Shown: positions 1-64,000 of the stretch, one piece after another
How positions within the stretch are numbered: the stretch's first letter is position 1
How the letters are laid out: each line of letters opens with the position of its first letter
DNA from: Lactobacillus sp. PV034
Lineage (GTDB): Bacteria; Bacillota; Bacilli; Lactobacillales; Lactobacillaceae
DNA length: 64,000 bases
Direction: 5' to 3'
Assembly: GCF_014522305.1 (NCBI RefSeq)
Contig: NZ_CP041982.1
Location: 377,001 to 441,000 of the forward strand
Translations under genes and position numbers: made by a program
Notes under the pieces: model-generated
Told to the model about the DNA's origin: nothing
Database searches by the model: none
What the model saw: the letters and a program-made list of their open reading frames with translations, nothing else

Positions 1-697
1 CTAAGAAGCTGAGTTCATGATGGGGACGACGGGAATTTTCAATCTTTGCAAAATCAGTTCCCCCACTTCCGCCAAGATCAAAATACTCAAATCCCTCTTT
101 TTGTAAGATTGTAATGGTATCTTTATCTAATCCTTGGCCAACTTCTTTAATAATAATTGGAATATCAATGGAGTTTCTAATTTCCTTAAGGTTATCAAGC
201 CAGAAAAAGTTTCTATCTCCTTCTGGCATAGCTGCTTCTTGAACTGTATTTAGATGAATTTGTAGGGCATCAGCATTTAAATCTCTTACAATCGTTTTAA
301 CACTTTGAGAAGAGGTATTAGGATTAACATTTGCAAATAGGAGACCATCAGGATTTTCTTGACGAGCTACATAAAAACTTTGAAGTTGGTCAGGTTCTTT
401 TTCTAAAATACTAGCTGACCCTAAAGCTAAAGGAATATTTGCTTTAGCAGCAGCTTGACCTAATGTCTTATTAATACGAAGGGAAGTTTGTGAACCACCA
501 GTCATTGCATTAATGTAGATAGGGGCAGCGATAGTTTTACCAAATAAGCGAGTATTAATACTTTTTGTTTGATAACTACTTTCAGGTAGCGCAGGTCTAA
601 TCAAATGAATATAATCAAAATCTGAAGGTATTTCTTTATTAAAAAACATCTTGGCTAATGCAAGATGTTCTTCTTTTCTTTGAGATCTTTGAGACAT
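1..697 (-). CDS. fni: Type 2 isopentenyl-diphosphate delta-isomerase, 3' end outside window
   Basis: FMN- and NADPH-dependent enzyme interconverting isopentenyl and dimethylallyl diphosphate, the last step of the mevalonate route. The first 232 codons are present; the reading frame is open to the window edge, and the family is usually about 340-350 residues. It starts MSQRSQRKEEHLALAK, and the family's MTGGS flavin-site motif follows INA, with GSAS and later KEVGQG and DLGGSGGT typical of the TIM-barrel phosphate-binding loops. It lies just downstream of mvaK2 (13 bases between the mvaK2 stop and this start) and is the last visible gene of the mevalonate operon. Confidence 0.93.
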   Translation of the reverse strand, partial: MSQRSQRKEEHLALAKMFFNKEIPSDFDYIHLIRPALPESSYQTKSINTRLFGKTIAAPIYINAMTGGSQTSLRINKTLGQAAAKANIPLALGSASILEKEPDQLQSFYVARQENPDGLLFANVNPNTSSQSVKTIVRDLNADALQIHLNTVQEAAMPEGDRNFFWLDNLKEIRNSIDIPIIIKEVGQGLDKDTITILQKEGFEYFDLGGSGGTDFAKIENSRRPHHELSFL

Positions 698-710
698 AAT
701 TTTCCTTAAA

Positions 711-1787
711 TTAATGGGTTAATGAATGAACTTTGAAATTTAATGGTAAAATTCCATTCTTGCGCCACAAATTTTTTAATTCAGAAATATCAGTAGAAGA
801 ATCGGCAATAACGATTCCACAATCACCATTTCCAGCGCCTGAAGTTTTAGCAGCACCATTAAATTTTTCAGCAATATCAATTAGTTTAGTCAATTTTGGA
901 ATTTCAATTGCAATATGATTAAGTGAAGCAAATTTTTTTAAGATAGTGCGGTTAACGCGAATTTGTTGCTTAATTAGATCAATATTACTTGAACTAAACC
1001 CTTCAATCATTTTTAGAACACACTGACGGGATTTTTCCAAAAAGTCCTCATATTGATGTTTAATAGATTCCTTTTTAGCATTAGTTTTATCAACTAATTG
1101 AGAGGTAGAAGCTGGCTTTTGGCTCCAGCCAATTAAAAGTTCCATGCCAGTAGGTGGAGTTAAAAGATGAATTTTAAGTCCTGGCCAAGCTTCATTTAAA
1201 ATTGTGCTTAGGCTCTGGTGTTTCAATTCATTAGTAAGCCAATTCTTGTCGAAAGTTTGATAGGCAAGCCAGCCACCATAAACACTAGCTGCAATATCGC
1301 CAGCGGAACCATTTCCTTGAACGGTGTAGTGTGAAATAGCAGAAAGTTTGTAAATTAAGTCGTTACTTGCATCAACATTGTAATATTGTAAAATGGCTTT
1401 TACCGTTGCAACAGTAACTGCTGCAGAAGAACCTAAACCATATTTTTTTCCATCTGCAGAATCTAGATCTGAATTTACATGAAGATCATATACCGATAGA
1501 TCGATGCCTTGTTCTAAACAATATTGTTCAGTGAATTTAATGGCTGACAAGATGTATTCAAAAGGATTATCACGATTATCAATTACCATTTTATTGCCTT
1601 TGCGTACCCAATGGATTGAATCTTGTGAATATTGTTTTGAATAAATTAAACCACTTGTACTTTTGCTTTTAGAAATCGAAACTCGTACAAATTCGTTTAC
1701 AGCTACTAAAATAGCAGGACAGTTTTGCTCTAAAACTGCATATTCACCTGCAATATACAGTTTTCCAGGAGCTTTTACAGTAACCAA
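711..1787 (-). CDS. mvaK2: Phosphomevalonate kinase
   Basis: GHMP-family kinase that phosphorylates mevalonate 5-phosphate to the diphosphate using ATP. The 358-residue product opens MVTVKAPGKLYIAGEYAVLE, the family's N-terminal substrate region, carries the GHMP phosphate-binding motif GLGSSAAV near residue 118, and ends with a glycine-rich TSGAGNGDCG motif. The start codon is TTG (complement of 1785-1787), supported by a GAGGAA ribosome site eight bases upstream. It is third in the mvaK1-mvaD-mvaK2-fni operon, 32 bases after mvaD. Confidence 0.95.
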   Translation of the reverse strand: MVTVKAPGKLYIAGEYAVLEQNCPAILVAVNEFVRVSISKSKSTSGLIYSKQYSQDSIHWVRKGNKMVIDNRDNPFEYILSAIKFTEQYCLEQGIDLSVYDLHVNSDLDSADGKKYGLGSSAAVTVATVKAILQYYNVDASNDLIYKLSAISHYTVQGNGSAGDIAASVYGGWLAYQTFDKNWLTNELKHQSLSTILNEAWPGLKIHLLTPPTGMELLIGWSQKPASTSQLVDKTNAKKESIKHQYEDFLEKSRQCVLKMIEGFSSSNIDLIKQQIRVNRTILKKFASLNHIAIEIPKLTKLIDIAEKFNGAAKTSGAGNGDCGIVIADSSTDISELKNLWRKNGILPLNFKVHSLTH

Positions 1788-1819
1788 ATAAGTATTCCTC
1801 TAATCTATTACCAAATTTT

Positions 1820-2785
1820 TTAGTCCAAATAAGTTAGTCCAGGACCAAAACTCGCATCAACTATTTTAACATTCCCAAGTAGGTTATGAACAGCAGAAGA
1901 TATTGAATTAATATTTTTTTCTTGAGTCAAAATCTTAACGTTAGGGCCTGCATCAATTGTGTAATAACATTCAATTCCTTGTTTGCGAAGATTATGGACG
2001 AGATGAATGAGCTTAATTGTTGCCGGTTCAAAGTAGGTAAAGCTTGGGGTGGCAGTCAAATTAGTTGAATGCATTTCATTGGCTGAGAGCTCAGCTAATT
2101 CACCTAATTTGGAAAAGTCTTTATTTTTAATCGCTACTTCAAGTTCATTAATTTCTAGGTCATTACGATCAAGCCATGGTTGATAAAAAGGAGAGGTTTG
2201 AGCATGTAACATCCCTTTACTTGAAGAAATTTTCTTTTCTCCAGTATTGATTTCAACTGCTAGCATATGTAAATCCCAATCTGGATGTTCATTAATTGGG
2301 ATGGCAATTGATGTAATATCATCACCTTTAATCCATTTTACAAAACCACCATAAACTGAGCGCGTTGCAGATCCTGAACCTAAACGTGCTAAACGCGATA
2401 ATTGCGGCATAGCAAGATCTAAGTTATAACTTTTAGCAAAAGCACCAGCTAAGGCCGCAAATGCAGAGGCAGAAGAAGCTAAGCCGGCTGCGGTAGGGAC
2501 GTGGTTATAAGAATGAATTTCAAAATGATCATTTACCTTAAACATCTCTTGAAGCCGGCTAATATAATTAAAAACGCGTTTGCTATGCTCAGCATCTTGT
2601 TCTACATCATTTAAATAAAAACGATTTTTAGTCAAAGAGGGATCATGAATGACCTTAGTATCAGTATAAAAAGCATCAAGTGTCATTGATAAGCTAGACA
2701 TTAAAGGGGTTTTTAATGTTTGATTATCTTTGCCCCAATATTTAATTAGCGCAATATTAGTATGTGCACGTACATTAGCTTCCAT
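1820..2785 (-). CDS. mvaD: Diphosphomevalonate decarboxylase
   Basis: ATP-dependent decarboxylation of mevalonate 5-diphosphate to isopentenyl diphosphate. The product of 321 residues begins MEANVRAHTNIALIKYWGK, the signature N-terminus of the family, with the GHMP loop GLASSASAFAAL and the SGSATRSVYGGF active-site stretch. The frame is open for 43 more codons upstream, but those overlap mvaK1 and do not resemble the family; a GGAG ribosome site nine bases before 2785 marks the real start. The gap to mvaK1 is 16 bases, so the two genes are surely co-transcribed. Confidence 0.95.
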   Translation of the reverse strand: MEANVRAHTNIALIKYWGKDNQTLKTPLMSSLSMTLDAFYTDTKVIHDPSLTKNRFYLNDVEQDAEHSKRVFNYISRLQEMFKVNDHFEIHSYNHVPTAAGLASSASAFAALAGAFAKSYNLDLAMPQLSRLARLGSGSATRSVYGGFVKWIKGDDITSIAIPINEHPDWDLHMLAVEINTGEKKISSSKGMLHAQTSPFYQPWLDRNDLEINELEVAIKNKDFSKLGELAELSANEMHSTNLTATPSFTYFEPATIKLIHLVHNLRKQGIECYYTIDAGPNVKILTQEKNINSISSAVHNLLGNVKIVDASFGPGLTYLD

Positions 2786-2801
2786 AAATTCTTTTTCTCC
2801 T

Positions 2802-3725
2802 CTAAATTTCTTCAATCCAATAATTGGCAAAGTAAGGTTGAGCAAGATGCGCAATTTTTTTGGCAGTTTCTTGGTCAGGACATAAAGAAATGACAATACC
2901 TCCCATACCACCACCGGAAAGTTTGGTTCCTAAAGCACCATTAGCTTGAGCAATTTTACTTATTTGATCAATTCGTTTAGTCGAAAGACCAAAAGAGGCA
3001 AGGATATTTTGAGCTTGGCTAAAAATTTTACCTACTTTTTGTGGGTTTCGTTGTGCCCAAGCATTTTTGGTCTCATCGGCTAATATTCCAAGTTGGTCTA
3101 TTTTAGCTTTGTTTTCAGAAGAGGCTTCATACTGCTGCTTTACTAAACTAACGGCTTCTTTAGTATTACCTAATTCTCCCGTATCCATAATTAATAGGGT
3201 AGCACCCAAGGAGCCAGTTAATTCTTTTGGACCATCGTTTTTGTTAAAGAAAACAATTGAATCAGCTTTAACTGTTGCGCTGTCGATTCCTGATGCTTTA
3301 CCATGATTAATCATTTCAGCATGATTGGTAATTGCCATAATTTCAGCATCATCTAAATTTAGCTCTAAATATTTATTTAAAGCAAGCGTAGTACCATAAG
3401 CTACTACTGCGCTTGAGCCTAAACCACGTTCCATTGGAATCTCGCCAGTATAGGTAATAGCTATTGGATCATCATACTTAGCTTTTTCCATTAAAGTTTT
3501 AAAAACATACTTAAGACCGTCATATTCACTGGGAGCTTTTAAGTAAGGACCGTGGTAATGAGTGGTACTCATCGTACTTTCATCACTTGCCGGTGAGACA
3601 GTTGTTGTAATATTTAAAGCTTTAATTGGCATGGCTAGTGCATTCTTCCCATAAACGACTGAGTGTTCACCGATCAAGATAACTTTTCCATGTGCTTTAA
3701 CATCAAGAGATAAATTATTTTTCAT
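2802..3725 (-). CDS. mvaK1: Mevalonate kinase
   Basis: Phosphorylates mevalonate with ATP, the first kinase of the lower mevalonate pathway. The 307-residue product has KAHGKVILIGEHSVVYG near its N-terminus, the GHMP motif GLGSSAVVA, and the C-terminal glycine-rich KLSGGGMGG. An ATG four codons earlier (3735-3737) overlaps the AAAGGA ribosome site, so I prefer the ATG at 3723-3725. It is the first gene of the leftward mevalonate operon, divergent from rexB across a gap of about 75 bases that must hold both promoters. Confidence 0.94.
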   Translation of the reverse strand: MKNNLSLDVKAHGKVILIGEHSVVYGKNALAMPIKALNITTTVSPASDESTMSTTHYHGPYLKAPSEYDGLKYVFKTLMEKAKYDDPIAITYTGEIPMERGLGSSAVVAYGTTLALNKYLELNLDDAEIMAITNHAEMINHGKASGIDSATVKADSIVFFNKNDGPKELTGSLGATLLIMDTGELGNTKEAVSLVKQQYEASSENKAKIDQLGILADETKNAWAQRNPQKVGKIFSQAQNILASFGLSTKRIDQISKIAQANGALGTKLSGGGMGGIVISLCPDQETAKKIAHLAQPYFANYWIEEI

Positions 3726-3799
3726 TTTGTGATCCATCCTTTAAAACGACAATTTACTAAGTATCCCTATGATAAAATAATAATAAGGAGAAAATGTCA

Positions 3800-6700
3800 A
3801 TGATTAATATTATTACTGGACGTCAAACTGATCATTTACAAAATACAATTTTGGATCAGGCAATTGAAGCTTATCATAAGGATGTGAATCATCCTATATT
3901 TATAATTGTACCTAACCATATAAAATTTTCGGTTGAGGTCAGAACACTTAATAAATTATCAAACCTCACTAATCAAAACCAGGTAACAGTTAAAAATTTA
4001 CAAATTCTTTCTTTTTCACGTCTAGCTTGGTATTTTTTACGAGATAGTCAACAAATTATGCCCGAAATACTTGATGATGCTACAAGTATTATGCTTTTAG
4101 AGCAAATTGTTCAAGAAAAAAAAGATGATTTGTTACTATTTAAGGACAATGAAGTAACTCCTGGAGCGCTCAAACAATTATACGATGCAATTTTAATGAT
4201 GCGTCAGGGTAATTTAGAAATAGATGAATTAGATTATGACAACTTAAATGAAGAAACAAAGTATAAAGTTCATGATTTAAAAATAGTTTCAGAAGAATAC
4301 ATTGAACGCCTAGCAAATAAGTTTGCTCCAAAAGACCAAATGCAATTACTCTTAAATCAGTTTCTAGCTGAAAATGATTTAAAAGAGATCGAATTTTATT
4401 TTAGTGACTTTTCACATTTTTCACGCCAGGAGCAGTTAACCTTACAATTAATTGCTAAAAAAGCTAAAAATATGACAATTGCATTTAAAACTCGAAACGG
4501 TGCTATTAATTCTCACTTTGAGCCGGGTGATTATGATTATGTGGTCCAAAAAACTATTAATAATCTTGAGCATTTTTTACAAAATCAAGCTTTAAACTAT
4601 CAGGTTAGTGAAGTTCCAGTCAATAAGACTTTAACCAAACGTGAAAAGTTAAATAATATCTGGGCGAATAATCTCACGCAAACTGATCAAGAGCTTGAAA
4701 GTTTTGTTCAACCAGTTAAAGCAGATTCGCGGTATGCTGAAGCCTACTTTGTTGCGCGAACTATTTACCAACAAGTAGCCTTAAATAATTATCGCTATTC
4801 TGACTTTTTAGTTTTAGCACCTAATTTAGAAGCTTATGAGACTTATTTGACTCCAATTTTACGTCAAAATAAAATTCCGTTTTTCAATGATTTACAGCGA
4901 AAAATGAAATTTCACCCTTTAGTAATAGCAATAGAAAACCTATACCAGATTTATCAGCGTGGCTTTCAAACGAATAATTTACTTGCGTTTATTAAGAGTA
5001 ATTTATTTGTTCCAGATTGGTATCATAATGATTCAGAATTTCAAAGCGATGTCGATCAGCTAGAAAATTTCGCTTTGGCACATGGTATTAATCAACACTT
5101 ATGGACGCGCAAGCTCCAAAGTTTTGTTGATGCCCAAGTAATTGCGTTAGATGATTCTAAAGCACAGGTTGAGCGGCTAGAAAGGTTGCGCAAATACTAT
5201 GTTGATCAAATTGATCAGTTATTTACAGAATTAAAAGTTGAAAAAGATTCTCAAACCGCCTTAACTAAGTTTTGGAACTTTTTAATTCAAAATAGGGTAC
5301 ATAAGCAATTAGAAAATTGGCGTACGCAAGCTAATAATGAAGATGACTTACAAAAGGCGCAAGAGCCTGAGCAAGTATGGTCAACACTGAACCAGCTATT
5401 AAAAGATTACCTCTTACTTAATGAGTCTTTTGATTTTGAAAGTTTTTTACAAGTTTTGATAGCTGGGTTTGGGGAGGCTGACTTTTCACAGATTCCATCT
5501 ACTTTAGATGCAGTTAATATCTCTGAATTAGGGATGGTTCAAGGCCAAGAGTTTAAGCAAGTTTTTATTATGGGAGCTACCAGTAACGACTTGCCACAAA
5601 TTGAAAAAATTCCTGGCTTTTTTAGCACGGAAAATCTTGAGCAATTAAATCAAAGCTTACAGGAAACGCAAAAAATAGAGGATAGTCAAAAGATTAACAA
5701 TTTAGATCAAAATTATCAGTTTGGTAGAGCATTAAGTTTAGCCCAAGATAGAATTTATTTATCTTATCCTATTTTGAATACGGCTAATGAAGAACTTGAA
5801 CCTTCTATTTTTTATCGTCAACTTCTAAATCGCCTAAATCTAAAGGAATATGAACAACACGACCTCCCACAATCTAGTGGCGAGATTTTATCATTTATTA
5901 CTAATCCAGCTGCAAGTTTAGGATATGTGACCCACTTAAAGCGCGAAAACTATCGCGAGGCTGCACCACTACTTAAGCTTTCACAAGCTGAGCAACCAGA
6001 TTTAACTAAAGAAGTGCTCCTAGCAACAGAGTTCAAAAATATTCCTCATCAATTAACTCCCGAACTTGCTCAAGCATTATACGGAGCAAACATTGAAACC
6101 TCGGTGTCGCAACTTGAAACTTATTACGAAAATTCTTTTGAGTATTTCTTAAATTATGGACTTCATCTGCATAAGCGTTTTGAAAATGAACTTGATGTCG
6201 TCCAAGCAGGAAATTACTATCATGAAACTTTTGATCGCTTAGTTAAATACTTACAAGATACTAAATTAGACCTGGTAAGTCTTTCCACAGCCCAATTACA
6301 AGAAATTTTGCTTAAAATTCATCAGCAAATGCAAGAACTGGGACGTTATCGTCAACTCTTAACCGATCCTTTTAATCAGTATCTTTTCCGTCAGTTAGAT
6401 CAAACAACAGAGAATGTAGCTAAGTACTGGCACCGTAATATCAAAAAAACCACCTTTAAACCTCGCTACTCTGAATTAAGTTTTGGCCGCAATCAGCGCG
6501 TAAAAGGATTGGACTATAGTTTTACCAATCCAACTGGTGAGCACCAAATTGATTTAAGAGGAAAAATGGATCGCGTAGATCTTGCTGCCAACAGTGACAA
6601 AGTAATTGGTGCAGTTATCGATTACAAGTCCTCTGCTAAAAAGTTTGATTTAGGCTTATTTGCCAATGGAATTTCACTTCAAATGGTCTCATACTTGGAT

Positions 6701-7267
6701 GTATTGAAGAAAAATCACGAATTCTTTGCTGGCGATAAAGAACTTGATTTGCTAGGTGCTTTTTATCAAACCATTACTAAGAATGTGGAACGGCTTAATT
6801 CTGATACGAATATTTATGCTAACTTTAGTCTGAAAGACATTAAAACTGATAATGATAAAAAGTTAATGTATAACGGTATTTTAAATAAGGACCCAGCTTT
6901 ATTAGAAAGTATCGAGCCTTTATTACAAGAAGATCGTGCAGTTTCGGAACTTTATACTGGAGTAAAACGAAAAGTCGATGGAAGTTTGACTTTGCCGCGA
7001 GAAACGAGCTTTTCTAGTGATGATTTAGATAAGATTTTGAAATATAATTCTTACTTGATTGAGCAAGCAGCACAAAAAATACTTAATGGTAATATCGAGC
7101 TTAATCCATATCGTTATAATAAAAAGACACCGCTACAATATTCTGACTTTAAAGATATTTTCTTCTTTGATGCCATGTTAAAAGAAAATAATTACCATAA
7201 AATTACTTCTTTGAAAAAGAAAGAGTTGTTAGACCTAATTAAGGAAAAATTAGATAAGGAGGATTGA
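3800..7267 (+). CDS. rexB: ATP-dependent helicase/nuclease subunit B (RexB/AddB type)
   Basis: Second subunit of the RexAB (AddAB-like) helicase-nuclease that resects double-strand breaks for RecA. About 1155 residues; an ATG at 3794 lies only three bases from the AAGGAG ribosome site, so the ATG at 3800 is likelier. The C-terminal RecB-type nuclease domain is clear: GKMDRVD near residue 921, the catalytic VIDYKSS near 940 and a SLQMVSYLDV helix after it. Where Bacillus AddB has a Walker A loop at the N-terminus this protein reads TGRQTDHL, and I find no cysteine anywhere, so the Fe-S cluster of AddB is absent; the position of one ligand reads YENSFEYF. The rexB stop and rexA start are one base apart. 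Confidence 0.93.
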   Translation: MINIITGRQTDHLQNTILDQAIEAYHKDVNHPIFIIVPNHIKFSVEVRTLNKLSNLTNQNQVTVKNLQILSFSRLAWYFLRDSQQIMPEILDDATSIMLLEQIVQEKKDDLLLFKDNEVTPGALKQLYDAILMMRQGNLEIDELDYDNLNEETKYKVHDLKIVSEEYIERLANKFAPKDQMQLLLNQFLAENDLKEIEFYFSDFSHFSRQEQLTLQLIAKKAKNMTIAFKTRNGAINSHFEPGDYDYVVQKTINNLEHFLQNQALNYQVSEVPVNKTLTKREKLNNIWANNLTQTDQELESFVQPVKADSRYAEAYFVARTIYQQVALNNYRYSDFLVLAPNLEAYETYLTPILRQNKIPFFNDLQRKMKFHPLVIAIENLYQIYQRGFQTNNLLAFIKSNLFVPDWYHNDSEFQSDVDQLENFALAHGINQHLWTRKLQSFVDAQVIALDDSKAQVERLERLRKYYVDQIDQLFTELKVEKDSQTALTKFWNFLIQNRVHKQLENWRTQANNEDDLQKAQEPEQVWSTLNQLLKDYLLLNESFDFESFLQVLIAGFGEADFSQIPSTLDAVNISELGMVQGQEFKQVFIMGATSNDLPQIEKIPGFFSTENLEQLNQSLQETQKIEDSQKINNLDQNYQFGRALSLAQDRIYLSYPILNTANEELEPSIFYRQLLNRLNLKEYEQHDLPQSSGEILSFITNPAASLGYVTHLKRENYREAAPLLKLSQAEQPDLTKEVLLATEFKNIPHQLTPELAQALYGANIETSVSQLETYYENSFEYFLNYGLHLHKRFENELDVVQAGNYYHETFDRLVKYLQDTKLDLVSLSTAQLQEILLKIHQQMQELGRYRQLLTDPFNQYLFRQLDQTTENVAKYWHRNIKKTTFKPRYSELSFGRNQRVKGLDYSFTNPTGEHQIDLRGKMDRVDLAANSDKVIGAVIDYKSSAKKFDLGLFANGISLQMVSYLDVLKKNHEFFAGDKELDLLGAFYQTITKNVERLNSDTNIYANFSLKDIKTDNDKKLMYNGILNKDPALLESIEPLLQEDRAVSELYTGVKRKVDGSLTLPRETSFSSDDLDKILKYNSYLIEQAAQKILNGNIELNPYRYNKKTPLQYSDFKDIFFFDAMLKENNYHKITSLKKKELLDLIKEKLDKED

Positions 7268-7268
7268 G

Positions 7269-10200
7269 ATGGCAACTTTTACACGTGCCCAACAACAAGC
7301 AATTGATGATCATGGCAAAGATATTTTGGTTTCAGCCTCTGCTGGTTCCGGTAAAACCTCTGTTTTAGTTGAACGCGTTTTAAATAAGATTTTAAAGGGA
7401 ACACCAGTTGATAATTTATTAATTATTACCTTTACTAAAGCAGCAGCTAACGAGATGAAGGAAAGAATTAAAACTGAATTAAGTGAGCGGCTAAAGAAAG
7501 AACAAAATAATAAATTTTTACGTGACCAACTATTAAATGTAGATACTGCTAATATTTCTACGATCGATTCTTTTTGTGTAGATATTATTCGACGTTTTTA
7601 TTATGTGATCGAATTAGATCCTAGTTTTTCAGTTTTAACTGATGAAACTCAAGCAGCTCTTTTACGTGAACGAGCTTTAAATGAAATTGAGAAAGAATAT
7701 TTAGAGCGCGATGATCAAGATTTTATTGAATTCTATGATAATTTTGCTGGCGATCGCGAGGTTGATGGTGCTCACAATCTCTTGTTAGATCTTTATAATA
7801 GTGCGATGACACAGCCGAATTATGAGAGCTTTTTAAAAAATTTAGCTAATTACTATGAAGTTGGTGAAGATTTAGTAAGTAGTAACTTATGGCAGGAAAA
7901 AATCAAACCATTTTTATTGGCTCAGTTAACAAGTATTAGAGCGCAAGCAGAAAAATTACTAAGTTTGAGTCAGTATGAACAAAAAGAATTAGCTAAGCAA
8001 AAAGAAAGTTTTATGCTTTTTGAAGCTAATCTAAATAATTTAATCACGGCAATTGAGCAAGATGAAGCCTACGATAATCAAGTCGCCCTCTTTAAATTGT
8101 GTAAATTTGAAGGAAATGCACGTATTTCTAAAAAGTGGGATGAAGATTTAAAGGAAGTTTTTGAAGAAGGCAAAACGTTTAAAAATACTGCTACAAAGCA
8201 CCTCCATCAGTTATTTGCTCAATTTTACATTACTAATGAAGCTGAACAAATTAAAGTATTAAATAAATCCAAGAAATTAGTAACTACAATTGGAAAAGTA
8301 GAATTAGCTTTGATTAAGCGGTTTAATCGCTTAAAGAGAGAGCAAAACTTACTTGATTATTCTGATATGGAGCAACTAGCATATCAAATTTTGACAACAG
8401 ATTCTTCAAAATCCCAATTAGCGCAAGAATACTACCAGAATAAATTTTCTGAAATCCTGATTGATGAATATCAGGATGTGAATGAACTTCAAGAAGAAAT
8501 TGTTCAAGCTATTAAGAAAAAGGGCAAGAATAATTTATTTATGGTAGGGGATGTAAAACAATCAATTTATGGTTTTCGACAAGCTCGTCCCCAGTTGTTT
8601 TTGGAGAAGTATGAAGCATATGCGACTGCACAAGATGAGCAAACTGAAAGAATTATTTTAGCTGACAACTTTAGATCAACTAAAAATGTTACGACGACTG
8701 TAAATCGATTATTTAACCCTGTTTTAACTAAAGATTTTGGTGGGATTGATTACCAAGCAGAAGGTGAATTGGTCTTTGGAGCAAATTATTATCCTGATGA
8801 TCTAGATACAACTAGTGAATTTATTTATGGTGATCAAGAAGAGAATCAAGTAAAAGTTGCTACTGCATCAAATGACAAAGAAGATTTTGCTGAAATTCAA
8901 ATGGTTATTCAGAGAATTAAACAATTAAAGGAAAACCATTTTCAAGTCTATGATCCTAAAACAAAGTTAAAAAGAGGGATAGAATATTCGGATATTGCAA
9001 TTTTAACCAGAACTCGTAGTGATAATTTAGAGATCATGCAAGAATTTGCAAAAGAGAATATTCCATTATTTATCTCTGATGCGCAAAATTATTTTCAAAC
9101 TTTTGAATTAATTATCATTATGAATTTGTTGCGGATTATTGATAATCCTAGACAAGATATTCCTTTAGTGGCCGTTTTGAGATCACCAATTTTTAATTTT
9201 ACTGAACCAGAATTGGCACAGCTAAGAATTAAAACTAAAAAGGGAGATTTCTTTGATGCAGTAGCTAATTATGCTAGTGAAAGCTCAAAATTAGGAGAAA
9301 AAAGCAGGAACTTTTTAAATCAATTGGAAGAATTTAGGAAATTTGCTACGACAAATCGAATTTCAGAATTAATTTGGACGATTTATGAAAAAACTCACTT
9401 ATTAGAAATCGTAACTGGTTTACCAAATGGTCAACAACGTCGTCTCAATTTGCAATCTTTATATGAGCGAGCAAATTCGTATGAAACTGCTGGCTTTAAA
9501 GGGTTATATCAATTTATTTCTTTCATTGAAAGAATGCGCCGTAATCAAAAGGATTTAGCTCAACCTTTATTAAGTAATGATGTTGATAATGCAGTAAAAT
9601 TAATGACAATTCATGGATCCAAAGGATTAGAATTTCCAGTGGTGTTTGTAGTGGGATTAACCCATCAATATCAAAAGCGTGACTTAAGTAATAGTTACGA
9701 TATTAATAGTGATGTCGGTTTAGGTTTAACTCTTAAGACCCCTGAATATAAAATTGATTCTCTAGTAAAATCAGTAATTGATACCGCGAAGAAAAGGGAA
9801 AATTTAGAAGAAGAAGCAAGAATTCTTTATGTAGGCTTAACTCGTGCAAGACAAAAGTTGATTTTAGTTGCGGCCTTAAAGAAAGGTAAATCGGAAGATG
9901 ATTTTTTCTCAAGATGGGAACAAGCCTTAGATAAACATCATAAAATTCCATTTAACCAGAAAGTTGCAGCTACATCCCCTTTATCATTTCTTGGGCCAGA
10001 GTTGGCAGTAGAACGAACGATTGATCATCGCATCACCGACCTAGCTCCAATAACTAGTGATAATAAAAATATTTATTTTATTAAATATGAGACTAGCCAT
10101 CACAATAACAAGCATGACGTAGAAAAAAGTAAGTTAGGACAAGAAAATCCTAAATTGATCTCTGTGGTAGAAAAGCTATATAACTTTAAGTATCCTTTCA

Positions 10201-10895
10201 TTGATGCTACTCATACAACTGCCTATCAAGCCGTGTCCGAGATTAAGCGAGCTTTTAATGATCCAGATGAAAATAAATTAGAAAATGCGCGGTTTATTCC
10301 ATCTACAAATCGTTACCTTCAACCAATTGATGCAACCCCGAGTTTTTTGAAAAAGAATAATTTTACTGGAGCTGAGATTGGGACTGCAACCCACCTTTTG
10401 CTTCAATACTATGACTATCAAGGAGAGAAGGAAAACGAAAATTTAGATAAGGAAATTGAGAATTTAATTGCTTTGAAGAAGCTTAATCCTGATATTGTGA
10501 ATTTTATTTCTAAAGATGCCATTAACTGGTTTGTTAATAGTGAATTTGCAAAGCCGTTTTGGAAAAATCCACAAAATTTAAAAAGAGAAGAAGAGTTCTC
10601 TAGTTTAATTGAGGCTAAGCAAATATTTAATGATTTTTCCGATCCAAGTGCCAAGATTCTAGTACATGGAACCATTGATGGATACTATATAGAGGATGAT
10701 GGCATAGTATTGTTTGATTATAAGACCGATCATATTGATAAAAGTCATCTTGAAGCAGCAATTGAAAATATTAAGAAAAAATATCAAGGTCAGTTAAAAC
10801 TATATGAGACTGCGCTAAATGGATTTAGTAAAAAGAAAGTAAAAGCTAAGTACCTAGTGTTGCTAGATATTCAAAAGCTAGTAAAATTAGACTAG
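7269..10895 (+). CDS. rexA: ATP-dependent helicase/nuclease subunit A (RexA/AddA)
   Basis: UvrD-type helicase plus nuclease subunit of RexAB. 1208 residues, normal for AddA. In order: Walker A SASAGSGKT (residues 22-30), motif Ia TFTKAAANEM, Walker B ILIDEYQD, motif III GDVKQSIYGFRQARP, motif V TIHGSKGLEFPVVF, motif VI LYVGLTRARQ, and the C-terminal nuclease motif FDYKTD near residue 1150. The AAGGAGG ribosome site lies inside the end of rexB, so the subunits are probably translationally coupled. Likely co-transcribed with dinG 21 bases downstream. Confidence 0.96.
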   Translation: MATFTRAQQQAIDDHGKDILVSASAGSGKTSVLVERVLNKILKGTPVDNLLIITFTKAAANEMKERIKTELSERLKKEQNNKFLRDQLLNVDTANISTIDSFCVDIIRRFYYVIELDPSFSVLTDETQAALLRERALNEIEKEYLERDDQDFIEFYDNFAGDREVDGAHNLLLDLYNSAMTQPNYESFLKNLANYYEVGEDLVSSNLWQEKIKPFLLAQLTSIRAQAEKLLSLSQYEQKELAKQKESFMLFEANLNNLITAIEQDEAYDNQVALFKLCKFEGNARISKKWDEDLKEVFEEGKTFKNTATKHLHQLFAQFYITNEAEQIKVLNKSKKLVTTIGKVELALIKRFNRLKREQNLLDYSDMEQLAYQILTTDSSKSQLAQEYYQNKFSEILIDEYQDVNELQEEIVQAIKKKGKNNLFMVGDVKQSIYGFRQARPQLFLEKYEAYATAQDEQTERIILADNFRSTKNVTTTVNRLFNPVLTKDFGGIDYQAEGELVFGANYYPDDLDTTSEFIYGDQEENQVKVATASNDKEDFAEIQMVIQRIKQLKENHFQVYDPKTKLKRGIEYSDIAILTRTRSDNLEIMQEFAKENIPLFISDAQNYFQTFELIIIMNLLRIIDNPRQDIPLVAVLRSPIFNFTEPELAQLRIKTKKGDFFDAVANYASESSKLGEKSRNFLNQLEEFRKFATTNRISELIWTIYEKTHLLEIVTGLPNGQQRRLNLQSLYERANSYETAGFKGLYQFISFIERMRRNQKDLAQPLLSNDVDNAVKLMTIHGSKGLEFPVVFVVGLTHQYQKRDLSNSYDINSDVGLGLTLKTPEYKIDSLVKSVIDTAKKRENLEEEARILYVGLTRARQKLILVAALKKGKSEDDFFSRWEQALDKHHKIPFNQKVAATSPLSFLGPELAVERTIDHRITDLAPITSDNKNIYFIKYETSHHNNKHDVEKSKLGQENPKLISVVEKLYNFKYPFIDATHTTAYQAVSEIKRAFNDPDENKLENARFIPSTNRYLQPIDATPSFLKKNNFTGAEIGTATHLLLQYYDYQGEKENENLDKEIENLIALKKLNPDIVNFISKDAINWFVNSEFAKPFWKNPQNLKREEEFSSLIEAKQIFNDFSDPSAKILVHGTIDGYYIEDDGIVLFDYKTDHIDKSHLEAAIENIKKKYQGQLKLYETALNGFSKKKVKAKYLVLLDIQKLVKLD

Positions 10896-10916
10896 TAGAG
10901 TTAGGAGGTGGGAGAT

Positions 10917-13724
10917 ATGGAACAGGCTTTTAAAAATGATACTTTTGCTGTAGTAGATTTAGAAACTACTGGTACGCAAAGAGAACAAGGGGATCGTATC
11001 ATTCAATTTGGCTGTGCAATTATCAAAAAAAGAAAAGTAGTTAAAACTTATTCATTTTTAATTAACCCACATCATGAAATTCCTCAATCAGTAGAAAACT
11101 TAACTGGCATAAAGAATGAAGATGTAAAAGATGCTTATGATTTTTCATTTTATGCTAAGAAAATCAAACAAATTCTTGATAATACAATTTTTATTGCTCA
11201 TAATGTGAATTTTGATTTACCTTTCTTAAATTATGAGTTGGTAAATGCAGGTTTAGAACCTTTAAGAGGGAAAGCTATAGATACAGTTGAATTGGCACAA
11301 ATTGCTTTTCCGACTTATCCTTCTTATAAGCTAAAAGATTTAACTGCTCGGCTTAAAATTAAGCATTTAAATCCTCATCGAGCTGATTCAGATGCACTCG
11401 TAACTGCCAAGTTATTATTAAAAATAATTAAGCGTTTAGAACAGCTACCTACGGCAACCCTTAATCTTTTGACTACGCTGTCAAAGGGTCTTCTGCGAGA
11501 TACATATTATATTTTTTTTGAAATAAGTCAGATGGCACGCCAGACTAAAAGACCGATATCAAAAGATTTAATTCAAGTTAGAAATCTAATTCTTAAAAAA
11601 CAAAAATTACCTGAGCCCAACATGCGGGCAAACGAAGATAAATTTCCAGTTAGTGATAAAGAAAAGAAAGAACTTTTTAAAGGGAAAATCCGTTACCGTA
11701 AGGGTCAAACCGCATTAATAAATCGTCTTCATGAATTTATTGAGCATGATCAACAAGAAAATTTGATTGTCGAGGCACCAAATGGAAGTGGTAAGACTTT
11801 TTCTTATCTCATGGCTTATGCCTATGAACTATATTCTGGAAGAAAATTAGTAATTGCCACACCGACTAAGGTGCTTCAGGAACAAATTTTTCGTCAAGAA
11901 ATTCCTCAATTAATTGATATTACTGGACTAGATTTATTTGCACAAGAAGTAAAGTCAAGTAGTCATTATTTAGATTTGGATGGCTTTTATAATTCACTAT
12001 ATCAACGCAATTACGACCAGCAAACCTTAGTCTGGCAAATGGAAATTTTGGTCTGGCTTACGCAAACTACAACTGGCGATCTTGATGAGTTACAATTAAC
12101 CAATTATAATAATCCATTCTTTTCTCAAATTCAGCATCCTGGAGATGCTCGTCTTGGAACATATTTTTCAGAAGTGGATTTTTGGAATTTAGCACGTGAG
12201 CGGCAAGAACAAGCTGATATTCTGATTACTAATCATGCCTATTTGGCTAATCATTTTACTGATTCAATATGGGGACAAAATCCTTACCTTGTAGTTGATG
12301 AAGCACATCGGTTTGTTGATAATGTAACTAGTTCAAGAAGTGATGGATTACAATTTGAATCTTTTTGGGGAAATGCTAGTCATTTACGTAATTTACTTTT
12401 ATTTGGTCCTAATTCGGTTAAAGAAAAATTTGGTAACCAGCAGGAATTTGGTTTAATCCTTGACCAATTGGAAGTCGATATTGCCAATTTAATTCATGCC
12501 ATTAATCGGACTCAAGAATATTTTTATCAATTTCTTAATCAGGCAACTAGTAGAGTTGAGAAAAGACAGAATCGTGTAGACTTTGGCTTTCAAGGTCAAG
12601 ATCTTTTCCCTAATCCTGACAAAACTAAACAATTACTAAATCAAATTCAAACTAGTATTGAAAAAGTTAGACAAGAAACAAATCAGGTTTTGTTTTTACT
12701 TTATCAGCAACAAGAACATCTAATTTCAAGTAATGATGTTTTAGTGCAAGATATTCAAGAGGCTCTAGACCAGCTAGACTTTTATGCTGAACAAACTTAT
12801 CTATTGCTAGATCAGCTCAATGATAAAAAATCCTTAGCTGAGAAAGGATTTATCTTACAAGTTACGGATGTTAATGATCCATTATCTACAAATATTGTAT
12901 GGATGATGCTTGACCCTAGCAATGAATTAAAGCAACTTTATCATTTTTTCTCCAAACGATTATTTATTTCAGCAACAAGTATGAATAATAATTCTTTTGA
13001 ATTTATGGAGAAGAATTTATCTTTAGCTCCAGAAGACACATTAAGTTATCAAGCAAAGGCTTCATTTAACGTTGAAAAACATTTAAGTTTTTGGGCTTTA
13101 TCTGATCCTAATGTTAACTTTGATCCTAATAGTACAGAATATGCTCATTTTATTGCTGAATTTTTAAAAGAAGCAATTTCACACCAAAGTCATGTTTTGG
13201 TACTTTTTACAAATTTGGATACAATTAAGAATGTCTTTACTGAGATTATCAACGATCCTAATTTAAAAGACTATGAAATTTTAGCCCAAGGCATAACCGG
13301 TTCTAACCAAAGAATTGCTAAGCGTTTTGGTATTGCAGAAAAGGCCATTTTGTTAGGTGCCAATAGTTTTTGGGAGGGGATTGATTTTAAAAATAAGGGA
13401 GTAGATTTAGCGATTGCTGTTAAACTACCATTTGAATCTCCTGATAATCCTGAAGTTAAGTTAAGAGAAGAAAGATTAAAGAAGCAATCAAATAATATGA
13501 GTATTTTTGAAGAAGATACACTTCCTCGAGCTTTAATCAGATTTAAACAAGGTGCGGGGCGGTTAATTAGAAATGAGAGAGATCATGGTATTTTTGTTAT
13601 TCTTGATCAAAGAATTTGGCATAAAAATTATGGTCAACAATTCTTAAATGCTTTACCTGTAGGAGCAAAAAAAGTAACTTATAAGCAATTGATTTCATTA
13701 CTAAAGGAAGACCATAATGAATAA
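10917..13724 (+). CDS. dinG: DinG-type helicase with N-terminal DEDD exonuclease
   Basis: 935-residue fusion typical of Firmicutes. An exonuclease domain comes first (VVDLETTG with D14 and E16, then HNVNFD and HRADSDA), then a superfamily 2 XPD/DinG-like domain with Walker A NGSGKT at about 289-294, the DEAH box at 461-464, and the C-terminal motifs FWEGIDFK and QGAGRLIR. No four-cysteine cluster lies between the Walker boxes, as is usual in exonuclease-fused members. A GTG at 10908 overlaps the AGGAGG ribosome site; the ATG at 10917, eight bases after it, is the likely start. Role in repair is inferred from the family; Gram-positive versions may act mainly as nucleases. Confidence 0.92.
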   Translation: MEQAFKNDTFAVVDLETTGTQREQGDRIIQFGCAIIKKRKVVKTYSFLINPHHEIPQSVENLTGIKNEDVKDAYDFSFYAKKIKQILDNTIFIAHNVNFDLPFLNYELVNAGLEPLRGKAIDTVELAQIAFPTYPSYKLKDLTARLKIKHLNPHRADSDALVTAKLLLKIIKRLEQLPTATLNLLTTLSKGLLRDTYYIFFEISQMARQTKRPISKDLIQVRNLILKKQKLPEPNMRANEDKFPVSDKEKKELFKGKIRYRKGQTALINRLHEFIEHDQQENLIVEAPNGSGKTFSYLMAYAYELYSGRKLVIATPTKVLQEQIFRQEIPQLIDITGLDLFAQEVKSSSHYLDLDGFYNSLYQRNYDQQTLVWQMEILVWLTQTTTGDLDELQLTNYNNPFFSQIQHPGDARLGTYFSEVDFWNLARERQEQADILITNHAYLANHFTDSIWGQNPYLVVDEAHRFVDNVTSSRSDGLQFESFWGNASHLRNLLLFGPNSVKEKFGNQQEFGLILDQLEVDIANLIHAINRTQEYFYQFLNQATSRVEKRQNRVDFGFQGQDLFPNPDKTKQLLNQIQTSIEKVRQETNQVLFLLYQQQEHLISSNDVLVQDIQEALDQLDFYAEQTYLLLDQLNDKKSLAEKGFILQVTDVNDPLSTNIVWMMLDPSNELKQLYHFFSKRLFISATSMNNNSFEFMEKNLSLAPEDTLSYQAKASFNVEKHLSFWALSDPNVNFDPNSTEYAHFIAEFLKEAISHQSHVLVLFTNLDTIKNVFTEIINDPNLKDYEILAQGITGSNQRIAKRFGIAEKAILLGANSFWEGIDFKNKGVDLAIAVKLPFESPDNPEVKLREERLKKQSNNMSIFEEDTLPRALIRFKQGAGRLIRNERDHGIFVILDQRIWHKNYGQQFLNALPVGAKKVTYKQLISLLKEDHNE

Positions 13725-14211
13725 TCATGTTAAATCAATTTTTAAAACTGCCTTATGGACATTTATTGTTATTTTAATTATCTATTTTATCTGTTTTATA
13801 GTTTTCATGTTTGGAACACATCCTTATCGTGCACAAGCAAAAACAGTCAATAATTTAGCCCTAACTAAAACTCCTATTACTAAAATTAATCATACGTATC
13901 ATATGAGTTTAAGCAAAGTAAGTAACAGTGTAGAGGGTACTGATAAAAAGGGAGCAAAGTACTATTTTACCTATCTTGAAGGGTCTAATAAAGCCTACTT
14001 ATACAAAGCCAGTGAAGGTATAAGTCGAGCTCAAACCCAAAATGCATTTAATTCCAGGCATCCTGGGCATCACAATTTAATGACAACTTTTGGCTGGTAT
14101 CAAAATAAACCAGTATGGGAGATTTCATATAAAAAGTCTAATGGCAATTATGGCTATGCTATCTATAGTTTTAAGACTGGAAAACAATTATTCTATGTTG
14201 ATAATTTATAA
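13717..14211 (+). CDS. YpmB-like membrane-anchored protein (DUF5590)
   Basis: A 164-residue protein with one N-terminal transmembrane helix (about residues 12-34, WTFIVILIIYFICFIVFMF) and an extracytoplasmic domain. Overlaps the end of dinG by eight bases. Position between dinG and asnS, size, and the C-terminal pattern (GWYQNKPVWEISY then GYAIYSFKTGKQLF) match B. subtilis YpmB, a PepSY-like protein of unknown function. Function not known. Confidence 0.75.
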   Translation: MNNHVKSIFKTALWTFIVILIIYFICFIVFMFGTHPYRAQAKTVNNLALTKTPITKINHTYHMSLSKVSNSVEGTDKKGAKYYFTYLEGSNKAYLYKASEGISRAQTQNAFNSRHPGHHNLMTTFGWYQNKPVWEISYKKSNGNYGYAIYSFKTGKQLFYVDNL

Positions 14212-14241
14212 TGTTTTATAACAATAACTTAAGATTTTTAG

Positions 14242-14273
14242 TATAATTAAAGTAGTTTATTTATAAAGGTGGG
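14242..14273 (+). promoter_or_regulatory. asnS promoter -10 box and ribosome site
   Basis: A perfect TATAAT at 14242-14247 is followed by an AAGGTGG ribosome site before the asnS ATG at 14279. The -35 region is poor. The leader is only about 30 bases, too short for a T-box. Confidence 0.5.
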
Positions 14274-14278
14274 TAATT

Positions 14279-15577
14279 ATGACAGAATTAATTTCGATTA
14301 AAGATGCACCAAAACATGTAGATGAAGAAGTGAAGATGCATGTTTGGCTTACAGATAAACGTTCCAGCGGAAAAATTATGTTCTTACAATTACGTGACGG
14401 AACTGCATTTTTCCAGGGTATTGTTCTTAAAAAGAATGTTTCTGAAGAAGTTTTTGAACAAGCAAAGAAATTACACCCAGAAGCAAGTATGTACATCACT
14501 GGAACGATTCATAAAGATGAAAGATCCCAATTTGGCTATGAAATTCAAATTGCTGATCTTGAAGTAGTTACAAATACAGAAGACTACCCAATTGGTAATA
14601 AGGAACACGGAATCGATTTCTTATTAGATCACCGTCACTTATGGTTAAGATCAAAACGTCCATTTGCGATTATGCAAATTAGAAATCAAGCTTTCAAAGC
14701 AATTGTTGATTTCTTTGAACAAGAAGGCTTTATCAAGTTTGATGCGCCAATTTTGATGCAATCAGCTCCTGAAGGAACTACTGAATTATTCCATATTGAC
14801 TATTTCAATACTGATGCTTACCTATCACAATCAGGTCAATTATATGCAGAAGTTGGGGCAGAGGCATTTGGTAAAGTATTTACTTTTGGGCCAACTTTTA
14901 GAGCAGAAGAATCTAAAACTCGTCGTCACTTAACTGAATTCTGGATGATGGAACCAGAAATGGCTTGGATGCACCAAGATGAATCTCTTGATGTTCAAGA
15001 AAGATTATTACAATTTGTAACTAAACGAATTCTTGATAACTGTGAATATGAATTAAAACTTTTAGGTAGAGATCCAGAAAAATTAAGACCAACTACCGAA
15101 GGCAATTTCCCACGTATCTCTTACGATGAAGCTGTTAAAATGTTACAAGATGCCGGAAGAGACTTTAAGTGGGGTGACGATTTTGGAGCTCCTGATGAAG
15201 CATATATCTCTGAACAATTCGATCGTCCTGTGTTTATCTTAAATTACCCTACAGCAATTAAACCTTTCTATATGAAGAAAAATCCTGATAATCCTAAAGA
15301 ATACTTGTGTGCTGATGTGTTAGCACCAGAAGGATACGGCGAAATTATTGGTGGTAGTGAACGTGAAAGTGATTATGAAACACTTAAAGCCCAAATTGAG
15401 GAAGCAGGATTAAATGAAAAAGACTATGAATGGTACTTAGATTTACGTAAGTATGGTTCTGTTCCTCACTCTGGTTTTGGTATTGGTTTTGAAAGATACT
15501 TAGGCTGGATTTGTAAATTAGATCACATCCGTGAAGCTATTCCATTCCCAAGAATGATTAATCGTTTACAACCTTAA
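14279..15577 (+). CDS. asnS: Asparaginyl-tRNA synthetase
   Basis: Class IIb synthetase charging tRNA-Asn. 432 residues: an N-terminal OB-fold anticodon-binding domain ([24 protein letters not shown]), class II motif 2 in [20 protein letters not shown] with the family's MMEPEMAW, and motif 3 [12 protein letters not shown] near the C-terminus. It has its own -10 box and ends in an intrinsic terminator at 15588-15619. The dinG-ypmB-asnS-dnaD-nth order is conserved across bacilli. Confidence 0.97.
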
Positions 15578-15587
15578 TATTCATTAA

Positions 15588-15619
15588 ATTGAACTGGAGA
15601 TTTCTAGTTCAATTTTTTA
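15588..15619 (+). terminator. Intrinsic terminator after asnS
   Basis: ATTGAACT at 15588-15595 pairs with AGTTCAAT at 15606-15613; the loop can extend the stem by three pairs, and a run of Ts follows. A reading frame running through this hairpin into dnaD is not real coding. Confidence 0.75.
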
Positions 15620-15636
15620 TTTTTGAAAGGCATATC

Positions 15637-16290
15637 ATGGCTAATTTTTATGATTATCGTAGAAATGGATTTTCTACATTTTCGAATGTATTATTTAAGT
15701 ATTATTCTAAATTAGATCTTTCTGAAATTGAGCTTGTGCTATTACTTCAATTAGAGGTATTTGATCAAGAAGGTAATTATTTTCCTAGTAATCAAAATCT
15801 CGCTGCTATTACTAATCTCTCGGCAATTGAGGTATCAGAAATAATTCAAGGTTTAATTAATAAAGAATTTATTTCTTTAGAGCAAACTCATGATTCTCAA
15901 GGAAAAATAAATAATTATTATAGTTTAAAGCCTTTTTATGAAAAATTAGATCAACTTTTAAATCAAGAAATGATCAACTTAAAATCTAACCGAGAAGTGG
16001 ATGAGATATCTCTTAATAAGGAAGATAAAACTGATAATCCGATTCAAAGAACAGTGAGACAATTTGAGATCGAATTTGGGCGATTGTTAAGTCCAATTGA
16101 AAGACAAGAAATTGCTGCTTGGATTAATGAAGATCACTATGATCCAGAAGTGATAAAACTAGCCTTAAGAGAGTCTGTCTTAGCTCAAATATATAATTTC
16201 AAATATGTAGATCGTATTCTGCTTAATTGGCAACGGCACAATTTAAGGACAGTAGAGCAAGTAAAGAATTATTTACAAAGAAATGTATAA
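15637..16290 (+). CDS. dnaD: DnaD replication initiation protein
   Basis: Primosomal protein that helps load the replicative helicase in Firmicutes. 217 residues: N-terminal winged helix (YYSKLDLSEIELVLLLQLEVF) and a C-terminal DnaB_2/DDBH2 domain (FEIEFGRLLSPIERQEIAAWI then YIDRILLNW-like YVDRILLNWQ). The start at 15637 is set by GAAAGG six bases upstream; a TTG start at 15589 would lie in the asnS terminator. nth follows three bases downstream. Confidence 0.92.
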   Translation: MANFYDYRRNGFSTFSNVLFKYYSKLDLSEIELVLLLQLEVFDQEGNYFPSNQNLAAITNLSAIEVSEIIQGLINKEFISLEQTHDSQGKINNYYSLKPFYEKLDQLLNQEMINLKSNREVDEISLNKEDKTDNPIQRTVRQFEIEFGRLLSPIERQEIAAWINEDHYDPEVIKLALRESVLAQIYNFKYVDRILLNWQRHNLRTVEQVKNYLQRNV

Positions 16291-16293
16291 ATT

Positions 16294-16935
16294 ATGGAAA
16301 GTAAAGAACAATTATTAACTGATGAGGAAGCTCGTAAGGTGCTATATCGAATTCTATCTCTTTATCCTGATGCAAAAGGAGAACTTAATTGGGACACACA
16401 TTTTCATTTAGTATGTGCAGTAATGATCAGTGCACAAACTACTGATAAAATGGTAAATTCGGTTACACCAAAGTTATTTTCAGATTATCCCGATAGTTTT
16501 GCAATGGCAAAAGCAGAATTAAAAGATATCGAAGAAGATATCAAAAAAATTGGGCTTTTTCATACCAAAGCAAAACATTTAAAAGAAACTGCTCAAATTA
16601 TTTCAAGTAAATATCATGGTAAAGTACCAAATAATAAAAAGGAATTGATGGCTTTACCAGGCGTAGGTGAAAAAACTGCCAATGTAGTTTTAGCAGAAGG
16701 ATTTGGTGTACCAGCAATCGCAGTCGATACGCATGTATCACGAATATCTAAGCGATTTAAAATAGTAGGAGCAAAAGCGAGCCCACATGAAATTAGCTTG
16801 CGCCTACAAGAATTATTACCCAAAGGGGACTGGATCAGAGCTCATCATGCAATGATTTTATTTGGGCGTTATACGATGCCTGCTAGAACTAAAGATAAAA
16901 ATCCTTATGATTTTTTACCACCAGAAAATAAATAA
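16294..16935 (+). CDS. nth: Endonuclease III, Fe-S ligands missing
   Basis: DNA glycosylase/AP lyase removing oxidised pyrimidines. 213 residues with the helix-hairpin-helix motif LPGVGEKTANVV holding catalytic Lys127 and the partner Asp145 in VDTHVSRI. The C-terminal segment that in E. coli Nth carries four cysteines around a [4Fe-4S] cluster reads GRYTMPARTKDKNPYDFL here; the only cysteine in the protein is Cys41, so no cluster can form. Ends in a long bidirectional terminator shared with the pbp gene. Confidence 0.95.
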   Translation: MESKEQLLTDEEARKVLYRILSLYPDAKGELNWDTHFHLVCAVMISAQTTDKMVNSVTPKLFSDYPDSFAMAKAELKDIEEDIKKIGLFHTKAKHLKETAQIISSKYHGKVPNNKKELMALPGVGEKTANVVLAEGFGVPAIAVDTHVSRISKRFKIVGAKASPHEISLRLQELLPKGDWIRAHHAMILFGRYTMPARTKDKNPYDFLPPENK

Positions 16936-16944
16936 TTTTGAACC

Positions 16945-16978
16945 AAAAAGAGTGTCTCAATATTGAGACACTCTTTTT
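16945..16978. terminator. Bidirectional terminator between nth and pbp1A
   Basis: A perfect 34-bp palindrome (17-bp arms, AAAAAGAGTGTCTCAAT and its complement) with A and T tracts on both sides, placed between the convergent stops of nth and the penicillin-binding protein gene. Confidence 0.9.
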
Positions 16979-16981
16979 AGT

Positions 16982-19361
16982 CTAATGGGTATTAGAATTA
17001 TTGGTAGTTGACGAAGAATTACTGTTGCCGTTTGTATTGTTATTAGTATTATTTTGGGTTTGTCCAGTTGAGTTATTAGCATTGCTGGAACTAGTAATTG
17101 AGCTTGAATCAAAATCCGCACTAGAGGATGAATTAGAATCCTTTTCCTTACTTGTATCATCATCTGGCTCAGATATTTTTATATCATCACTTGAAGAATT
17201 ACTTGAGGAATTTGACTCTGCAGAGCTTTCATCATGGTCATCACTAGAATAAGTGTCAAAGTGACTATCTATTTCTTCATCATCTTCATTATCATCCTTG
17301 TATGGATTACTTGGAGCATGACCTTTAACAAATAACTGCCATGAGTAGTTGGTTGAAGTAGGTGAGGCTACCTTTTTTTCAGTACCGTTCACGATTCTAC
17401 GTTTAACGACAGTACTTGGTTGTTTCCAATTCTTATTTTCCTTATTCTTCATTAAATATTCCATCATGTATTTATATAATACCTGAGCTGAAGTTTCACC
17501 AACCCCTGAGGGAGTACCATCCTTTAAATTATCATATCCCGTCCAGATGGCCATTGAGTAAGCACGAGTGTAACCAGCAAACCAAGCATCTTTTGGTGAG
17601 TTAGCATACTGCGGATATTTAACTAAATCATCATCAGAATATTTTACCGTTCCAGTTTTACCAGCTTCATATAAATCGCCAGCCTTTGCGGCAGTACCAG
17701 AACCGTGAGTAAATACGCCTTTAAGCATATCAGTCATAATGTAGGCAGTTGAAGTTTTCATCACACGTTTTCCTGAACTATCATAGTTGCGTGAAAGGCC
17801 GTCAGGAGTTTCAATTTTTGAAACAAACTGAGGTTTGTAATAAGTTCCGTTATTAGCAAAAGCCCCGTAAGCTCCGGCCAATTGGAGAGAAGAGGCATTT
17901 GCACCAATTCCGATTGAAAGACCAGAATCAGAGGGCACATTAACACCCATATTTCTAGCAAATAGGGAAGCCCGCCCAATACCTACCTTATCTAATGTTT
18001 TAACAGCAGGTACGTTACGAGATTGTTCTAGTGCTTGACGCATAGTAATCTTGCCCATATAAGTATTATCCCAATCATGTAACTGGATATTAGTTCCAGG
18101 ATAGATATATTTGGTGTCATCAACCATATGAGAAGTACCCCAATTTAGATATTCAATTGCAGGACCATAATCTAGAATTGGCTTAATGGTTGAACCGGTC
18201 GATCGACCAGTTTGGACTGCTCGATTCAAGCCTAATTGAACGCTCGGTAGTTTTCTTCCACCAATAATAGCAATGACATGTCCATTTGAGGGGTCTACTA
18301 TTGTAGCTCCAACTTGCATTTTATCGTTGGTAAACGGAACCTGACCATTATTAGCAAGATCGTAAAGTTTTTGTTGAGCTTTTTGGTCAATATTAACGGT
18401 AATTTTAAGATTATCGTAGGGGTTAAAGCCTTTATCTTTAACTTCTTCAAGTACTTCTTTAATGTAAGGGTCGTCAACTTTTCTCAAATCTGAATTAGTT
18501 GAATTTTTCTGAGGAACTAACCCTTGAGTTATGGGCTCTGCTTTTGCTTGGTCATATTGGCTTTGACTAATTTTTTTGTTCTGTAGCATAGATTTAAGCA
18601 CAACATCACGACGATACTTAGCGGCATCTGGGTGTAAATATGGATCATAGGTAACTGGGGCATTTGGCATTCCAGCAATTAAAGCAATTTGTGCTAGATC
18701 TAATTGATCGAGATTTTTCCCGTAATAATAGTTAGCAGCTGTTCCCATGCCATAATTTCCGTAATTCATGTAAACCTTGTTGATGTAGAATTCGAGAATT
18801 TGATCTTTTGAATATTCTCGTTCAACTTTCATTGAAAGCCAAGCTTCCTGGGCTTTTCTTTTGAGGGTTCTCTGTGAAGCGGCAGTAGAAAATACAGATA
18901 ATTTAACGAGTTGTTGAGTTAAAGTAGACCCCCCCTGCGGCAACACTATTCGACTTAGCATTTACCAAAACTGAACCAATAATTCTAATTGGATCTAGAC
19001 CAAGTCCTTCATGGTAAAAGCGTTTGTCTTCTACTGAAACTACTGCATCTTTTAACTGTTGTGGAATTTTACTATTTGTAACATAGGTTCGTTTTTCTGA
19101 ACCAAGTGATAGTAAAAATTTGCCATCAGTGGTATAGAGTGATGAACTGCCGCCGCTCTCTAGTTGAGCTCGTGAGATGCTAGGTGCATCTTTGGCATAA
19201 AAAGCGAACAGTCCCACACCAGCTACAATTATTAATAATGCGGTCACACATACCCACTTTAGAACTTGAAGCCAAATTCTTTTTTGTTGTGGACCTTGTT
19301 TATGGTGATAGTTTTCCATTCGTGATGATGGATGATTTTGATTTAAGTCTTTATTTTCCAT
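16982..19361 (-). pseudogene. pbp1A: Class A penicillin-binding protein, split by a one-base frameshift
   Basis: Bifunctional peptidoglycan glycosyltransferase/transpeptidase, expected length about 790 residues. The 5' part (18903-19361) gives a signal-anchor helix and the start of the GT51 domain (VEDKRFYHEGLGLDPIRI); the 3' part (to 16982) gives QGGSTLTQQLVKL, the transpeptidase motifs STIK, SRN and KTGT, and a long Ser/Asn-rich tail. The frame breaks at seven Gs (complement of 18929-18935): with six Gs the protein would read VAAGGSTLTQQL. Neither piece alone would be a working enzyme. Lies three bases after recU, as ponA does in Bacillus. A sequencing error at the homopolymer is a real alternative. 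Confidence 0.85.
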
Positions 19362-19363
19362 TT

Positions 19364-19981
19364 TTATTTCCCATCTTGGATAAATTTATCAACGATATCT
19401 AAATACGGTAGCGTAGGCCTAAAACCACTTTTAATTTCATAAGAATTATGTTCAATTTCTTTAAGGGTAAGCGATTTTTTTGCCTTATCATTCCAGGCTT
19501 TAATAATAAAGCTTGCTGGAGTAATAAAATATTTATTTAAAGAAACAAATCTAATAATAGTAAAGCAGATCCCATTCTGCTGCAAGCATTGGTCTAAATG
19601 CGTAATTTGATGTTCATGAAAATTCTTTAACGGAAAAGCTGTCCTATTTCTTGTCTCTTTTGCTTCAAAATCCAGATAGCGTCCCTTATATACACCGTTA
19701 TAATCTGTTGTTGAAGCTTGTCTAAAATAGGCTTCTTTGATAACTGCGCGTGATCTTTTTGGATAGTCAACCTTTACGATCTGAATAGGCGTGGGTTTCT
19801 TGTGAACGACAGCAATATTTTGAGTTAAATAATACTTATTTGACTCGTTAATTTGCTGTTCTAAGGACATTCCACGATCAGAGAAAATAATATTTTTCTT
19901 ATGATAATGTTTATTTAATTTTAGAAGATCAGTGTGATCTGCATTGTAGTTAGTTAAACTACCAGTTGGATATTTGACCAT
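19364..19981 (-). CDS. recU: Holliday junction resolvase RecU
   Basis: Resolves Holliday junctions in recombination and chromosome segregation. 205 residues, the normal length. The nuclease core is visible: TTDYNGVYKGRYLDFEAKET with the catalytic Asp/Glu-x-Lys, then FPLKNFHEHQ. AGGAG eight bases upstream supports the start at 19981. First gene of the recU-pbp operon and divergent from the ypsA-like gene. Confidence 0.95.
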   Translation of the reverse strand: MVKYPTGSLTNYNADHTDLLKLNKHYHKKNIIFSDRGMSLEQQINESNKYYLTQNIAVVHKKPTPIQIVKVDYPKRSRAVIKEAYFRQASTTDYNGVYKGRYLDFEAKETRNRTAFPLKNFHEHQITHLDQCLQQNGICFTIIRFVSLNKYFITPASFIIKAWNDKAKKSLTLKEIEHNSYEIKSGFRPTLPYLDIVDKFIQDGK

Positions 19982-20044
19982 AAATTATACTCCTGCTAGC
20001 ATTATAACAAATTAATAAATAATAAATGAATAGGTAAAAAAACA

Positions 20045-20605
20045 ATGAAAAGACTTTGGGTTTCAGGATATCGTAGTTATGAATTAGGAATTTTTAATCA
20101 AAAGGATAAGAAGATAGAGGTAATTAAATATGCTTTAAGAAAGTATTTTTTGCAAAAACTTGAATCAGCTGATTTAGATTGGATAATTTCTGGTCCAAAT
20201 CTAGGAGTAGAGCAATGGGCACTGGAGGAAGGTGTGTCCTTAAGAAGTGATTATTCGGTCCATGTTTCAATGATCAGTCCATATTTAGATTTTAGTAAAC
20301 GCTGGAATGAAAATAATCAACTTGCTTTTAATAAACTAAAAGATAAAGTTGATTTTTTTGGTGCAACTTCTAATTCTCCTTATCAGAATCCTGGTCAATT
20401 GAGAAACTACCAAAATTTTATGTTGCAACATACTGATGAAGCTTTATTAATATACGATCCTGAGCATCCGGGAAAAACTAAATACGATTATGATTTAATC
20501 AAAAAATTTCAAGATAACCATGCTTATCAATTAACCTTATTAGATTTTTATGATTTACAGGATCTGGCAGAAGAATATGAAGAGAGTTTACATTCTGATT
20601 TTTAA
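20045..20605 (+). CDS. YpsA-like SLOG-domain protein (DUF1273)
   Basis: 186 residues. The N-terminus MKRLWVSGYRSYELGIF and the ISGPNLGVEQWALEE stretch are the nucleotide-binding signatures of the DUF1273/YpsA branch of the SLOG superfamily. In Bacillus ypsA neighbours gpsB and recU, as here; YpsA has been linked to cell division but its ligand is not established. The gene is not closely coupled to gpsB (147-base gap with a promoter). Confidence 0.85.
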   Translation: MKRLWVSGYRSYELGIFNQKDKKIEVIKYALRKYFLQKLESADLDWIISGPNLGVEQWALEEGVSLRSDYSVHVSMISPYLDFSKRWNENNQLAFNKLKDKVDFFGATSNSPYQNPGQLRNYQNFMLQHTDEALLIYDPEHPGKTKYDYDLIKKFQDNHAYQLTLLDFYDLQDLAEEYEESLHSDF

Positions 20606-20645
20606 ATAAAGTTTCTTTAAATATCATTAAGGATGTTTATCTAAA

Positions 20646-20674
20646 TTGAATGGACTTAATTAATATTCTATACT
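20646..20674 (+). promoter_or_regulatory. Promoter upstream of gpsB
   Basis: TTGAAT (20646-20651), 17-base spacer, TATACT (20669-20674). Sits in the 147-base gap before gpsB, about 80 bases ahead of its start. Confidence 0.55.
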
Positions 20675-20752
20675 TTTAATAGCTAGTACTTTAGCAAATA
20701 TTTTATTAAGAACTTAAAAACATCAAATTTATGAATTGAAGGAATTAACACA

Positions 20753-21157
20753 ATGGATTTAAATGATATTCGTCTTTCACCAAATGATATTTTAAAGAAA
20801 CAATTTAAAGTAAAAATGAAAGGATATGATCAAGAAGAAGTTGATACCTATCTTGACCAGATTATTAGTGATTATGAAGTTTTTGCCAAAATAATTGCAG
20901 GCTTAAATGAAAAAGTAAACCAGCTAGAAAGTCAACTTAACCAAAATCAAGCAGTAAGTGTAGGTAATGAGGATGACGTCAAAACTTATCAGCCATCCCA
21001 CCTTCAAAGTTATGAACCTAGTTCAACTTCATCTGAACCGGTGGAAAGTGAAACTACGAACGTGGCTATGATTCAGCGAATTTCTACGTTAGAAAGAAAA
21101 GTATATAATTTAGAACAAAGAATGAATGCACAAGATCGTACTTACCAAGCAAATTAA
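20753..21157 (+). CDS. gpsB: Cell division/peptidoglycan regulator GpsB
   Basis: DivIVA-related adaptor linking penicillin-binding proteins to the divisome. 134 residues: N-terminal DivIVA lipid/PBP-binding region (LSPNDILKKQFKVKMKGYDQEEVDTYLDQII), a coiled coil to about residue 65, a polar Ser/Glu-rich linker, and a short C-terminal helix (ISTLERKVYNLEQRM) for oligomerisation. AAGGA ribosome site eight to nine bases upstream. Immediately precedes rnpB, a widely conserved arrangement. Its usual partner is a class A PBP such as the one at 16982-19361. Confidence 0.93.
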   Translation: MDLNDIRLSPNDILKKQFKVKMKGYDQEEVDTYLDQIISDYEVFAKIIAGLNEKVNQLESQLNQNQAVSVGNEDDVKTYQPSHLQSYEPSSTSSEPVESETTNVAMIQRISTLERKVYNLEQRMNAQDRTYQAN

Positions 21158-21162
21158 TATGA

Positions 21163-21168
21163 TATAAT
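21163..21168 (+). promoter_or_regulatory. -10 box of rnpB
   Basis: Perfect TATAAT eight bases before the predicted 5' end of the RNase P RNA; no good -35 hexamer is visible upstream. Confidence 0.55.
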
Positions 21169-21175
21169 AGTTAAT

Positions 21176-21548
21176 GCAAGTTTTGAGCAATCGCGGTTAA
21201 CTTATGTTAGCTGAGGAAAGTCCACGCTCGCACGAGCTGCGATGCTCGTAGTGATTGTACTCAGCCCAATAAGCTGGGGGATTTCATCTGAAATCACGGC
21301 GGAGAAAACACTAAATCAGTTAGACATGTGTGAATATCCTTAAAAGTGCCACAGTGACGGAGCAATAGTGGAAACACTATTGGTGGAACGAGGTAAACCC
21401 TGCAAGCGAGCAACCCAAATTTGGTAGGGGCGTCTTATCTATGGAATTGAACTAAAGATAAGATCATATAATGAAGATAGATGGTTGCTGAAAATAGTCA
21501 TTGATCAAGACTATTGGAACAAAACGTGGCTTATAGAAACTTGTTGGT
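21176..21548 (+). ncRNA. rnpB: RNase P RNA, class B
   Basis: Catalytic RNA of RNase P, which matures tRNA 5' ends. The universal core GAGGAAAGTCC occurs about 40 bases in, the 3' part carries GGTAAACCC (P-loop pairing region) and the end AAACTTGT can pair with GCAAGTTT at the 5' end (helix P1). A -10 box precedes it and a strong terminator follows. Ends are set by the P1 pairing and are approximate by a few bases. Confidence 0.95.
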
Positions 21549-21549
21549 C

Positions 21550-21577
21550 GGTTGAGCTTTTGCTCAACCTTTTTTTG
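21550..21577 (+). terminator. rnpB terminator
   Basis: GGTTGAGC (21550-21557) and GCTCAACC (21562-21569) pair around a TTTT loop, followed by seven Ts. Confidence 0.9.
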
Positions 21578-21623
21578 TCGAATAAAGTAACAGATAACTG
21601 AAAAATAGAAAAAAGTGAAAAAT

Positions 21624-22748
21624 ATGAGTAAGTATAAACTATATGCAACAATGGGTGCTGGATTTGAAAGTATCGTTGCCAAAGAATTACAAAATTTAGG
21701 TTACGAAACTAAAACTGAAGATGGACGCGTATTTTTTGAAGGAGATCAGGCGGATATAGTTCGCACTAATTTATGGCTTCGTGCAGCAGATCGTGTAAAA
21801 ATTCTTTTAAAAGAATTTAAGGCGACATCTTTTGAGCAATTATATGATGAAACTTATGATTATGATTGGGCAATGCTTTTACCAGTTGATGCAAAATTCC
21901 CAGTAAAGGGGAGAAGTGTCAAAAGTAAATTACATTCAGAACCAGATGTACAGTCAATTGTTAAAAAAGCTATTGTTAATAAGATGACTGATCAGTATCA
22001 TCGACGTGGTTTTTTACCCGAAACGGGGAGTGAATATCCATTGGATGTTCATATCTATAAAGATCGGGTTCGTTTAAGTTTAGATACAACAGGTCCAAGT
22101 CTCTTTAAGCGTGGTTATCGTGTTGAACATGGTGGTGCGCCATTAAAAGAAAACTTTGCAGCAGGGTTAATTGAGCTTACTCCTTTTGATGGCTCACATC
22201 CATTCATTGATCCGATGACGGGATCTGGAACAATTCCAATTGAAGCTGCATTAATTGCTAAAAATGTTGCACCTGGTTTAAACAGAGAATTTGCTTTTGA
22301 TAATTTTGATTGGTTTAATAAGGAACTTCATCCAGAATTGGTTGCAGAAGCTAAAACTAAGGAGAAAAAAGAACATGCACCAATTATGGCTAGTGATATT
22401 GATCAGTCTATTTTAGAAATAGCTAAAGTTAATGCGCATAATGCTGGCGTTTTACAGGATATTCGCTTTAAGCAAGTAGCTGTGAAGGATTTTGCAACGG
22501 ATCTAGAAAATGGTGTGATTATTGCCAATCCGCCATATGGTAAAAGATTGAAAGATCGCGAAGCTGCAGAAAAAATTTATGAAGAAATGGGACAAACACT
22601 GCGCCCATTAACTTCATTTAGCCAATATTATTTGACCTCTGATCCAAATTTTGAGAAATATTTTGGCGAAAAAGCTACTAAGAAGAGAAAATTCTTTAAT
22701 GGTAACTTAAGAACTGATTATTACCAATACTGGGCAAATCAACGTTAA
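21624..22748 (+). CDS. Class I SAM-dependent 23S rRNA methyltransferase (RlmL/YpsC type)
   Basis: 374 residues. An N-terminal THUMP domain (LYATMGAGFESIVAKELQNLGYE) is followed by the UPF0020 methyltransferase domain: FIDPMTGSGTIPIEAAL binds SAM, and the N6/N2-MTase motif is NPPYGKR. These suggest guanine-N2 methylation in 23S rRNA, as by RlmL and B. subtilis YpsC. The ATG at 21624 is preferred over a GTG at 21615; the ribosome site is weak for either. Shares the rnpB neighbourhood with ypsA and gpsB, as in Bacillus. Confidence 0.9.
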   Translation: MSKYKLYATMGAGFESIVAKELQNLGYETKTEDGRVFFEGDQADIVRTNLWLRAADRVKILLKEFKATSFEQLYDETYDYDWAMLLPVDAKFPVKGRSVKSKLHSEPDVQSIVKKAIVNKMTDQYHRRGFLPETGSEYPLDVHIYKDRVRLSLDTTGPSLFKRGYRVEHGGAPLKENFAAGLIELTPFDGSHPFIDPMTGSGTIPIEAALIAKNVAPGLNREFAFDNFDWFNKELHPELVAEAKTKEKKEHAPIMASDIDQSILEIAKVNAHNAGVLQDIRFKQVAVKDFATDLENGVIIANPPYGKRLKDREAAEKIYEEMGQTLRPLTSFSQYYLTSDPNFEKYFGEKATKKRKFFNGNLRTDYYQYWANQR

Positions 22749-22814
22749 ATTCACATTTATCTTTTTCCTTGAGATTGATATAATTTAAAAGATATCTAAA
22801 TTTAGGAGGAAAAA

Positions 22815-23519
22815 ATGAAATTTTCTGAATTAAAAAGTGAAGCTCGATCATTATTAAGTGGTCATTGGGGTTGGGGGGTAGCCATAGCCTTAGTAAATAG
22901 TATTTTTGCTGGTATGCTTGGAAGCGCAACTAGTACAAGTACAGTACATGGCTTGGACGATTTGACTAAAATTCTTAATTTTGAGGGCCTTGATATTGAC
23001 AAGATAGAACTTTCAGTTTCAACCCAAACTACGGTTGTTTTAAGTTTATTAGTTGCAGCAATGATAGGTTATAGTATTTTCTATACCTTTTTAAGATTAG
23101 TAGACACGAAGGAAACTGGAAATGTAGCAACTGGTGCTTTATCAGCTATAACAAGTAAAAGAATTTTACCAACATTTTTAACTAGTTTTATGACTGGTAT
23201 TTTTGTATTTCTATGGAGCCTACTCTTAATTGTTCCTGGAATTATCAAAGGTTATGCTTATTCAATGGCACCATATATCGTAAAAGATTTAACTGATACT
23301 GGTAAAGAAGTAGAACCAACGGAAGCGATCAATTTAAGTCGTGAAATTATGAAAGGCCATAAATGGCAATTATTTTGTTTAGATTTAAGTTTTATTGGCT
23401 GGTTTGTTCTATCAATCATTACTTTAGGAATTGGCTTTTTATGGTTGCGTCCATATTTTGGTGTGACTCGTGCCAATTACTACCGTCATTTAGTTGGTGA
23501 CCGTTTTACTAAAGCTTAA
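22815..23519 (+). CDS. DUF975 integral membrane protein
   Basis: 234 residues with about five hydrophobic helices (for example VAIALVNSIFAGMLGSA, TTVVLSLLVAAMIGYSIFY, FLTSFMTGIFVFLWSLLLIVPGI, LSFIGWFVLSIITLGIGFLWL). The SREIMKGHKWQLFCLDLSFIGW segment is characteristic of the DUF975 family. Strong AGGAGG ribosome site. Function unknown; monocistronic between the methyltransferase and a terminator. Confidence 0.85.
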   Translation: MKFSELKSEARSLLSGHWGWGVAIALVNSIFAGMLGSATSTSTVHGLDDLTKILNFEGLDIDKIELSVSTQTTVVLSLLVAAMIGYSIFYTFLRLVDTKETGNVATGALSAITSKRILPTFLTSFMTGIFVFLWSLLLIVPGIIKGYAYSMAPYIVKDLTDTGKEVEPTEAINLSREIMKGHKWQLFCLDLSFIGWFVLSIITLGIGFLWLRPYFGVTRANYYRHLVGDRFTKA

Positions 23520-23520
23520 A

Positions 23521-23560
23521 AAAATAGACCTTAGAGTTTTAAAACTCTAAGGTCTATTTT
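23521..23560. terminator. Bidirectional terminator
   Basis: A perfect 40-bp palindrome with 20-bp arms (AAAATAGACCTTAGAGTTTT and its complement), between the convergent DUF975 and degV genes; A and T tracts at both ends let it serve both strands. Confidence 0.9.
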
Positions 23561-23570
23561 TTGCTTTCTA

Positions 23571-24497
23571 TTACAATGAGGGAGAATTAATTTGATCAGC
23601 AGCAAGGGGAGTTCCATCAGAAGTAAAGTAGGAATCTAAATCTCGACACCAGATGATAGCAATCGTATCTTGGCCGACATGAACACCTACAACAGGCCCA
23701 ATAATACTATGATTAATTTTAACTTCTGGGAAGGCAGAAGTATAGTTCTCATTCCATTCACGGGCACGTTGATCAGAATCCGCATCAAAAATAGTTAACT
23801 GAACCGGGTAGGGAAGCTGATTAATTATTTGGGCAAAATCAGTTTGAATTCGCTTGACTGCTCTTTTATATTGACGTTCCTTACCCGAAGCAATAATTTT
23901 ACCTTCTTTTTGTACATCCATGGTTAAGATCGGTTTAATATGTAACAAGCTACCCACAAAACTTGCCGCATTTGAGAGGCGACCAGTACGTTTTAGATGC
24001 TTTAAATCATCAACCATAAACCTTACGCCAATGGTTTTTCTGAGATCACTTAAATCATGTATAATTAAATCGAGCGAAGCACCCGCTTGAATTAAACGAG
24101 CCGCTAAAATGACTAGATCTGCTTGACCAGCGCAGGTTACTTTAGAATCAAAGGCATGAATTTTAATCCGATCTTCATTTTTGGCGATTGTAGTAATATT
24201 GCTATAAGTACTAGAAATTCCACTAGAGAGAGGAATGATAATTAAATCTGTATAGCCTTCATCAATGAATTTATCTATATGTGCTTGAATTTCACCAATT
24301 GAAGGTTGAGAAGTGGTTGGCAGGCTCTTTTGACTGGCAAGTCTCTGATAAAATTCATGATAACCAATATCAATCATATCGTGATAAACTTTATTATCCC
24401 AAATAAGTGAGATTGGAATAACATCGATATTATATTTTTTTACTTGTTCGTCAGTTAAATAAGCAGCGCTGTCAGTAATAACACCAATTTTTGCCAT
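23571..24497 (-). CDS. DegV family fatty acid-binding protein
   Basis: 308 residues. DegV proteins bind fatty acids, and some (FakB) hand them to the kinase FakA. Seen here: the N-terminal IGVITDSAAYLTDE, TTSQPSIGEI, IPLSSGISSTYSN and the VDDLKHLKRTGRLSNAASFVG signature. GGAG ribosome site. A second family member lies at 34811-35695; the two may differ in fatty acid preference, as FakB paralogues do. Confidence 0.88.
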   Translation of the reverse strand: MAKIGVITDSAAYLTDEQVKKYNIDVIPISLIWDNKVYHDMIDIGYHEFYQRLASQKSLPTTSQPSIGEIQAHIDKFIDEGYTDLIIIPLSSGISSTYSNITTIAKNEDRIKIHAFDSKVTCAGQADLVILAARLIQAGASLDLIIHDLSDLRKTIGVRFMVDDLKHLKRTGRLSNAASFVGSLLHIKPILTMDVQKEGKIIASGKERQYKRAVKRIQTDFAQIINQLPYPVQLTIFDADSDQRAREWNENYTSAFPEVKINHSIIGPVVGVHVGQDTIAIIWCRDLDSYFTSDGTPLAADQINSPSL

Positions 24498-24602
24498 TAA
24501 ATATCTCCATGTTTCTTAATTAGTATATCTGTTTAACTATCTTTAAATTATAGTTATTTTAGCTTAAAAACCTGGTAAAATAAAATAATTTTTTTATTAT
24601 CT

Positions 24603-24610
24603 GTTATAAT
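24603..24610 (+). promoter_or_regulatory. Extended -10 promoter for the fhs-carB gene run
   Basis: TGTTATAAT gives a TGn-extended perfect -10 box ending 39 bases before the start at 24650. The -35 region is A/T rich with no clear hexamer. Confidence 0.5.
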
Positions 24611-24649
24611 AAGCAAGAGATTTGTAAGTAGGAGGGGACCTAAATTCTA

Positions 24650-25012
24650 ATGAAGCGGCATTTTATCTTTTTGGGTGCACCAGGCATTATTTATTATTCA
24701 TGGTTACTTGTAGTTATTTTTGTGGGCGTTAGTTTTGCCTACGAGAGTAATAAAACTATTAGTTTACCAAGTTTGATATTATGTTCACTTTTTGTCATTT
24801 TACTGATTTATACTTGGTTTTTCTCATATACAAAGCGGGTTAAGTCAGAAGAATTTGAATTTAAGTTACCGTATCGTAAAAAATCTAAGATTTCTAAACC
24901 ACAAATAATTTTCCAATGGCATTTTATCCGTACACTCAAAATTAATGATAAGTATCAAAAATATTATGTTATTGAATTTAATAGAAAAAAGGAGTTATCC
25001 AATGGAATCTGA
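24650..25012 (+). CDS. Small two-helix membrane protein, possibly EbsA family
   Basis: 120 residues with two hydrophobic helices (about residues 17-35 and 43-60) and a basic cytoplasmic tail ([10 protein letters not shown]). AGGAGG ribosome site. Size and topology resemble the EbsA-like (pore-forming) proteins annotated in lactobacilli, but I recognise no diagnostic motif, so the family call is tentative. Its last 11 bases overlap the fhs start, indicating co-transcription. Confidence 0.6.
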
Positions 25013-26675
25013 TATTAAAATAGCACAAAAAACTAACGCATTACCTATTACTGAAATCGCAGAAAAAGTAAATTTAAGTTCTGATGATATTGAACTTTAT
25101 GGTAAAGATAAGGCTAAGATTTCTTGGCCAGCAATTAATCGCGTAATGCAAAATGATAAATTGGGTAAATTAATTTTAGTCACTTCAATCTCTCCAACCC
25201 CTGCAGGCGAAGGAAAGTCTACTATTACTATTGGTCTTGGAGATGCATTTAGTAATCAATTAAAGAAAAATACGATGATTGCGCTTAGAGAACCATCTAT
25301 GGGGCCTGTTTTTGGACTAAAGGGTGGAGCCACAGGCGGTGGTTATGCTCAAATTATCCCTATGGAAGATATTAACCTTCACTTTACTGGTGATATGCAT
25401 GCACTTACTAGTGCAATCGATACTTTAGCAGCTTTAGTTGATAACTATATTTATCAAGATAACAGTCTTAAACTTGATCCGGAGCGTCTTTTACTTAAAC
25501 GCGGAATTGACGTAAATGATAGAACTTTGAGAAAGGTTACTATCGGTCAAGGATCTAAATTTAATGGAATTGAGCATGAAGCTAGCTTTGCTATTACTGT
25601 AGCTAATGAATTAATGGCTATTTTATGTTTAGCAACTGATATTAACGATTTGAAGAGAAGAATTGGAAATATGTTAGTTGGTTTTTCAACTGACGATGAA
25701 CCAATTTTTGTTAAAGATCTTGGCTTCCAAGGTGCAATTGCTGCTTTACTATCAACTGCTTTAAAACCAAATCTTGTTCAAACTTTAGAGCACACCCCAG
25801 CTTTAGTTCATGGAGGACCATTTGCTAATATTGCTCATGGTGCTAATTCTGTGATGGCAACTAATTTGGCGCTTCACTTAGGTGACTACGTTTTAACTGA
25901 AGCGGGATTTGGTGCCGATTTAGGTGGACAAAAGTTCATGGACTTTGTTTCCAAGAATCTTGCTAAAAAGCCAGATGCAGTAGCAGTTGTAGCCACAGTA
26001 CGTGCCTTAAAATATCAAGCTGAAAAATCAACTGAGAATTTAGCTAATGAAAATTTAGATGCGCTAGAAAAGGGATTTGCTAACCTTGATCGTCATATGA
26101 AGAATATGGCTAAGTATGGGCTTCCTGTAATGGTTTTAATTAATCAATTTGATACTGATACTCCAGCTGAATTAGCTAAGCTAAAGGAACTAATTGAAAA
26201 TGAAGGCTTTACTTGTGAAGTAGTATCTTACCATGATGATGGTTCTAAGGGTGGAGTAGAAGCTGCCCAAAAATTAGCTGAATTAGCTGATAAGGGTGGC
26301 AATTATCACTCTATTTATGAAGACGATGATGATCTCAAAGTAAAAATTGAAAAGATTGCTAAAAATATTTATGGTGCTGCTGAAATTGAATATTCAGATA
26401 AAGCTGAAGAACAATTAAAGGAAATTAAGGCAATGGGTAAAGATAAGTTGCCCGTAATTATTGCGAAAACTCAAGCTTCATTTACTGATGATAAAAAGCA
26501 ATTAGGAGCACCGACCGGCTTTACTTTGCATGTAAAAGATTTGGCCCTTAAGAATGGAGCTAACTTTGTTGTTGTAGCTACAGGTCATATTTTAGATATG
26601 CCGGGACTACCAAAACATCCTGCGGCCCTTGATATTGATGTTGATAACAATGGTAAGATTTCTGGCCTATTTTAA
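25002..26675 (+). CDS. fhs: Formate-tetrahydrofolate ligase
   Basis: ATP-driven synthesis of 10-formyltetrahydrofolate from formate and THF. 557 residues. The P-loop-like [15 protein letters not shown] lies near residue 65, and [18 protein letters not shown] and the [11 protein letters not shown] loop are family signatures. The start at 25002 is fixed by AAGGAG about six bases before it; the frame is open upstream but that stretch belongs to the preceding gene. The stop shares its last base with the lspA ATG. Confidence 0.96.
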
Positions 26676-27163
26676 TGAAAAACTCTAAAAAGATTTTTTA
26701 TCTCTTAATTTCACTTTTAGCAGTAATTGCTGATCAAGCCTTAAAATTTTATATTGTTAGCAATTTTCATCTTGGCGAAAGTAAGTCATTTATTCCGCAT
26801 TTAATATCTTTTTACTATCTAAGAAATAATGGAGCTGCATGGAATATTTTTCCAGGACAAATGATCTTGTTTTATATAATTTCAATTGTCGCCATTATCG
26901 TAACGCTTTATTATTTGTTAAATCCAAATTATAAAAGTAAAACTTTTAATGTGGGTTTGGCTTTAGTTTTAGGTGGAATAGTTGGAAACTTTATTGATAG
27001 ATTGAGACTACATTACGTAGTTGATATGATCCAGCTTGATTTTATTAATTTTAATATTTTCAATATTGCTGACAGCTGTATTACCATTGGAATAATTTTG
27101 ATTTTTATCTATTTATTATTTATAGAAGGTAAAGATAAAAAGGAAACTGGTACAAGTGAATAA
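26675..27163 (+). CDS. lspA: Lipoprotein signal peptidase
   Basis: Membrane aspartic protease that removes signal peptides of diacylglyceryl prolipoproteins. 162 residues, four predicted helices. Conserved NNGAAWN, and the two catalytic aspartates in GNFIDRL and FNIADS. Starts within the fhs stop (TAATG) and overlaps the next gene by eight bases. lspA followed by an RluD-type gene is conserved from Bacillus to lactobacilli. Confidence 0.96.
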   Translation: MKNSKKIFYLLISLLAVIADQALKFYIVSNFHLGESKSFIPHLISFYYLRNNGAAWNIFPGQMILFYIISIVAIIVTLYYLLNPNYKSKTFNVGLALVLGGIVGNFIDRLRLHYVVDMIQLDFINFNIFNIADSCITIGIILIFIYLLFIEGKDKKETGTSE

Positions 27164-28067
27164 AGAATATGAATTAACCGTAGAAGATGAAAAGGGACGT
27201 TTAGATAAATTTATTTCAAGCAAAATAGATACTCTAAGTAGAACCCAAGTACAAGATCTCATTGCTAAAAAGCATGTTTTAGTAAATAACAAAGAAGTTA
27301 AGGGATCTTATAAGGTCACCCTTGGTGATAGAATTCTTATTACCGTTCCGCCTAAAGAGCCATTAAGTCTTGAACCTGAAGATTTAAACCTGGAAATAGT
27401 TTATGAAGATCAAGATGTTATTGTAGTTAATAAACCCCAAGGAATGGTGGTTCATCCAGCAGCAGGGCATCCAGATCATACTTTAGTAAATGGACTGCTG
27501 TATCACACAAAGAAATTAGCCCAAAGTCCTGAGGGATTTCGCCCGGGAATTGTCCATCGCATCGATAAAGATACGTCTGGTTTGTTAATGGTAGCTAAGA
27601 ATGATCAAGCACGTTTAAGTTTAGAACAACAACTGGCAAGTAAAACTAATAAGCGAGAGTATTTAGCAATAGTTCATGGAAACTTTGATAATACGGCCGG
27701 AGTAATTGATGCTCCTATTGGGAGAAATCCTAATAATCGTAAACAAATGGCTGTTAATCCTAAGGGTAAGCCTGCGCGAACTCATTTTGAAGTTTTGGAA
27801 CAGTTTAAGGGCTATTCTTTAGTTAAGTGTGTGCTTGAAACTGGTAGGACTCACCAAATTAGGGTTCATATGAAGTACATTGGACATCCTTTAGCTGGTG
27901 ATCCTTTGTATGGTCCTAAGAAAACACTTAAAGGAAAAGGACAATTTCTCCATGCTGCAACTCTAGGTTTTGAACAGCCCACAAGTCATCAATGGCTTGA
28001 ATTTTCAGCACCAATACCCTTAATTTTTCAGCAGCAACTTGAAAAATTACGTAGCTTGAGGAGGTAA
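27156..28067 (+). CDS. RluA/RluD-family pseudouridine synthase
   Basis: 303 residues. An N-terminal S4 RNA-binding domain (RLDKFISSKIDTLSRTQVQDLI) precedes the catalytic domain with HRIDKDTSGLLMVAKN, whose aspartate is the nucleophile. Equivalent to B. subtilis YlyB and close to RluD, so large-subunit rRNA is the likely substrate. GTG start. carA starts one base after its stop. Confidence 0.93.
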   Translation: MNKEYELTVEDEKGRLDKFISSKIDTLSRTQVQDLIAKKHVLVNNKEVKGSYKVTLGDRILITVPPKEPLSLEPEDLNLEIVYEDQDVIVVNKPQGMVVHPAAGHPDHTLVNGLLYHTKKLAQSPEGFRPGIVHRIDKDTSGLLMVAKNDQARLSLEQQLASKTNKREYLAIVHGNFDNTAGVIDAPIGRNPNNRKQMAVNPKGKPARTHFEVLEQFKGYSLVKCVLETGRTHQIRVHMKYIGHPLAGDPLYGPKKTLKGKGQFLHAATLGFEQPTSHQWLEFSAPIPLIFQQQLEKLRSLRR

Positions 28068-28068
28068 C

Positions 28069-29124
28069 ATGAAACGCTATTTAATTTTAGAAGATGGGTC
28101 AGCTTTTAGTGGCCATCCGTTTGGCGCTACCACTACTTCTACTGGCGAATTAGCAATTCAAACTTCTAATTTTGGTTATCAAGAAGCAATCTCAGATCCT
28201 GCTAATTTCGGTAAAATTTTAACTTTTACTACTCCCATGATTGGTGGTAGTGGAATTAATCCAATCGATTATGAATCAATCGATCCCAGTGTTCGCGGAA
28301 TCATTGTAAATGATATTGCACGACATATTTCAGCTAGTGCAAGCTTTCAAGACCTCGATCAATTTCTAAAGGAGAAAAGAATTCCTGCAATCTATGGAAT
28401 AGATACTAGAGCAATCGTTAAAAAATTGAAAAAAAAGAGAGCAATCAAAGCTTCCTTGATGGATACAGACGATGATCATGCTTTTGATCAAATCAAAGCA
28501 TTAGTTCTACCTAAGAATCAAACTGCACAAGTTTCTACAACACATGCATACGCAGCACCGAATGTGGGGAAGACAGTTGCCGTCATTGATCTTGGTTTAA
28601 AACATTCTTTATTGCGTTCACTTTCATTACGAAAAATAAATAGTGTAGTCTTGCCATATAATGCTTCCATTTATGACATTACCAATATCAGACCGGATGC
28701 AATTGTTCTTTCAAATGGGCCTAATGATCCCAAAGAATTAGAAAATATCTTAAAACCATTATTAGATAATTTTTATGGAAAATTACCAATCTTAGGAATT
28801 GGTCTGGGCTTTTTATTAATTAGTAGGTATCTAGATTTTGATTTAATTGACTTAATTCCAGCATACAATGGGAGTAATTATCCAATTATTGCTTCAAATA
28901 CCAATAATATTTACCAATCAGCTATTAATTTAGGAAAACTTGTTGATCCTAATAGCATATCCTTATCCTTAAGCGAATTATTTTATGACATTAAATCTAA
29001 TCTTGTTGCAGGTTTTGTTGATAATAAAAACAAGATCTTAACGGCTGCTTTTAATCCTGAAGGATCTCCAGGAAATTTTGATGCGACTGTAATTTATGAT
29101 CGATTTATAGAGATGATGGAGTAA
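28069..29124 (+). CDS. carA: CarA-like protein with degenerate glutaminase site
   Basis: 351 residues, full length for the small subunit of carbamoyl-phosphate synthase. The N-terminal domain is well kept (LEDGSAFSGHPFGA, TGELAIQTSNFGYQEAISDP, YGIDTRA). In the C-terminal class I amidotransferase domain the nucleophile elbow that should read GICLGHQ reads GIGLGFL (Gly245 for Cys), and the catalytic His in GHPE-SPG is Asn329 (FNPEGSPG); only the Glu (331) remains. Glutamine hydrolysis should be impossible. The strong GAGGAGG ribosome site and intact frame argue that it is still translated. Forms a pair with the gene at 29129. Confidence 0.85.
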   Translation: MKRYLILEDGSAFSGHPFGATTTSTGELAIQTSNFGYQEAISDPANFGKILTFTTPMIGGSGINPIDYESIDPSVRGIIVNDIARHISASASFQDLDQFLKEKRIPAIYGIDTRAIVKKLKKKRAIKASLMDTDDDHAFDQIKALVLPKNQTAQVSTTHAYAAPNVGKTVAVIDLGLKHSLLRSLSLRKINSVVLPYNASIYDITNIRPDAIVLSNGPNDPKELENILKPLLDNFYGKLPILGIGLGFLLISRYLDFDLIDLIPAYNGSNYPIIASNTNNIYQSAINLGKLVDPNSISLSLSELFYDIKSNLVAGFVDNKNKILTAAFNPEGSPGNFDATVIYDRFIEMME

Positions 29125-29128
29125 TAGA

Positions 29129-32100
29129 ATGCCACTACATAAAGAAATTAATAAAGTGCTGATTATCGGAGCAGGTCCAAGGGTGGTTGGAGAAGTAATG
29201 GATATGGATATTCTAATTGAACAAGCGCTAGATGCCTTAGTTGAAGAGAATATTCAAGTAGTTTTAGTAAACCCAAATCCTGCAACTATTGAAACTGATC
29301 CGCATAAAAATGTAAAAGTATACCTGGAGCCACTAACTATAACTTTTCTAAAAAGAATTATCCGGATGGAAAAGCCAAATGCTCTTCTTCCAGTCTATGG
29401 TGGCAAACCAGCACTTAAATTAACCAATCAACTTGTTCGTGATGGAATTATTGATGAGATGGATATTGAATTGCTTAATGTTAATAAATTAAGTTTGAAA
29501 ATCCAAGATCATAAAACTTTACACGACTTTTTAGAGGTCAATAACTTACCCGTTGCTAATCAGTGGATGTTAGATAATGATGCAGATACGATTGAGAAAT
29601 TGGCATCTGCGCACTATCCTTTGCTCTTAACAAAGAAACAGAAGTATCGACCTGATCAGCATCATAGTTTAAATAGCTTTGCCGATGTTAAACAATATTT
29701 TGAAAATGAACAAAAGCAAGAGCATTTTGACTGGCATAATTACCTCCTAAATGAAGATCTTTCTTCTTGGGAAGAATTAATTTTTAATGTAATTCGTGAT
29801 AATCATGGTAATTATAATTTCTTTAATAATATGGGAAGTATGGAACCAGTTGGTATCACAGCCAACGACTCGTTATTAGTTAGTCCTATCTTAACCAGAA
29901 ATAATAACCAAATTCAGAAATTACGTAATGCAGTGAAAAAAATAGCCAAACTACTGCATCTCCATGGTACTTTAGTTGTTCATTTTGCTGTTAAACAAGA
30001 AGAAGATAACTTTCTTTATAAGATTCTAATGGTTAAACCTCGTTTAACTGAAACGACTTTATTAGGATACCGAACTGGCATTTACAGTATTGGTTATATA
30101 AATGCCAAAGTTGCCTTAGGTTATAATTTAAATGAAGTGATCGACCCGCAGTCAAAGTTAAACGCGGTTATTGAACCGGTAAAAGATGCTATTGGCGTTA
30201 AATTACCATTCTGGTCTTTTGTTGAATCTGGCTATAATCATTATCACCTTGGAACACAAGAAACTTCAGGAGGAGCGGCTTTAGGAATTGGTCGCAATTT
30301 TGAAACAGCATTTTTAAAAGCTATTCATGCATCTACGAATTTTTCAAATAATAAACGAGTTTGGCAAAAGGAATTCGAAAAAGATAGAGAGAAAATATTA
30401 TTAGATTTAAATCATCCACAAGAAAGTCATTTGATTACTTTACTTGCAGCAATCGCTAATGACATAGATTATCAGACAATCCATGATAATCTTCACATCC
30501 ATCCGATTTTTCTTCAAAAATTTACTCATATTGTGATCTTAATTAAGGAACTGAAGGAAGAAGAATTAACTCCCCATTTATTACTTAAAGTTAAGAAAAA
30601 TGGTTTTTCTAATAAGCTTATTGCATCTCTAACAGATAAAACTGAAAAAGAAATCACTGCGCTCCTTGAAGAAAATAAAATTTATCCGTCCTATTTGGAA
30701 ATTGATGGTACAGCTGGTATTGAATCCCCTAAAGTTAATGCTGTCTACTCAGCGTATGATGTGCAAAATGAAATCGAAGCTATTGATACGCAAAATAAAT
30801 GTCTTATTTTAGGTTTAAAACCATTTCAAGTTTCTCAAAATGAAGAATTTGATTACATGCTTTATCATGCGGCAAAAACTTTAAAAGAAAATGGTATTAG
30901 TCCGATTATCTTGTCCAATAATCCTGAATGTATTTCAAATTCGTATGATGTCTGTGACCGTATTTACTTTGACCCGATCACATTAGAAAACATTTTAGCA
31001 ATTGCAAGAAAAGAAAATATCCATTGTGTACTTACACAATTTTCAGGGAAACAGGTAAATCAATATCGGCAGCGTTTATTAGATCATAACATTCAAATTT
31101 TGGGTCAAGAAAATCTTTCTGAAATGTTACATCAACCATTTACTACACTTTTTGAAGCTAAAAACTTTAAGCATGTACCATTCTTATTGAGCAAAAATGA
31201 AAAAGAAATTCTTGATTTCGCCGATAAGTTTCATTTTCCAGTATTAATTGGGGGAATAAATAATCATAAAAAGAGTAAATCTGCTGTAGTTTTTGATTTA
31301 CCGGCTTTAAAACGTTATATATCAGAAAACGAATTAGACCAAATTTCAATTTCTAAATTTATTGAAGGCGAGAAGTATGAGGTTACAGCTCTTTCAGATG
31401 GTAATAAAGTGACAATCCCTGGAATAATCGAACATTTTGAACAAACTGGTTCGCATGCTTCTGATTCAATTGCTGTCTTTAAGCCACAAAATTTAACTCC
31501 TCACAGGGAGCGGCGATTAAAAGATGCAGCTCTCACGATTGCTCATAAATTACATCTAAAAGGGCCAATTAATTTACACTTTTTATTTAAAGATGATGAG
31601 CTTTATTTACTTCAGGCTAAAACTTATGCAGGTCATAACGTTGCCTTTTTAAGTAAATCTTTACATACAAACATTGTGAAATATGGCACTGAACTTTTAC
31701 TAGGAAAAACATTAAGTGAACTTAATCTCCAAGAAGACAGTTGGTCAACAGATAGTTCGTTAATTCATATCAAAATGCCTGTTTTCTCTTTACTTCGATA
31801 TCAAAGTGAAAATACTTTCGATTCAAAAATGAAAACATCAGGAAGTGTCATTGGAAGTGCAAAAACGCTTCCCACAGCACTATATAAAGGATATGAAGCA
31901 AGTGATTTAATTATTCCTTCTTATGGTACTGTCTTTATTTCAGTACGTGATCAAGATAAGGAGAAAGCCATTAAATTGGCAAGACGCTTGCATAAGTTAG
32001 GCTTTAATCTTTTAGCTACTGAAGGAACCGCGACCACCTTAGCCGAAGAGGGAATTACAACTGGTATTAGTGCCAAAATTCAAGAAGGAAATCAGAGTTT

Positions 32101-32296
32101 ACTTGAAAAAATTGTGCAGCATAAAATTAATATGGTAATCAATGTTAAGGATCTTTCCGATTCAGCAAGTCATGATGCAATATTAATTCAGGATGCTGCC
32201 TTGAGCACTCATATTCCTGTCTTTTCTACCATGCAATCTATCGAAGATATAGTATTGGTATTAGAAACAATGGCGATGTCAACACAACCTTTGTAA
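29129..32296 (+). CDS. carB: CarB-like protein with both ATP sites degenerate
   Basis: 1055 residues, full length and co-linear with the large subunit of carbamoyl-phosphate synthase. The N-terminus (LIIGAGPRVVGE, VLVNPNPATIETDP) and the C-terminal MGS-like regulatory domain (VFISVRDQDKEKAIKLARRL, LLATEGTATTLAEEGI) are recognisable. The first ATP-grasp unit lacks the glycine loop (Thr168 where Arg169 should be) and has Met301 and Lys303 for the metal-binding Glu and Asn. The second has Gly708 for Arg715, and Gln829, Lys831 and Tyr833 for Glu, Asn and Arg. Both active sites look dead. Last gene of the run starting at 24650, with its own ribosome site. Confidence 0.83.
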   Translation: MPLHKEINKVLIIGAGPRVVGEVMDMDILIEQALDALVEENIQVVLVNPNPATIETDPHKNVKVYLEPLTITFLKRIIRMEKPNALLPVYGGKPALKLTNQLVRDGIIDEMDIELLNVNKLSLKIQDHKTLHDFLEVNNLPVANQWMLDNDADTIEKLASAHYPLLLTKKQKYRPDQHHSLNSFADVKQYFENEQKQEHFDWHNYLLNEDLSSWEELIFNVIRDNHGNYNFFNNMGSMEPVGITANDSLLVSPILTRNNNQIQKLRNAVKKIAKLLHLHGTLVVHFAVKQEEDNFLYKILMVKPRLTETTLLGYRTGIYSIGYINAKVALGYNLNEVIDPQSKLNAVIEPVKDAIGVKLPFWSFVESGYNHYHLGTQETSGGAALGIGRNFETAFLKAIHASTNFSNNKRVWQKEFEKDREKILLDLNHPQESHLITLLAAIANDIDYQTIHDNLHIHPIFLQKFTHIVILIKELKEEELTPHLLLKVKKNGFSNKLIASLTDKTEKEITALLEENKIYPSYLEIDGTAGIESPKVNAVYSAYDVQNEIEAIDTQNKCLILGLKPFQVSQNEEFDYMLYHAAKTLKENGISPIILSNNPECISNSYDVCDRIYFDPITLENILAIARKENIHCVLTQFSGKQVNQYRQRLLDHNIQILGQENLSEMLHQPFTTLFEAKNFKHVPFLLSKNEKEILDFADKFHFPVLIGGINNHKKSKSAVVFDLPALKRYISENELDQISISKFIEGEKYEVTALSDGNKVTIPGIIEHFEQTGSHASDSIAVFKPQNLTPHRERRLKDAALTIAHKLHLKGPINLHFLFKDDELYLLQAKTYAGHNVAFLSKSLHTNIVKYGTELLLGKTLSELNLQEDSWSTDSSLIHIKMPVFSLLRYQSENTFDSKMKTSGSVIGSAKTLPTALYKGYEASDLIIPSYGTVFISVRDQDKEKAIKLARRLHKLGFNLLATEGTATTLAEEGITTGISAKIQEGNQSLLEKIVQHKINMVINVKDLSDSASHDAILIQDAALSTHIPVFSTMQSIEDIVLVLETMAMSTQPL

Positions 32297-32330
32297 TTTT
32301 TAAGTTAACAATAATTTTATTATGTAAACT

Positions 32331-32371
32331 AAATAACCTAGCTATCTTATCGATAGCTAGGTTATTTTTAT
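32331..32371. terminator. Terminator between carB and rqcH
   Basis: AAATAACCTAGCTATC (32331-32346) pairs with its complement at 32352-32367; A and T tracts allow use from both the carB and the rqcH side. Confidence 0.85.
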
Positions 32372-34059
32372 TTTATTCTTTTTTTCAAAATTGTTTCTTC
32401 ATCAGGTGTTACTTGAATAGATTTTTGTCCTGTATAAATTACAAAGCCTGGTTTAGCACCGTTAGGCTTTTTAATTCGTTTAACTTGAATGTAGTCAACC
32501 GGGACATGAGCAGAATGTTTAGCCTTAGAATAGTAAGCTGCAATTTCTGCTGCCTCTCTAATATCTGTTTCACTGGGATTATCAGACTGGAGAATGACAT
32601 GAGACCCTGGAATATTTTTAACATGGAACCAATAATCCTTTTTATCAGCCTTTTTAAGAGTTAACCAGTCATTTTGATAATTATTTTTACCAACTAAAAC
32701 TGTTTTACCATCACTTAGTTTAAATGTATTGAGTGATTTTTCCGTTATCTTCTTTTTACGACGATGAGAGGTTTGCTGCTTTAAATAACCTTGGTTAGTC
32801 AACTCATCAATGATGGCATCAATATCTTGGGGATCTGCATTATCAATTGCTGTTTGAATTGAATCAAAATAATCTAAATTCTCTTTCGTAATTCTTAATT
32901 GCTCATTTATATGCTTAATCGAATTACGTAGTTTTTGATACCGGGTAAAGTATTTTTGAGCATTTCGAGCAGGTGAGAGAGCAACATCTAATTTAATCTT
33001 TAAGTCTTTATTATTTTCATAGTAATTAGGCAAGGTGATTTCTTGCATACCTGGTTTGACTTGATGAAGATAAGTATTTAATAGTTCTCCTTTAATGCGG
33101 TAACTTTCTGAATTTTCAGCTCGATCTAACTCTTGATTGAGTTTAATTATTTTCTTTTCTAATTTTTTTCTTTCATTAGAAACAATATTTTCAATACGTT
33201 TTGCTTTTTGACGGACCCATTCCCGTTTTGCTTGTTCTTGGTAAAAATCTTCCAAAGCCTCATTCACATTGGTATTAGAGGAAATAAGTTGAAGATCTAA
33301 ATGATAGGGAAGATAAATGAAAAAACGATCCTTATGTTTCTGTGTTTGAAAGACGTAACCCTTCGGATGATCAAACTGGTCAAAAAATGTTTTTAACGAA
33401 GAATAAGAATAATCATCTTCAAGATAACCAGTAAATTCTTTGCGGTCATCTCCATCTAAACCGTTAAAACGTTTAGCGAGATCAATTGGTTCAGGGTAAG
33501 TTTGCTTAAGCTGATTAAATTCTTCTTCAGTAAGCTTTAACCCGTTTATACCCTCAGTTAGTGGAGGCAATTCGTACTTGGCATGAGGTAATAATAAGCG
33601 CGCTCTATTTTCATCAGGGTTAATTCTTTTCAAAAGGTCAATAATTTTATTATCAGTTGCATTATAAAGAATTACATTGCTATGTCGTCCCATCAATTCA
33701 ACTGATAGAATTAATTGCATTTCATCGCCTAGTTCATTACGGTTGGAAAAATAAAAATTTACTATGCGCTCAACTCCAACTTGTTCAATTTTTTGTAAAA
33801 TTGAGCCTTCCAAGTATTTGCGTAATACCATTACAAAAGTTGGTGCAACGTCAGGATTAACGATTGTTTCAGTAGTTAAATAAAAACGTGGAGTTTGAGC
33901 ATTTGCCGAAATTAAAAGTTTCTTATTTAGTCTATCTTTTCTAAAATTTAAGATTAAATCTTGCTCAAAAGGTTGGTAAATCTTAGTTAACTTTCCCTTT
34001 TCTAAAGTAGGAGAGAGACTAGTGAGTAAACTATGAATAAATAAACCATCAAAAGCCAT
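32368..34059 (-). CDS. rqcH: RqcH/NFACT ribosome quality control protein (FbpA family)
   Basis: Binds stalled 50S subunits carrying peptidyl-tRNA and directs C-terminal alanine tailing; the family was first called fibronectin-binding protein. 563 residues: NFACT-N domain (MAFDGLFIHSLLTSL, MGRHSNVIL), helix-hairpin-helix region, long coiled coil (about 280-420), and the C-terminal NFACT-R domain (WLTLKKADKKDYWFHVKNIPGSHVIL, with VPVDYIQVKRIKKPNGAKPGFV). AGGTGA ribosome site. In Bacillus this gene also lies downstream of the pyr cluster. Confidence 0.93.
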   Translation of the reverse strand: MAFDGLFIHSLLTSLSPTLEKGKLTKIYQPFEQDLILNFRKDRLNKKLLISANAQTPRFYLTTETIVNPDVAPTFVMVLRKYLEGSILQKIEQVGVERIVNFYFSNRNELGDEMQLILSVELMGRHSNVILYNATDNKIIDLLKRINPDENRARLLLPHAKYELPPLTEGINGLKLTEEEFNQLKQTYPEPIDLAKRFNGLDGDDRKEFTGYLEDDYSYSSLKTFFDQFDHPKGYVFQTQKHKDRFFIYLPYHLDLQLISSNTNVNEALEDFYQEQAKREWVRQKAKRIENIVSNERKKLEKKIIKLNQELDRAENSESYRIKGELLNTYLHQVKPGMQEITLPNYYENNKDLKIKLDVALSPARNAQKYFTRYQKLRNSIKHINEQLRITKENLDYFDSIQTAIDNADPQDIDAIIDELTNQGYLKQQTSHRRKKKITEKSLNTFKLSDGKTVLVGKNNYQNDWLTLKKADKKDYWFHVKNIPGSHVILQSDNPSETDIREAAEIAAYYSKAKHSAHVPVDYIQVKRIKKPNGAKPGFVIYTGQKSIQVTPDEETILKKRIK

Positions 34060-34221
34060 TTTCGTATCACCTCAAATAAAATTCTATCTTACTAATTATA
34101 CTATTTCTCGCCATAATCATAAAATCTCATATTATTGTTAAAGCATTCACAATACATTGATAAAAATTCACAAAGTTGAGTAAAATTATTGTTTTGGTCT
34201 ACTATTTGAGCTACAATTAAC

Positions 34222-34250
34222 TTGTTGTTTTTTAAAACCAATGATATACA
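34222..34250 (+). promoter_or_regulatory. Candidate promoter of the MarR gene
   Basis: TTGTTG (34222-34227), 17-base spacer, TATACA (34245-34250). Just downstream at 34251-34265 is a loose inverted repeat with TAGC and GCTA ends, a possible autoregulatory operator. Confidence 0.45.
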
Positions 34251-34313
34251 TAGCTTTAAGCGCTACTATCAGAATTTTCTTATGTGTTTCACAAATGTTG
34301 AATAGGAGAGAAT

Positions 34314-34724
34314 ATGGATATCCTAACTTTTAATTTAGTAGAAGATAAAATTAAGAAAATTATCTATCAAAAATGTGGTTTAAATCAATCTCAAACTCGC
34401 TTATTACTTTATTTTGATACAAACAATAATAAGAAGCTTTCTATGGGACAGTTGGCTGCAGAACTAAATATTTCGCTATCCACTTTAAGTAGACAAATTA
34501 ACCAAAAGAAAACACTGGAATTAGTTGATTTGGAGCGCTCAAAAATTAATTCTACAAAGATGCTTTGTTTAAATGAAAATGGTTTAAAAAAAGTGACGCA
34601 ATTGACAAAATTACTAGAGGATATTCAATTACTTCTATTAAATGCTTGGGGTAAAGAAGAATTGGCTCATTTTCAAAAGCAATTAAACAAAGTATTAGTA
34701 ACTTTAAGTGAAGAAGTATCTTAA
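34314..34724 (+). CDS. MarR-family transcriptional regulator
   Basis: 136 residues with a winged helix-turn-helix (LSMGQLAAELNISLSTLSRQINQKKTLELVDLERS) flanked by helices for dimerisation. AGGAG ribosome site. Controlled genes are not evident; the downstream degV gene has a separate leader. The family usually responds to small phenolic or lipid ligands, but nothing here indicates which. Confidence 0.85.
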   Translation: MDILTFNLVEDKIKKIIYQKCGLNQSQTRLLLYFDTNNNKKLSMGQLAAELNISLSTLSRQINQKKTLELVDLERSKINSTKMLCLNENGLKKVTQLTKLLEDIQLLLLNAWGKEELAHFQKQLNKVLVTLSEEVS

Positions 34725-34810
34725 AGCGCTATGTTTAAAAAATATGGTTAACTATGGTAGAATTAGTTTAATTAATGATTAAACTAATATATTTAAGGTA
34801 GGTTTTTGTA

Positions 34811-35695
34811 GTGAAAATTGCTGTTGTTACTGATAGTACGAGTGACCTTACTTCGACAGAATTAAAAGAAAATCCAAATATTACTGTTATTCCACTTCCA
34901 GTCATTATTGATGAAAAAACTTATTTAGATAAAGTGGAAATTGATGCAGAACAAGTTTTTGAATCACAAAGAAATGGTTCGTCTTTCCCTAAAACTTCTC
35001 AACCAGCATTAGGTGAATTGTTAGAGTTATTTGATAAGCTTCATGATGAGGGATATGAGGCTATTATTGCTATTCCTTTGACTTCAGCAATTTCTGGTTT
35101 CTATAATTCATTAGTTAGAATTGCAAAAGATTATCCAAAATACAATTTACATCCATTTGATTCTGGGATGACTGTTCGTTCTATGGGAATGATGGTACTA
35201 GCTGCTGCGCGAATGGCACAAAATGGTTTAGATGTAGATGAAATCTTTAAGCGACTTGAAATGATGCGTGATTCAATGGGCGTTTTATTCGTTGTTGATG
35301 ATCTTCAAAACTTAGTTCATGGTGGTCGTTTAAGTAATGCAAGTGCTTTTATTGGAACTTTGTTAAATATCAAACCATTATTAACTTTTGATAAGAAGAC
35401 TTATGAGATTAGAAGTTTTGATAAAGTACGCTCGTTAAAACGTGCTATTAAAAAGAGTGAAGAACTAGCATTTAAACAAATTGCAGAGTCGCCATATAAA
35501 GATAAATTGCGCTTCTCAATTTATAACTCTAATGACGAAAAGCAAGCTGGAGAAGTAGCTGATAAGTTCGAAGAAATGTATCCAGATGCAACAGTCGATC
35601 GTCAAACTTTTGATGCAATCGTAGCTACTCACCTTGGTGAAAAATCTCTAGGTATTACTTGGATTCTGGACCCTGATAAAATGGATTTAAATTAA
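34811..35695 (+). CDS. DegV family fatty acid-binding protein (second copy)
   Basis: 294 residues. Starts MKIAVVTDSTSDLTSTEL (GTG start) and has KTSQPALGEL, IPLTSAISGFYNS and VVDDLQNLVHGGRLSNASAFIG, the same signatures as the protein at 23571-24497 from which it clearly differs. Likely a FakB-type carrier presenting exogenous fatty acids to the FakA kinase. Monocistronic, with a terminator after it. Confidence 0.88.
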   Translation: MKIAVVTDSTSDLTSTELKENPNITVIPLPVIIDEKTYLDKVEIDAEQVFESQRNGSSFPKTSQPALGELLELFDKLHDEGYEAIIAIPLTSAISGFYNSLVRIAKDYPKYNLHPFDSGMTVRSMGMMVLAAARMAQNGLDVDEIFKRLEMMRDSMGVLFVVDDLQNLVHGGRLSNASAFIGTLLNIKPLLTFDKKTYEIRSFDKVRSLKRAIKKSEELAFKQIAESPYKDKLRFSIYNSNDEKQAGEVADKFEEMYPDATVDRQTFDAIVATHLGEKSLGITWILDPDKMDLN

Positions 35696-35698
35696 CAC

Positions 35699-35741
35699 TA
35701 AACCAGAGCTAATGAGGATTAGTCCTGGTTTTCTTTTTCTT
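35699..35741 (+). terminator. Terminator after second degV gene
   Basis: AAACCAG and CTAAT arms pair with ATTAG and CTGGTTT around a GAGG loop with a two-base internal mismatch, followed by a T-rich tract. Confidence 0.7.
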
Positions 35742-35762
35742 AAAAAGTACTAAGGAGTAAAA

Positions 35763-36761
35763 ATGGCAGAAAAGAGACTTTTATTATTAACTACTGGAGG
35801 AACGATTGCTTCAGAAGCTTCAGAAGCTGGCTTAGTCCCACGTGAATCTGGTCAAAGTTTAGTTGAACGCTTAGAAAAGCTGCCTTTTGACATTGATGTG
35901 AGGGATATTTTACAATTAGATTCTTCTAACATTCAGCCTGAAGAATGGCAATTAATTGCTACTGAAATTTATGACAATATGGATAAGTATGATGGAATTG
36001 TTCTTTCACATGGGACTGATACCATGTCTTATACTGCTTCCATGCTTTCTTTTATGATTCAAAATGTTAAGGTCCCAGTGGTCTTAACAGGAAGTCAGGT
36101 ACCAATTAATGTTGTTTTAAGTGATGCTCCTGATAACCTCCGTTTAGCTTTCGTCGCAGCTGCCACTTGTAAACCAGCTATCTATTTAGCTTTTGATCGA
36201 AAAGTAATGCTTGGTTGTCGGACAGTTAAAGTAAGGACAATTAACTTCGATGCTTTTGAAAGTGTAAACTTACCTCCAGTGGCTACCGTAACGTCAGACG
36301 GCTTAGTATTTAATACAAATATTTCGCTTCCCCAAAGAAATAAAGAATGTTCATTAAAAACGAACCTTGAAACACAAGTATCTCTAGTTAAGTTATTCCC
36401 AGGATTTGATCCTAATTTATTATTTGCGATGGTTGATGCAGGGTGTAAGGGAATTGTTATTGAAGCATATGGATTAGGTGGCATGAATTATATTCGGCGT
36501 AACCTGGTAGCTGCCATTGGAAAACTAATTGCTCAAGGTATTCCAGTAATTACTAGTAGTCAGTGTCTCTATGAACGTAGTGATTTAACTCGTTATGAAG
36601 TGGGACGTCTAGCCTTGTTAGAAGGTGCAATTAGTGCCCATGATATGACCTCAGAAAGTGCAATTACTAAATTAATGTGGGGCTTAGGGCAAAGAATGGA
36701 TGTTCATCAAATCGCTCGTTTATTTGAAACTGATCTAGTAGGTGAAGTTACCTTAGAATAG
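35763..36761 (+). CDS. ansA: Type I L-asparaginase
   Basis: Hydrolyses asparagine to aspartate and ammonia. 332 residues, no signal peptide, so cytoplasmic. First catalytic threonine in LLLTTGGTIAS, second triad in LSHGTDTMSYTASML, and VVLTGSQVP follows. AAGGAG ribosome site. The TetR gene starts 24 bases downstream and may be co-transcribed. Confidence 0.93.
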   Translation: MAEKRLLLLTTGGTIASEASEAGLVPRESGQSLVERLEKLPFDIDVRDILQLDSSNIQPEEWQLIATEIYDNMDKYDGIVLSHGTDTMSYTASMLSFMIQNVKVPVVLTGSQVPINVVLSDAPDNLRLAFVAAATCKPAIYLAFDRKVMLGCRTVKVRTINFDAFESVNLPPVATVTSDGLVFNTNISLPQRNKECSLKTNLETQVSLVKLFPGFDPNLLFAMVDAGCKGIVIEAYGLGGMNYIRRNLVAAIGKLIAQGIPVITSSQCLYERSDLTRYEVGRLALLEGAISAHDMTSESAITKLMWGLGQRMDVHQIARLFETDLVGEVTLE

Positions 36762-36785
36762 TATTGATAATTAAAAGGTTAGAAA

Positions 36786-37358
36786 ATGAATCCTTATCAA
36801 GTTAATCTAAATCTTCCTCCTAATTACACCAAAGCACAAAAAGATATTCATCAAGCTGCAATTAATTTTTTAGCTAAGAATAGTGAAGAAGATTTAACAG
36901 TTTCAAAATTATGTAAAGTAGCAAAGATTTCGCGTAGTACGTTTTATTTAAATTATGGGTCGATTTATGAATTATTAACTGAGATTGAAGACGAATGGCT
37001 AAAACAATTACTTGATCTAGATCATGAGCTAACAAATTCAGAAAGAAAAAGTTGTACAGACTTTAGCTATTTTGCACAAGTACTAGATTTTATTGATGCT
37101 AATTTAAGTTTTGTTAAAGCCTTTTTGATTAATAATTATAATTTACGACTAGTAGAAAAATGGAAAACTGCCTTAAAGCAGCAATTCTGGGATCGCTTAG
37201 GTAAAAAAGAGATCACTTCCCAACAAGATTTTGTCTTTGAAGTAGTTGCATCGACCACAATTAATTCTTATATTTACTATGCTAAACACGGAACTTTGAT
37301 ACCCAGACACGAAATTTATGCAATAATTGCAAAAGTGCTGAAATTTCTCGAGGACTAG
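36786..37358 (+). CDS. TetR-family transcriptional regulator
   Basis: 190 residues with an N-terminal TetR helix-turn-helix (LTVSKLCKVAKISRSTFYLNYGSIYELL) and an all-helical ligand-binding C-terminal domain. Close behind the asparaginase gene and ahead of the metallo-beta-lactamase-fold hydrolase; which one it regulates cannot be read from the sequence. Confidence 0.85.
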   Translation: MNPYQVNLNLPPNYTKAQKDIHQAAINFLAKNSEEDLTVSKLCKVAKISRSTFYLNYGSIYELLTEIEDEWLKQLLDLDHELTNSERKSCTDFSYFAQVLDFIDANLSFVKAFLINNYNLRLVEKWKTALKQQFWDRLGKKEITSQQDFVFEVVASTTINSYIYYAKHGTLIPRHEIYAIIAKVLKFLED

Positions 37359-37437
37359 ACAAATTTTAAAATATTGTCCTGTTAGTTTGATTTTTGACTT
37401 CTTATAATTAAAATAACTAATTTAAGGAGTGATAACT

Positions 37438-38289
37438 ATGACTAATCAATATAAATTACATTTACTTCATACTGGTAAAGTTCGCATTGAACCCGAATTA
37501 GCTTTTGGTGGTGATCATGCTAGTTTGGCTAAAGCTTCAGGTTTTTCTTTAAAGCGTTCTCCTAAGATTTGGCTACCAGTTTCAGTATTTTTGATTGAAT
37601 CACCACACGGCTTACTTTTACTTGATACTGGATGGAGTAGAAGTATGAGCCCGAAAGGAGAATTTGATAAAAAAGCTCAAATTAAATCTTTAGGTTCTCG
37701 GATTCTTTATCATGTTAATCAGGGTGTGGTACCTTATGGAGAAACTGCTTCAGAACAATTAGCACAAAAGGGTATCCAGCCTAAAGATATTCAAGCAGTT
37801 ATTATTTCTCACCTTGATTGTGATCATGATAATGGCCTTGAACAATTTAAAAATGCAAAACGAGTTTTGGTTTCAGAAGAAGAATATGAATATGCTTTAA
37901 AACATCGAATTCGTTTCTATAAAAAATGGTGGTCAGATCTTAAAAACTTAGATCTATATCAATGGAATGATACTGAAGGTCCATTTAAGCAATCTTATGA
38001 TGTTTTTGGTGATAAAACTGTTAAGTTAATTAACATTCCTGGACACACTGCGGGGCAAGTAGCTACTAAGATTACTAATCCTGAGACAGGTAAATTTATT
38101 TTGTACGTAGGAGATGGTGGCTACGGTGAAAAGTCTTGGAAGAAGATGATTACCTCTGGAATCTCCATGAATAAAGATTGGCAAAAGAGATCATTAGAAT
38201 GGATTAGAAAACAAAGTCACGATCCTAATTGCAAAGGAGTGTTTGCTTGCCACGATGCCAACCTAGAACCAATGACAATTGAATTTTAA
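37438..38289 (+). CDS. Metallo-beta-lactamase-fold hydrolase, lactonase-like
   Basis: 283 residues. The zinc motif is SHLDCDHDNGL, the HxDxDH form shared with AiiA/AttM N-acyl homoserine lactones hydrolases, followed by the later histidine in IPGHTAGQ and the bridging Asp in YVGDGGYGE. AAGGAG eight bases upstream sets the ATG at 37438; a GTG at 37429 overlaps it. A TATAAT box lies at 37403-37408. The true substrate is unknown; lactobacilli do not make acyl homoserine lactones. Confidence 0.83.
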   Translation: MTNQYKLHLLHTGKVRIEPELAFGGDHASLAKASGFSLKRSPKIWLPVSVFLIESPHGLLLLDTGWSRSMSPKGEFDKKAQIKSLGSRILYHVNQGVVPYGETASEQLAQKGIQPKDIQAVIISHLDCDHDNGLEQFKNAKRVLVSEEEYEYALKHRIRFYKKWWSDLKNLDLYQWNDTEGPFKQSYDVFGDKTVKLINIPGHTAGQVATKITNPETGKFILYVGDGGYGEKSWKKMITSGISMNKDWQKRSLEWIRKQSHDPNCKGVFACHDANLEPMTIEF

Positions 38290-38303
38290 ACATAAAATAT
38301 TAA

Positions 38304-38339
38304 AAAAAGCTGCCAAGTTTTAAGACTTGACAGCTTTTT
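38304..38339. terminator. Bidirectional terminator
   Basis: AAAAAGCTG and CAAGT arms pair with ACTTG and CAGCTTTTT with one mismatch; lies between the convergent lactonase-like gene and the DUF2255 pseudogene. Confidence 0.8.
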
Positions 38340-38346
38340 AATTATT

Positions 38347-38712
38347 TTAGTTTTTAACTAACTCAACAGTAGCATTAGCACATTGATCTGAAATCATCAT
38401 ATCAATGGGATATTGGCCATGATATTTTTCTAAATAAGCTTTTGTTACTTGTTCTTCTTCATTTTTATTATTGACTGGAAGATATTTAATTTTGACAATT
38501 TGTCCATCTACTTCAATTTGACCACCATTTTTAATACCTTCCTGATACCATTTACTTTCGCGTCCTTTTCCCGCACGTAGGTAAACACGGTCGCCAATAG
38601 TTACAGCCCAAAGAGGATTATCTTGAAAGGGTTCTTTATTATCATTATAAGGTTGATTTTGAATTGTAGTACTTTGATTAATTTTATCAATTCATTCTTT
38701 AGACCAAGTCAT
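38347..38712 (-). pseudogene. DUF2255-like protein with an in-frame stop at codon 7
   Basis: Starts MTWSKE, then TGA (complement of 38692-38694), then runs open for another 114 codons to TAA at 38347: IDKINQS..., PLWAVTIGDRVYLRAGKGRESKWYQ, ending ATVELVKN. The WAV-x8-YLRAG-x6-WYQ pattern and length match the DUF2255 family, where a Trp would fit at codon 7, so a TGG-to-TGA change is the simplest reading. Third gene of the merR-aldo/keto reductase operon. No good internal start is seen. Sequencing error cannot be ruled out. Confidence 0.75.
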
Positions 38713-38725
38713 TATATCTTCTCCT

Positions 38726-39658
38726 TTATTCGTTCATATCAGGTTCCCAACTACCAGTTGTATTAACATTAATTTTATCAGCGATTGCTTCTAATTCTTT
38801 AATTTCTGCTTCAGTTAAACGAGTGGCTACAACTTGCGCTGCATCTTCAACCTGATTAACTTTAGTCACCCCGATAATAGGGAAAGTACCTTTTGAAAGA
38901 GCCCAAGCCATAGCCGTTTGAGCTGCAGATAAATCGTGCTTTTCACCAATTTCCTTTAATTTATTAACTAAATCAGTTAATTCAGGTAATTTGTCATTGT
39001 AAACTTGCGCACGGACACTACCAGCAGGGAAGAGGATATTTACGTTATATTTCCCAGTTAGAGCTCCTTGCTCTAAAACCATATAAGCAAAGAATTCTAA
39101 GTTATTTTCTTTACAGTAATCTAGGATGCCAGCTTTTTCTGAGCTACGGTCTAATAAACTCAAATGATTTTGAACTGCATCTAATTTAAATCCTTCTTCA
39201 GCTAAGATTTCTTGAACTCTTTTAATTTCACTTAAAGTATGGTTAGAGACACCAATGTGTTTGATTTTTCCTTCTTTTAAAACTGGTAAAAGATCATGTG
39301 TCCATTTTTCAACATCTGCATCATTATGAATCCAGTAATAATCAATATAATCGGTTTTTAAACGCTTTAAACTTTCATCAAGCATAGTTTGAACCGGGTT
39401 AGTTGTAGCAGGTGCCATTTGAGGGGTAAATTTAGTAGAAATTGTTAATTCTTGACGTGGTGTGTCTGCCATTAGGTCACCTAAGATTGTTTCTGAACCA
39501 CCATTACCATATGCAGTTGCAGTATCAAAAAAAGTTAATCCTTTAGCAATAGCTGCATCATATACCGGTCTAAAGTGATCTTCATCATAACTATTACCAA
39601 AGTAACTATTGTTATCTCCCCAAGCCCAAGTTCCAAGGACAATTGTGTTTTGTGTCAT
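38726..39658 (-). CDS. Aldo/keto reductase
   Basis: 310 residues, NADPH-dependent carbonyl reductase family. Catalytic residues visible: Asp and Tyr in FFDTATAYGNGGSE, Lys in ISTKFTP, His in YYWIHNDAD. C-terminal cofactor-binding pattern includes FPIIGVTKVNQVEDA. Start at 39658 is set by AGGAGA; the open frame extends six codons upstream. Ten bases after the merR stop, so transcribed from the merR promoter, and probably part of an aldehyde or electrophile response. Confidence 0.92.
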   Translation of the reverse strand: MTQNTIVLGTWAWGDNNSYFGNSYDEDHFRPVYDAAIAKGLTFFDTATAYGNGGSETILGDLMADTPRQELTISTKFTPQMAPATTNPVQTMLDESLKRLKTDYIDYYWIHNDADVEKWTHDLLPVLKEGKIKHIGVSNHTLSEIKRVQEILAEEGFKLDAVQNHLSLLDRSSEKAGILDYCKENNLEFFAYMVLEQGALTGKYNVNILFPAGSVRAQVYNDKLPELTDLVNKLKEIGEKHDLSAAQTAMAWALSKGTFPIIGVTKVNQVEDAAQVVATRLTEAEIKELEAIADKINVNTTGSWEPDMNE

Positions 39659-39668
39659 AATTATTCTC

Positions 39669-40076
39669 CTAATCATCTAAAATTTTATATTCTTCAAAAT
39701 AGTTCTTATTTTCTTTGATTTCACCAGATTCATAAAGTGAAATCTTATGCTTTAATCGCTTAATTGAACGATTAAGATTTTTCTTTTTATCTTCTAACTC
39801 TTGTAGTTGTTCTTTTAAAAGATCTTCACGAGCAAGGAGAGTGCTATCTCCTTCACGTAACATATCTGCATAATCAATCAGTTTTTCGATAGGAACACCT
39901 GAATGTCGCAAGCAGACAATCATTTCAATCCAGCCTTGCATGCCTTCATTAAAGTAACGATTCCCATTACTTTTCCGTGGAATAGGGGGTAGTAAGCCAA
40001 TTCGCTCATAATAACGAATGGTATCTGGTTTAATATCGTATTTTTTACTAATTTGGGTAATAGTTAAATCTGCCAT
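39669..40076 (-). CDS. MerR-family regulator, AdhR/NmlR-like
   Basis: 135 residues: MerR helix-turn-helix and wing (ITQISKKYDIKPDTIRYYERIGLLPP, SNGNRYF), then a single cysteine, Cys55, in EMIVCLRHSGVPIEKL, and a dimerising coiled coil. The Cys position matches the thiol sensor of the AdhR/NmlR group, which responds to aldehydes. Start set by AGGAGG. The gene lies behind a 19-bp-spacer promoter, and the same element precedes the alcohol dehydrogenase, so it probably controls itself, the aldo/keto reductase and the dehydrogenase. Confidence 0.9.
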   Translation of the reverse strand: MADLTITQISKKYDIKPDTIRYYERIGLLPPIPRKSNGNRYFNEGMQGWIEMIVCLRHSGVPIEKLIDYADMLREGDSTLLAREDLLKEQLQELEDKKKNLNRSIKRLKHKISLYESGEIKENKNYFEEYKILDD

Positions 40077-40095
40077 TGCTATACCTCCTAAATTT

Positions 40096-40126
40096 AATGT
40101 ACTACTTAGAGTTAACTCTAAGTCAA
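40096..40126 (-). promoter_or_regulatory. MerR-type promoter and operator of merR
   Basis: On the minus strand: TTGACT (-35, 40121-40126), a 19-base spacer, TACATT (-10, 40096-40101). The spacer carries most of a perfect 20-bp palindrome (40104-40123) with half-site ACTTAGAGTT. Overlong spacers with a central palindrome are the hallmark of MerR-activated promoters. Confidence 0.88.
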
Positions 40127-40164
40127 CAATTATAATTAAATATTTAATCACCTTATAATTACTA

Positions 40165-41197
40165 TTAATCAATTTTAAGATAAGATTTAATTGTTTTCCG
40201 ATCAGCCATATCTTGATAAGCATCGTTAATCTCTTCCAGAGTATAAGTATGAGTAAAAACTTTTCCTGGATTAATTCTGCCTTCTAAAACGGCTTTAAGT
40301 AAAATTTCTTTATCATAAGTAGTAACGGATGCAGGTCCACCTGCTAAAGCTTTATCTTGATAGAAAGTTTGTGCAGGATCAATCTTACTTCCATGAGGCA
40401 GACCGACACGGCCAATAATTGAGCCTGGACGACCTACTTGCAGTGCTTCTTGAGTTTGATTGTTCAGTTCCCCCACATTCTAAGACAGCATCAGCACTAC
40501 CATTTGTAGTTTCAAGTAATTGCTTAATTCCTTCATCACCACGTGTAGCGATATTTTCAGTTGCACCAAATTCACGAGCTAAAACCTCACGATCAGCATG
40601 ACGACTAGTTGAAATAATGCGATTAGCTCCGCGCATTTTAGCTGCAATAATTGCGCAAAGTCCAACAGCTCCATCACCTAAAACAATTACAGTATCGCCT
40701 GGTTTTACATTGGCTACTCGGGCAGCATGATAGCCAGTAGCCATTACATCAGCTAAGGTTAAAAGAGATTTTAACATTCCTTCACTATAATCTTCAGGTT
40801 TACCTGGAACCTTAACTAATGCCCATTGACCGTATTTAAAACGTAAATATTCAGCTTGAAAGCCATCACTCCAATTATCGTTGTGACTCATGCATACGCC
40901 ATCAAAGCCAGCTAAACAAGCACGACAGTGACCGCAGCCATGGGTAAAGGGCACAATAACAAAGTCGCCTGGTTTCACACTTGTAATATCTTTACCCACA
41001 GCTTCGACAATTCCCAAAGCTTCATGGCCAGAATTAATTAAACCCTTTTCGGGAACATCATGATAAGTCCATAAATCAGACCCGCAGACACAAGTGCGAA
41101 CTACACGAATTAAAACATCTTGATCATTTTTAATTACTGGTTTGTCTACTTCAACGAGTTCAATTTTGTTATTTAGTTTAAATTTAGTACTTTTCAT
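40165..41197 (-). pseudogene. Zinc-dependent alcohol dehydrogenase, frameshifted
   Basis: Medium-chain dehydrogenase/reductase, about 343 residues if intact. The 5' part has CVCGSDLW (catalytic zinc), SGHEALGIVEAVG, the four structural-zinc cysteines in HGCGHCRACLAGFDGVC and the Rossmann motif VLGDGAVGLCA. The frame breaks after LECGGTEQS; the rest (TQEALQVGRPGSIIG, then KVFTHTYTLEEINDAY to SYLKID) is in the next frame. One extra base in the AAA at 40455-40457 (complement) explains it, and total length is 3n+1. Preceded by its own MerR-type promoter. Confidence 0.85.
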
Positions 41198-41228
41198 ATC
41201 TTTTGCTCCTTTGTTTAGTTTAAGGAAC

Positions 41229-41259
41229 AGTTTACTACCTTGAGTTAGCTCTAAGTCAA
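41229..41259 (-). promoter_or_regulatory. Second MerR-type promoter, upstream of the alcohol dehydrogenase
   Basis: Minus strand: TTGACT (41254-41259), 19-base spacer, TAAACT (41229-41234). The spacer palindrome has half-sites CTTAGAG and CTCAAG, one step from the perfect operator at 40104-40123. Shared operator design suggests one regulator for both units. Confidence 0.85.
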
Positions 41260-41367
41260 TATTTTTATTTATAGTTTTTGAGAATAGTTTTTAATAACAA
41301 AAAGGCATTTTAATTCGGAGATAGTAAATGTTACAATCTCTTCAAAACAATTATTTAGGAGGAAAAA

Positions 41368-41868
41368 ATGAAAAGAATCAAGCTTTTGCTAATTGCTGCT
41401 TGCATATTATTTTTAGCTGGATGTAGCACACATGGATCCCATTTACAAAGTCATGAAATGGTAAATACTGGAAAAAATAATAGTAAAAGCGAGAATAAAA
41501 AATTGACAAATTTAAAAATTACGATTGATGGCAAAATTTTAAATGCACAGTTAAATTCAACGGCGGCAGCTAAAGAGTTTAAACAAGAGTTACCTAAAAC
41601 CTTAACTTTTACTAGTTTTATGAGTAATCCCGAAAAAATGGCAGATTTAAATCATTCTCTATCTTTAAAAGGGATGAGTACCGGCGAGGAAGGTAAGGCG
41701 GGTGAAATTGGTTAGTGGGCACCTGATAGAAGGATTATCTTTTATTATGGACACGTCGATTATTATCCAGGTATTCATATTATTGGTAAATTTACAACTG
41801 AAGATTATCATAAAGTAGTAAGTAAAATGAAAGATAATACTAAAGTAAAAATAGAATTAGCAAGATAA
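41368..41868 (+). pseudogene. Lipoprotein with cyclophilin-like domain, in-frame amber stop
   Basis: A lipoprotein signal (KLLLIAACILFLAGCST, lipobox LAGC) leads into a cyclophilin-like domain: ITIDGKILNAQL, LPKTLTF, then GKAGEIG followed by TAG at 41713-41715. The same frame continues WAPDRRIIFYYGHVDYYPGIHIIGKF to TAA at 41866-41868. Related domains have Tyr at the stop position (GEIGYWAP), so TAT or TAC to TAG is likely. AGGAGG ribosome site. The truncated 115-residue product would lack the end of the fold. Confidence 0.75.
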
Positions 41869-41878
41869 GGAGAAGAGT

Positions 41879-42766
41879 ATGCAACACAAAAGCGCTAATA
41901 TTGTCGCATTTGTAATATTGTTGATTGCGATTATTTGTGGATGTTGGTTTGCATTAAGCCAAAACAACCAGAACCAACAGGTGGTTACTAAGAAAATTAC
42001 ATATAAAAATGTCCCAACTTTCTTTTTTCATGGTTGGGGGAGCAGTTATCATGCTGAAGAAGATATGGTGAATGCTATTAGAAATGCGAAAGTAACTGAT
42101 AACGTGATTCGCATCAATGTTACTAAAAATCAAAAAGTAATTTTCCATGGTCATTTAAAAAAGAATGCTAAAAATCCAATCATTGAAGTAAACTTTGATG
42201 ACAATAAGTTAAATGCCTATCGGGGTAATTATGCCGATGGCTATAAAGATTTAGGAGCTAAATACGTCAAAGCAGCAATTATTGCTGTTAATGAAAAATA
42301 TCATTATAAAAATATCAATATCGTAGCTCACTCAATGGGTAACTTAGAAACAGCTTATTATTTTGAACAATATCCTAATTTACAAAAGAAATATCCAGTA
42401 GATCATTTTATTTCGATTGCTGGCCACTACGACGGTATTATTGGTGAAAATGATAGTCAAAATAGATTAAAACTTAATGCCAAAACTGGTAAACCAAATA
42501 TTATCCAACCAGAATACCGTGGACTTTTGCCTTTGCGCCAGACTTTCCCAAGAAACACTCGTGTGTTAAACATCTTTGGTAATTTGGAAGATGGTACTAA
42601 TTCTGACGGGGATGTTTCAAATAATTCTGCTAAATCACTGAAATACTTGGTTGCAGGTCGTGCAAAGAGCTATCGGAACTTGATGATTAAGGGGAAAAAT
42701 GCGCAACATAGTAAATTACATAATAACCAAGAAGTAAATAAAGCGATTATTAATTTCTTGTGGTAA
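41879..42766 (+). CDS. Secreted or membrane-anchored alpha/beta hydrolase (DUF915)
   Basis: 295 residues. An N-terminal hydrophobic signal-anchor (IVAFVILLIAIICGCWFAL) precedes an alpha/beta hydrolase: oxyanion region FFHGWGSSYHAEE, nucleophile elbow VAHSMGNLE, acid in DGTNSDGDVSN, and histidine in NAQHSKLH. This matches the DUF915 group of extracellular hydrolases common in lactobacilli. AGGAGAAG ribosome site ten bases after the lipoprotein pseudogene. Substrate unknown. Confidence 0.85.
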   Translation: MQHKSANIVAFVILLIAIICGCWFALSQNNQNQQVVTKKITYKNVPTFFFHGWGSSYHAEEDMVNAIRNAKVTDNVIRINVTKNQKVIFHGHLKKNAKNPIIEVNFDDNKLNAYRGNYADGYKDLGAKYVKAAIIAVNEKYHYKNINIVAHSMGNLETAYYFEQYPNLQKKYPVDHFISIAGHYDGIIGENDSQNRLKLNAKTGKPNIIQPEYRGLLPLRQTFPRNTRVLNIFGNLEDGTNSDGDVSNNSAKSLKYLVAGRAKSYRNLMIKGKNAQHSKLHNNQEVNKAIINFLW

Positions 42767-42767
42767 C

Positions 42768-42800
42768 AAAAAGTCGTTGCTTTTAGGGCAACGACTTTTT
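42768..42800. terminator. Bidirectional terminator
   Basis: AAAAAGTCGTTGC (42768-42780) pairs with its complement at 42788-42800; lies between the convergent hydrolase and NADH oxidase genes. Confidence 0.9.
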
Positions 42801-42822
42801 ATGGTTCAAATTATTCAATTAT

Positions 42823-44187
42823 TTAGAATCTTGCTCGACCTAAAGCATGTTGAGCAGCTAAATTAAGCAAACTCCATTGACGATCAAATCCTGGTTGGAA
42901 GAAGAAGTCTTGTTCTGCCAAGTCTTCAAGAGTCATCTTATGACTAATTGCTAGAGCTAGAACATTTCCTTGAGTAGTAATATCATATTTAGATAATACT
43001 GCACCACCTAAAATCTGATGGGTAAGTTGGTTAAACGTTAAACTTACATAAACTTCTGGATTATTTGTACTTGGTACATAAGCTGGACGCATAGAATCTT
43101 CATAATAACTTTCTGCATGATCAATTCCTAATTTCTTAGCAGAAAATTCATTTAATCCTGCGGTAGCAAATTTATAATCAAAGAAACTTAAAGCTGATGC
43201 ACCCACAACTCCTTTGAAAGGATACGCAGGTTTTTTATCAAATATATTATTTACAATATATTGAGCTTCACGTCTGGCAGTAGTTGCCAAAGCAATTGGC
43301 ATCTTTTGATTGGCGGGAATGGAGAGAGGCTTAATTGCATCCCCAATTGCCATAATATCTTCATGATTAGTACGTAAATAAGCATCAGTTTTAATAAAAC
43401 CACGTTCGTCTAAATCAATTACGTCTTTAAGCCAAGCAGTAGCAGGTTTTACACCAGCAGCAATTACTACTAAGTCGGCATCAACGTCTCCGTTGTCAGT
43501 TTTAACCTTAGTTACAGTCTTATCACCTTCAAAACCAAGAATTTTTGCTCCCATCTTAAGGTCCATATGTTCTTCAAAAATAGGCTCCAAAATATGAGTG
43601 AATTTTTGATTTAAATAAGTTTCAAGTGGGTGATCAATCATATCCATTAAAGTTACATGTTTGCCAGCTTTAGCAAATACTTCACTCGCTTCAGTACCGA
43701 TATACCCCGCTCCGATTATTGCCACATTTTTAATTGCGGGATCGTTAGCAGCATCTTTGAGTTGGATTGCCCAATCACGACCACGCATTAAATATATATT
43801 ACCTAAATCATTTCCCGGAACTGGCAGAGTCTGCGGTTTAACACCAGAAGACAAAATTAATTTGTCATAGTGAACATCTTTACTGGTATCAGTTTCTAAA
43901 TCTTTTACTGTTACTGTATGTTTATCTGGATCGATATCAGTCACTAAATGATTGGCATAGATATGACCACCACGTCTTTCAATATCTTCAGCTTTAAAAT
44001 TACGGACATCATCACGATGAGTTACTTTATCTTCTAGGTATAGTTGCATTCCGCACGACATAAATGAAATAAAGTCAGCTGCTTCATAAACTGTTACATC
44101 TACGTCGTCATACTTATCTAATAATTCAATGGCAGATTCATGACCGCCATGAGAAGCTCCGACAATAACTACTTTGCGTTTATCCAT
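42823..44187 (-). CDS. nox: FAD-dependent NADH oxidase, probably water-forming
   Basis: 454 residues. N-terminal FAD-binding motif VVIVGASHGGHESAIELL, redox-active single Cys in FISFMSCGMQLYLED (about residue 42), NAD-binding IIGAGYIGTEASEVF, second FAD motif IMAIGDA and a C-terminal dimerisation domain. A single Cys rather than a CxxxxC disulfide marks the NADH oxidase/peroxidase group; in lactobacilli these usually reduce oxygen to water and regenerate NAD. AAGGAGG sets the start at 44187. Confidence 0.92.
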   Translation of the reverse strand: MDKRKVVIVGASHGGHESAIELLDKYDDVDVTVYEAADFISFMSCGMQLYLEDKVTHRDDVRNFKAEDIERRGGHIYANHLVTDIDPDKHTVTVKDLETDTSKDVHYDKLILSSGVKPQTLPVPGNDLGNIYLMRGRDWAIQLKDAANDPAIKNVAIIGAGYIGTEASEVFAKAGKHVTLMDMIDHPLETYLNQKFTHILEPIFEEHMDLKMGAKILGFEGDKTVTKVKTDNGDVDADLVVIAAGVKPATAWLKDVIDLDERGFIKTDAYLRTNHEDIMAIGDAIKPLSIPANQKMPIALATTARREAQYIVNNIFDKKPAYPFKGVVGASALSFFDYKFATAGLNEFSAKKLGIDHAESYYEDSMRPAYVPSTNNPEVYVSLTFNQLTHQILGGAVLSKYDITTQGNVLALAISHKMTLEDLAEQDFFFQPGFDRQWSLLNLAAQHALGRARF

Positions 44188-44261
44188 TGGAAAAACCTCC
44201 TTAAATACAATCACCATAATTTTAGTTTAGGAGCTTTTCCGGCAAAATAAAAATTATTAGC

Positions 44262-44645
44262 TTAAGAATAGGAACATATCTCTACTAAATTTTGATCAGG
44301 ATCTCGTAAATAGATTGATTTCATTTCTCCTTTAGCACCATGACGAATAACTGGTCCTAATTCAAGCGGGATATGTTTGTGTCTTAGTTCTTGGCATACT
44401 TCTTCAAGAGAAGAACTGGTTTGAAGGCAAAAATCAAATGCACCGGCAACTAAATTCTTAGCTACGATTGAATTAGAGCTATTAGTTAGAGGCCGCAATT
44501 TGATTAAACTAGAACCAATTCTAAAATTGATACTCCCATTATTTGATTCAATTAGCGGTAAATTTAAAGTATCTCGATAAAAAGCGATGGATTTATCTAA
44601 ATTAGCTACTGTTATGACAAAGTGATCGAGATTAGTTAGTTTCAT
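44262..44645 (-). CDS. VOC-family (glyoxalase/dioxygenase-like) protein
   Basis: 127 residues, one VOC module pair: LDHFVITVANLDKSIAFYRDTLNLPL at the N-terminus and YLRDPDQNLVEICSYS at the C-terminus, giving candidate metal ligands His8 and the terminal Glu. AAAGGAAG sets the start at 44645; a long open frame upstream is hydrophobic noise in AT-rich DNA. Many relatives are annotated as virulence-associated or fosfomycin-type proteins, but the substrate is unknown. Confidence 0.82.
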   Translation of the reverse strand: MKLTNLDHFVITVANLDKSIAFYRDTLNLPLIESNNGSINFRIGSSLIKLRPLTNSSNSIVAKNLVAGAFDFCLQTSSSLEEVCQELRHKHIPLELGPVIRHGAKGEMKSIYLRDPDQNLVEICSYS

Positions 44646-44810
44646 TCGAACATACTTCCTTTCATAATAAAAGATTATCTTTAGTTTAATTAAATTAACT
44701 AATTGATCAAATAAAGAATTACTCACTTTTATAAAGAAAAATATTACCTTAATTGTATTTAGTAAGTTAAAATAAACTATATTTACAGTAAAGTAAAGGA
44801 ACATAAGATT

Positions 44811-45662
44811 ATGAAAGAAAAAACTTCATTAGTTTTAGAAGGTGGAGCAATTCGAGATATCTTCACAACCGGTGTCTTGGATGTTTTTTTAGACAATAAT
44901 ATTACATTTGATCAAGCAGTAGGTGTTTCAGCTGGGGCTGCTTTTGGAGTAAATTATAAGTCTCATCAACCCCAAAGAGCCTTGCGTTATAATAAACGCT
45001 TTGCTAAAGATGATCACTATGCTAGTTTAAAAAGTTGGCGCAAGACTGGGAATCTTTATAACGTAGAGATGTGTTACCACATTATTCCTGATTTGATAGA
45101 TTACTTTGATTATGATGCCTTTGCCAGAGATCCCATGGATTTTTGGGTATGTGCAACCGATATTCAAACAGGAGAACCAACTTTTCATCGCTTGATTAGT
45201 GGTAGAGGGGAAGACATGAATTGGATCAGAGCTTCAGCTTCAATCCCAGTTTTTGCTACTCCAGTTGAAATTGATGGGCGTACTTATTGGGATGGTGGCG
45301 TTAGTGATTCAATTCCAATTGATTTTTTTCCTCGCTTTGGTCCTACCAAGCAAGTTGTGATTACTACGCAGCCTCGTGATTACCGCAAGACTCCAGGTAA
45401 ACACCAAAGACTTTATTCGCGAATTTTTAAAGACTACCCAGCTGTTAAGGCAAGAGTTTTGAATCGGGCTAATGATTATAACCACACTTTAGAAAAAATG
45501 CTGGAATTAGAAAAAGCTGGAGAAATGTTAGTAATTGCCCCACCTGAACCCTTAAAAGTCAAAACCTTTAAAAATTCTCCGCAAGCAGTGCAACATATTT
45601 ATGACATTGGGGTTAAAACTGCTTATAATAATCTTCAAAAGATTAGACAGTTTTTAAACTAA
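44811..45662 (+). CDS. Patatin-like phospholipase
   Basis: 283 residues. Oxyanion hole LVLEGGAIRDIFTTGVLD, nucleophile GVSAGAAFG (GxSxG) and catalytic aspartate in YWDGGVSDSIP. Resembles bacterial YjjU/RssA-type patatins, presumed cytoplasmic lipid acyl hydrolases. No signal peptide. Divergent from the VOC gene. The AAAGGAAC ribosome site precedes the ATG. Confidence 0.9.
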   Translation: MKEKTSLVLEGGAIRDIFTTGVLDVFLDNNITFDQAVGVSAGAAFGVNYKSHQPQRALRYNKRFAKDDHYASLKSWRKTGNLYNVEMCYHIIPDLIDYFDYDAFARDPMDFWVCATDIQTGEPTFHRLISGRGEDMNWIRASASIPVFATPVEIDGRTYWDGGVSDSIPIDFFPRFGPTKQVVITTQPRDYRKTPGKHQRLYSRIFKDYPAVKARVLNRANDYNHTLEKMLELEKAGEMLVIAPPEPLKVKTFKNSPQAVQHIYDIGVKTAYNNLQKIRQFLN

Positions 45663-45681
45663 GAAGTAGAACTTCTATTAT

Positions 45682-45710
45682 TTGATTGCTACGCTGATTC
45701 TTTTTATAAT
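45682..45710 (+). promoter_or_regulatory. Promoter of the small gene at 45760
   Basis: TTGATT (45682-45687), exactly 17 bases, TATAAT (45705-45710). Confidence 0.65.
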
Positions 45711-45759
45711 TTATATGAAAGTATTATTAATGAATCTTCAAGAAAAGGAGTTGTGAATT

Positions 45760-45990
45760 ATGAGTGCAAATGAAAAGATTATTGCATTAGTTAAACCAGA
45801 ATACTTAGAAAAAATTCCTAAGATGTTTCGTAAGCATGCTATGGAAGGAACTTGCAATTTAATCGCTCATGAACATGCAAGCCTTTATGCGGCCTTTGAA
45901 GGAGAACCTAGTGCTGCAGATAAAGAAGAAATGACCAAATTAGTTAATGGCATTTTTGAGCAAAGAATGAAGAAGCATAAATTCTTATAA
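45760..45990 (+). CDS. Small protein of unknown function
   Basis: 76 residues, no membrane segment, charged and mostly helical in appearance, with a His/Met/Cys-containing centre (HAMEGTCNLIAHEHASLYAAFEG). I recognise no family. It is very probably real: its own near-consensus promoter, an AAAAGGAG ribosome site and a dedicated terminator make a complete single-gene transcription unit. Confidence 0.75.
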   Translation: MSANEKIIALVKPEYLEKIPKMFRKHAMEGTCNLIAHEHASLYAAFEGEPSAADKEEMTKLVNGIFEQRMKKHKFL

Positions 45991-46009
45991 ATTACCTATT
46001 TGATCAATG

Positions 46010-46044
46010 AAAGCATATTTCACTTTAAAGAAATATGCTTTTTT
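46010..46044 (+). terminator. Terminator after the small gene
   Basis: AAAGCATATTTC (46010-46021) pairs with its complement at 46030-46041, followed by Ts. Confidence 0.85.
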
Positions 46045-46163
46045 ATTTCTTAGATTAAAAAACAACTCTGATTACACGTTAAACAATAGCTTATTTAACT
46101 ATATTGGTGTTACAATAACATAGTTAGCTTAAGTAAGTATTTAATAAAGAAAGAAGTAGGAAA

Positions 46164-47849
46164 ATGGAGAAAAAATTACATGGGGCAGATATCATTATCG
46201 ATAGTCTAAAAAAACATAAGATCGATATGGTTTTTGGTATTCCAGGAGCTAAAATTGATCGGCTTTTTGAAGCATTAGATGGGAAAGATAGTGAAGATGC
46301 ACCTGAATTAATTGTTACGCGTCATGAACAAAATGCGGTTTTCATGGCACAAGCTTATGGTCGTTTAACCGGTAAAACAGGAGTAGCTATTTCAACTTCA
46401 GGACCAGGAGTCGGTAATTTAACCACTGGATTAATGACTGCTAATGCCGAAGGAGATCCAGTTTTAGCAATTGGTGGTCAAGTTCAACGTAAAGATCTTT
46501 ATCGTGCTACACACCAATCAACTCCTTCAAGAGCATTAATGAGTCCAATTACGCAATTTAGTGCTGAAATTCAAGATCCTAATAATATTTCAGAAACAAT
46601 GGCTAATGCGATTGAAGCTACACAAAACGCACCTAAAGGAGCTGCTTTTGTCAGTTTACCTCAAGATGTTGATGATGCTGTCATTACTGAAAAGCCACTT
46701 CCAGTTTATCCTTATCCTAAGATGGGGCCAGCAGATCCAAGAGACCTTGAAGAAGTAGCAAAATTATTGAATAAGAGCAAATTACCTGTAATTCTTGTGG
46801 GTCAAAGAGCAGGGGATGAACGTTCTACTGAAGCTTTACGTATGTTACTTGAAAAATTCCATTTTCCTGTAGTTGAAACTTATCAAGCTGCTGGAGTAAT
46901 TTCCCGTCAATTAGAAAAGCATTCTTATTTCGGTCGTGTCGGTTTATTCAGAAACCAAGTTGGTGACCGCTTATTAGCAGAAAGTGATCTTGTCTTAGCA
47001 ATTGGTTACGATGCAATCGAATATGAACCTCGTAACTGGAATAAAGAAGGTAAGCTTCAAATTGTTAACCTCGATACTGTTCCAGCCCAACTGGATAATA
47101 ATTACACACCAGTAATGCAATTAATTGGTAATATTGCAACTAGTTTGGTTGAGTTAAACAAGATCTTAGAAAAAGAAGATTATCATTATCCTGAAGCAAG
47201 TGCACAAAGATTAGCAGAGTTTAAGCAGGATCTAGATCAAGAAACTAAATTACCAGTTCATCAAGAAAAAGAAAAATCAGATCCATTAAATATTGTTGAA
47301 GCCCTACAAAATAACGTTAACGACGACACCATTGTTGCCTTAGATGTAGGATCACACTACATTTGGATGGCACGCTACTTTAGAGCATACCAGCCAAGAC
47401 ATTTACTTATTTCTAACGGAATGCAAACTCTTGGAGTTGGTCTGCCTTGGGCAATTGTGGCTGCTTTACTATATCCTGAGAAAAAGGCTGTTGCAGTTTG
47501 TGGTGATGGTGGCTTTATGTTTTCTGCTGCTGAACTTTCAACTGCCGTTGAACATAATCTTAACTTAGTAACCATTGTTTGGAATGATGGTGGTCACTAC
47601 GATATGGTTAAATTCCAAGAAGAGTTAAAATACCCTCAAGCAGCCGGAGTTAACTTTGGTCAAGTTGATATTGTTAAGTTTGCTGAGAGTTTTGGTGCAA
47701 CAGGGATGCGCGTAGAAAAACCAGCTGATTTAAATAAGGTTTTGGCCAAAGCCTTTGCCACTCCTGGCCCAGTTGTGGTAGATGTGCCAGTTGATTACTC
47801 TCATAATAAAGAATTAGCTGAACACTTAATTGATAGTCAATTAGGTTAA
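46164..47849 (+). CDS. alsS: Catabolic acetolactate synthase
   Basis: Thiamine diphosphate enzyme condensing two pyruvates to alpha-acetolactate. 561 residues. Conserved Glu in TRHEQNAVFMAQAYGRLTGKTG, and the ThDP/metal motif GDGGFMFSAAEL...WNDGGHYDM. No regulatory subunit nearby, and alsD follows directly, so this is the fermentative AlsS rather than the branched-chain amino acid enzyme. The upstream region (about 46099-46127) has an imperfect inverted repeat with AACTAT and ATAGTT ends that could be an operator. Confidence 0.95.
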   Translation: MEKKLHGADIIIDSLKKHKIDMVFGIPGAKIDRLFEALDGKDSEDAPELIVTRHEQNAVFMAQAYGRLTGKTGVAISTSGPGVGNLTTGLMTANAEGDPVLAIGGQVQRKDLYRATHQSTPSRALMSPITQFSAEIQDPNNISETMANAIEATQNAPKGAAFVSLPQDVDDAVITEKPLPVYPYPKMGPADPRDLEEVAKLLNKSKLPVILVGQRAGDERSTEALRMLLEKFHFPVVETYQAAGVISRQLEKHSYFGRVGLFRNQVGDRLLAESDLVLAIGYDAIEYEPRNWNKEGKLQIVNLDTVPAQLDNNYTPVMQLIGNIATSLVELNKILEKEDYHYPEASAQRLAEFKQDLDQETKLPVHQEKEKSDPLNIVEALQNNVNDDTIVALDVGSHYIWMARYFRAYQPRHLLISNGMQTLGVGLPWAIVAALLYPEKKAVAVCGDGGFMFSAAELSTAVEHNLNLVTIVWNDGGHYDMVKFQEELKYPQAAGVNFGQVDIVKFAESFGATGMRVEKPADLNKVLAKAFATPGPVVVDVPVDYSHNKELAEHLIDSQLG

Positions 47850-47869
47850 TGAAAGGTGAGATGATAAGA

Positions 47870-48586
47870 ATGAGAACTTTATTTGAACATGGTACTCTAG
47901 CTACTTTAATGGCCGCTAATTTGGATGGAACCATTACTTTAGAAGAATTATTAAAGCATGGTTCCCAAGGATTAGGAACCTTTGTTGGGCTTGACGGGGA
48001 AGTTGTTATACTTGATGGCAAAGTTTACCAAGCAGTTTCAAGTGGTAAAGTAAATGAAATTACTAATATGAAGCAAAAATTGCCTTTTGCCTCAGTTCAT
48101 TTTCCAAAACCCCAAGAAAAAATTGAATTAGCTAAGGCTAATTTTGAAATTATAAATAAAGAGTTACCAGAAAAGTATGAATTACGTAATGTCTTTGCCG
48201 CATTAAAATTAGATGGTACTTTTCCTTTAGTTCACACGCGAATTGCTGCTAAACAAGTTAAACCTTATCCAAGTTTATTAGAAGTAGCACAGGATCAAGC
48301 AGAATTTACTTACGAAAATCTCAAAGGTACGATTGTTGGCTATTATGCGCCAGAAATTTTTAACTCAGTAACTGCAGGTGGTTGGCATTTACACTTCATT
48401 AGTGATGATCGTCAAGTTGCGGGTCACTTACTTGAGTTCCAAGGACAGAATTTAACTGGTAATTTGGAAGTCTTTGATACTTTTGAGCAACATTTCCCAA
48501 TTGAAGATCAAGAATTCAGAAGAGGTAATGTAAATCTTGAGACTTTAAAAGCTGATATTGCAGCATCTGAAGGAAATAACGATTAA
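47870..48586 (+). CDS. alsD: Alpha-acetolactate decarboxylase
   Basis: Converts acetolactate to acetoin, completing the pH-homeostatic pyruvate overflow route begun by AlsS. 238 residues from the ATG at 47870; ATGs at 47849 and 47861 are in frame, but AAAGGTGAG (47852-47860) is best spaced for 47870. Conserved FASVHFPKP, HTRIAAKQVKPYP and the zinc-binding HLHFISDDRQVAGH. The alsS stop falls at 47849, so the pair forms an operon. Confidence 0.95.
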   Translation: MRTLFEHGTLATLMAANLDGTITLEELLKHGSQGLGTFVGLDGEVVILDGKVYQAVSSGKVNEITNMKQKLPFASVHFPKPQEKIELAKANFEIINKELPEKYELRNVFAALKLDGTFPLVHTRIAAKQVKPYPSLLEVAQDQAEFTYENLKGTIVGYYAPEIFNSVTAGGWHLHFISDDRQVAGHLLEFQGQNLTGNLEVFDTFEQHFPIEDQEFRRGNVNLETLKADIAASEGNND

Positions 48587-48604
48587 ACACAATAACACAT
48601 ACAA

Positions 48605-48645
48605 AAACCGACCAGGTGATATCCATTTGGTCGGTTTATTTTTAT
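48605..48645 (+). terminator. Terminator after alsD
   Basis: AAACCGACCA (48605-48614) pairs with TGGTCGGTTT (48628-48637), followed by a T-rich tract. Confidence 0.85.
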
Positions 48646-48712
48646 CTCAAATTTTTAGGAAAATTTATTATATTAATATTTTATAATTCCATAGAATTAA
48701 ATAACGTATTAT

Positions 48713-48750
48713 GCTATACTTTAGTCAAATGTTAATGTATACAAAAAGGA
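48713..48750 (+). promoter_or_regulatory. Promoter and ribosome site of the surface protein gene
   Basis: TGCTATACT gives a TGn-extended -10 box (hexamer 48715-48720), followed by AAAAGGA about ten bases before the ATG at 48757. No clear -35. Confidence 0.6.
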
Positions 48751-48756
48751 TAGAGT

Positions 48757-51700
48757 ATGGAAAATAAAAATAAAACAAAAAACAACAAAAAATTAGTAAC
48801 CAGTGAAACAACCCAACATTATTCTATTCGTAAATTTAGTGTTGGGGTAGCTTCAGCATTGATTGGAACAACTTTATTTTTAGGGGCTAACAGTCAAAAA
48901 GTTCAAGCTGCTGATAATAAGCCTACTGTTACAGAAGAAAGTAACTCTCAATTAGCTTCAGGTAAAGATAATTTGGACAGTAAAAGTGACAATCTGTCAG
49001 GAAAAGAACAAGCTCTTGTTGCGCCTTCTAATGAAAAGAAGGATAGTAATGCTACTAATCCATCCGTTGAAGGCAACGAGACTAATGAGCAAGTATCAGC
49101 ATCAGCACAAGATGATATAGCTAAACAAGAGTTAACTGGTGATACGAATGGATCAGGTAACCTTGATAAGCAACAATTGAGTCATAAGGCGACATCAATA
49201 AATACCGATTCAAATAAGTTTGAATTAACTTCAACTATTACCAATAATGCTGATTATGATGATAAAAACATCTTTGTAGTTACAGTATTGCCTAATACAA
49301 AAGATGGTAAGAGTGAATTTAACACTCACTTAACCGGTCCAGTTGAAGTCAGTGGTAGTGAAAATGCTGAAAATATGACAAACTGGTATGTCACAGGAGA
49401 AGCTGGCCAGTCATTAGATAAGTTGCTCATTAAAGACAGTGAGGGTAATTATGTTCCAACTAAAGAGGCACTTGAATCAGCTACTGTTGAAGGCTACTTT
49501 AAAGTAAAAAAGTGGAAACAAGCTGATTGGGATAAAGTTACCGCAGTTATTACCACTGTTGATAGCTTAAAGAGTAAATCAAACTTGACCATTCATTTGC
49601 ATACTTATGATCCAACTGTTGAAACCGATGTTAGCAAAAATGCATATATGTCTCAAGCTGTAATGGATTCAACTTCTTTTAAGAAGTTACGTACTGGAAG
49701 AACTATTAATTTTGTCAATGGTGCTGATAAAAGTTTAGGATCACAAAAGCAATCCATTAACGATGTTGCAATCTATCACACCAATGCTGTTACTGGAGAT
49801 ATGGTTGGGGATACTGTTTTAGAAAAAGGTTTACCAGGATTTGAAATTCCAACATTTGATGGCTATAACTTTAAAAGTATTTCTGGTGGGAATAATGAGT
49901 TTTGGCAAGACTATAATCCTGATAATCCAACAGAGATTCTGCCAATAAAAACTATTAAAAACTTACAAGATGCTAAAGTAAGTACACGCACTGGATATGC
50001 CCAAATTCCAAATTATACTATTACAGTTATGTATGATACGGTTACAGATAATACTGCTTCTAATGCGGGCCGCAATACTAATGCTTTGACTCTGTTCAAT
50101 ATGCTTGCTGCAGTTCCTCAAACACCTGATCAAGTAGAGCAACACACTTCAATCATCAATCCTGGTGATAGTAATAGTGCCAAGTTAACTGTTGTTGGTA
50201 AGCAAAAGATCAATATTAGTTATATTGATGACACTGAAGGCAAGCAGCTTGGTCAAACTGATTCAGTTGAAGGTTTACCTGGTGAAACGGCAGCTTATTC
50301 TACAGCAGATCGAATTAATGAATATAAGAAACAAGGCTATGACTTAGTCAGTGATGGAACTAAGTCTCCAGCTGGTCAAAGTACTTTAATTTACGATAAT
50401 GACTATCAAACTGATCAAAACTTTGAAGTTCACTTGAAGCATGACACTAAACCTATTGACGATGATAGTACAGTAACTGAAACCATTCACTATATCTATA
50501 AGGATGGTACTACTGCAAGTCCTGATAAGGTTCAGACTATTAACTTTAAACGCACTGGTACTAAAGATCTTGTAACTCAGGATGTAACTTGGAATCCAGT
50601 TGATCCGCAAACTTTTGCGAAAGTAGATTCTCCAGAAATTACCGGTTATACTCCTGATCTTCCAGCAATCGATGCAATTACAGTTAACTTTGGTGATTTG
50701 AACATTGAAAAGACTGTAACTTATACTGCAAATGATCAAAATGCGAAGATTACTTATATTGATGATACAACTGGTACTTCATTAAAGAGTGAAGCTGCCA
50801 ATGGTAAGTTTGGCGAATTAATTGAATTTCCTACTGATGTAGATAATCAAATTAAAGCCTATGAAGATAAAGGCTATGAATTTGTTTCAAATAACTTTGA
50901 ATCCAATAAATATCAAGCCGATAATGCCAAAAATGTCTTCGAAGTTCATTTAACTCATGGTTATACCACTCCTGAAATTACTGTGCGTCATGCTACTTGG
51001 ACTATCAATTATGTTGGTAGCGATCATAATCCTGAATCTAACCACCAAGAAGTGACCTTCACCCGTACTGTTTATACTGATAAGGTAAATAATGAAGTAC
51101 ATGATTCTGGTTATGTACCAGATAACCAATTTAAAGATATTAAATCTCCAGCAGTAGCTGGCTACAGCCTTTACAATCCAGCTGAAAATGCAGTTGTGCA
51201 CCAAGATACCAAATTAGGCGAGAACGATAGTGATATTCATTACGTAACTACTGTGCCTTACGTGAAAGACCGACCAGGTACTGACTTACCTGATCCAATG
51301 GAAAGTCGTCAGTCAACATGGACTATTCACTATGTTGGGTTAGATAAGAACCCTGAGGATGTAGTTCAAACTGTCCACTTCATTAAGGAAGGTGACAAAT
51401 TTGTTCCTACTACTAGTTTTAAAGATATTGATTCACCTAAAGTTGATGGTTACGATGTTGATATTCCAACTGCTCATCAAGATACTGTTTTAGGTAAGGA
51501 TAATACTGATGGTAATTTTGAAACCACAGTAATTTATACCAAACCTAGCCAATTCGTTGATACTGATACTCCAGTCGAAAGTCACCGTGCTACTTTAACT
51601 ATCAATTATGTTGGTACTGATAACAATCCTAAATCAGTAGTTCAAACTGTTTACTTCTTTAAGAAGAATGGTAAATTTGTTCCAACCGGCAATTTTGAAG

Positions 51701-52899
51701 ATGTAGTTTCACCTGAAATCAATGGTTATCGAATTTGGCAACCTAAAGATGAACCAACTAAATATATTAACGTTCATCAAGATACTAAACTTGGTGAAAA
51801 CGATACTGATATTGATTATGTAGTTGATGTACCTTACGTAAAAGATGAACCAGGTATTGATTTACCAAACCCTGTAGAAAGCACTAGTCAAACTTGGACT
51901 ATTCATTATGTTGGTCTAGACAAAAATCCAGAAGATAAAGTTCAAACTATTCATTTCATTAAGAAAGGTGATAAGTTTGTTCCCGTTGATTTTTATGAAG
52001 ATGTAACTTCACCAGAAGAAAAGGGCTACAATGTTGATACTAAGATTGCAAAAGCTGAAAATGCTAAGGTTTTACCTGATGGTAATCTTGAAACTACTGT
52101 AATTTACACTAAGCCAGTTGCACCTATCGTTGATACACCAATTGCTGGGGAAGGTATGGTCCCACCCGAGGTCTTTGAAAATCCAGAAGCACCGATTCCT
52201 AATATCTACATTGATACCCCAGGCATGGAAAGTACAGATCAAACTTGGACCATTCACTATGTTGGTTTAGACAAGAATCCTGATGATGTTGTTCAAACTA
52301 TTCATTTCATTAAGAAGGGTGATAAGTTTGTACCTATTGATTCTTATGAAGCTATACCTTCGCCAGAAGTCGCTGGTTATGATGTCGATACCAAGGTTGC
52401 TCACGCTAAAAATGCAACGGTACTCCATGATGGAAATCTAGTAACTTTTGTTATCTATACCAAATTAAATACTTTTGTTGATACTCCACCATTAACTGAC
52501 AAGAAAGTTCCAAAGGATCCTGATCCAGAAATTAAGATTCCCGACGAACCAACGCCAGTAAGACCAACTCCAAAGGTACCTCAACATCCAACTCCAAACA
52601 AAACACCAGCTCCTGTTCCTGATCCAATTCCAGATCCTAAGCTAATACCACGTAAGACGCCTTTAACCCCTGATGAATATGCACGAAGTAAAGCACAAAC
52701 TTTAGGTTTTGATGTCAATAAGACACGCCCTGAAAAACAAAATAAGGCTAAAGTAATTCCTAAACAATATCTCGACAATCGTTTCTTACCCCAAACTGGT
52801 AAAAGAAGTTCTAGTGCAGATTCAATATTAGGTTTAGCTGCTCTAAGTCTAAGTGGTTTAATGAGTCTAGCAGCGACTAAAAAGAAAAAACATAATTAA
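48757..52899 (+). CDS. YSIRK/LPXTG surface protein with MucBP-like repeats
   Basis: 1380 residues. A YSIRK signal peptide (YSIRK at 22-26, cleavage near residue 51), a polar Ser/Asn-rich stretch to about 150, a non-repetitive domain to about 480, then mucin-binding-type modules: two begin ISYIDDTEGKQL and ITYIDDTTGTSL, and five begin with TWTIHYVGLDKNPED-like sequence (DNA near 50992, 51313, 51589, 51886, 52237). A proline-rich wall-spanning segment precedes LPQTG at 1344-1348, a membrane helix and a KKKK tail. Sortase-anchored adhesin; binding to mucus or epithelium is inferred from the module family. Own promoter and terminator. Confidence 0.92.
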   Translation: MENKNKTKNNKKLVTSETTQHYSIRKFSVGVASALIGTTLFLGANSQKVQAADNKPTVTEESNSQLASGKDNLDSKSDNLSGKEQALVAPSNEKKDSNATNPSVEGNETNEQVSASAQDDIAKQELTGDTNGSGNLDKQQLSHKATSINTDSNKFELTSTITNNADYDDKNIFVVTVLPNTKDGKSEFNTHLTGPVEVSGSENAENMTNWYVTGEAGQSLDKLLIKDSEGNYVPTKEALESATVEGYFKVKKWKQADWDKVTAVITTVDSLKSKSNLTIHLHTYDPTVETDVSKNAYMSQAVMDSTSFKKLRTGRTINFVNGADKSLGSQKQSINDVAIYHTNAVTGDMVGDTVLEKGLPGFEIPTFDGYNFKSISGGNNEFWQDYNPDNPTEILPIKTIKNLQDAKVSTRTGYAQIPNYTITVMYDTVTDNTASNAGRNTNALTLFNMLAAVPQTPDQVEQHTSIINPGDSNSAKLTVVGKQKINISYIDDTEGKQLGQTDSVEGLPGETAAYSTADRINEYKKQGYDLVSDGTKSPAGQSTLIYDNDYQTDQNFEVHLKHDTKPIDDDSTVTETIHYIYKDGTTASPDKVQTINFKRTGTKDLVTQDVTWNPVDPQTFAKVDSPEITGYTPDLPAIDAITVNFGDLNIEKTVTYTANDQNAKITYIDDTTGTSLKSEAANGKFGELIEFPTDVDNQIKAYEDKGYEFVSNNFESNKYQADNAKNVFEVHLTHGYTTPEITVRHATWTINYVGSDHNPESNHQEVTFTRTVYTDKVNNEVHDSGYVPDNQFKDIKSPAVAGYSLYNPAENAVVHQDTKLGENDSDIHYVTTVPYVKDRPGTDLPDPMESRQSTWTIHYVGLDKNPEDVVQTVHFIKEGDKFVPTTSFKDIDSPKVDGYDVDIPTAHQDTVLGKDNTDGNFETTVIYTKPSQFVDTDTPVESHRATLTINYVGTDNNPKSVVQTVYFFKKNGKFVPTGNFEDVVSPEINGYRIWQPKDEPTKYINVHQDTKLGENDTDIDYVVDVPYVKDEPGIDLPNPVESTSQTWTIHYVGLDKNPEDKVQTIHFIKKGDKFVPVDFYEDVTSPEEKGYNVDTKIAKAENAKVLPDGNLETTVIYTKPVAPIVDTPIAGEGMVPPEVFENPEAPIPNIYIDTPGMESTDQTWTIHYVGLDKNPDDVVQTIHFIKKGDKFVPIDSYEAIPSPEVAGYDVDTKVAHAKNATVLHDGNLVTFVIYTKLNTFVDTPPLTDKKVPKDPDPEIKIPDEPTPVRPTPKVPQHPTPNKTPAPVPDPIPDPKLIPRKTPLTPDEYARSKAQTLGFDVNKTRPEKQNKAKVIPKQYLDNRFLPQTGKRSSSADSILGLAALSLSGLMSLAATKKKKHN
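50992..52320 (+). repeat. Five tandem MucBP-like coding repeats
   Basis: Repeat units start near 50992, 51313, 51589, 51886 and 52237, each opening with W/L-TI-H/N-YVG and followed by a FIKKGDKFVP-like segment. Units 2, 4 and 5 are closest to each other (HYVGLDKNPED/DD); units 1 and 3 have diverged. Spacing of 276-351 bases reflects variable linkers. Confidence 0.85.
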
Positions 52900-52910
52900 T
52901 TGATAAACTA

Positions 52911-52946
52911 AAAACACCTAGCTCTAAAGGAGACAGGTGTTTTTTC
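52911..52946 (+). terminator. Terminator after the surface protein gene
   Basis: AAAACACCT pairs with AGGTGTTTTTT across a 15-base loop that can itself pair in part (CTC with GAG). Confidence 0.75.
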
Positions 52947-52997
52947 TGTAGACGTAATTGTGGACACATAGTATACTTAAACTAAGAGGTGAAGAAG

Positions 52998-53291
52998 ATG
53001 GACTATATAGCTAACCAATTAAAAGCTGTGACTGCACGAGATTTGCGAAATAACTTTAAAAAAATAGCTGACGACATCAGTGAATACGACGATACTGTAG
53101 TTGTAGCCAGACCAAAGAATAAAAATGTAGTTATTATTTCTGAAAAACAATATAATTCATGGATGGAGACAAACTATCTTTTGAGTAGTGAAGCAAACAG
53201 AGCTGCCTTACAAAAATCAATCAAGGAATTAAAATCTGGAAAGAGTAAATTACTTACTCCTGAAGAATTTAAACAATTAAATAATGACTAA
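52998..53291 (+). CDS. yefM: YefM/Phd-family antitoxin
   Basis: 97 residues. N-terminal Phd/YefM fold (TARDLRNNFKKIADDISEYDDTVVVARPKNKNVVIISEKQYNSW) that binds DNA, and a disordered C-terminal tail for toxin neutralisation (KSGKSKLLTPEEF). GAGGTG eight bases upstream sets the ATG at 52998. The toxin ATG at 53284 overlaps its end, the usual coupling for yefM-yoeB, but the toxin is broken by an insertion sequence, so this is now an antitoxin without its partner. Confidence 0.9.
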   Translation: MDYIANQLKAVTARDLRNNFKKIADDISEYDDTVVVARPKNKNVVIISEKQYNSWMETNYLLSSEANRAALQKSIKELKSGKSKLLTPEEFKQLNND

Positions 53292-53364
53292 GTTAAATAT
53301 AATGTTCACTGCTTCTGCTTGGAAAGAATATATTGAATGGAAAAAAGAAGATAAAACATTCTAA
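53284..53364 (+). pseudogene. yoeB: YoeB toxin, 5' fragment
   Basis: Encodes MTKLNIMFTASAWKEYIEWK followed by KEDKTF, the N-terminus of a YoeB/RelE-type ribosome-dependent mRNA endonuclease, then meets a TAA inside the inserted element. Joined to the fragment at 55018 it gives a complete toxin of about 88 residues. Confidence 0.88.
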
Positions 53365-53370
53365 GCTAAA

Positions 53371-53416
53371 TAGTGAATTAGTTATCCGACGGGATAATTA
53401 ATTCACTATTTTTTAT
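53371..53416 (+). terminator. Terminator-like hairpin at the left end of the element
   Basis: A 17-bp stem (53371-53387 with 53392-53408, one G-U pair, loop GACG) followed by TTTTTTATT. It would block transcription entering from yefM-yoeB. Confidence 0.75.
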
Positions 53417-53429
53417 TCTCTTGTAGAAT

Positions 53430-53600
53430 TTAAGTAGTAGTAAAACGATATGTCAAAGCCTTTTTAGACACTTGATGTCGCATTAAAAACTGGCAGTTTT
53501 ACTTAGGCTATCAATAATCTCTTCGAAGAATGTGGACACGTTGATGTCGAGTTTAGAAAATTAGATCTGATTTCTTAAGTAAATACGTTTTACTACTTAA
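53430..53600 (+). ncRNA. Candidate bridge RNA of the IS110 element
   Basis: A 15-bp long-range stem (53430-53447 with 53586-53600, three-base bulge) encloses two similar hairpins: GACA-CTTGA-TGTC at 53467-53479 and GACA-CGTTGA-TGTC at 53535-53548, each followed by CG. Two related loops upstream of an IS110 transposase is the layout of known bridge RNAs. GAATGT (53528-53533), next to the second hairpin, is the exact complement of ACATTC, the six bases left of the insertion point. No experimental support; the RNA ends are guesses. Confidence 0.5.
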
Positions 53601-53617
53601 GCTTAGGGGGTTATATA

Positions 53618-54835
53618 ATGCAAATTACTTTTGGAATTGATGTAAGTAAGTCTACTTCTACTATTTGTGAGCTAATTGGTGAAAGTAAAAATGAATTTAC
53701 CATTACTAACGACCGTCCTGGTTTTATTAAATTACTGCACGAATTAGCTGCTTTTACTAAACAGCCAGAAATTATTTTTGAAGCTACTGGTGTTTATTCA
53801 CGCAGACTACAAGCTTTTCTAGAAGATTACGGTTATGAATATGTTGTGCTTAATCCTCTTAAAGCAAAAAAAGAAATGGATTTGGGACTACGTCATAATA
53901 AGACTGATAAAACTGATGCTTATCATTTAGCCTTAATTCAAAGACTTTATCATCATCCAGTTAGTCAAAATCAGTCTCAGTCTTATAAGCAACTCAATGC
54001 TTTGAGTCGTTTCTATGACCAGCTAACAGATGATTTAGTCACAGCTAAAAATAGACTTCACCAGGCTTTACAATCAACTTTTCCCGAAATTGAAAATCTA
54101 TTTTCTACTGCTAAAGGTAATAATTACTGGCAAATAGTTGCTCATTACCCTCATTGCGATTTAGTAAGACAAGAGAACAAAAATCAAATTATTAATTGGC
54201 TAATGAATTTAAAAGGTATTGCATTTAAACATGCTCAAAAAACTGCTGATAAACTTATTGAATTAGCTTATCAAGCTTATCCAGTTGTCTCCGAGACTAG
54301 TATAGAAGTTCAACAAGTACAATATTATACCCAAAGACTACTTAATCTAAGTAAGCAAAGAGAACAATTAATTACAAGAATGGTTAAACTCGCTAAGACT
54401 TTACCTAATCATGATTTAGAAAATCTAGAAAGTATTCCAGGTTTTGCCCAAACTACTGCAGTTAGAGTTTTAGCAGAATTGGGAGATGTACGCAGATTTA
54501 GCAATCCCAATAAAATTAATGCTTTTATTGGCATAGATCCAGGTAGATATCAGTCAGGTGAAATGGATTCTAATTTAAGTATTACTAAGCATGGTAATGC
54601 AATAGCACGTAAATTGCTTTATCGTGCTATTGGTCAAATTGATAATGCGGCTAAGACTAATCCGTGTCACATAGCAGATTATTATGAAAGCAAAAAGCTA
54701 TCTTCTCAAACCAAAGGGTTTAAAAAGATAGCTATTGCTTCAATACATAAACTAATCAGAACAATTTATGCCCTGATTATTAATGATCAACTATATGATT
54801 ACAACGTAGCCACACATAACCAAAAAAGACTTTAG
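53618..54835 (+). CDS. IS110-family transposase
   Basis: 405 residues. N-terminal DEDD RuvC-like domain (FGIDVSKSTST, IIFEATGVYSR, NKTDKTDAYHLAL) and C-terminal Transposase_20 domain (LESIPGFAQTTAVRVLAELGD, FSNPNKINAFIGIDPGRYQSG, ITKHGNAIARKLLYRAI). The Ser in RYQSG is the candidate nucleophile. The element uses a bridge RNA in studied relatives. Appears intact, so the copy may still be mobile. A hairpin with AAGCCCAA/TTGGGCTT arms about 40-70 bases after the stop probably terminates its transcript. Confidence 0.93.
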   Translation: MQITFGIDVSKSTSTICELIGESKNEFTITNDRPGFIKLLHELAAFTKQPEIIFEATGVYSRRLQAFLEDYGYEYVVLNPLKAKKEMDLGLRHNKTDKTDAYHLALIQRLYHHPVSQNQSQSYKQLNALSRFYDQLTDDLVTAKNRLHQALQSTFPEIENLFSTAKGNNYWQIVAHYPHCDLVRQENKNQIINWLMNLKGIAFKHAQKTADKLIELAYQAYPVVSETSIEVQQVQYYTQRLLNLSKQREQLITRMVKLAKTLPNHDLENLESIPGFAQTTAVRVLAELGDVRRFSNPNKINAFIGIDPGRYQSGEMDSNLSITKHGNAIARKLLYRAIGQIDNAAKTNPCHIADYYESKKLSSQTKGFKKIAIASIHKLIRTIYALIINDQLYDYNVATHNQKRL

Positions 54836-55017
54836 TCGTAATTAATTGATCAACTACATTATAACGCTAAGCCCAAAAATCAGATATAAACTTGGGCTTA
54901 TTTATCGTGCTTAATTCCAAAAATATATCGACATTAATAGCTACTTAAACTAAAATTCAAGCTAAAAACATAGTCAAACATCGTATTGTGCTTGACTTTA
55001 CGTAGAAAAAAAGTATC

Positions 55018-55206
55018 AAAAAAATTGATAAATTAATTGATGATACTTTACGGCATCCCTTTGAAGGAATAGGAAAGCCTGAGCCCCTACAAGCAGAATT
55101 ATCTGGATACTGGTCTAGAAGAATTAATACTAGGGATAGAATGGTTTATGGTGTTACAGAAAAAGCTATTGAAATACTTCAATTAAAATATCATTACTCC
55201 AAATAA
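55018..55206 (+). pseudogene. yoeB: YoeB toxin, 3' fragment
   Basis: Encodes KKIDKLIDDTLRHPFEGIGK, then PEPLQAELSGYWSRRINTRD and RMVYGV to KYHYSK, the catalytic part of a YoeB toxin (conserved HPFEGIGKPE, GYWSRRI, RMVY and KYHY). It lacks a start codon and ribosome site. Followed by a terminator. Confidence 0.9.
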
Positions 55207-55211
55207 GTCCA

Positions 55212-55253
55212 AAAAGGTGTTACCGAGGAATTAAAACCTGGGTAACACCTTTT
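55212..55253. terminator. Terminator between yoeB fragment and rarA
   Basis: AAAAGGTGTTACC (55212-55224) pairs with its complement at 55241-55253; serves both convergent genes. Confidence 0.85.
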
Positions 55254-56595
55254 ATTCTTGATAAGGATTGAAGTGTTCAAAATGGGATAAATCATCATTT
55301 TCTTTGAAGGGCATCCCATAAATATATTCAAATAATTTTTGATATTGATAATACAAAGTTTGCTCATTTTTATTAGGAGCAGGTTCATAGTAGTGTTTAC
55401 CAATTAGATCTTCTGGTAAATAAGCTTGCTTAGCTACTTTCTTTGATTCAGCAAACATATTTTTCATGATCCCTGCACCACGCAATTTATCAGCTCCGCG
55501 GTAATGAGAATCACGTAAATAAGTTGGCATTGGGTGCCTGTTAGGGTGCTTAGCATCTTGAGCCGCTCGATGATAAGCTTGCATAACTGAATCTGAACGC
55601 GGGCTAATCGCTAATAACATTGTTGCCATTGCTACGTGAGTAGTTGCACGAAGTAACCCAATTTCTAACGCAGTATTAGCTAAAGTGATTATCTGCACAC
55701 TGCGTGCAGGATCAGCTAATCCTAAATCTAACGCACTCATATCTTTTAAACTACGTACTACTGATTCTAAGTCACCAGCTTCTAGCAAAACGGCTAAATA
55801 ATAAAGAGCTGCATCAGCATCAGAGCCCTCAATCGAATCGCGCCAGGCAGATAAGTAATCATAATGCTGTGTAGCATCTTTATCATAAGCTAGATGTTGC
55901 TGGCGACTAAAACTTTTTACTTGTTCCACTGTCAATTTGTCATGATACATGGCAAAAAGCGTCTCAAGAACGTTCAAAGAGGTCCGCAAGTCTCCATTTC
56001 CTGTATTAGCAATCATATGGGCAATTTCTCTAGGAATCTCATAGTTAAACACTTGATAAGCTGCACGGATAATCATTTTTTCGACATCATCGATTTTTAA
56101 AGCTTCAAATTCAAATATCTGACATCTTGATCTAACGGCTGGTACTAAAGAAAGAATTGGATTTTCTGTCGTTGCCCCAACTAATAAAATATGCCCATTT
56201 TCTAAATAAGGTAATAGGTAATCTTGAATAGGCTTAGTTAGACGATGAATTTCGTCTAATAGCAAAACAAAAGATTCATTTGGATGACGATTGATAATTT
56301 TAGTTAATTGCGATTTATTTTCAATACTGGCATTAAATTGTTCCAAAGGATAATGCAATTCATTTGCTATTACGTGAGCTAAAGTTGTTTTACCAGTACC
56401 AGGAGGGCCCCATAAAATTAAAGAAGTAGGAATATGCTCATCAATAATTTGACGTAAAGGTTTTCCCGAGGCAAGTAAATGTTCTTGCCCTACCATTTCT
56501 GAAAGATTATTCGGTCTCATTTGAGCTGCTAAGGGTTCTTTAAAATGCTTATTTGAGGATTCTTCTTCTGGAAAAAGTGAAATATCTTCTGTCAT
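55252..56595 (-). CDS. rarA: Replication-associated recombination protein A (AAA+ ATPase)
   Basis: Clamp-loader-like AAA+ ATPase acting at stalled replication forks (RarA/MgsA). 447 residues: LAAQMRPNNLSEMVGQEHLL at the N-terminus, Walker A LWGPPGTGKTTLA, Walker B VLLLDEIHRL, sensor 1 VGATTENP, and the family-specific C-terminal region YLAVLLEAGDLESVVRSL with HPMPTYLRDSHY. Separated from the upstream lacI stub by about 100 bases. Confidence 0.94.
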   Translation of the reverse strand: MTEDISLFPEEESSNKHFKEPLAAQMRPNNLSEMVGQEHLLASGKPLRQIIDEHIPTSLILWGPPGTGKTTLAHVIANELHYPLEQFNASIENKSQLTKIINRHPNESFVLLLDEIHRLTKPIQDYLLPYLENGHILLVGATTENPILSLVPAVRSRCQIFEFEALKIDDVEKMIIRAAYQVFNYEIPREIAHMIANTGNGDLRTSLNVLETLFAMYHDKLTVEQVKSFSRQQHLAYDKDATQHYDYLSAWRDSIEGSDADAALYYLAVLLEAGDLESVVRSLKDMSALDLGLADPARSVQIITLANTALEIGLLRATTHVAMATMLLAISPRSDSVMQAYHRAAQDAKHPNRHPMPTYLRDSHYRGADKLRGAGIMKNMFAESKKVAKQAYLPEDLIGKHYYEPAPNKNEQTLYYQYQKLFEYIYGMPFKENDDLSHFEHFNPYQE

Positions 56596-56698
56596 TATAA
56601 TTTTCTTTCTTAATTCTTACTTACTTTTAGTATACATCAAACTTGAGTTGACTAAGAAGTAGAGTAAGTTAAAATAGCAACTAATATGAGGTGAGCTT

Positions 56699-56794
56699 AT
56701 GGTATTAAAAATGAAAGATATTGCTAAATTAGCCCATGTATCGACTTCTGCGGTTTCATTAGCCTTAATAGAACTGACCTATTTTTTTGTTTGA
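56699..56794 (+). pseudogene. LacI-family regulator, N-terminal stub
   Basis: With a GAGGTGA ribosome site, the ATG at 56699 opens MVLKMKDIAKLAHVSTSAVS followed by LAL, a textbook LacI DNA-binding helix-turn-helix, but similarity stops at about 56767 and the frame ends at 56794 in sequence belonging to the convergent recombinase gene. The hinge helix and sugar-binding domain are gone. A truncation here, next to a site-specific recombinase and the dif region, suggests a deletion or past insertion. Confidence 0.7.
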
Positions 56795-57861
56795 TTATCT
56801 TTTTTAGTAATATTATTTAATGCCTCCCGCTGTTTAGTCTGATCAATATGAGTATATAGACCAGTAGCTGAAGTTCCTTTTTGACCTAATTGTTGTGCAA
56901 CTAATACTTGATCCTTAGTTACAGCATAAAGTTCACTAGCTACAGTATGACGTAATTTATGAGGAGTAAGCGGATGACCAAAAGCAGTTGAATATTTGCT
57001 AACCATTTTTTCAATGGCATTACTAGTTATTCGACGCGTTTTACCATGCCAAGTAGTTAAGAAAAAAGTACTTTCTCGACTTAAAGGAGAATAAAAAACA
57101 GTTCTTTTTTCTGCGTAAGCTTTGATGTAGTCTAGAGTCCATTCAGCAATGGGGACACTGTCATGTTGACCACCTTTACGAGTAACTTCTAAATTAGCAT
57201 TTTTTAAATTAATATCATCAACATCAACTCCAGCACATTCAGATACCCGAATTCCTGTGCCAAAAATTAAAGCAATTATGGCTAAATCTCTAGTTTTATT
57301 TTTTAAAAAGGAAGTACGTGCGCGTGGACTACATTGCTTTTCATATTGAGTATTTAAAAAGTCAAAGAAATCATATTTTAATTGGCCAGTATACATATGA
57401 GATTCAAGCATATGAGCACGATAATTAAGTGTTTGGGTATCATTTAAAGACTTTACTTTTAGCATTACATTGCGATAAAAGTATGGTTCACCATCTTGAT
57501 GTTCAGAAGTAACAGTTAGGAATAGGAACTTGAAAAGTGAGCGCAGTGCATTTAACGAGCGATTAATAGTAGTAGGAGAATTTAAATTTCCCTGTTGGTT
57601 TTTAGTATGACTTAAATGATCTACGTAGAGCATAATTTGAGTACGTTGTAAGTGTTCGAGGGTAGTGTACTCAATCTCAGCATTTGTTTTTGCTGCTGAG
57701 ATATTTTCTTGACGCAACCAATCGAAAAAACGACGAATTTCAGTTAAGTACTGATATGAAGTAGCAAGTGAATGATGAGTAATTAAATTATATTCTTGAA
57801 CAAATGGTGGCATTTGCTTTAATTCAACTTTAATTAATTCAAGGTATTTACTAGTTTCCAA
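56779..57861 (-). CDS. xerS: Tyrosine recombinase, XerS-like
   Basis: 360 residues, close to XerS of streptococci and lactococci (356), which alone resolves chromosome dimers there. N-terminal SAM-like domain (ATSYQYLTEIRRFFDWLRQ), the XerS-typical DGEPYFYRNVMLKV, and catalytic residues in GTGIRVSEC (Arg), VTRKGGQHD (Lys), TPHKLRHT (His, Arg) and GLYTHID (Tyr). The sixth catalytic position, usually His in LGH, is Gln (QQLGQKG). AGGAG seven bases upstream of a TTG sets the start at 57861. Lies about 800 bp from a dif-like site. Confidence 0.85.
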   Translation of the reverse strand: METSKYLELIKVELKQMPPFVQEYNLITHHSLATSYQYLTEIRRFFDWLRQENISAAKTNAEIEYTTLEHLQRTQIMLYVDHLSHTKNQQGNLNSPTTINRSLNALRSLFKFLFLTVTSEHQDGEPYFYRNVMLKVKSLNDTQTLNYRAHMLESHMYTGQLKYDFFDFLNTQYEKQCSPRARTSFLKNKTRDLAIIALIFGTGIRVSECAGVDVDDINLKNANLEVTRKGGQHDSVPIAEWTLDYIKAYAEKRTVFYSPLSRESTFFLTTWHGKTRRITSNAIEKMVSKYSTAFGHPLTPHKLRHTVASELYAVTKDQVLVAQQLGQKGTSATGLYTHIDQTKQREALNNITKKDNQTKK

Positions 57862-58662
57862 AATAAAGCTCCTAATAAGCATAATAAAACATATGTTTGC
57901 TAGCATTAATTATAGCAAAAAATAAAAAAGATAATCTCGAATAAAATCAAAATGGATAACTTAGGTAAAAACCTATTTTCTTAATTTAAAATCTAATGAT
58001 TAAAAACATATGATCAAATGTAGGCGATGATTCTATATAACTGTTCATTAAAATATTAGTTTTAATGAACAACATCTATAAATGCTTTGATAGATCAGTA
58101 TTTATAATATATTTTTTATGATACTTATTCTTAAACCTTTTATTTATAACTTTAAATATTGTTTTATTATTACTAAATTTATTGATCTATAGCTTGATTT
58201 ATAGCCTTATAGCAACAAATCTTGATCAAATTATCTACATATTCTAATCATTTATCACTTAATGGTAAATTTATTCGTTCTAGCTGTCTCAAGTAATTAT
58301 TATATTTAAAGTTTAAAAATTTATGCATATATGGCAATTTAAATGCATTTAAATTAGGTTTAAGTGATTAATTATCAAATATGCCAAATAATTAGTCATA
58401 ATATATGACATATATTAAAGAAATTAGTATTCAACAAATAACAAATAAATAAGCTAAATAAGATATAAGATATATAGTCACTAAAATATAAGAAGCCAAA
58501 TTTTTATGTAGTTAATTTAAAATAATATTTAATTTAACTAATAAGTTGACCGCATGAAAAAAGAGTTGCTGAAACAAAAACAGTTAGTAATAAATAAAAG
58601 ATAAACTTAATTAGAGACTATAAATTTATACTGAATATGTCTCTCTCGATTTTATTCATTTT
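57862..58662. other. AT-rich non-coding region of the presumed terminus
   Basis: About 800 bases with no plausible gene on either strand and visibly lower G+C than its surroundings. It holds a perfect 12-bp inverted repeat at 58042-58071 and leads into the dif candidate at 58663. I see no tRNA, no riboswitch and no remnants of coding sequence. Confidence 0.6.
58042..58071. repeat. Perfect inverted repeat, 12-bp arms, 6-bp centre
   Basis: TGTTCATTAAAA (58042-58053), centre TATTAG, then the exact complement (58060-58071). No T-run follows, so not a terminator. The arm and centre lengths are those of a tyrosine-recombinase core site. Confidence 0.6.
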
Positions 58663-58690
58663 ACTTTACATAATATATATTATACGAAGT
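58663..58690 (-). other. dif: Candidate dif chromosome dimer resolution site
   Basis: Read on the minus strand: arm ACTTCGTATAA, centre TATATA, arm TTATGTAAAGT. As I recall it, B. subtilis dif is ACTTCCTAGAA, TATATA, TTATGTAAACT; the match is 9/11, 6/6 and 10/11 (25 of 28). Lies in the AT-rich gap about 800 bp from the XerS-like gene, close to where majority gene orientation switches. Confidence 0.82.
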
Positions 58691-58696
58691 TATACT

Positions 58697-58720
58697 AAAA
58701 GAGAAAGACTTCTCTTTTTT
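58697..58720 (-). terminator. Terminator after glsA
   Basis: AAAAGAGAA and TTCTCTTTT pair around a four-base loop; in the minus direction it follows the glsA stop directly and ends in a T-rich tract. Confidence 0.65.
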
Positions 58721-59648
58721 ATTTAAAGATATTCAAATCTAGCTTATCAACTATGCTTTGAAGTAAAGCGAGTCCTGCAACACTATTTCCTTCATCATTC
58801 AATGCAGGGCTAAAGATGCCAATCCCAAATTTATGTGGAGCAGCAGAAACTAAGCCGCCACCAACGCCGCTTTTAGTAGGAACACCAATTAAGCGTGAAT
58901 AGGTTCCAGATTGATTATATAACCCAGCAGTCATCATTAATGATTTGGTTACAGTAGCACTTTCACTAGAAATAAGACGTTGATTATCCCAAGGCTTAAT
59001 GCCATCATTTGCTAATACAGCACCCAAATTGGCTAAGCTTTTAGTAGTAACCATAATTGAACATTGTTTAAAGTAAGTATCTAAACTTGGCTCAACTTTG
59101 GCAATCATCATGTTTTTTGCCTTTAAATAATAAGCTAGTGAACGATTCAAATCACCAGTTTCTTTTTCTGAAAGATAAATCTGAGTATCTAAATATAAAT
59201 CTGGATCATTACAAATTTCTTTTGTAAAAGCTAAAATTTCTGCAAAAGGATGCGGATTAATCTCTTTATCTTGAACTATTAATGATGTTGTCATGATTGC
59301 ACCGACATTAACAAATGGATTCAAGGGCTTTTTTGCATGGGTTATTTCCATATTAAGAGCAGAATTAAAAGCAAAGCCTGTCTGCCTTGAACCAACGTAA
59401 GTAAATACTTCTTGAATCCCTAACTTTTTGATTGCCCAAAGTAAAGCAATTACTTTTGAGATACTTTCAATTGCAAATCTCGTTTTACTATCACCAGCCT
59501 GAATTATTTGCTGATTTTTTAAATCATAAAAAGCAATGCCTAATTGATTGGGGTCAACACTAGCCAAAGCTGGAATATAGCTAGCTACTTTACCTTCTTT
59601 TTGTTTAGGTAAGATTTCTTCAATTAAAGCGTTTAGATCTAAATTCAT
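58719..59648 (-). CDS. glsA: Glutaminase
   Basis: Hydrolyses glutamine to glutamate and ammonia, which can support acid resistance. 309 residues with the beta-lactamase-like Ser-x-x-Lys in FAIESISKVIAL, NPFVNVGAI, and GVPTKSGVGGGLV near the C-terminus. A GTG three codons upstream overlaps the GAAAGGAG ribosome site, so the ATG at 59646-59648 is the start. Single gene with its own terminator. Confidence 0.93.
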   Translation of the reverse strand: MNLDLNALIEEILPKQKEGKVASYIPALASVDPNQLGIAFYDLKNQQIIQAGDSKTRFAIESISKVIALLWAIKKLGIQEVFTYVGSRQTGFAFNSALNMEITHAKKPLNPFVNVGAIMTTSLIVQDKEINPHPFAEILAFTKEICNDPDLYLDTQIYLSEKETGDLNRSLAYYLKAKNMMIAKVEPSLDTYFKQCSIMVTTKSLANLGAVLANDGIKPWDNQRLISSESATVTKSLMMTAGLYNQSGTYSRLIGVPTKSGVGGGLVSAAPHKFGIGIFSPALNDEGNSVAGLALLQSIVDKLDLNIFK

Positions 59649-59693
59649 GACTATCACTCCTTTCTTGTAATAACTTATTGCTATGAGTGAGCT

Positions 59694-60134
59694 CTAAAAA
59701 AGTTCATCTCGTTTATCATCTAACATATGTTCACTAATATTTTCATCAAAATAAACTGGTAAGTCATGATCAAAGTTATATGCTAATTTTGATTGTAATA
59801 ACTCAGCTTTAGTCATCCAGCTAAGTTTTCCTTCATCACTAGCATGCAAATGCCCATTAAATGCGGTTGCAATATAGAAAAATACTAAATACCGATGATG
59901 TTCTTTATCATAAAATTGCTTTACTCCTGAAAGCTTTGGTTCTTTAATAGTAAGTCCAGTTTCTTCTTTTACCTCCCGAATTACTGAATCATGAAATGAT
60001 TCATGATCCTCAACATGTCCTCCCGGAAAGGTAAGACCAGGCCAGACGGGATCATTTCGATCTAAAACCAAAATTTTATCTTGTTTTTTTATCATACACA
60101 TATTAGTTAAAGTAACCGGTTCAGTTCTACTCAT
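59694..60134 (-). CDS. NUDIX hydrolase
   Basis: 146 residues, similar to 8-oxo-dGTP diphosphatases. The Nudix box is complete: GGHVEDHESFHDSVIREV followed by KEETGL, matching GX5EX7REUXEEXGU. Upstream of glsA with a 45-base gap and probably co-transcribed. The physiological substrate cannot be read from sequence. Confidence 0.88.
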   Translation of the reverse strand: MSRTEPVTLTNMCMIKKQDKILVLDRNDPVWPGLTFPGGHVEDHESFHDSVIREVKEETGLTIKEPKLSGVKQFYDKEHHRYLVFFYIATAFNGHLHASDEGKLSWMTKAELLQSKLAYNFDHDLPVYFDENISEHMLDDKRDELF

Positions 60135-60293
60135 TACGCTCTTCCCTCTTTTAAGACTTTGATGTTTACAGTTAATTATACCTTTAATTTAGTCATTAAG
60201 TTTTACTGATAAAACTTAAGTATCTAATTATTTTACCCGCTCATCTGTTATAATAATTATTAATATAACAAGTAAGATGGGAATACAAAAAGA

Positions 60294-61007
60294 ATGCATA
60301 AAAAAAGAAATCATAAACGTCACATCTTGATCATTTTACTTACCTTCATTCTTATTGGTGTAGCAGGAGTTTTCATTACCATTAATCGAGAGCAAATAAT
60401 TGATGAATGGGATTGGCTCACAATTAAGTCCGAACAAAAGATGGATGTTCCAATTGAAAACCAGTTGCCGGAATACCCTAATGGTTGTGAAGTGACTGCA
60501 CTATCTATGCTTTTAAACTATTATCACGTAGATGTAACCAAACGGACTTTAGCAAGAAATATCAAACATGTACCATCTTTTGAAGGCGGAAAATACATGG
60601 GGAATCCTCATAAAGGATTCGTCGGTTACATGACAATTGCAAATGCTGGCTGGTGTGTTTATAATGAACCACTTTATGATGTTGCCCATAAATATACTAA
60701 TCGAATTCGGAATTATACCGGCCACTCTTTCATTCAGGTAATGAAATTAGTTAGTGATGGCCATCCTATCATGATAATTTCAACACTCAAATTCAAACGG
60801 GTTAATGACATGCAAACATGGGACACTCATCAAGGTAAAGTAAAAGTAACCCCCTCTTCTCATGCTTGTGTAATTACAGGGTACAATAAAAAGAAACTAA
60901 TTGTTTATGTAAATAATCCGTATGGGAAAAAGAATCAAGCTGTTAGTTGGAAAGATTTAGAAGCGAGCTTTAATCAACAAGGAAAACAAGCTCTATACAT
61001 GAAATAA
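60294..61007 (+). CDS. C39-like cysteine peptidase family protein, membrane-anchored
   Basis: 237 residues. A basic N-terminus and one hydrophobic helix (ILIILLTFILIGVAGVFI) act as signal peptide or anchor. The papain-like domain has Cys in LPEYPNGCEVTALSMLLNYY, His in SSHACVITGYN and Asn/Asp in VYVNNPYG, the layout of the peptidase_C39_2 family. These proteins are common on lactobacillus surfaces; the substrate is unknown. Start ATG has a modest GATGGGA ribosome site; own terminator. Confidence 0.85.
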   Translation: MHKKRNHKRHILIILLTFILIGVAGVFITINREQIIDEWDWLTIKSEQKMDVPIENQLPEYPNGCEVTALSMLLNYYHVDVTKRTLARNIKHVPSFEGGKYMGNPHKGFVGYMTIANAGWCVYNEPLYDVAHKYTNRIRNYTGHSFIQVMKLVSDGHPIMIISTLKFKRVNDMQTWDTHQGKVKVTPSSHACVITGYNKKKLIVYVNNPYGKKNQAVSWKDLEASFNQQGKQALYMK

Positions 61008-61046
61008 AGCACCAAAAAGTAGATTTTCTACTTTAGGTGCTTTTTT
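61006..61046 (+). terminator. Terminator after the C39-like gene
   Basis: AAAGCACC and AAAGTAG arms pair with CTACTTT and GGTGCTTT (one-base asymmetry), followed by Ts. Confidence 0.85.
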
Positions 61047-61149
61047 ATTTGTTCTTTAGTAATTTATACACTTTGGATGATTGGCATAACAATAAAAAAC
61101 ATTAATAGTCGCTTTTATTCCAATCTCAATGCTTAATAGTTTATTGAGC

Positions 61150-61228
61150 AATAAAAAAGCATTACCTTTTGTCCTGATTGGTAATGCTTTTTTGAATCTA
61201 TTGAATTTTAGATCTTTTAACTTGTCGC
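61150..61228 (-). ncRNA. Candidate small RNA
   Basis: Minus-strand promoter TTGTAC (61259-61264), 18-base spacer, extended TGC-TATACT (61235-61240). About 35 bases after the expected start comes a strong terminator, AAAAAAGCATTACC paired with its complement (61153-61166 with 61180-61193), then Ts. No ribosome site or convincing reading frame lies between, so the unit would make an RNA of about 75-80 nt. Confidence 0.45.
61153..61193. terminator. Symmetric terminator in the C39-lrgB gap
   Basis: Perfect 14-bp arms with A6 and T6 ends around a 13-base loop; usable on both strands. On the minus strand it ends the small RNA candidate or lrgAB read-through. Confidence 0.8.
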
Positions 61229-61234
61229 AAAGAT

Positions 61235-61264
61235 AGTATAGCATGTTTTAAATTAACTGTACAA
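61235..61264 (-). promoter_or_regulatory. Promoter of the candidate small RNA
   Basis: TTGTAC, 18 bases, TATACT with a TGC extension, on the minus strand. There is no gene start downstream before the terminator at 61153-61193. Confidence 0.5.
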
Positions 61265-61320
61265 TAATTAATAGCTAAAAAGTTACTAAGACATAAATTT
61301 TAGAAAGAATTATTATCCTT

Positions 61321-62061
61321 TTACATAAAAAGTTTCATATAAAGCGGAATCAAAATATCCATTGATAATGAAGTAACCAAAACAGCTACTCCCGCCATCG
61401 CTCCTTGAACTTCACCTAAAGAAAGAGCTTCAACTGAGCCGATAGTATGACCAGATGAACCAAGTGCTAATCCAGTAGCAATTGGAGAAATCTTATCTAA
61501 ACGTAGGGCCTTAATTAAATAAGTTGAGCCAGCATAAATAATAACAGAGTTAATAATACATGCCATAGCAGTAACCGCACCAATTCCGCCAACACCTTCA
61601 GAAATTGGCATTGCTACTGCAGTAGCTGCAGCTTGTGGCATTAAGGAAGCTGTTGAAACTTCAGAAATTCCTAATAAGGCACAGAGATGTTGAATTAAGA
61701 AGATGGCAATAAATCCACCTAAAAAACAAATGATTAAAATATCAAACCAATATTTCTTAACTAAATAATTGACCCGATAAATTGGAATAGCAAAGGCAAC
61801 CGTTGCGGGCTTAATAAACCAAGTAATAATATCTCCACCAGGTAAATAAAATTTATGGTAGACATAAGATGGATTTCTACCAATTCCCTTAGACCAAAGA
61901 TAGATAATCGCAATACCTAATAATATTCCGAAAAATAAGGGGTTAAATAAAAAGAAGCCATGACTAGCCTTTGTAAGTCCAATTCCGATTAAGTAAACCA
62001 TTAAAGAAATTAATACCCCCGTAATTGGCAGGGAAAGATTATTAACGATTGTGGTTTCCAT
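61321..62061 (-). CDS. lrgB: LrgB-family membrane protein
   Basis: 246 residues, multiple transmembrane helices. Characteristic PAATVAFAIPIY, LMPQAAATAVAMPISEGVGGIGAVTA and GLALGSSGHTIGS motifs of LrgB/CidB. With LrgA it forms a holin/antiholin-like system affecting murein hydrolase activity and, in relatives, pyruvate or glycolate transport. Its start overlaps the lrgA stop by one base. Confidence 0.93.
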   Translation of the reverse strand: METTIVNNLSLPITGVLISLMVYLIGIGLTKASHGFFLFNPLFFGILLGIAIIYLWSKGIGRNPSYVYHKFYLPGGDIITWFIKPATVAFAIPIYRVNYLVKKYWFDILIICFLGGFIAIFLIQHLCALLGISEVSTASLMPQAAATAVAMPISEGVGGIGAVTAMACIINSVIIYAGSTYLIKALRLDKISPIATGLALGSSGHTIGSVEALSLGEVQGAMAGVAVLVTSLSMDILIPLYMKLFM

Positions 62062-62510
62062 TACTTGTTACACTCTCCTTCCTTATTACTTGGTGTACGA
62101 CGACGAATCCGATGATGTATCTTCATTACCAAAGCACCCACATAAGCAATTGACGCAAGGATTATTAAAGTAGAAACAATTGCAATAATAAATACTTTAA
62201 TTCCTTCTTTTTTAATTAAATCCATGTGATCAATCAATTGAATTCCAGAAGGAATAAATAAGAAAGGCAGGATCGACAGCATCGCATCCCCAGCCTTTTC
62301 TACCATCGGGAGCTTGATAACATGGGTTGCCAGTAAAATATAGAGAATAATCATCCCCATCAAAGGTGCGGGCACCACAAATGACTTAGGGAACAAATCA
62401 GAAATAATTTGTGCGAAAAACAAAATTACTCCAAAAATTCCCCATTGAACTAACATACTTGGTGCATTTGACTCTTTCTTTTCTTTTTCTACTTTTTTGT
62501 CATTATTCAT
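62061..62510 (-). CDS. lrgA: LrgA-family holin-like membrane protein
   Basis: 149 residues, about four helices. The FVVPAPLMGMIILYILL and LPFLFIPSGIQLIDH segments are LrgA/CidA signatures. Longer charged N-terminus (NNDKKVEKEKKES) than many relatives. The ribosome site is weak: GGAG lies about 17 bases before the ATG. First gene of the lrgAB pair; no two-component system is seen beside it. Confidence 0.92.
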   Translation of the reverse strand: MNNDKKVEKEKKESNAPSMLVQWGIFGVILFFAQIISDLFPKSFVVPAPLMGMIILYILLATHVIKLPMVEKAGDAMLSILPFLFIPSGIQLIDHMDLIKKEGIKVFIIAIVSTLIILASIAYVGALVMKIHHRIRRRTPSNKEGECNK

Positions 62511-62607
62511 TTAGTATTCTTCATCTCCAAGTTAGTAGCTATTTGTTACTTACTTATAGTAATTGCTACTTATTTTCGCATATATTTTAATCAATGTCAG
62601 CAAAATT

Positions 62608-63879
62608 TTATTTTCTTCTTAAAGGCGTATTATCTCTCTTTTTATCTAAGTCAACATGTAGATTAGCAATCGTTAATAAGGTTTTTGCTAACAAAGCCAT
62701 ATTTTCTACGGTTACATATTCATACCTGCCATGAAAATTAGCTCCACCATTAAATAGATTAGGAGTAGGAATGCCCTTTTCCGTAATAAAGTCGCCATCT
62801 GTTCCTCCTCTAAAAGGAACATAATTAATTGGCAACCCTAATTTTTCATAAGCATGTTTAGCAAGATTGACAACATATGGATGTTTCTTAATTTCATCAC
62901 CGGGTGAATGATATTGATCATGCATTTCTAAACTAACGCGATCTTCACCATATTTATTATTCAAAGTATTAACAAGATTTTTAACCAATTGCTTTTTTGC
63001 TTTAAATTCTTCAGTATCAAAGCTACGAATAATTAAATCAATTTGTGCATGATCAACATTACTTTCATTTGATAAAACTAAAATAAAGCCTTGGTAGTCC
63101 TTACTTTTTTCTGGAACAAAGTCACTTGGTAATTGATTAATGAATTCATTGGCAATCAAAGTTGCATTAACCATCAAACCATATGCTTCTCCTGGATGAA
63201 CTACTGTCCCTTTAATTTTAATTCTTGCACTTGCTGCATTAAATGTTTCATAAGTGATATCTCCTGGATTTCCATTATCTAAGGTATAAGCAAACTCAAC
63301 TGGAAATCTTTCGATATTGAATCTAGCTGCTCCTTTACCAATTTCTTCATCAGGTCCAAAAGCAACCCAGATTTCACCATGCTTAAAGTCAGGATTTTCT
63401 TTTAAGTACTTTACCATCCCTAGGAGTCCAGTTATTCCAGCTTTATCATCAGCACCTAATAACGTATCTCCTGAAGTAGTAATCAGAGTTTGTCCAAGTA
63501 CCTTATTTAAAGAAGGAAATTCTTTCCTAGATAGGGTATACCCATGTCCAAGATTAATATCTTCTCCGTTATAATTACGATAAACTTGTGGCTTAATCTT
63601 TTCCGCATTAAAATCCGCTGTATCCACATGAGCGACAAAGCCAATCGGAGCTACCTCTTGTGCTACATTACTAGGAATTCTTCCTACTACATAAGCATCT
63701 TCTTCTGAGTAAGAAACCTCCTTAACACTTAAAGACTTTAGTTCCTGGATTAACTTTTTTAATAAAACTATTTGCCGAGACGTTGAAGGAACATTAGTTG
63801 ATTCCATCTCTGATCTAGTATTTAATTTAGCGTACTCAATAAACTTCTTTTCGAGATAGTCTTGTTCAATTGCTTTCAT
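62608..63879 (-). CDS. pepT: Peptidase T (tripeptide aminopeptidase)
   Basis: Cytoplasmic zinc peptidase releasing the N-terminal residue of tripeptides. 423 residues, near the usual 408-413. Metal and catalytic residues: His and Asp in GFVAHVDTADF, Asp in LLGADDKAGI, Glu-Glu in GPDEEIGKGA, Asp in YTLDNGNPGD, and His in NGGANFHGRYE. Substrate-binding FRGGTDGDFI is present. GGGGAG ribosome site. Fits the amino acid auxotrophy expected of lactobacilli. Confidence 0.95.
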   Translation of the reverse strand: MKAIEQDYLEKKFIEYAKLNTRSEMESTNVPSTSRQIVLLKKLIQELKSLSVKEVSYSEEDAYVVGRIPSNVAQEVAPIGFVAHVDTADFNAEKIKPQVYRNYNGEDINLGHGYTLSRKEFPSLNKVLGQTLITTSGDTLLGADDKAGITGLLGMVKYLKENPDFKHGEIWVAFGPDEEIGKGAARFNIERFPVEFAYTLDNGNPGDITYETFNAASARIKIKGTVVHPGEAYGLMVNATLIANEFINQLPSDFVPEKSKDYQGFILVLSNESNVDHAQIDLIIRSFDTEEFKAKKQLVKNLVNTLNNKYGEDRVSLEMHDQYHSPGDEIKKHPYVVNLAKHAYEKLGLPINYVPFRGGTDGDFITEKGIPTPNLFNGGANFHGRYEYVTVENMALLAKTLLTIANLHVDLDKKRDNTPLRRK

Positions 63880-63899
63880 TTTATCTCTATCTCCCCTTA

Positions 63900-64000
63900 C
63901 TACTTATTTCCCTTAAAACTAAATGACTTTCTTCGGTTTAACATCCAAATATAAGTTAAGTTGATAATTGTAATAATAAGAGCTCCTAATAAAATTGTTC
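63900..64000 (-). CDS. C-terminal end of a membrane protein (partial)
   Basis: Only the last 32 codons lie in the window: a hydrophobic helix (TILLGALIITIINLTYIWML) then a basic tail RRKSFSFKGNK and TAG. The N-terminal part is outside. Reads like the last transmembrane segment of a transporter, and it is 20 bases upstream of pepT; the family cannot be told. Confidence 0.6.
   Translation of the reverse strand, partial: TILLGALIITIINLTYIWMLNRRKSFSFKGNK

Follow-up and report, generated by a model that had tools for sequence, protein, structure and literature searches.

The 64,000-nucleotide stretch of the Lactobacillus sp. PV034 genome analysed here (the window) contains, at 29129..32296 on the forward strand, an open reading frame of 1055 residues (carB') homologous to the carbamoyl phosphate synthase (CPS) subunit CarB, and it raises the question of why a CPS in which both ATP-grasp sites are altered is kept at full length. 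The first-pass annotation had described the product as co-linear with CarB throughout, with key residues of both synthetase units replaced and the C-terminal MGS-like domain still recognisable, and had proposed a pseudoenzyme, perhaps a nucleotide sensor or scaffold. Sequence comparison confirmed that CarB' is a full-length homologue, 26% identical to E. coli CarB. Functional CPS requires R169, E299, and N301 in the first ATP-grasp site, where CarB' carries Thr168 (codon 29630..29632) and, at the metal ligands, Met301 and Lys303 (codons Met301 to Lys303, 30029..30037, all on the forward strand). The second site requires R715, E841, and N843, and here CarB' carries Gly708 (31250..31252) and, again at the metal ligands, Gln829 and Lys831 (codons Gln829 to Lys831, 31613..31621, forward strand), a trio that is identical in 34/34 sequences of the genus. 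The replacements named in the annotation therefore stood when the residues were tabulated against other CPS; R129 and R675, where alignments disagree, are given no weight of their own. The MGS-like effector domain was likewise recovered as a Pfam match (residues 947–1032; 31967..32224, forward strand), and its effector-domain residues are kept in the genus, with T1017 replaced by Lys in the window. The predicted CarB' model, compared with solved CPS structures, retains the CarB fold along its entire length.

The adjacent carA' (28069..29124, forward strand) encodes a CarA homologue with both Pfam domains (PF00988 and PF00117), and its glutaminase site is altered as well. The nucleophile position, Cys269, is occupied by Gly245 (codon 28801..28803, forward strand) and the catalytic His353 by Asn329 (29053..29055, forward strand), with Gly and Asn found in 35/35 genus sequences; Gly is the residue at the nucleophile position in every tabulated CarA that lacks the catalytic Cys. 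S47 and Q273 are also changed in 35/35 genus sequences and G313 in 33/35. Glutamine sensing by CarA' is not favoured, as these three residues also belong to the pocket. As read from its sequence, the pair has thus lost the glutaminase Cys and His together with key residues of both ATP-grasp sites, and it is referred to below as the dead pair.

These changes are neither a local artefact nor strain-specific decay, since relatives carry identical ones. R169, R715, E841, and N843 of CarB are changed in all 34 pseudo-type genus sequences tabulated, and C269 and H353 of CarA in all 35. At the second ATP site, R715G, G722K, D753S, E761K, Q829H, E841Q, N843K, R845Y, and R848H occur in 34/34 pseudo-type CarB, while the first site drifts from one orthologue to another. 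Of the 31 remaining CPS pairs tabulated, 30 or 31 retain the E. coli residue at the changed second-site positions and at CarA C269 and H353; the sole deviating row, L067, comes from another family and is a dead CPS inside a complete pyr operon (L067 and L137 were excluded from the dead class in one comparison). Of 37 genus genomes, 34 carry both genes at full length. The first-pass annotation had named dN/dS near 1 together with frameshifts as evidence against its reading; in the 18 genus pairs compared, computable dN/dS values reach at most 0.080 for CarA' and 0.081 for CarB', with dS above 1 or saturated in many pairs, and a single relative, G020, is frameshifted, near the carB' C-terminus. 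In other genera, dN/dS ranges over 0.008–0.130 for CarA' and 0.022–0.275 for CarB' where computable in 13 pairs. Relaxed selection is ruled out by these values, with the caveats that many pairs have such high or saturated dS and that CarB' changes more quickly than true CarB. The pair accordingly combines the two marks of a pseudoenzyme, loss of catalytic residues from an enzyme homologue and maintenance by selection.

The locus points to the origin of the pair. Upstream, fhs, lspA, and the RNA-modification gene rluD (24945..28067, forward strand; names from a reading of the sequence, rluD domains by Pfam) overlap one another and end 1 base before carA', which is preceded by a Shine-Dalgarno-like AGGAGG (28059..28064, forward strand), and the three genes likely share one transcript with carA'. 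A terminator-like site with a 16-bp stem and a T-rich tail (32331..32367, forward strand) follows carB'; it has the longest stem of five such sites, against 4.8 expected by shuffling, and abuts the convergent rqcH (NFACT family; 32368..34059, reverse strand), which serves as a landmark on the right of the ancestral pyr locus. Relatives with an intact CPS have the order rluD-pyrR-pyrB-pyrC-carA-carB-pyrF-pyrE at the same place (17 loci, with rluD upstream in 16 and rqcH within the 20 kb stretch in 12). At the window's own locus the order is rluD-carA'-carB'-rqcH, with the pathway genes gone and carA-carB remaining. By this gene order, carA'-carB' occupy the ancestral pyr-operon site.

In the rest of the genome, no second CarB was found, and the aspartate carbamoyltransferase (ATC) family gave no match at E 0.001 in a search that was positive in 14/14 control genomes, which argues against a use for carbamoyl phosphate as a product. 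The pseudoenzyme claim of the first-pass annotation is borne out by this result, together with purifying selection and the loss of the same catalytic residues throughout the genus. A PADLOC scan for a defence role was without matches at E 0.001.

The dead state extends far beyond the genus. Of 61 family genomes sampled, 51 have a CarA with Gly in place of the catalytic Cys, as do 33 of 40 genera, in survey counts that leave out L003 (the same genome as L002) and L176 (the window again), with L175 (G079, a CarA fragment) excluded from the Cys/Gly tabulation and locus counts. A second CarA, with the catalytic Cys, is present in 31 of these 51 genomes; in the other 20, one of them uncertain, none was seen. 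Proteomics leads exist in other species, in data where the CPS copies are not told apart. Among the 33 genera that have a dead pair, 26 have a shortened CarB', with the MGS region missing or nearly so and 0–2 of 12 second-site residues left (mean pLDDT of a shortened-type model, P0001, 76.2). Because of this shortening, sensing through the MGS domain cannot, on the sequences, be the sole role common to all dead pairs and would be lineage-specific at best.

It is highly probable that the pair is a conserved pseudoenzyme. The fuller explanation, that a CPS pseudoenzyme complex is kept for a non-catalytic and probably ligand-sensing or scaffolding role, is moderately probable, and the ligand-sensing mechanism within it is tentative. 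CarA' and CarB' would still assemble as CarA and CarB do, in a complex that presumably no longer synthesises carbamoyl phosphate. A UMP- or IMP-like effector may bind at the MGS domain, and the second ATP pocket, whose metal ligands and glycine loop have given way to fixed Lys, Gln, Tyr, and His, may bind a nucleotide or phosphate; the ligand state would then be relayed to a putative partner. The nucleotide sensor or scaffold would thus serve regulation or scaffolding in pyrimidine homeostasis, a role suggested by the retention in other genera of pyrR (43/51 loci), and sometimes uraA (8/51), beside the dead pair, with one or the other at 44/51.

These neighbours also suggest a special case of the same explanation, in which the dead pair signals inorganic carbon, glutamine, or nucleotide to PyrR. 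Besides the frequency of pyrR, PyrR RNA elements at 5 of 25 scanned loci are consistent with such a partnership, and a passage of PMC3582564, citing Arsene-Ploetze et al. 2006, reports that PyrR2 of L. plantarum is a regulator responding to inorganic carbon. The two features of a PyrR-regulated operon, pyrR and the RNA element, are present at some loci in other genera. At the window's own locus there is no pyrR, and a search of the window for RF00515 found nothing that reached the gathering score. Against PyrR as the partner, the window's own genome, G003, and G008, at least 99% complete, carry the dead pair with no PyrR match at E 1e-10, and so this special case is unlikely. UraA likewise had no match in the window's own genome. 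Neither PyrR, UraA, nor a true CPS can be an indispensable partner, since that genome and G008 keep the pair with none of the three detected.

A different reading takes the second ATP-grasp pocket to have been neofunctionalised, its fixed new residues catalysing another, perhaps metal-independent, reaction. At nine of the 11 changed second-site positions, one new residue is shared by all 35 genus sequences, as against 1 of 8 at the first site, although this fixation is marginal (hypergeometric P 0.013) and the test was made after the pattern had been noticed. E215, R303, H781, E783, H788, and D791 of CarB are retained in 34/34 sequences, and the predicted fold is kept at full length. However, Gln and Lys stand in place of the two second-site metal ligands, the shortened CarB' of 26 genera retains almost none of the second-site residues, and the remodelled residues vary from lineage to lineage, so that a new enzyme is improbable.

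The pair could instead be a decaying relic, heading for loss and retained through an operon shared with lspA and rluD. The drift of the first ATP site, the frameshift in G020, and the shortened forms in other genera would suit such a relic, as would the faster evolution of CarB' than of true CarB in the same genome pairs (dN/dS 0.073 vs 0.028 in one example). Where dead and true pairs occur together (20 genomes), the dead CarB averages 62% pairwise identity and the true one 86%. By domain, the dead vs true values are 58% vs 92% for the first ATP-grasp region, 81% vs 80% for the CarA N-domain, and 72% vs 77% for the MGS domain, a pattern that counts in favour of the maintained pseudoenzyme complex. 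Nevertheless, the low genus dN/dS, the 34 full-length genomes, the fixed residues of the second pocket, and the departure of pyrB, pyrC, pyrF, and pyrE from a locus where carA-carB stayed make decay very improbable. Residual CPS of low activity through unusual residues, despite a full-length CarB fold and scores above the cut-offs of two NCBIfam equivalog models for CPS subunits (NF003671 and NF009475; those of TIGR01369 and TIGR01368 are not reached), is hardly credible: the glutaminase Cys and His are lost, as are the metal ligands of both ATP sites, no ATC-family match was found, and 31 of the 51 dead-pair genomes have a catalytic-Cys CarA besides.

If the pair is a maintained pseudoenzyme, the number of times it arose bears on what is maintained. 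The CarA tree, with rows thinned to 134, gathers 68 of the 70 dead CarA rows into a single group (SH-aLRT 88) and requires no more than 3 state changes. The tree of the neighbouring RqcH (rows shorter than 350 aa excluded) needs 5, with 2 forced by well-supported branches. A thinned RqcH set of 34 dead and 9 intact rows (those under 330 aa excluded), chosen after the first RqcH tree, needs 4, with 2 forced, and rejects a single dead clade (AU p 8.4e-05, in a test which assumes that the group was specified in advance). The disagreement between the CarA and RqcH trees could stem from long branches or from movement of the cassette from one lineage to another. The chances are about even that the native pyr-operon CPS of Lactobacillaceae has a second, catalysis-independent function, and that upon loss or relocation of the de novo genes, carA-carB were repeatedly kept dead, every completed case having Gly for the nucleophile Cys, and with remodelling of the ATP/Mg pockets; one selectable role would then lie behind several independent conversions, including that of L067 in another family. 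CPS is a textbook enzyme, and independent conversions would mean that it has a second job of its own. Deletion of the dead pair could expose this job, since the phenotype would not be masked by a shortage of carbamoyl phosphate. Many public records label these proteins carbamoyl-phosphate synthase, so that a reaction which lactobacilli lack may be attributed to them in metabolic models.

Searches of open-licence papers brought up no account of a CPS pair changed in all three active sites yet maintained by selection across a family, and several known systems offer partial parallels. With regard to PyrR2 of L. plantarum, a PyrR homologue adjoins the dead pair in many Lactobacillaceae genera, and some genomes have the pair without PyrR. 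Compared with glutamine-dependent CPS (CarAB or PyrAA-PyrAB; E. coli 1a9x), the dead pair is without the glutaminase nucleophile and His, has both ATP/Mg sites altered, and differs further in the re-fixed residues of its second pocket and in a genome with no detectable carbamoyltransferase. Ammonia-dependent CPS1 (5dot), which has lost the glutaminase Cys, is alike in keeping a dead glutaminase domain alongside a CarB-like part; its ATP-grasp sites still work, whereas both are altered in the dead pair. Pseudokinases such as ILK have a lysine near the former metal site. The dead pair differs from them in its ATP-grasp/CPS fold, in being altered in both subunits and at both ATP sites, and in a ligand binding that is putative, and it resembles them in its kept fold, its replaced metal ligands, and the purifying selection under which it has been maintained.

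In a search of 60 relatives, a divergent CarB with 47–80% identity to the query was found in all 36 same-genus genomes besides its own, the closest named relative being that of L. rodentium (80%), and many genomes of the genus also carry a true CarB with ~28–30% identity to the query and ~50% to the E. coli protein. CarB' is full length in 34 of the 37 genus genomes; the match is partial in G001 and G031, whose assemblies are fragmented (90 and 190 contigs), and carB' of G020 (locus L058) is frameshifted near the MGS effector domain into ORFs of 966 and 99 aa, the sole clear frameshift across the 37 genomes. All 35 genus CarA' proteins carry C269G and H353N (E. coli numbering), and all 34 dead CarB' proteins share the same new residues in the second ATP-grasp site: R715G, G722K, D753S, E761K, Q829H, E841Q, N843K, R845Y, and R848H. 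The first site is changed, yet variable between sequences. Among 35 sequences, the new residue is fixed at 9 of the 11 changed second-site positions (P 0.013), against 50 of 109 domain positions at which true CarB is invariant and CarB' differs; for the first site, the figures are 1 of 8 versus 28 of 151 across the domain. The E. coli residue is retained in 34/34 CarB' at K891, S948, K954, T974, T977, K993, and N1015, as well as at H781, E783, H788, and D791.

Across 18 genome pairs, wherever dS was computable, dN/dS (Nei–Gojobori) reached at most 0.080 for CarA' and 0.081 for CarB' (0.059 and 0.081, respectively, between the window and L. rodentium). The CarA' values lie near those of true CarA, and those of CarB' are often 2–3 times those of true CarB (e.g., 0.073 versus 0.028), though far under 1. 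For the 20 genomes that carry a dead as well as a true pair, pairwise identity (dead versus true) averaged 81% versus 80% for the CarA N-domain, 69% versus 85% for the CarA GATase domain, 58% versus 92% for the first ATP-grasp, 66% versus 86% for the second, and 72% versus 77% for MGS, indicating that the CarA N-domain and MGS are conserved about as in the enzyme and the other parts less so. At the level of sequence, these comparisons establish a conserved carbamoyl phosphate synthase (CPS) pair with altered active sites that is maintained by selection.

CarB' is the only CarB in the window's own genome, a single contig of 1.58 Mb with 99.58% completeness. The aspartate carbamoyltransferase model gave no match there, even at E 0.001, and PyrR and UraA were absent at E 1e-10 and 1e-20, respectively; PyrB, PyrR, UraA, and true CarB were seen in neither this genome nor L. 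rodentium. The same searches had the same outcome in the genome G008, whose single CarB match is the dead one. In other genomes, the carbamoyltransferase search also gave weaker matches under the cut-off, which are taken to be ornithine-carbamoyltransferase-like. With no detectable carbamoyltransferase, the window's genome would have no use for the CPS product. Elsewhere in the window lie a class B bacterial RNase P RNA (21179..21538; Rfam RF00011, 322 bits) and a YSIRK surface protein of 1380 aa with mucin-binding domains PF17965 and PF17966 (48757..52899).

CarA loci were also retrieved from 61 Lactobacillaceae genomes of 40 genera. A Cys269→Gly CarA occurs in 51 genomes and 33 genera, the exceptions being G070, G071, G084, G088, G089, G090, G092, G108, G109, and G118. 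The residue is Gly in every tabulated CarA without the Cys, and all four Gly codons are used. Of the 51 dead-pair genomes, 20 showed no CarA that retains the catalytic Cys, one of these 20 (G079) being uncertain because of a fragment. A CarB adjoining a Cys- and His-bearing CarA keeps 10/10 first-site and 12/12 second-site key residues; dead CarB keeps 2–10 and 0–7. Seven of the 33 dead-pair genera have a full-length CarB'; in the other 26 it measures 643–901 aa, with 0–28 of 113 MGS positions filled. Public matches to the long type (L. hominis, L. colini, L. taiwanensis, L. crispatus, and others) are named CPS large subunit; among the best 120 matches to the shortened type, those with public names belong to Secundilactobacillus, Levilactobacillus, Lentilactobacillus, Apilactobacillus, and Philodulcilactobacillus and are called CPS, ATP-grasp, or ATP-binding proteins. 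Two loci of genus g39 (L090 and L153) encode a half-dead CPS, with a first site of 10/10, a second site of 0/12, and a dead glutaminase. In G088 (L146), a CarB with all catalytic residues is split into ORFs of 853 and 207 aa, which separates the MGS part from the rest. No description of such a dead CPS pair was found in the open-licence literature, as judged from search listings, and its novelty holds relative to that literature.

The gene neighbourhood points to the ancestral pyr operon. Among twenty 20 kb stretches surrounding CPS genes of other families and some Lactobacillaceae genera, 17 share the order (fhs, lspA) rluD-pyrR-(uraA)-pyrB-pyrC-carA-carB-(pyrK)-(pyrD)-pyrF-pyrE-...-rqcH, with rluD 5' of the operon in 16 stretches and rqcH visible in 12; gene families were checked for two of the intact-operon loci. 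CPS key residues are complete in 16 of the 17, the remaining one (L183) lying outside the tabulation. The three exceptions are L185 (a complete operon with dead CPS), L194 (half-way, in G092), and L196, where a true CPS with pyrB, pyrC, pyrK, and pyrD is distant from rluD and rqcH. Dead loci usually read rluD-(pyrR)-(uraA)-carA'-carB'-rqcH, having lost the biosynthetic genes and retained carA'B', pyrR, and sometimes uraA. Within the retrieved stretches, rluD or rqcH accompanies 48 of the 51 dead survey loci, and pyrR or uraA 44; neither landmark is found at L072, L127, or L137, the last of which still has pyrF and pyrE. The window's locus lacks both pyrR and uraA. A scan of 25 loci, one of them the window, gave a PyrR RNA element at five (L071, L072, L080, L198, and L199), a lower bound since some stretches stop short of the leader.

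The gene order and the distribution within genera agree best with repeated conversion. Among 12 genomes examined in genus g29, five are dead (G400, G416, G424, G431, and G439) and seven intact (G070, G108, G139, G165, G269, G326, and G408); in g40, five of the genomes examined are intact, and G081 carries an intact pair and a shortened dead one. Genus g51 has six intact genomes and the half-way G092 (L125/L194), in which pyrB to pyrE are missing, CarA keeps the Cys with His353→Leu, and CarB keeps 6/10 first-site and 3/12 second-site key residues, its E761K, N843K, and R845Y being changes also found in the window's genus. In G045, from another family (f2) of the Lactobacillales, a dead pair (CarA C269G and H353N, CarB sites altered) lies within an otherwise complete pyr operon (L067/L185; L067 at G045:C1:424400-432400) and includes the only CarB match in the genome. 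A single dead clade is rejected by a thinned RqcH set (AU p 8.4e-05), although well-supported branches force just 2 changes. The CarA tree, which has long branches, unites 68 of 70 dead entries (SH-aLRT 88); passage of a cassette by lateral transfer is a possible alternative to repeated conversion.

The common core of the pair is CarA' and the first half of CarB', and five positions of CarA' within the range 140–149 (E. coli numbering) are identical in 84/84 sequences. As MGS is gone in 26 genera, one molecular mechanism across all genera cannot be taken as proven. CarA' and CarB' would assemble, bind a ligand, and signal, and the nucleotide sensor or scaffold proposed in the first-pass annotation is a fair working hypothesis. 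In the window's genus, the pocket of MGS seems still fit for use, and in the remodelled second ATP pocket Lys, Gln, Tyr, and His occupy the positions that serve Mg-ATP in the enzyme, an arrangement that would favour an anion or a nucleotide without metal.
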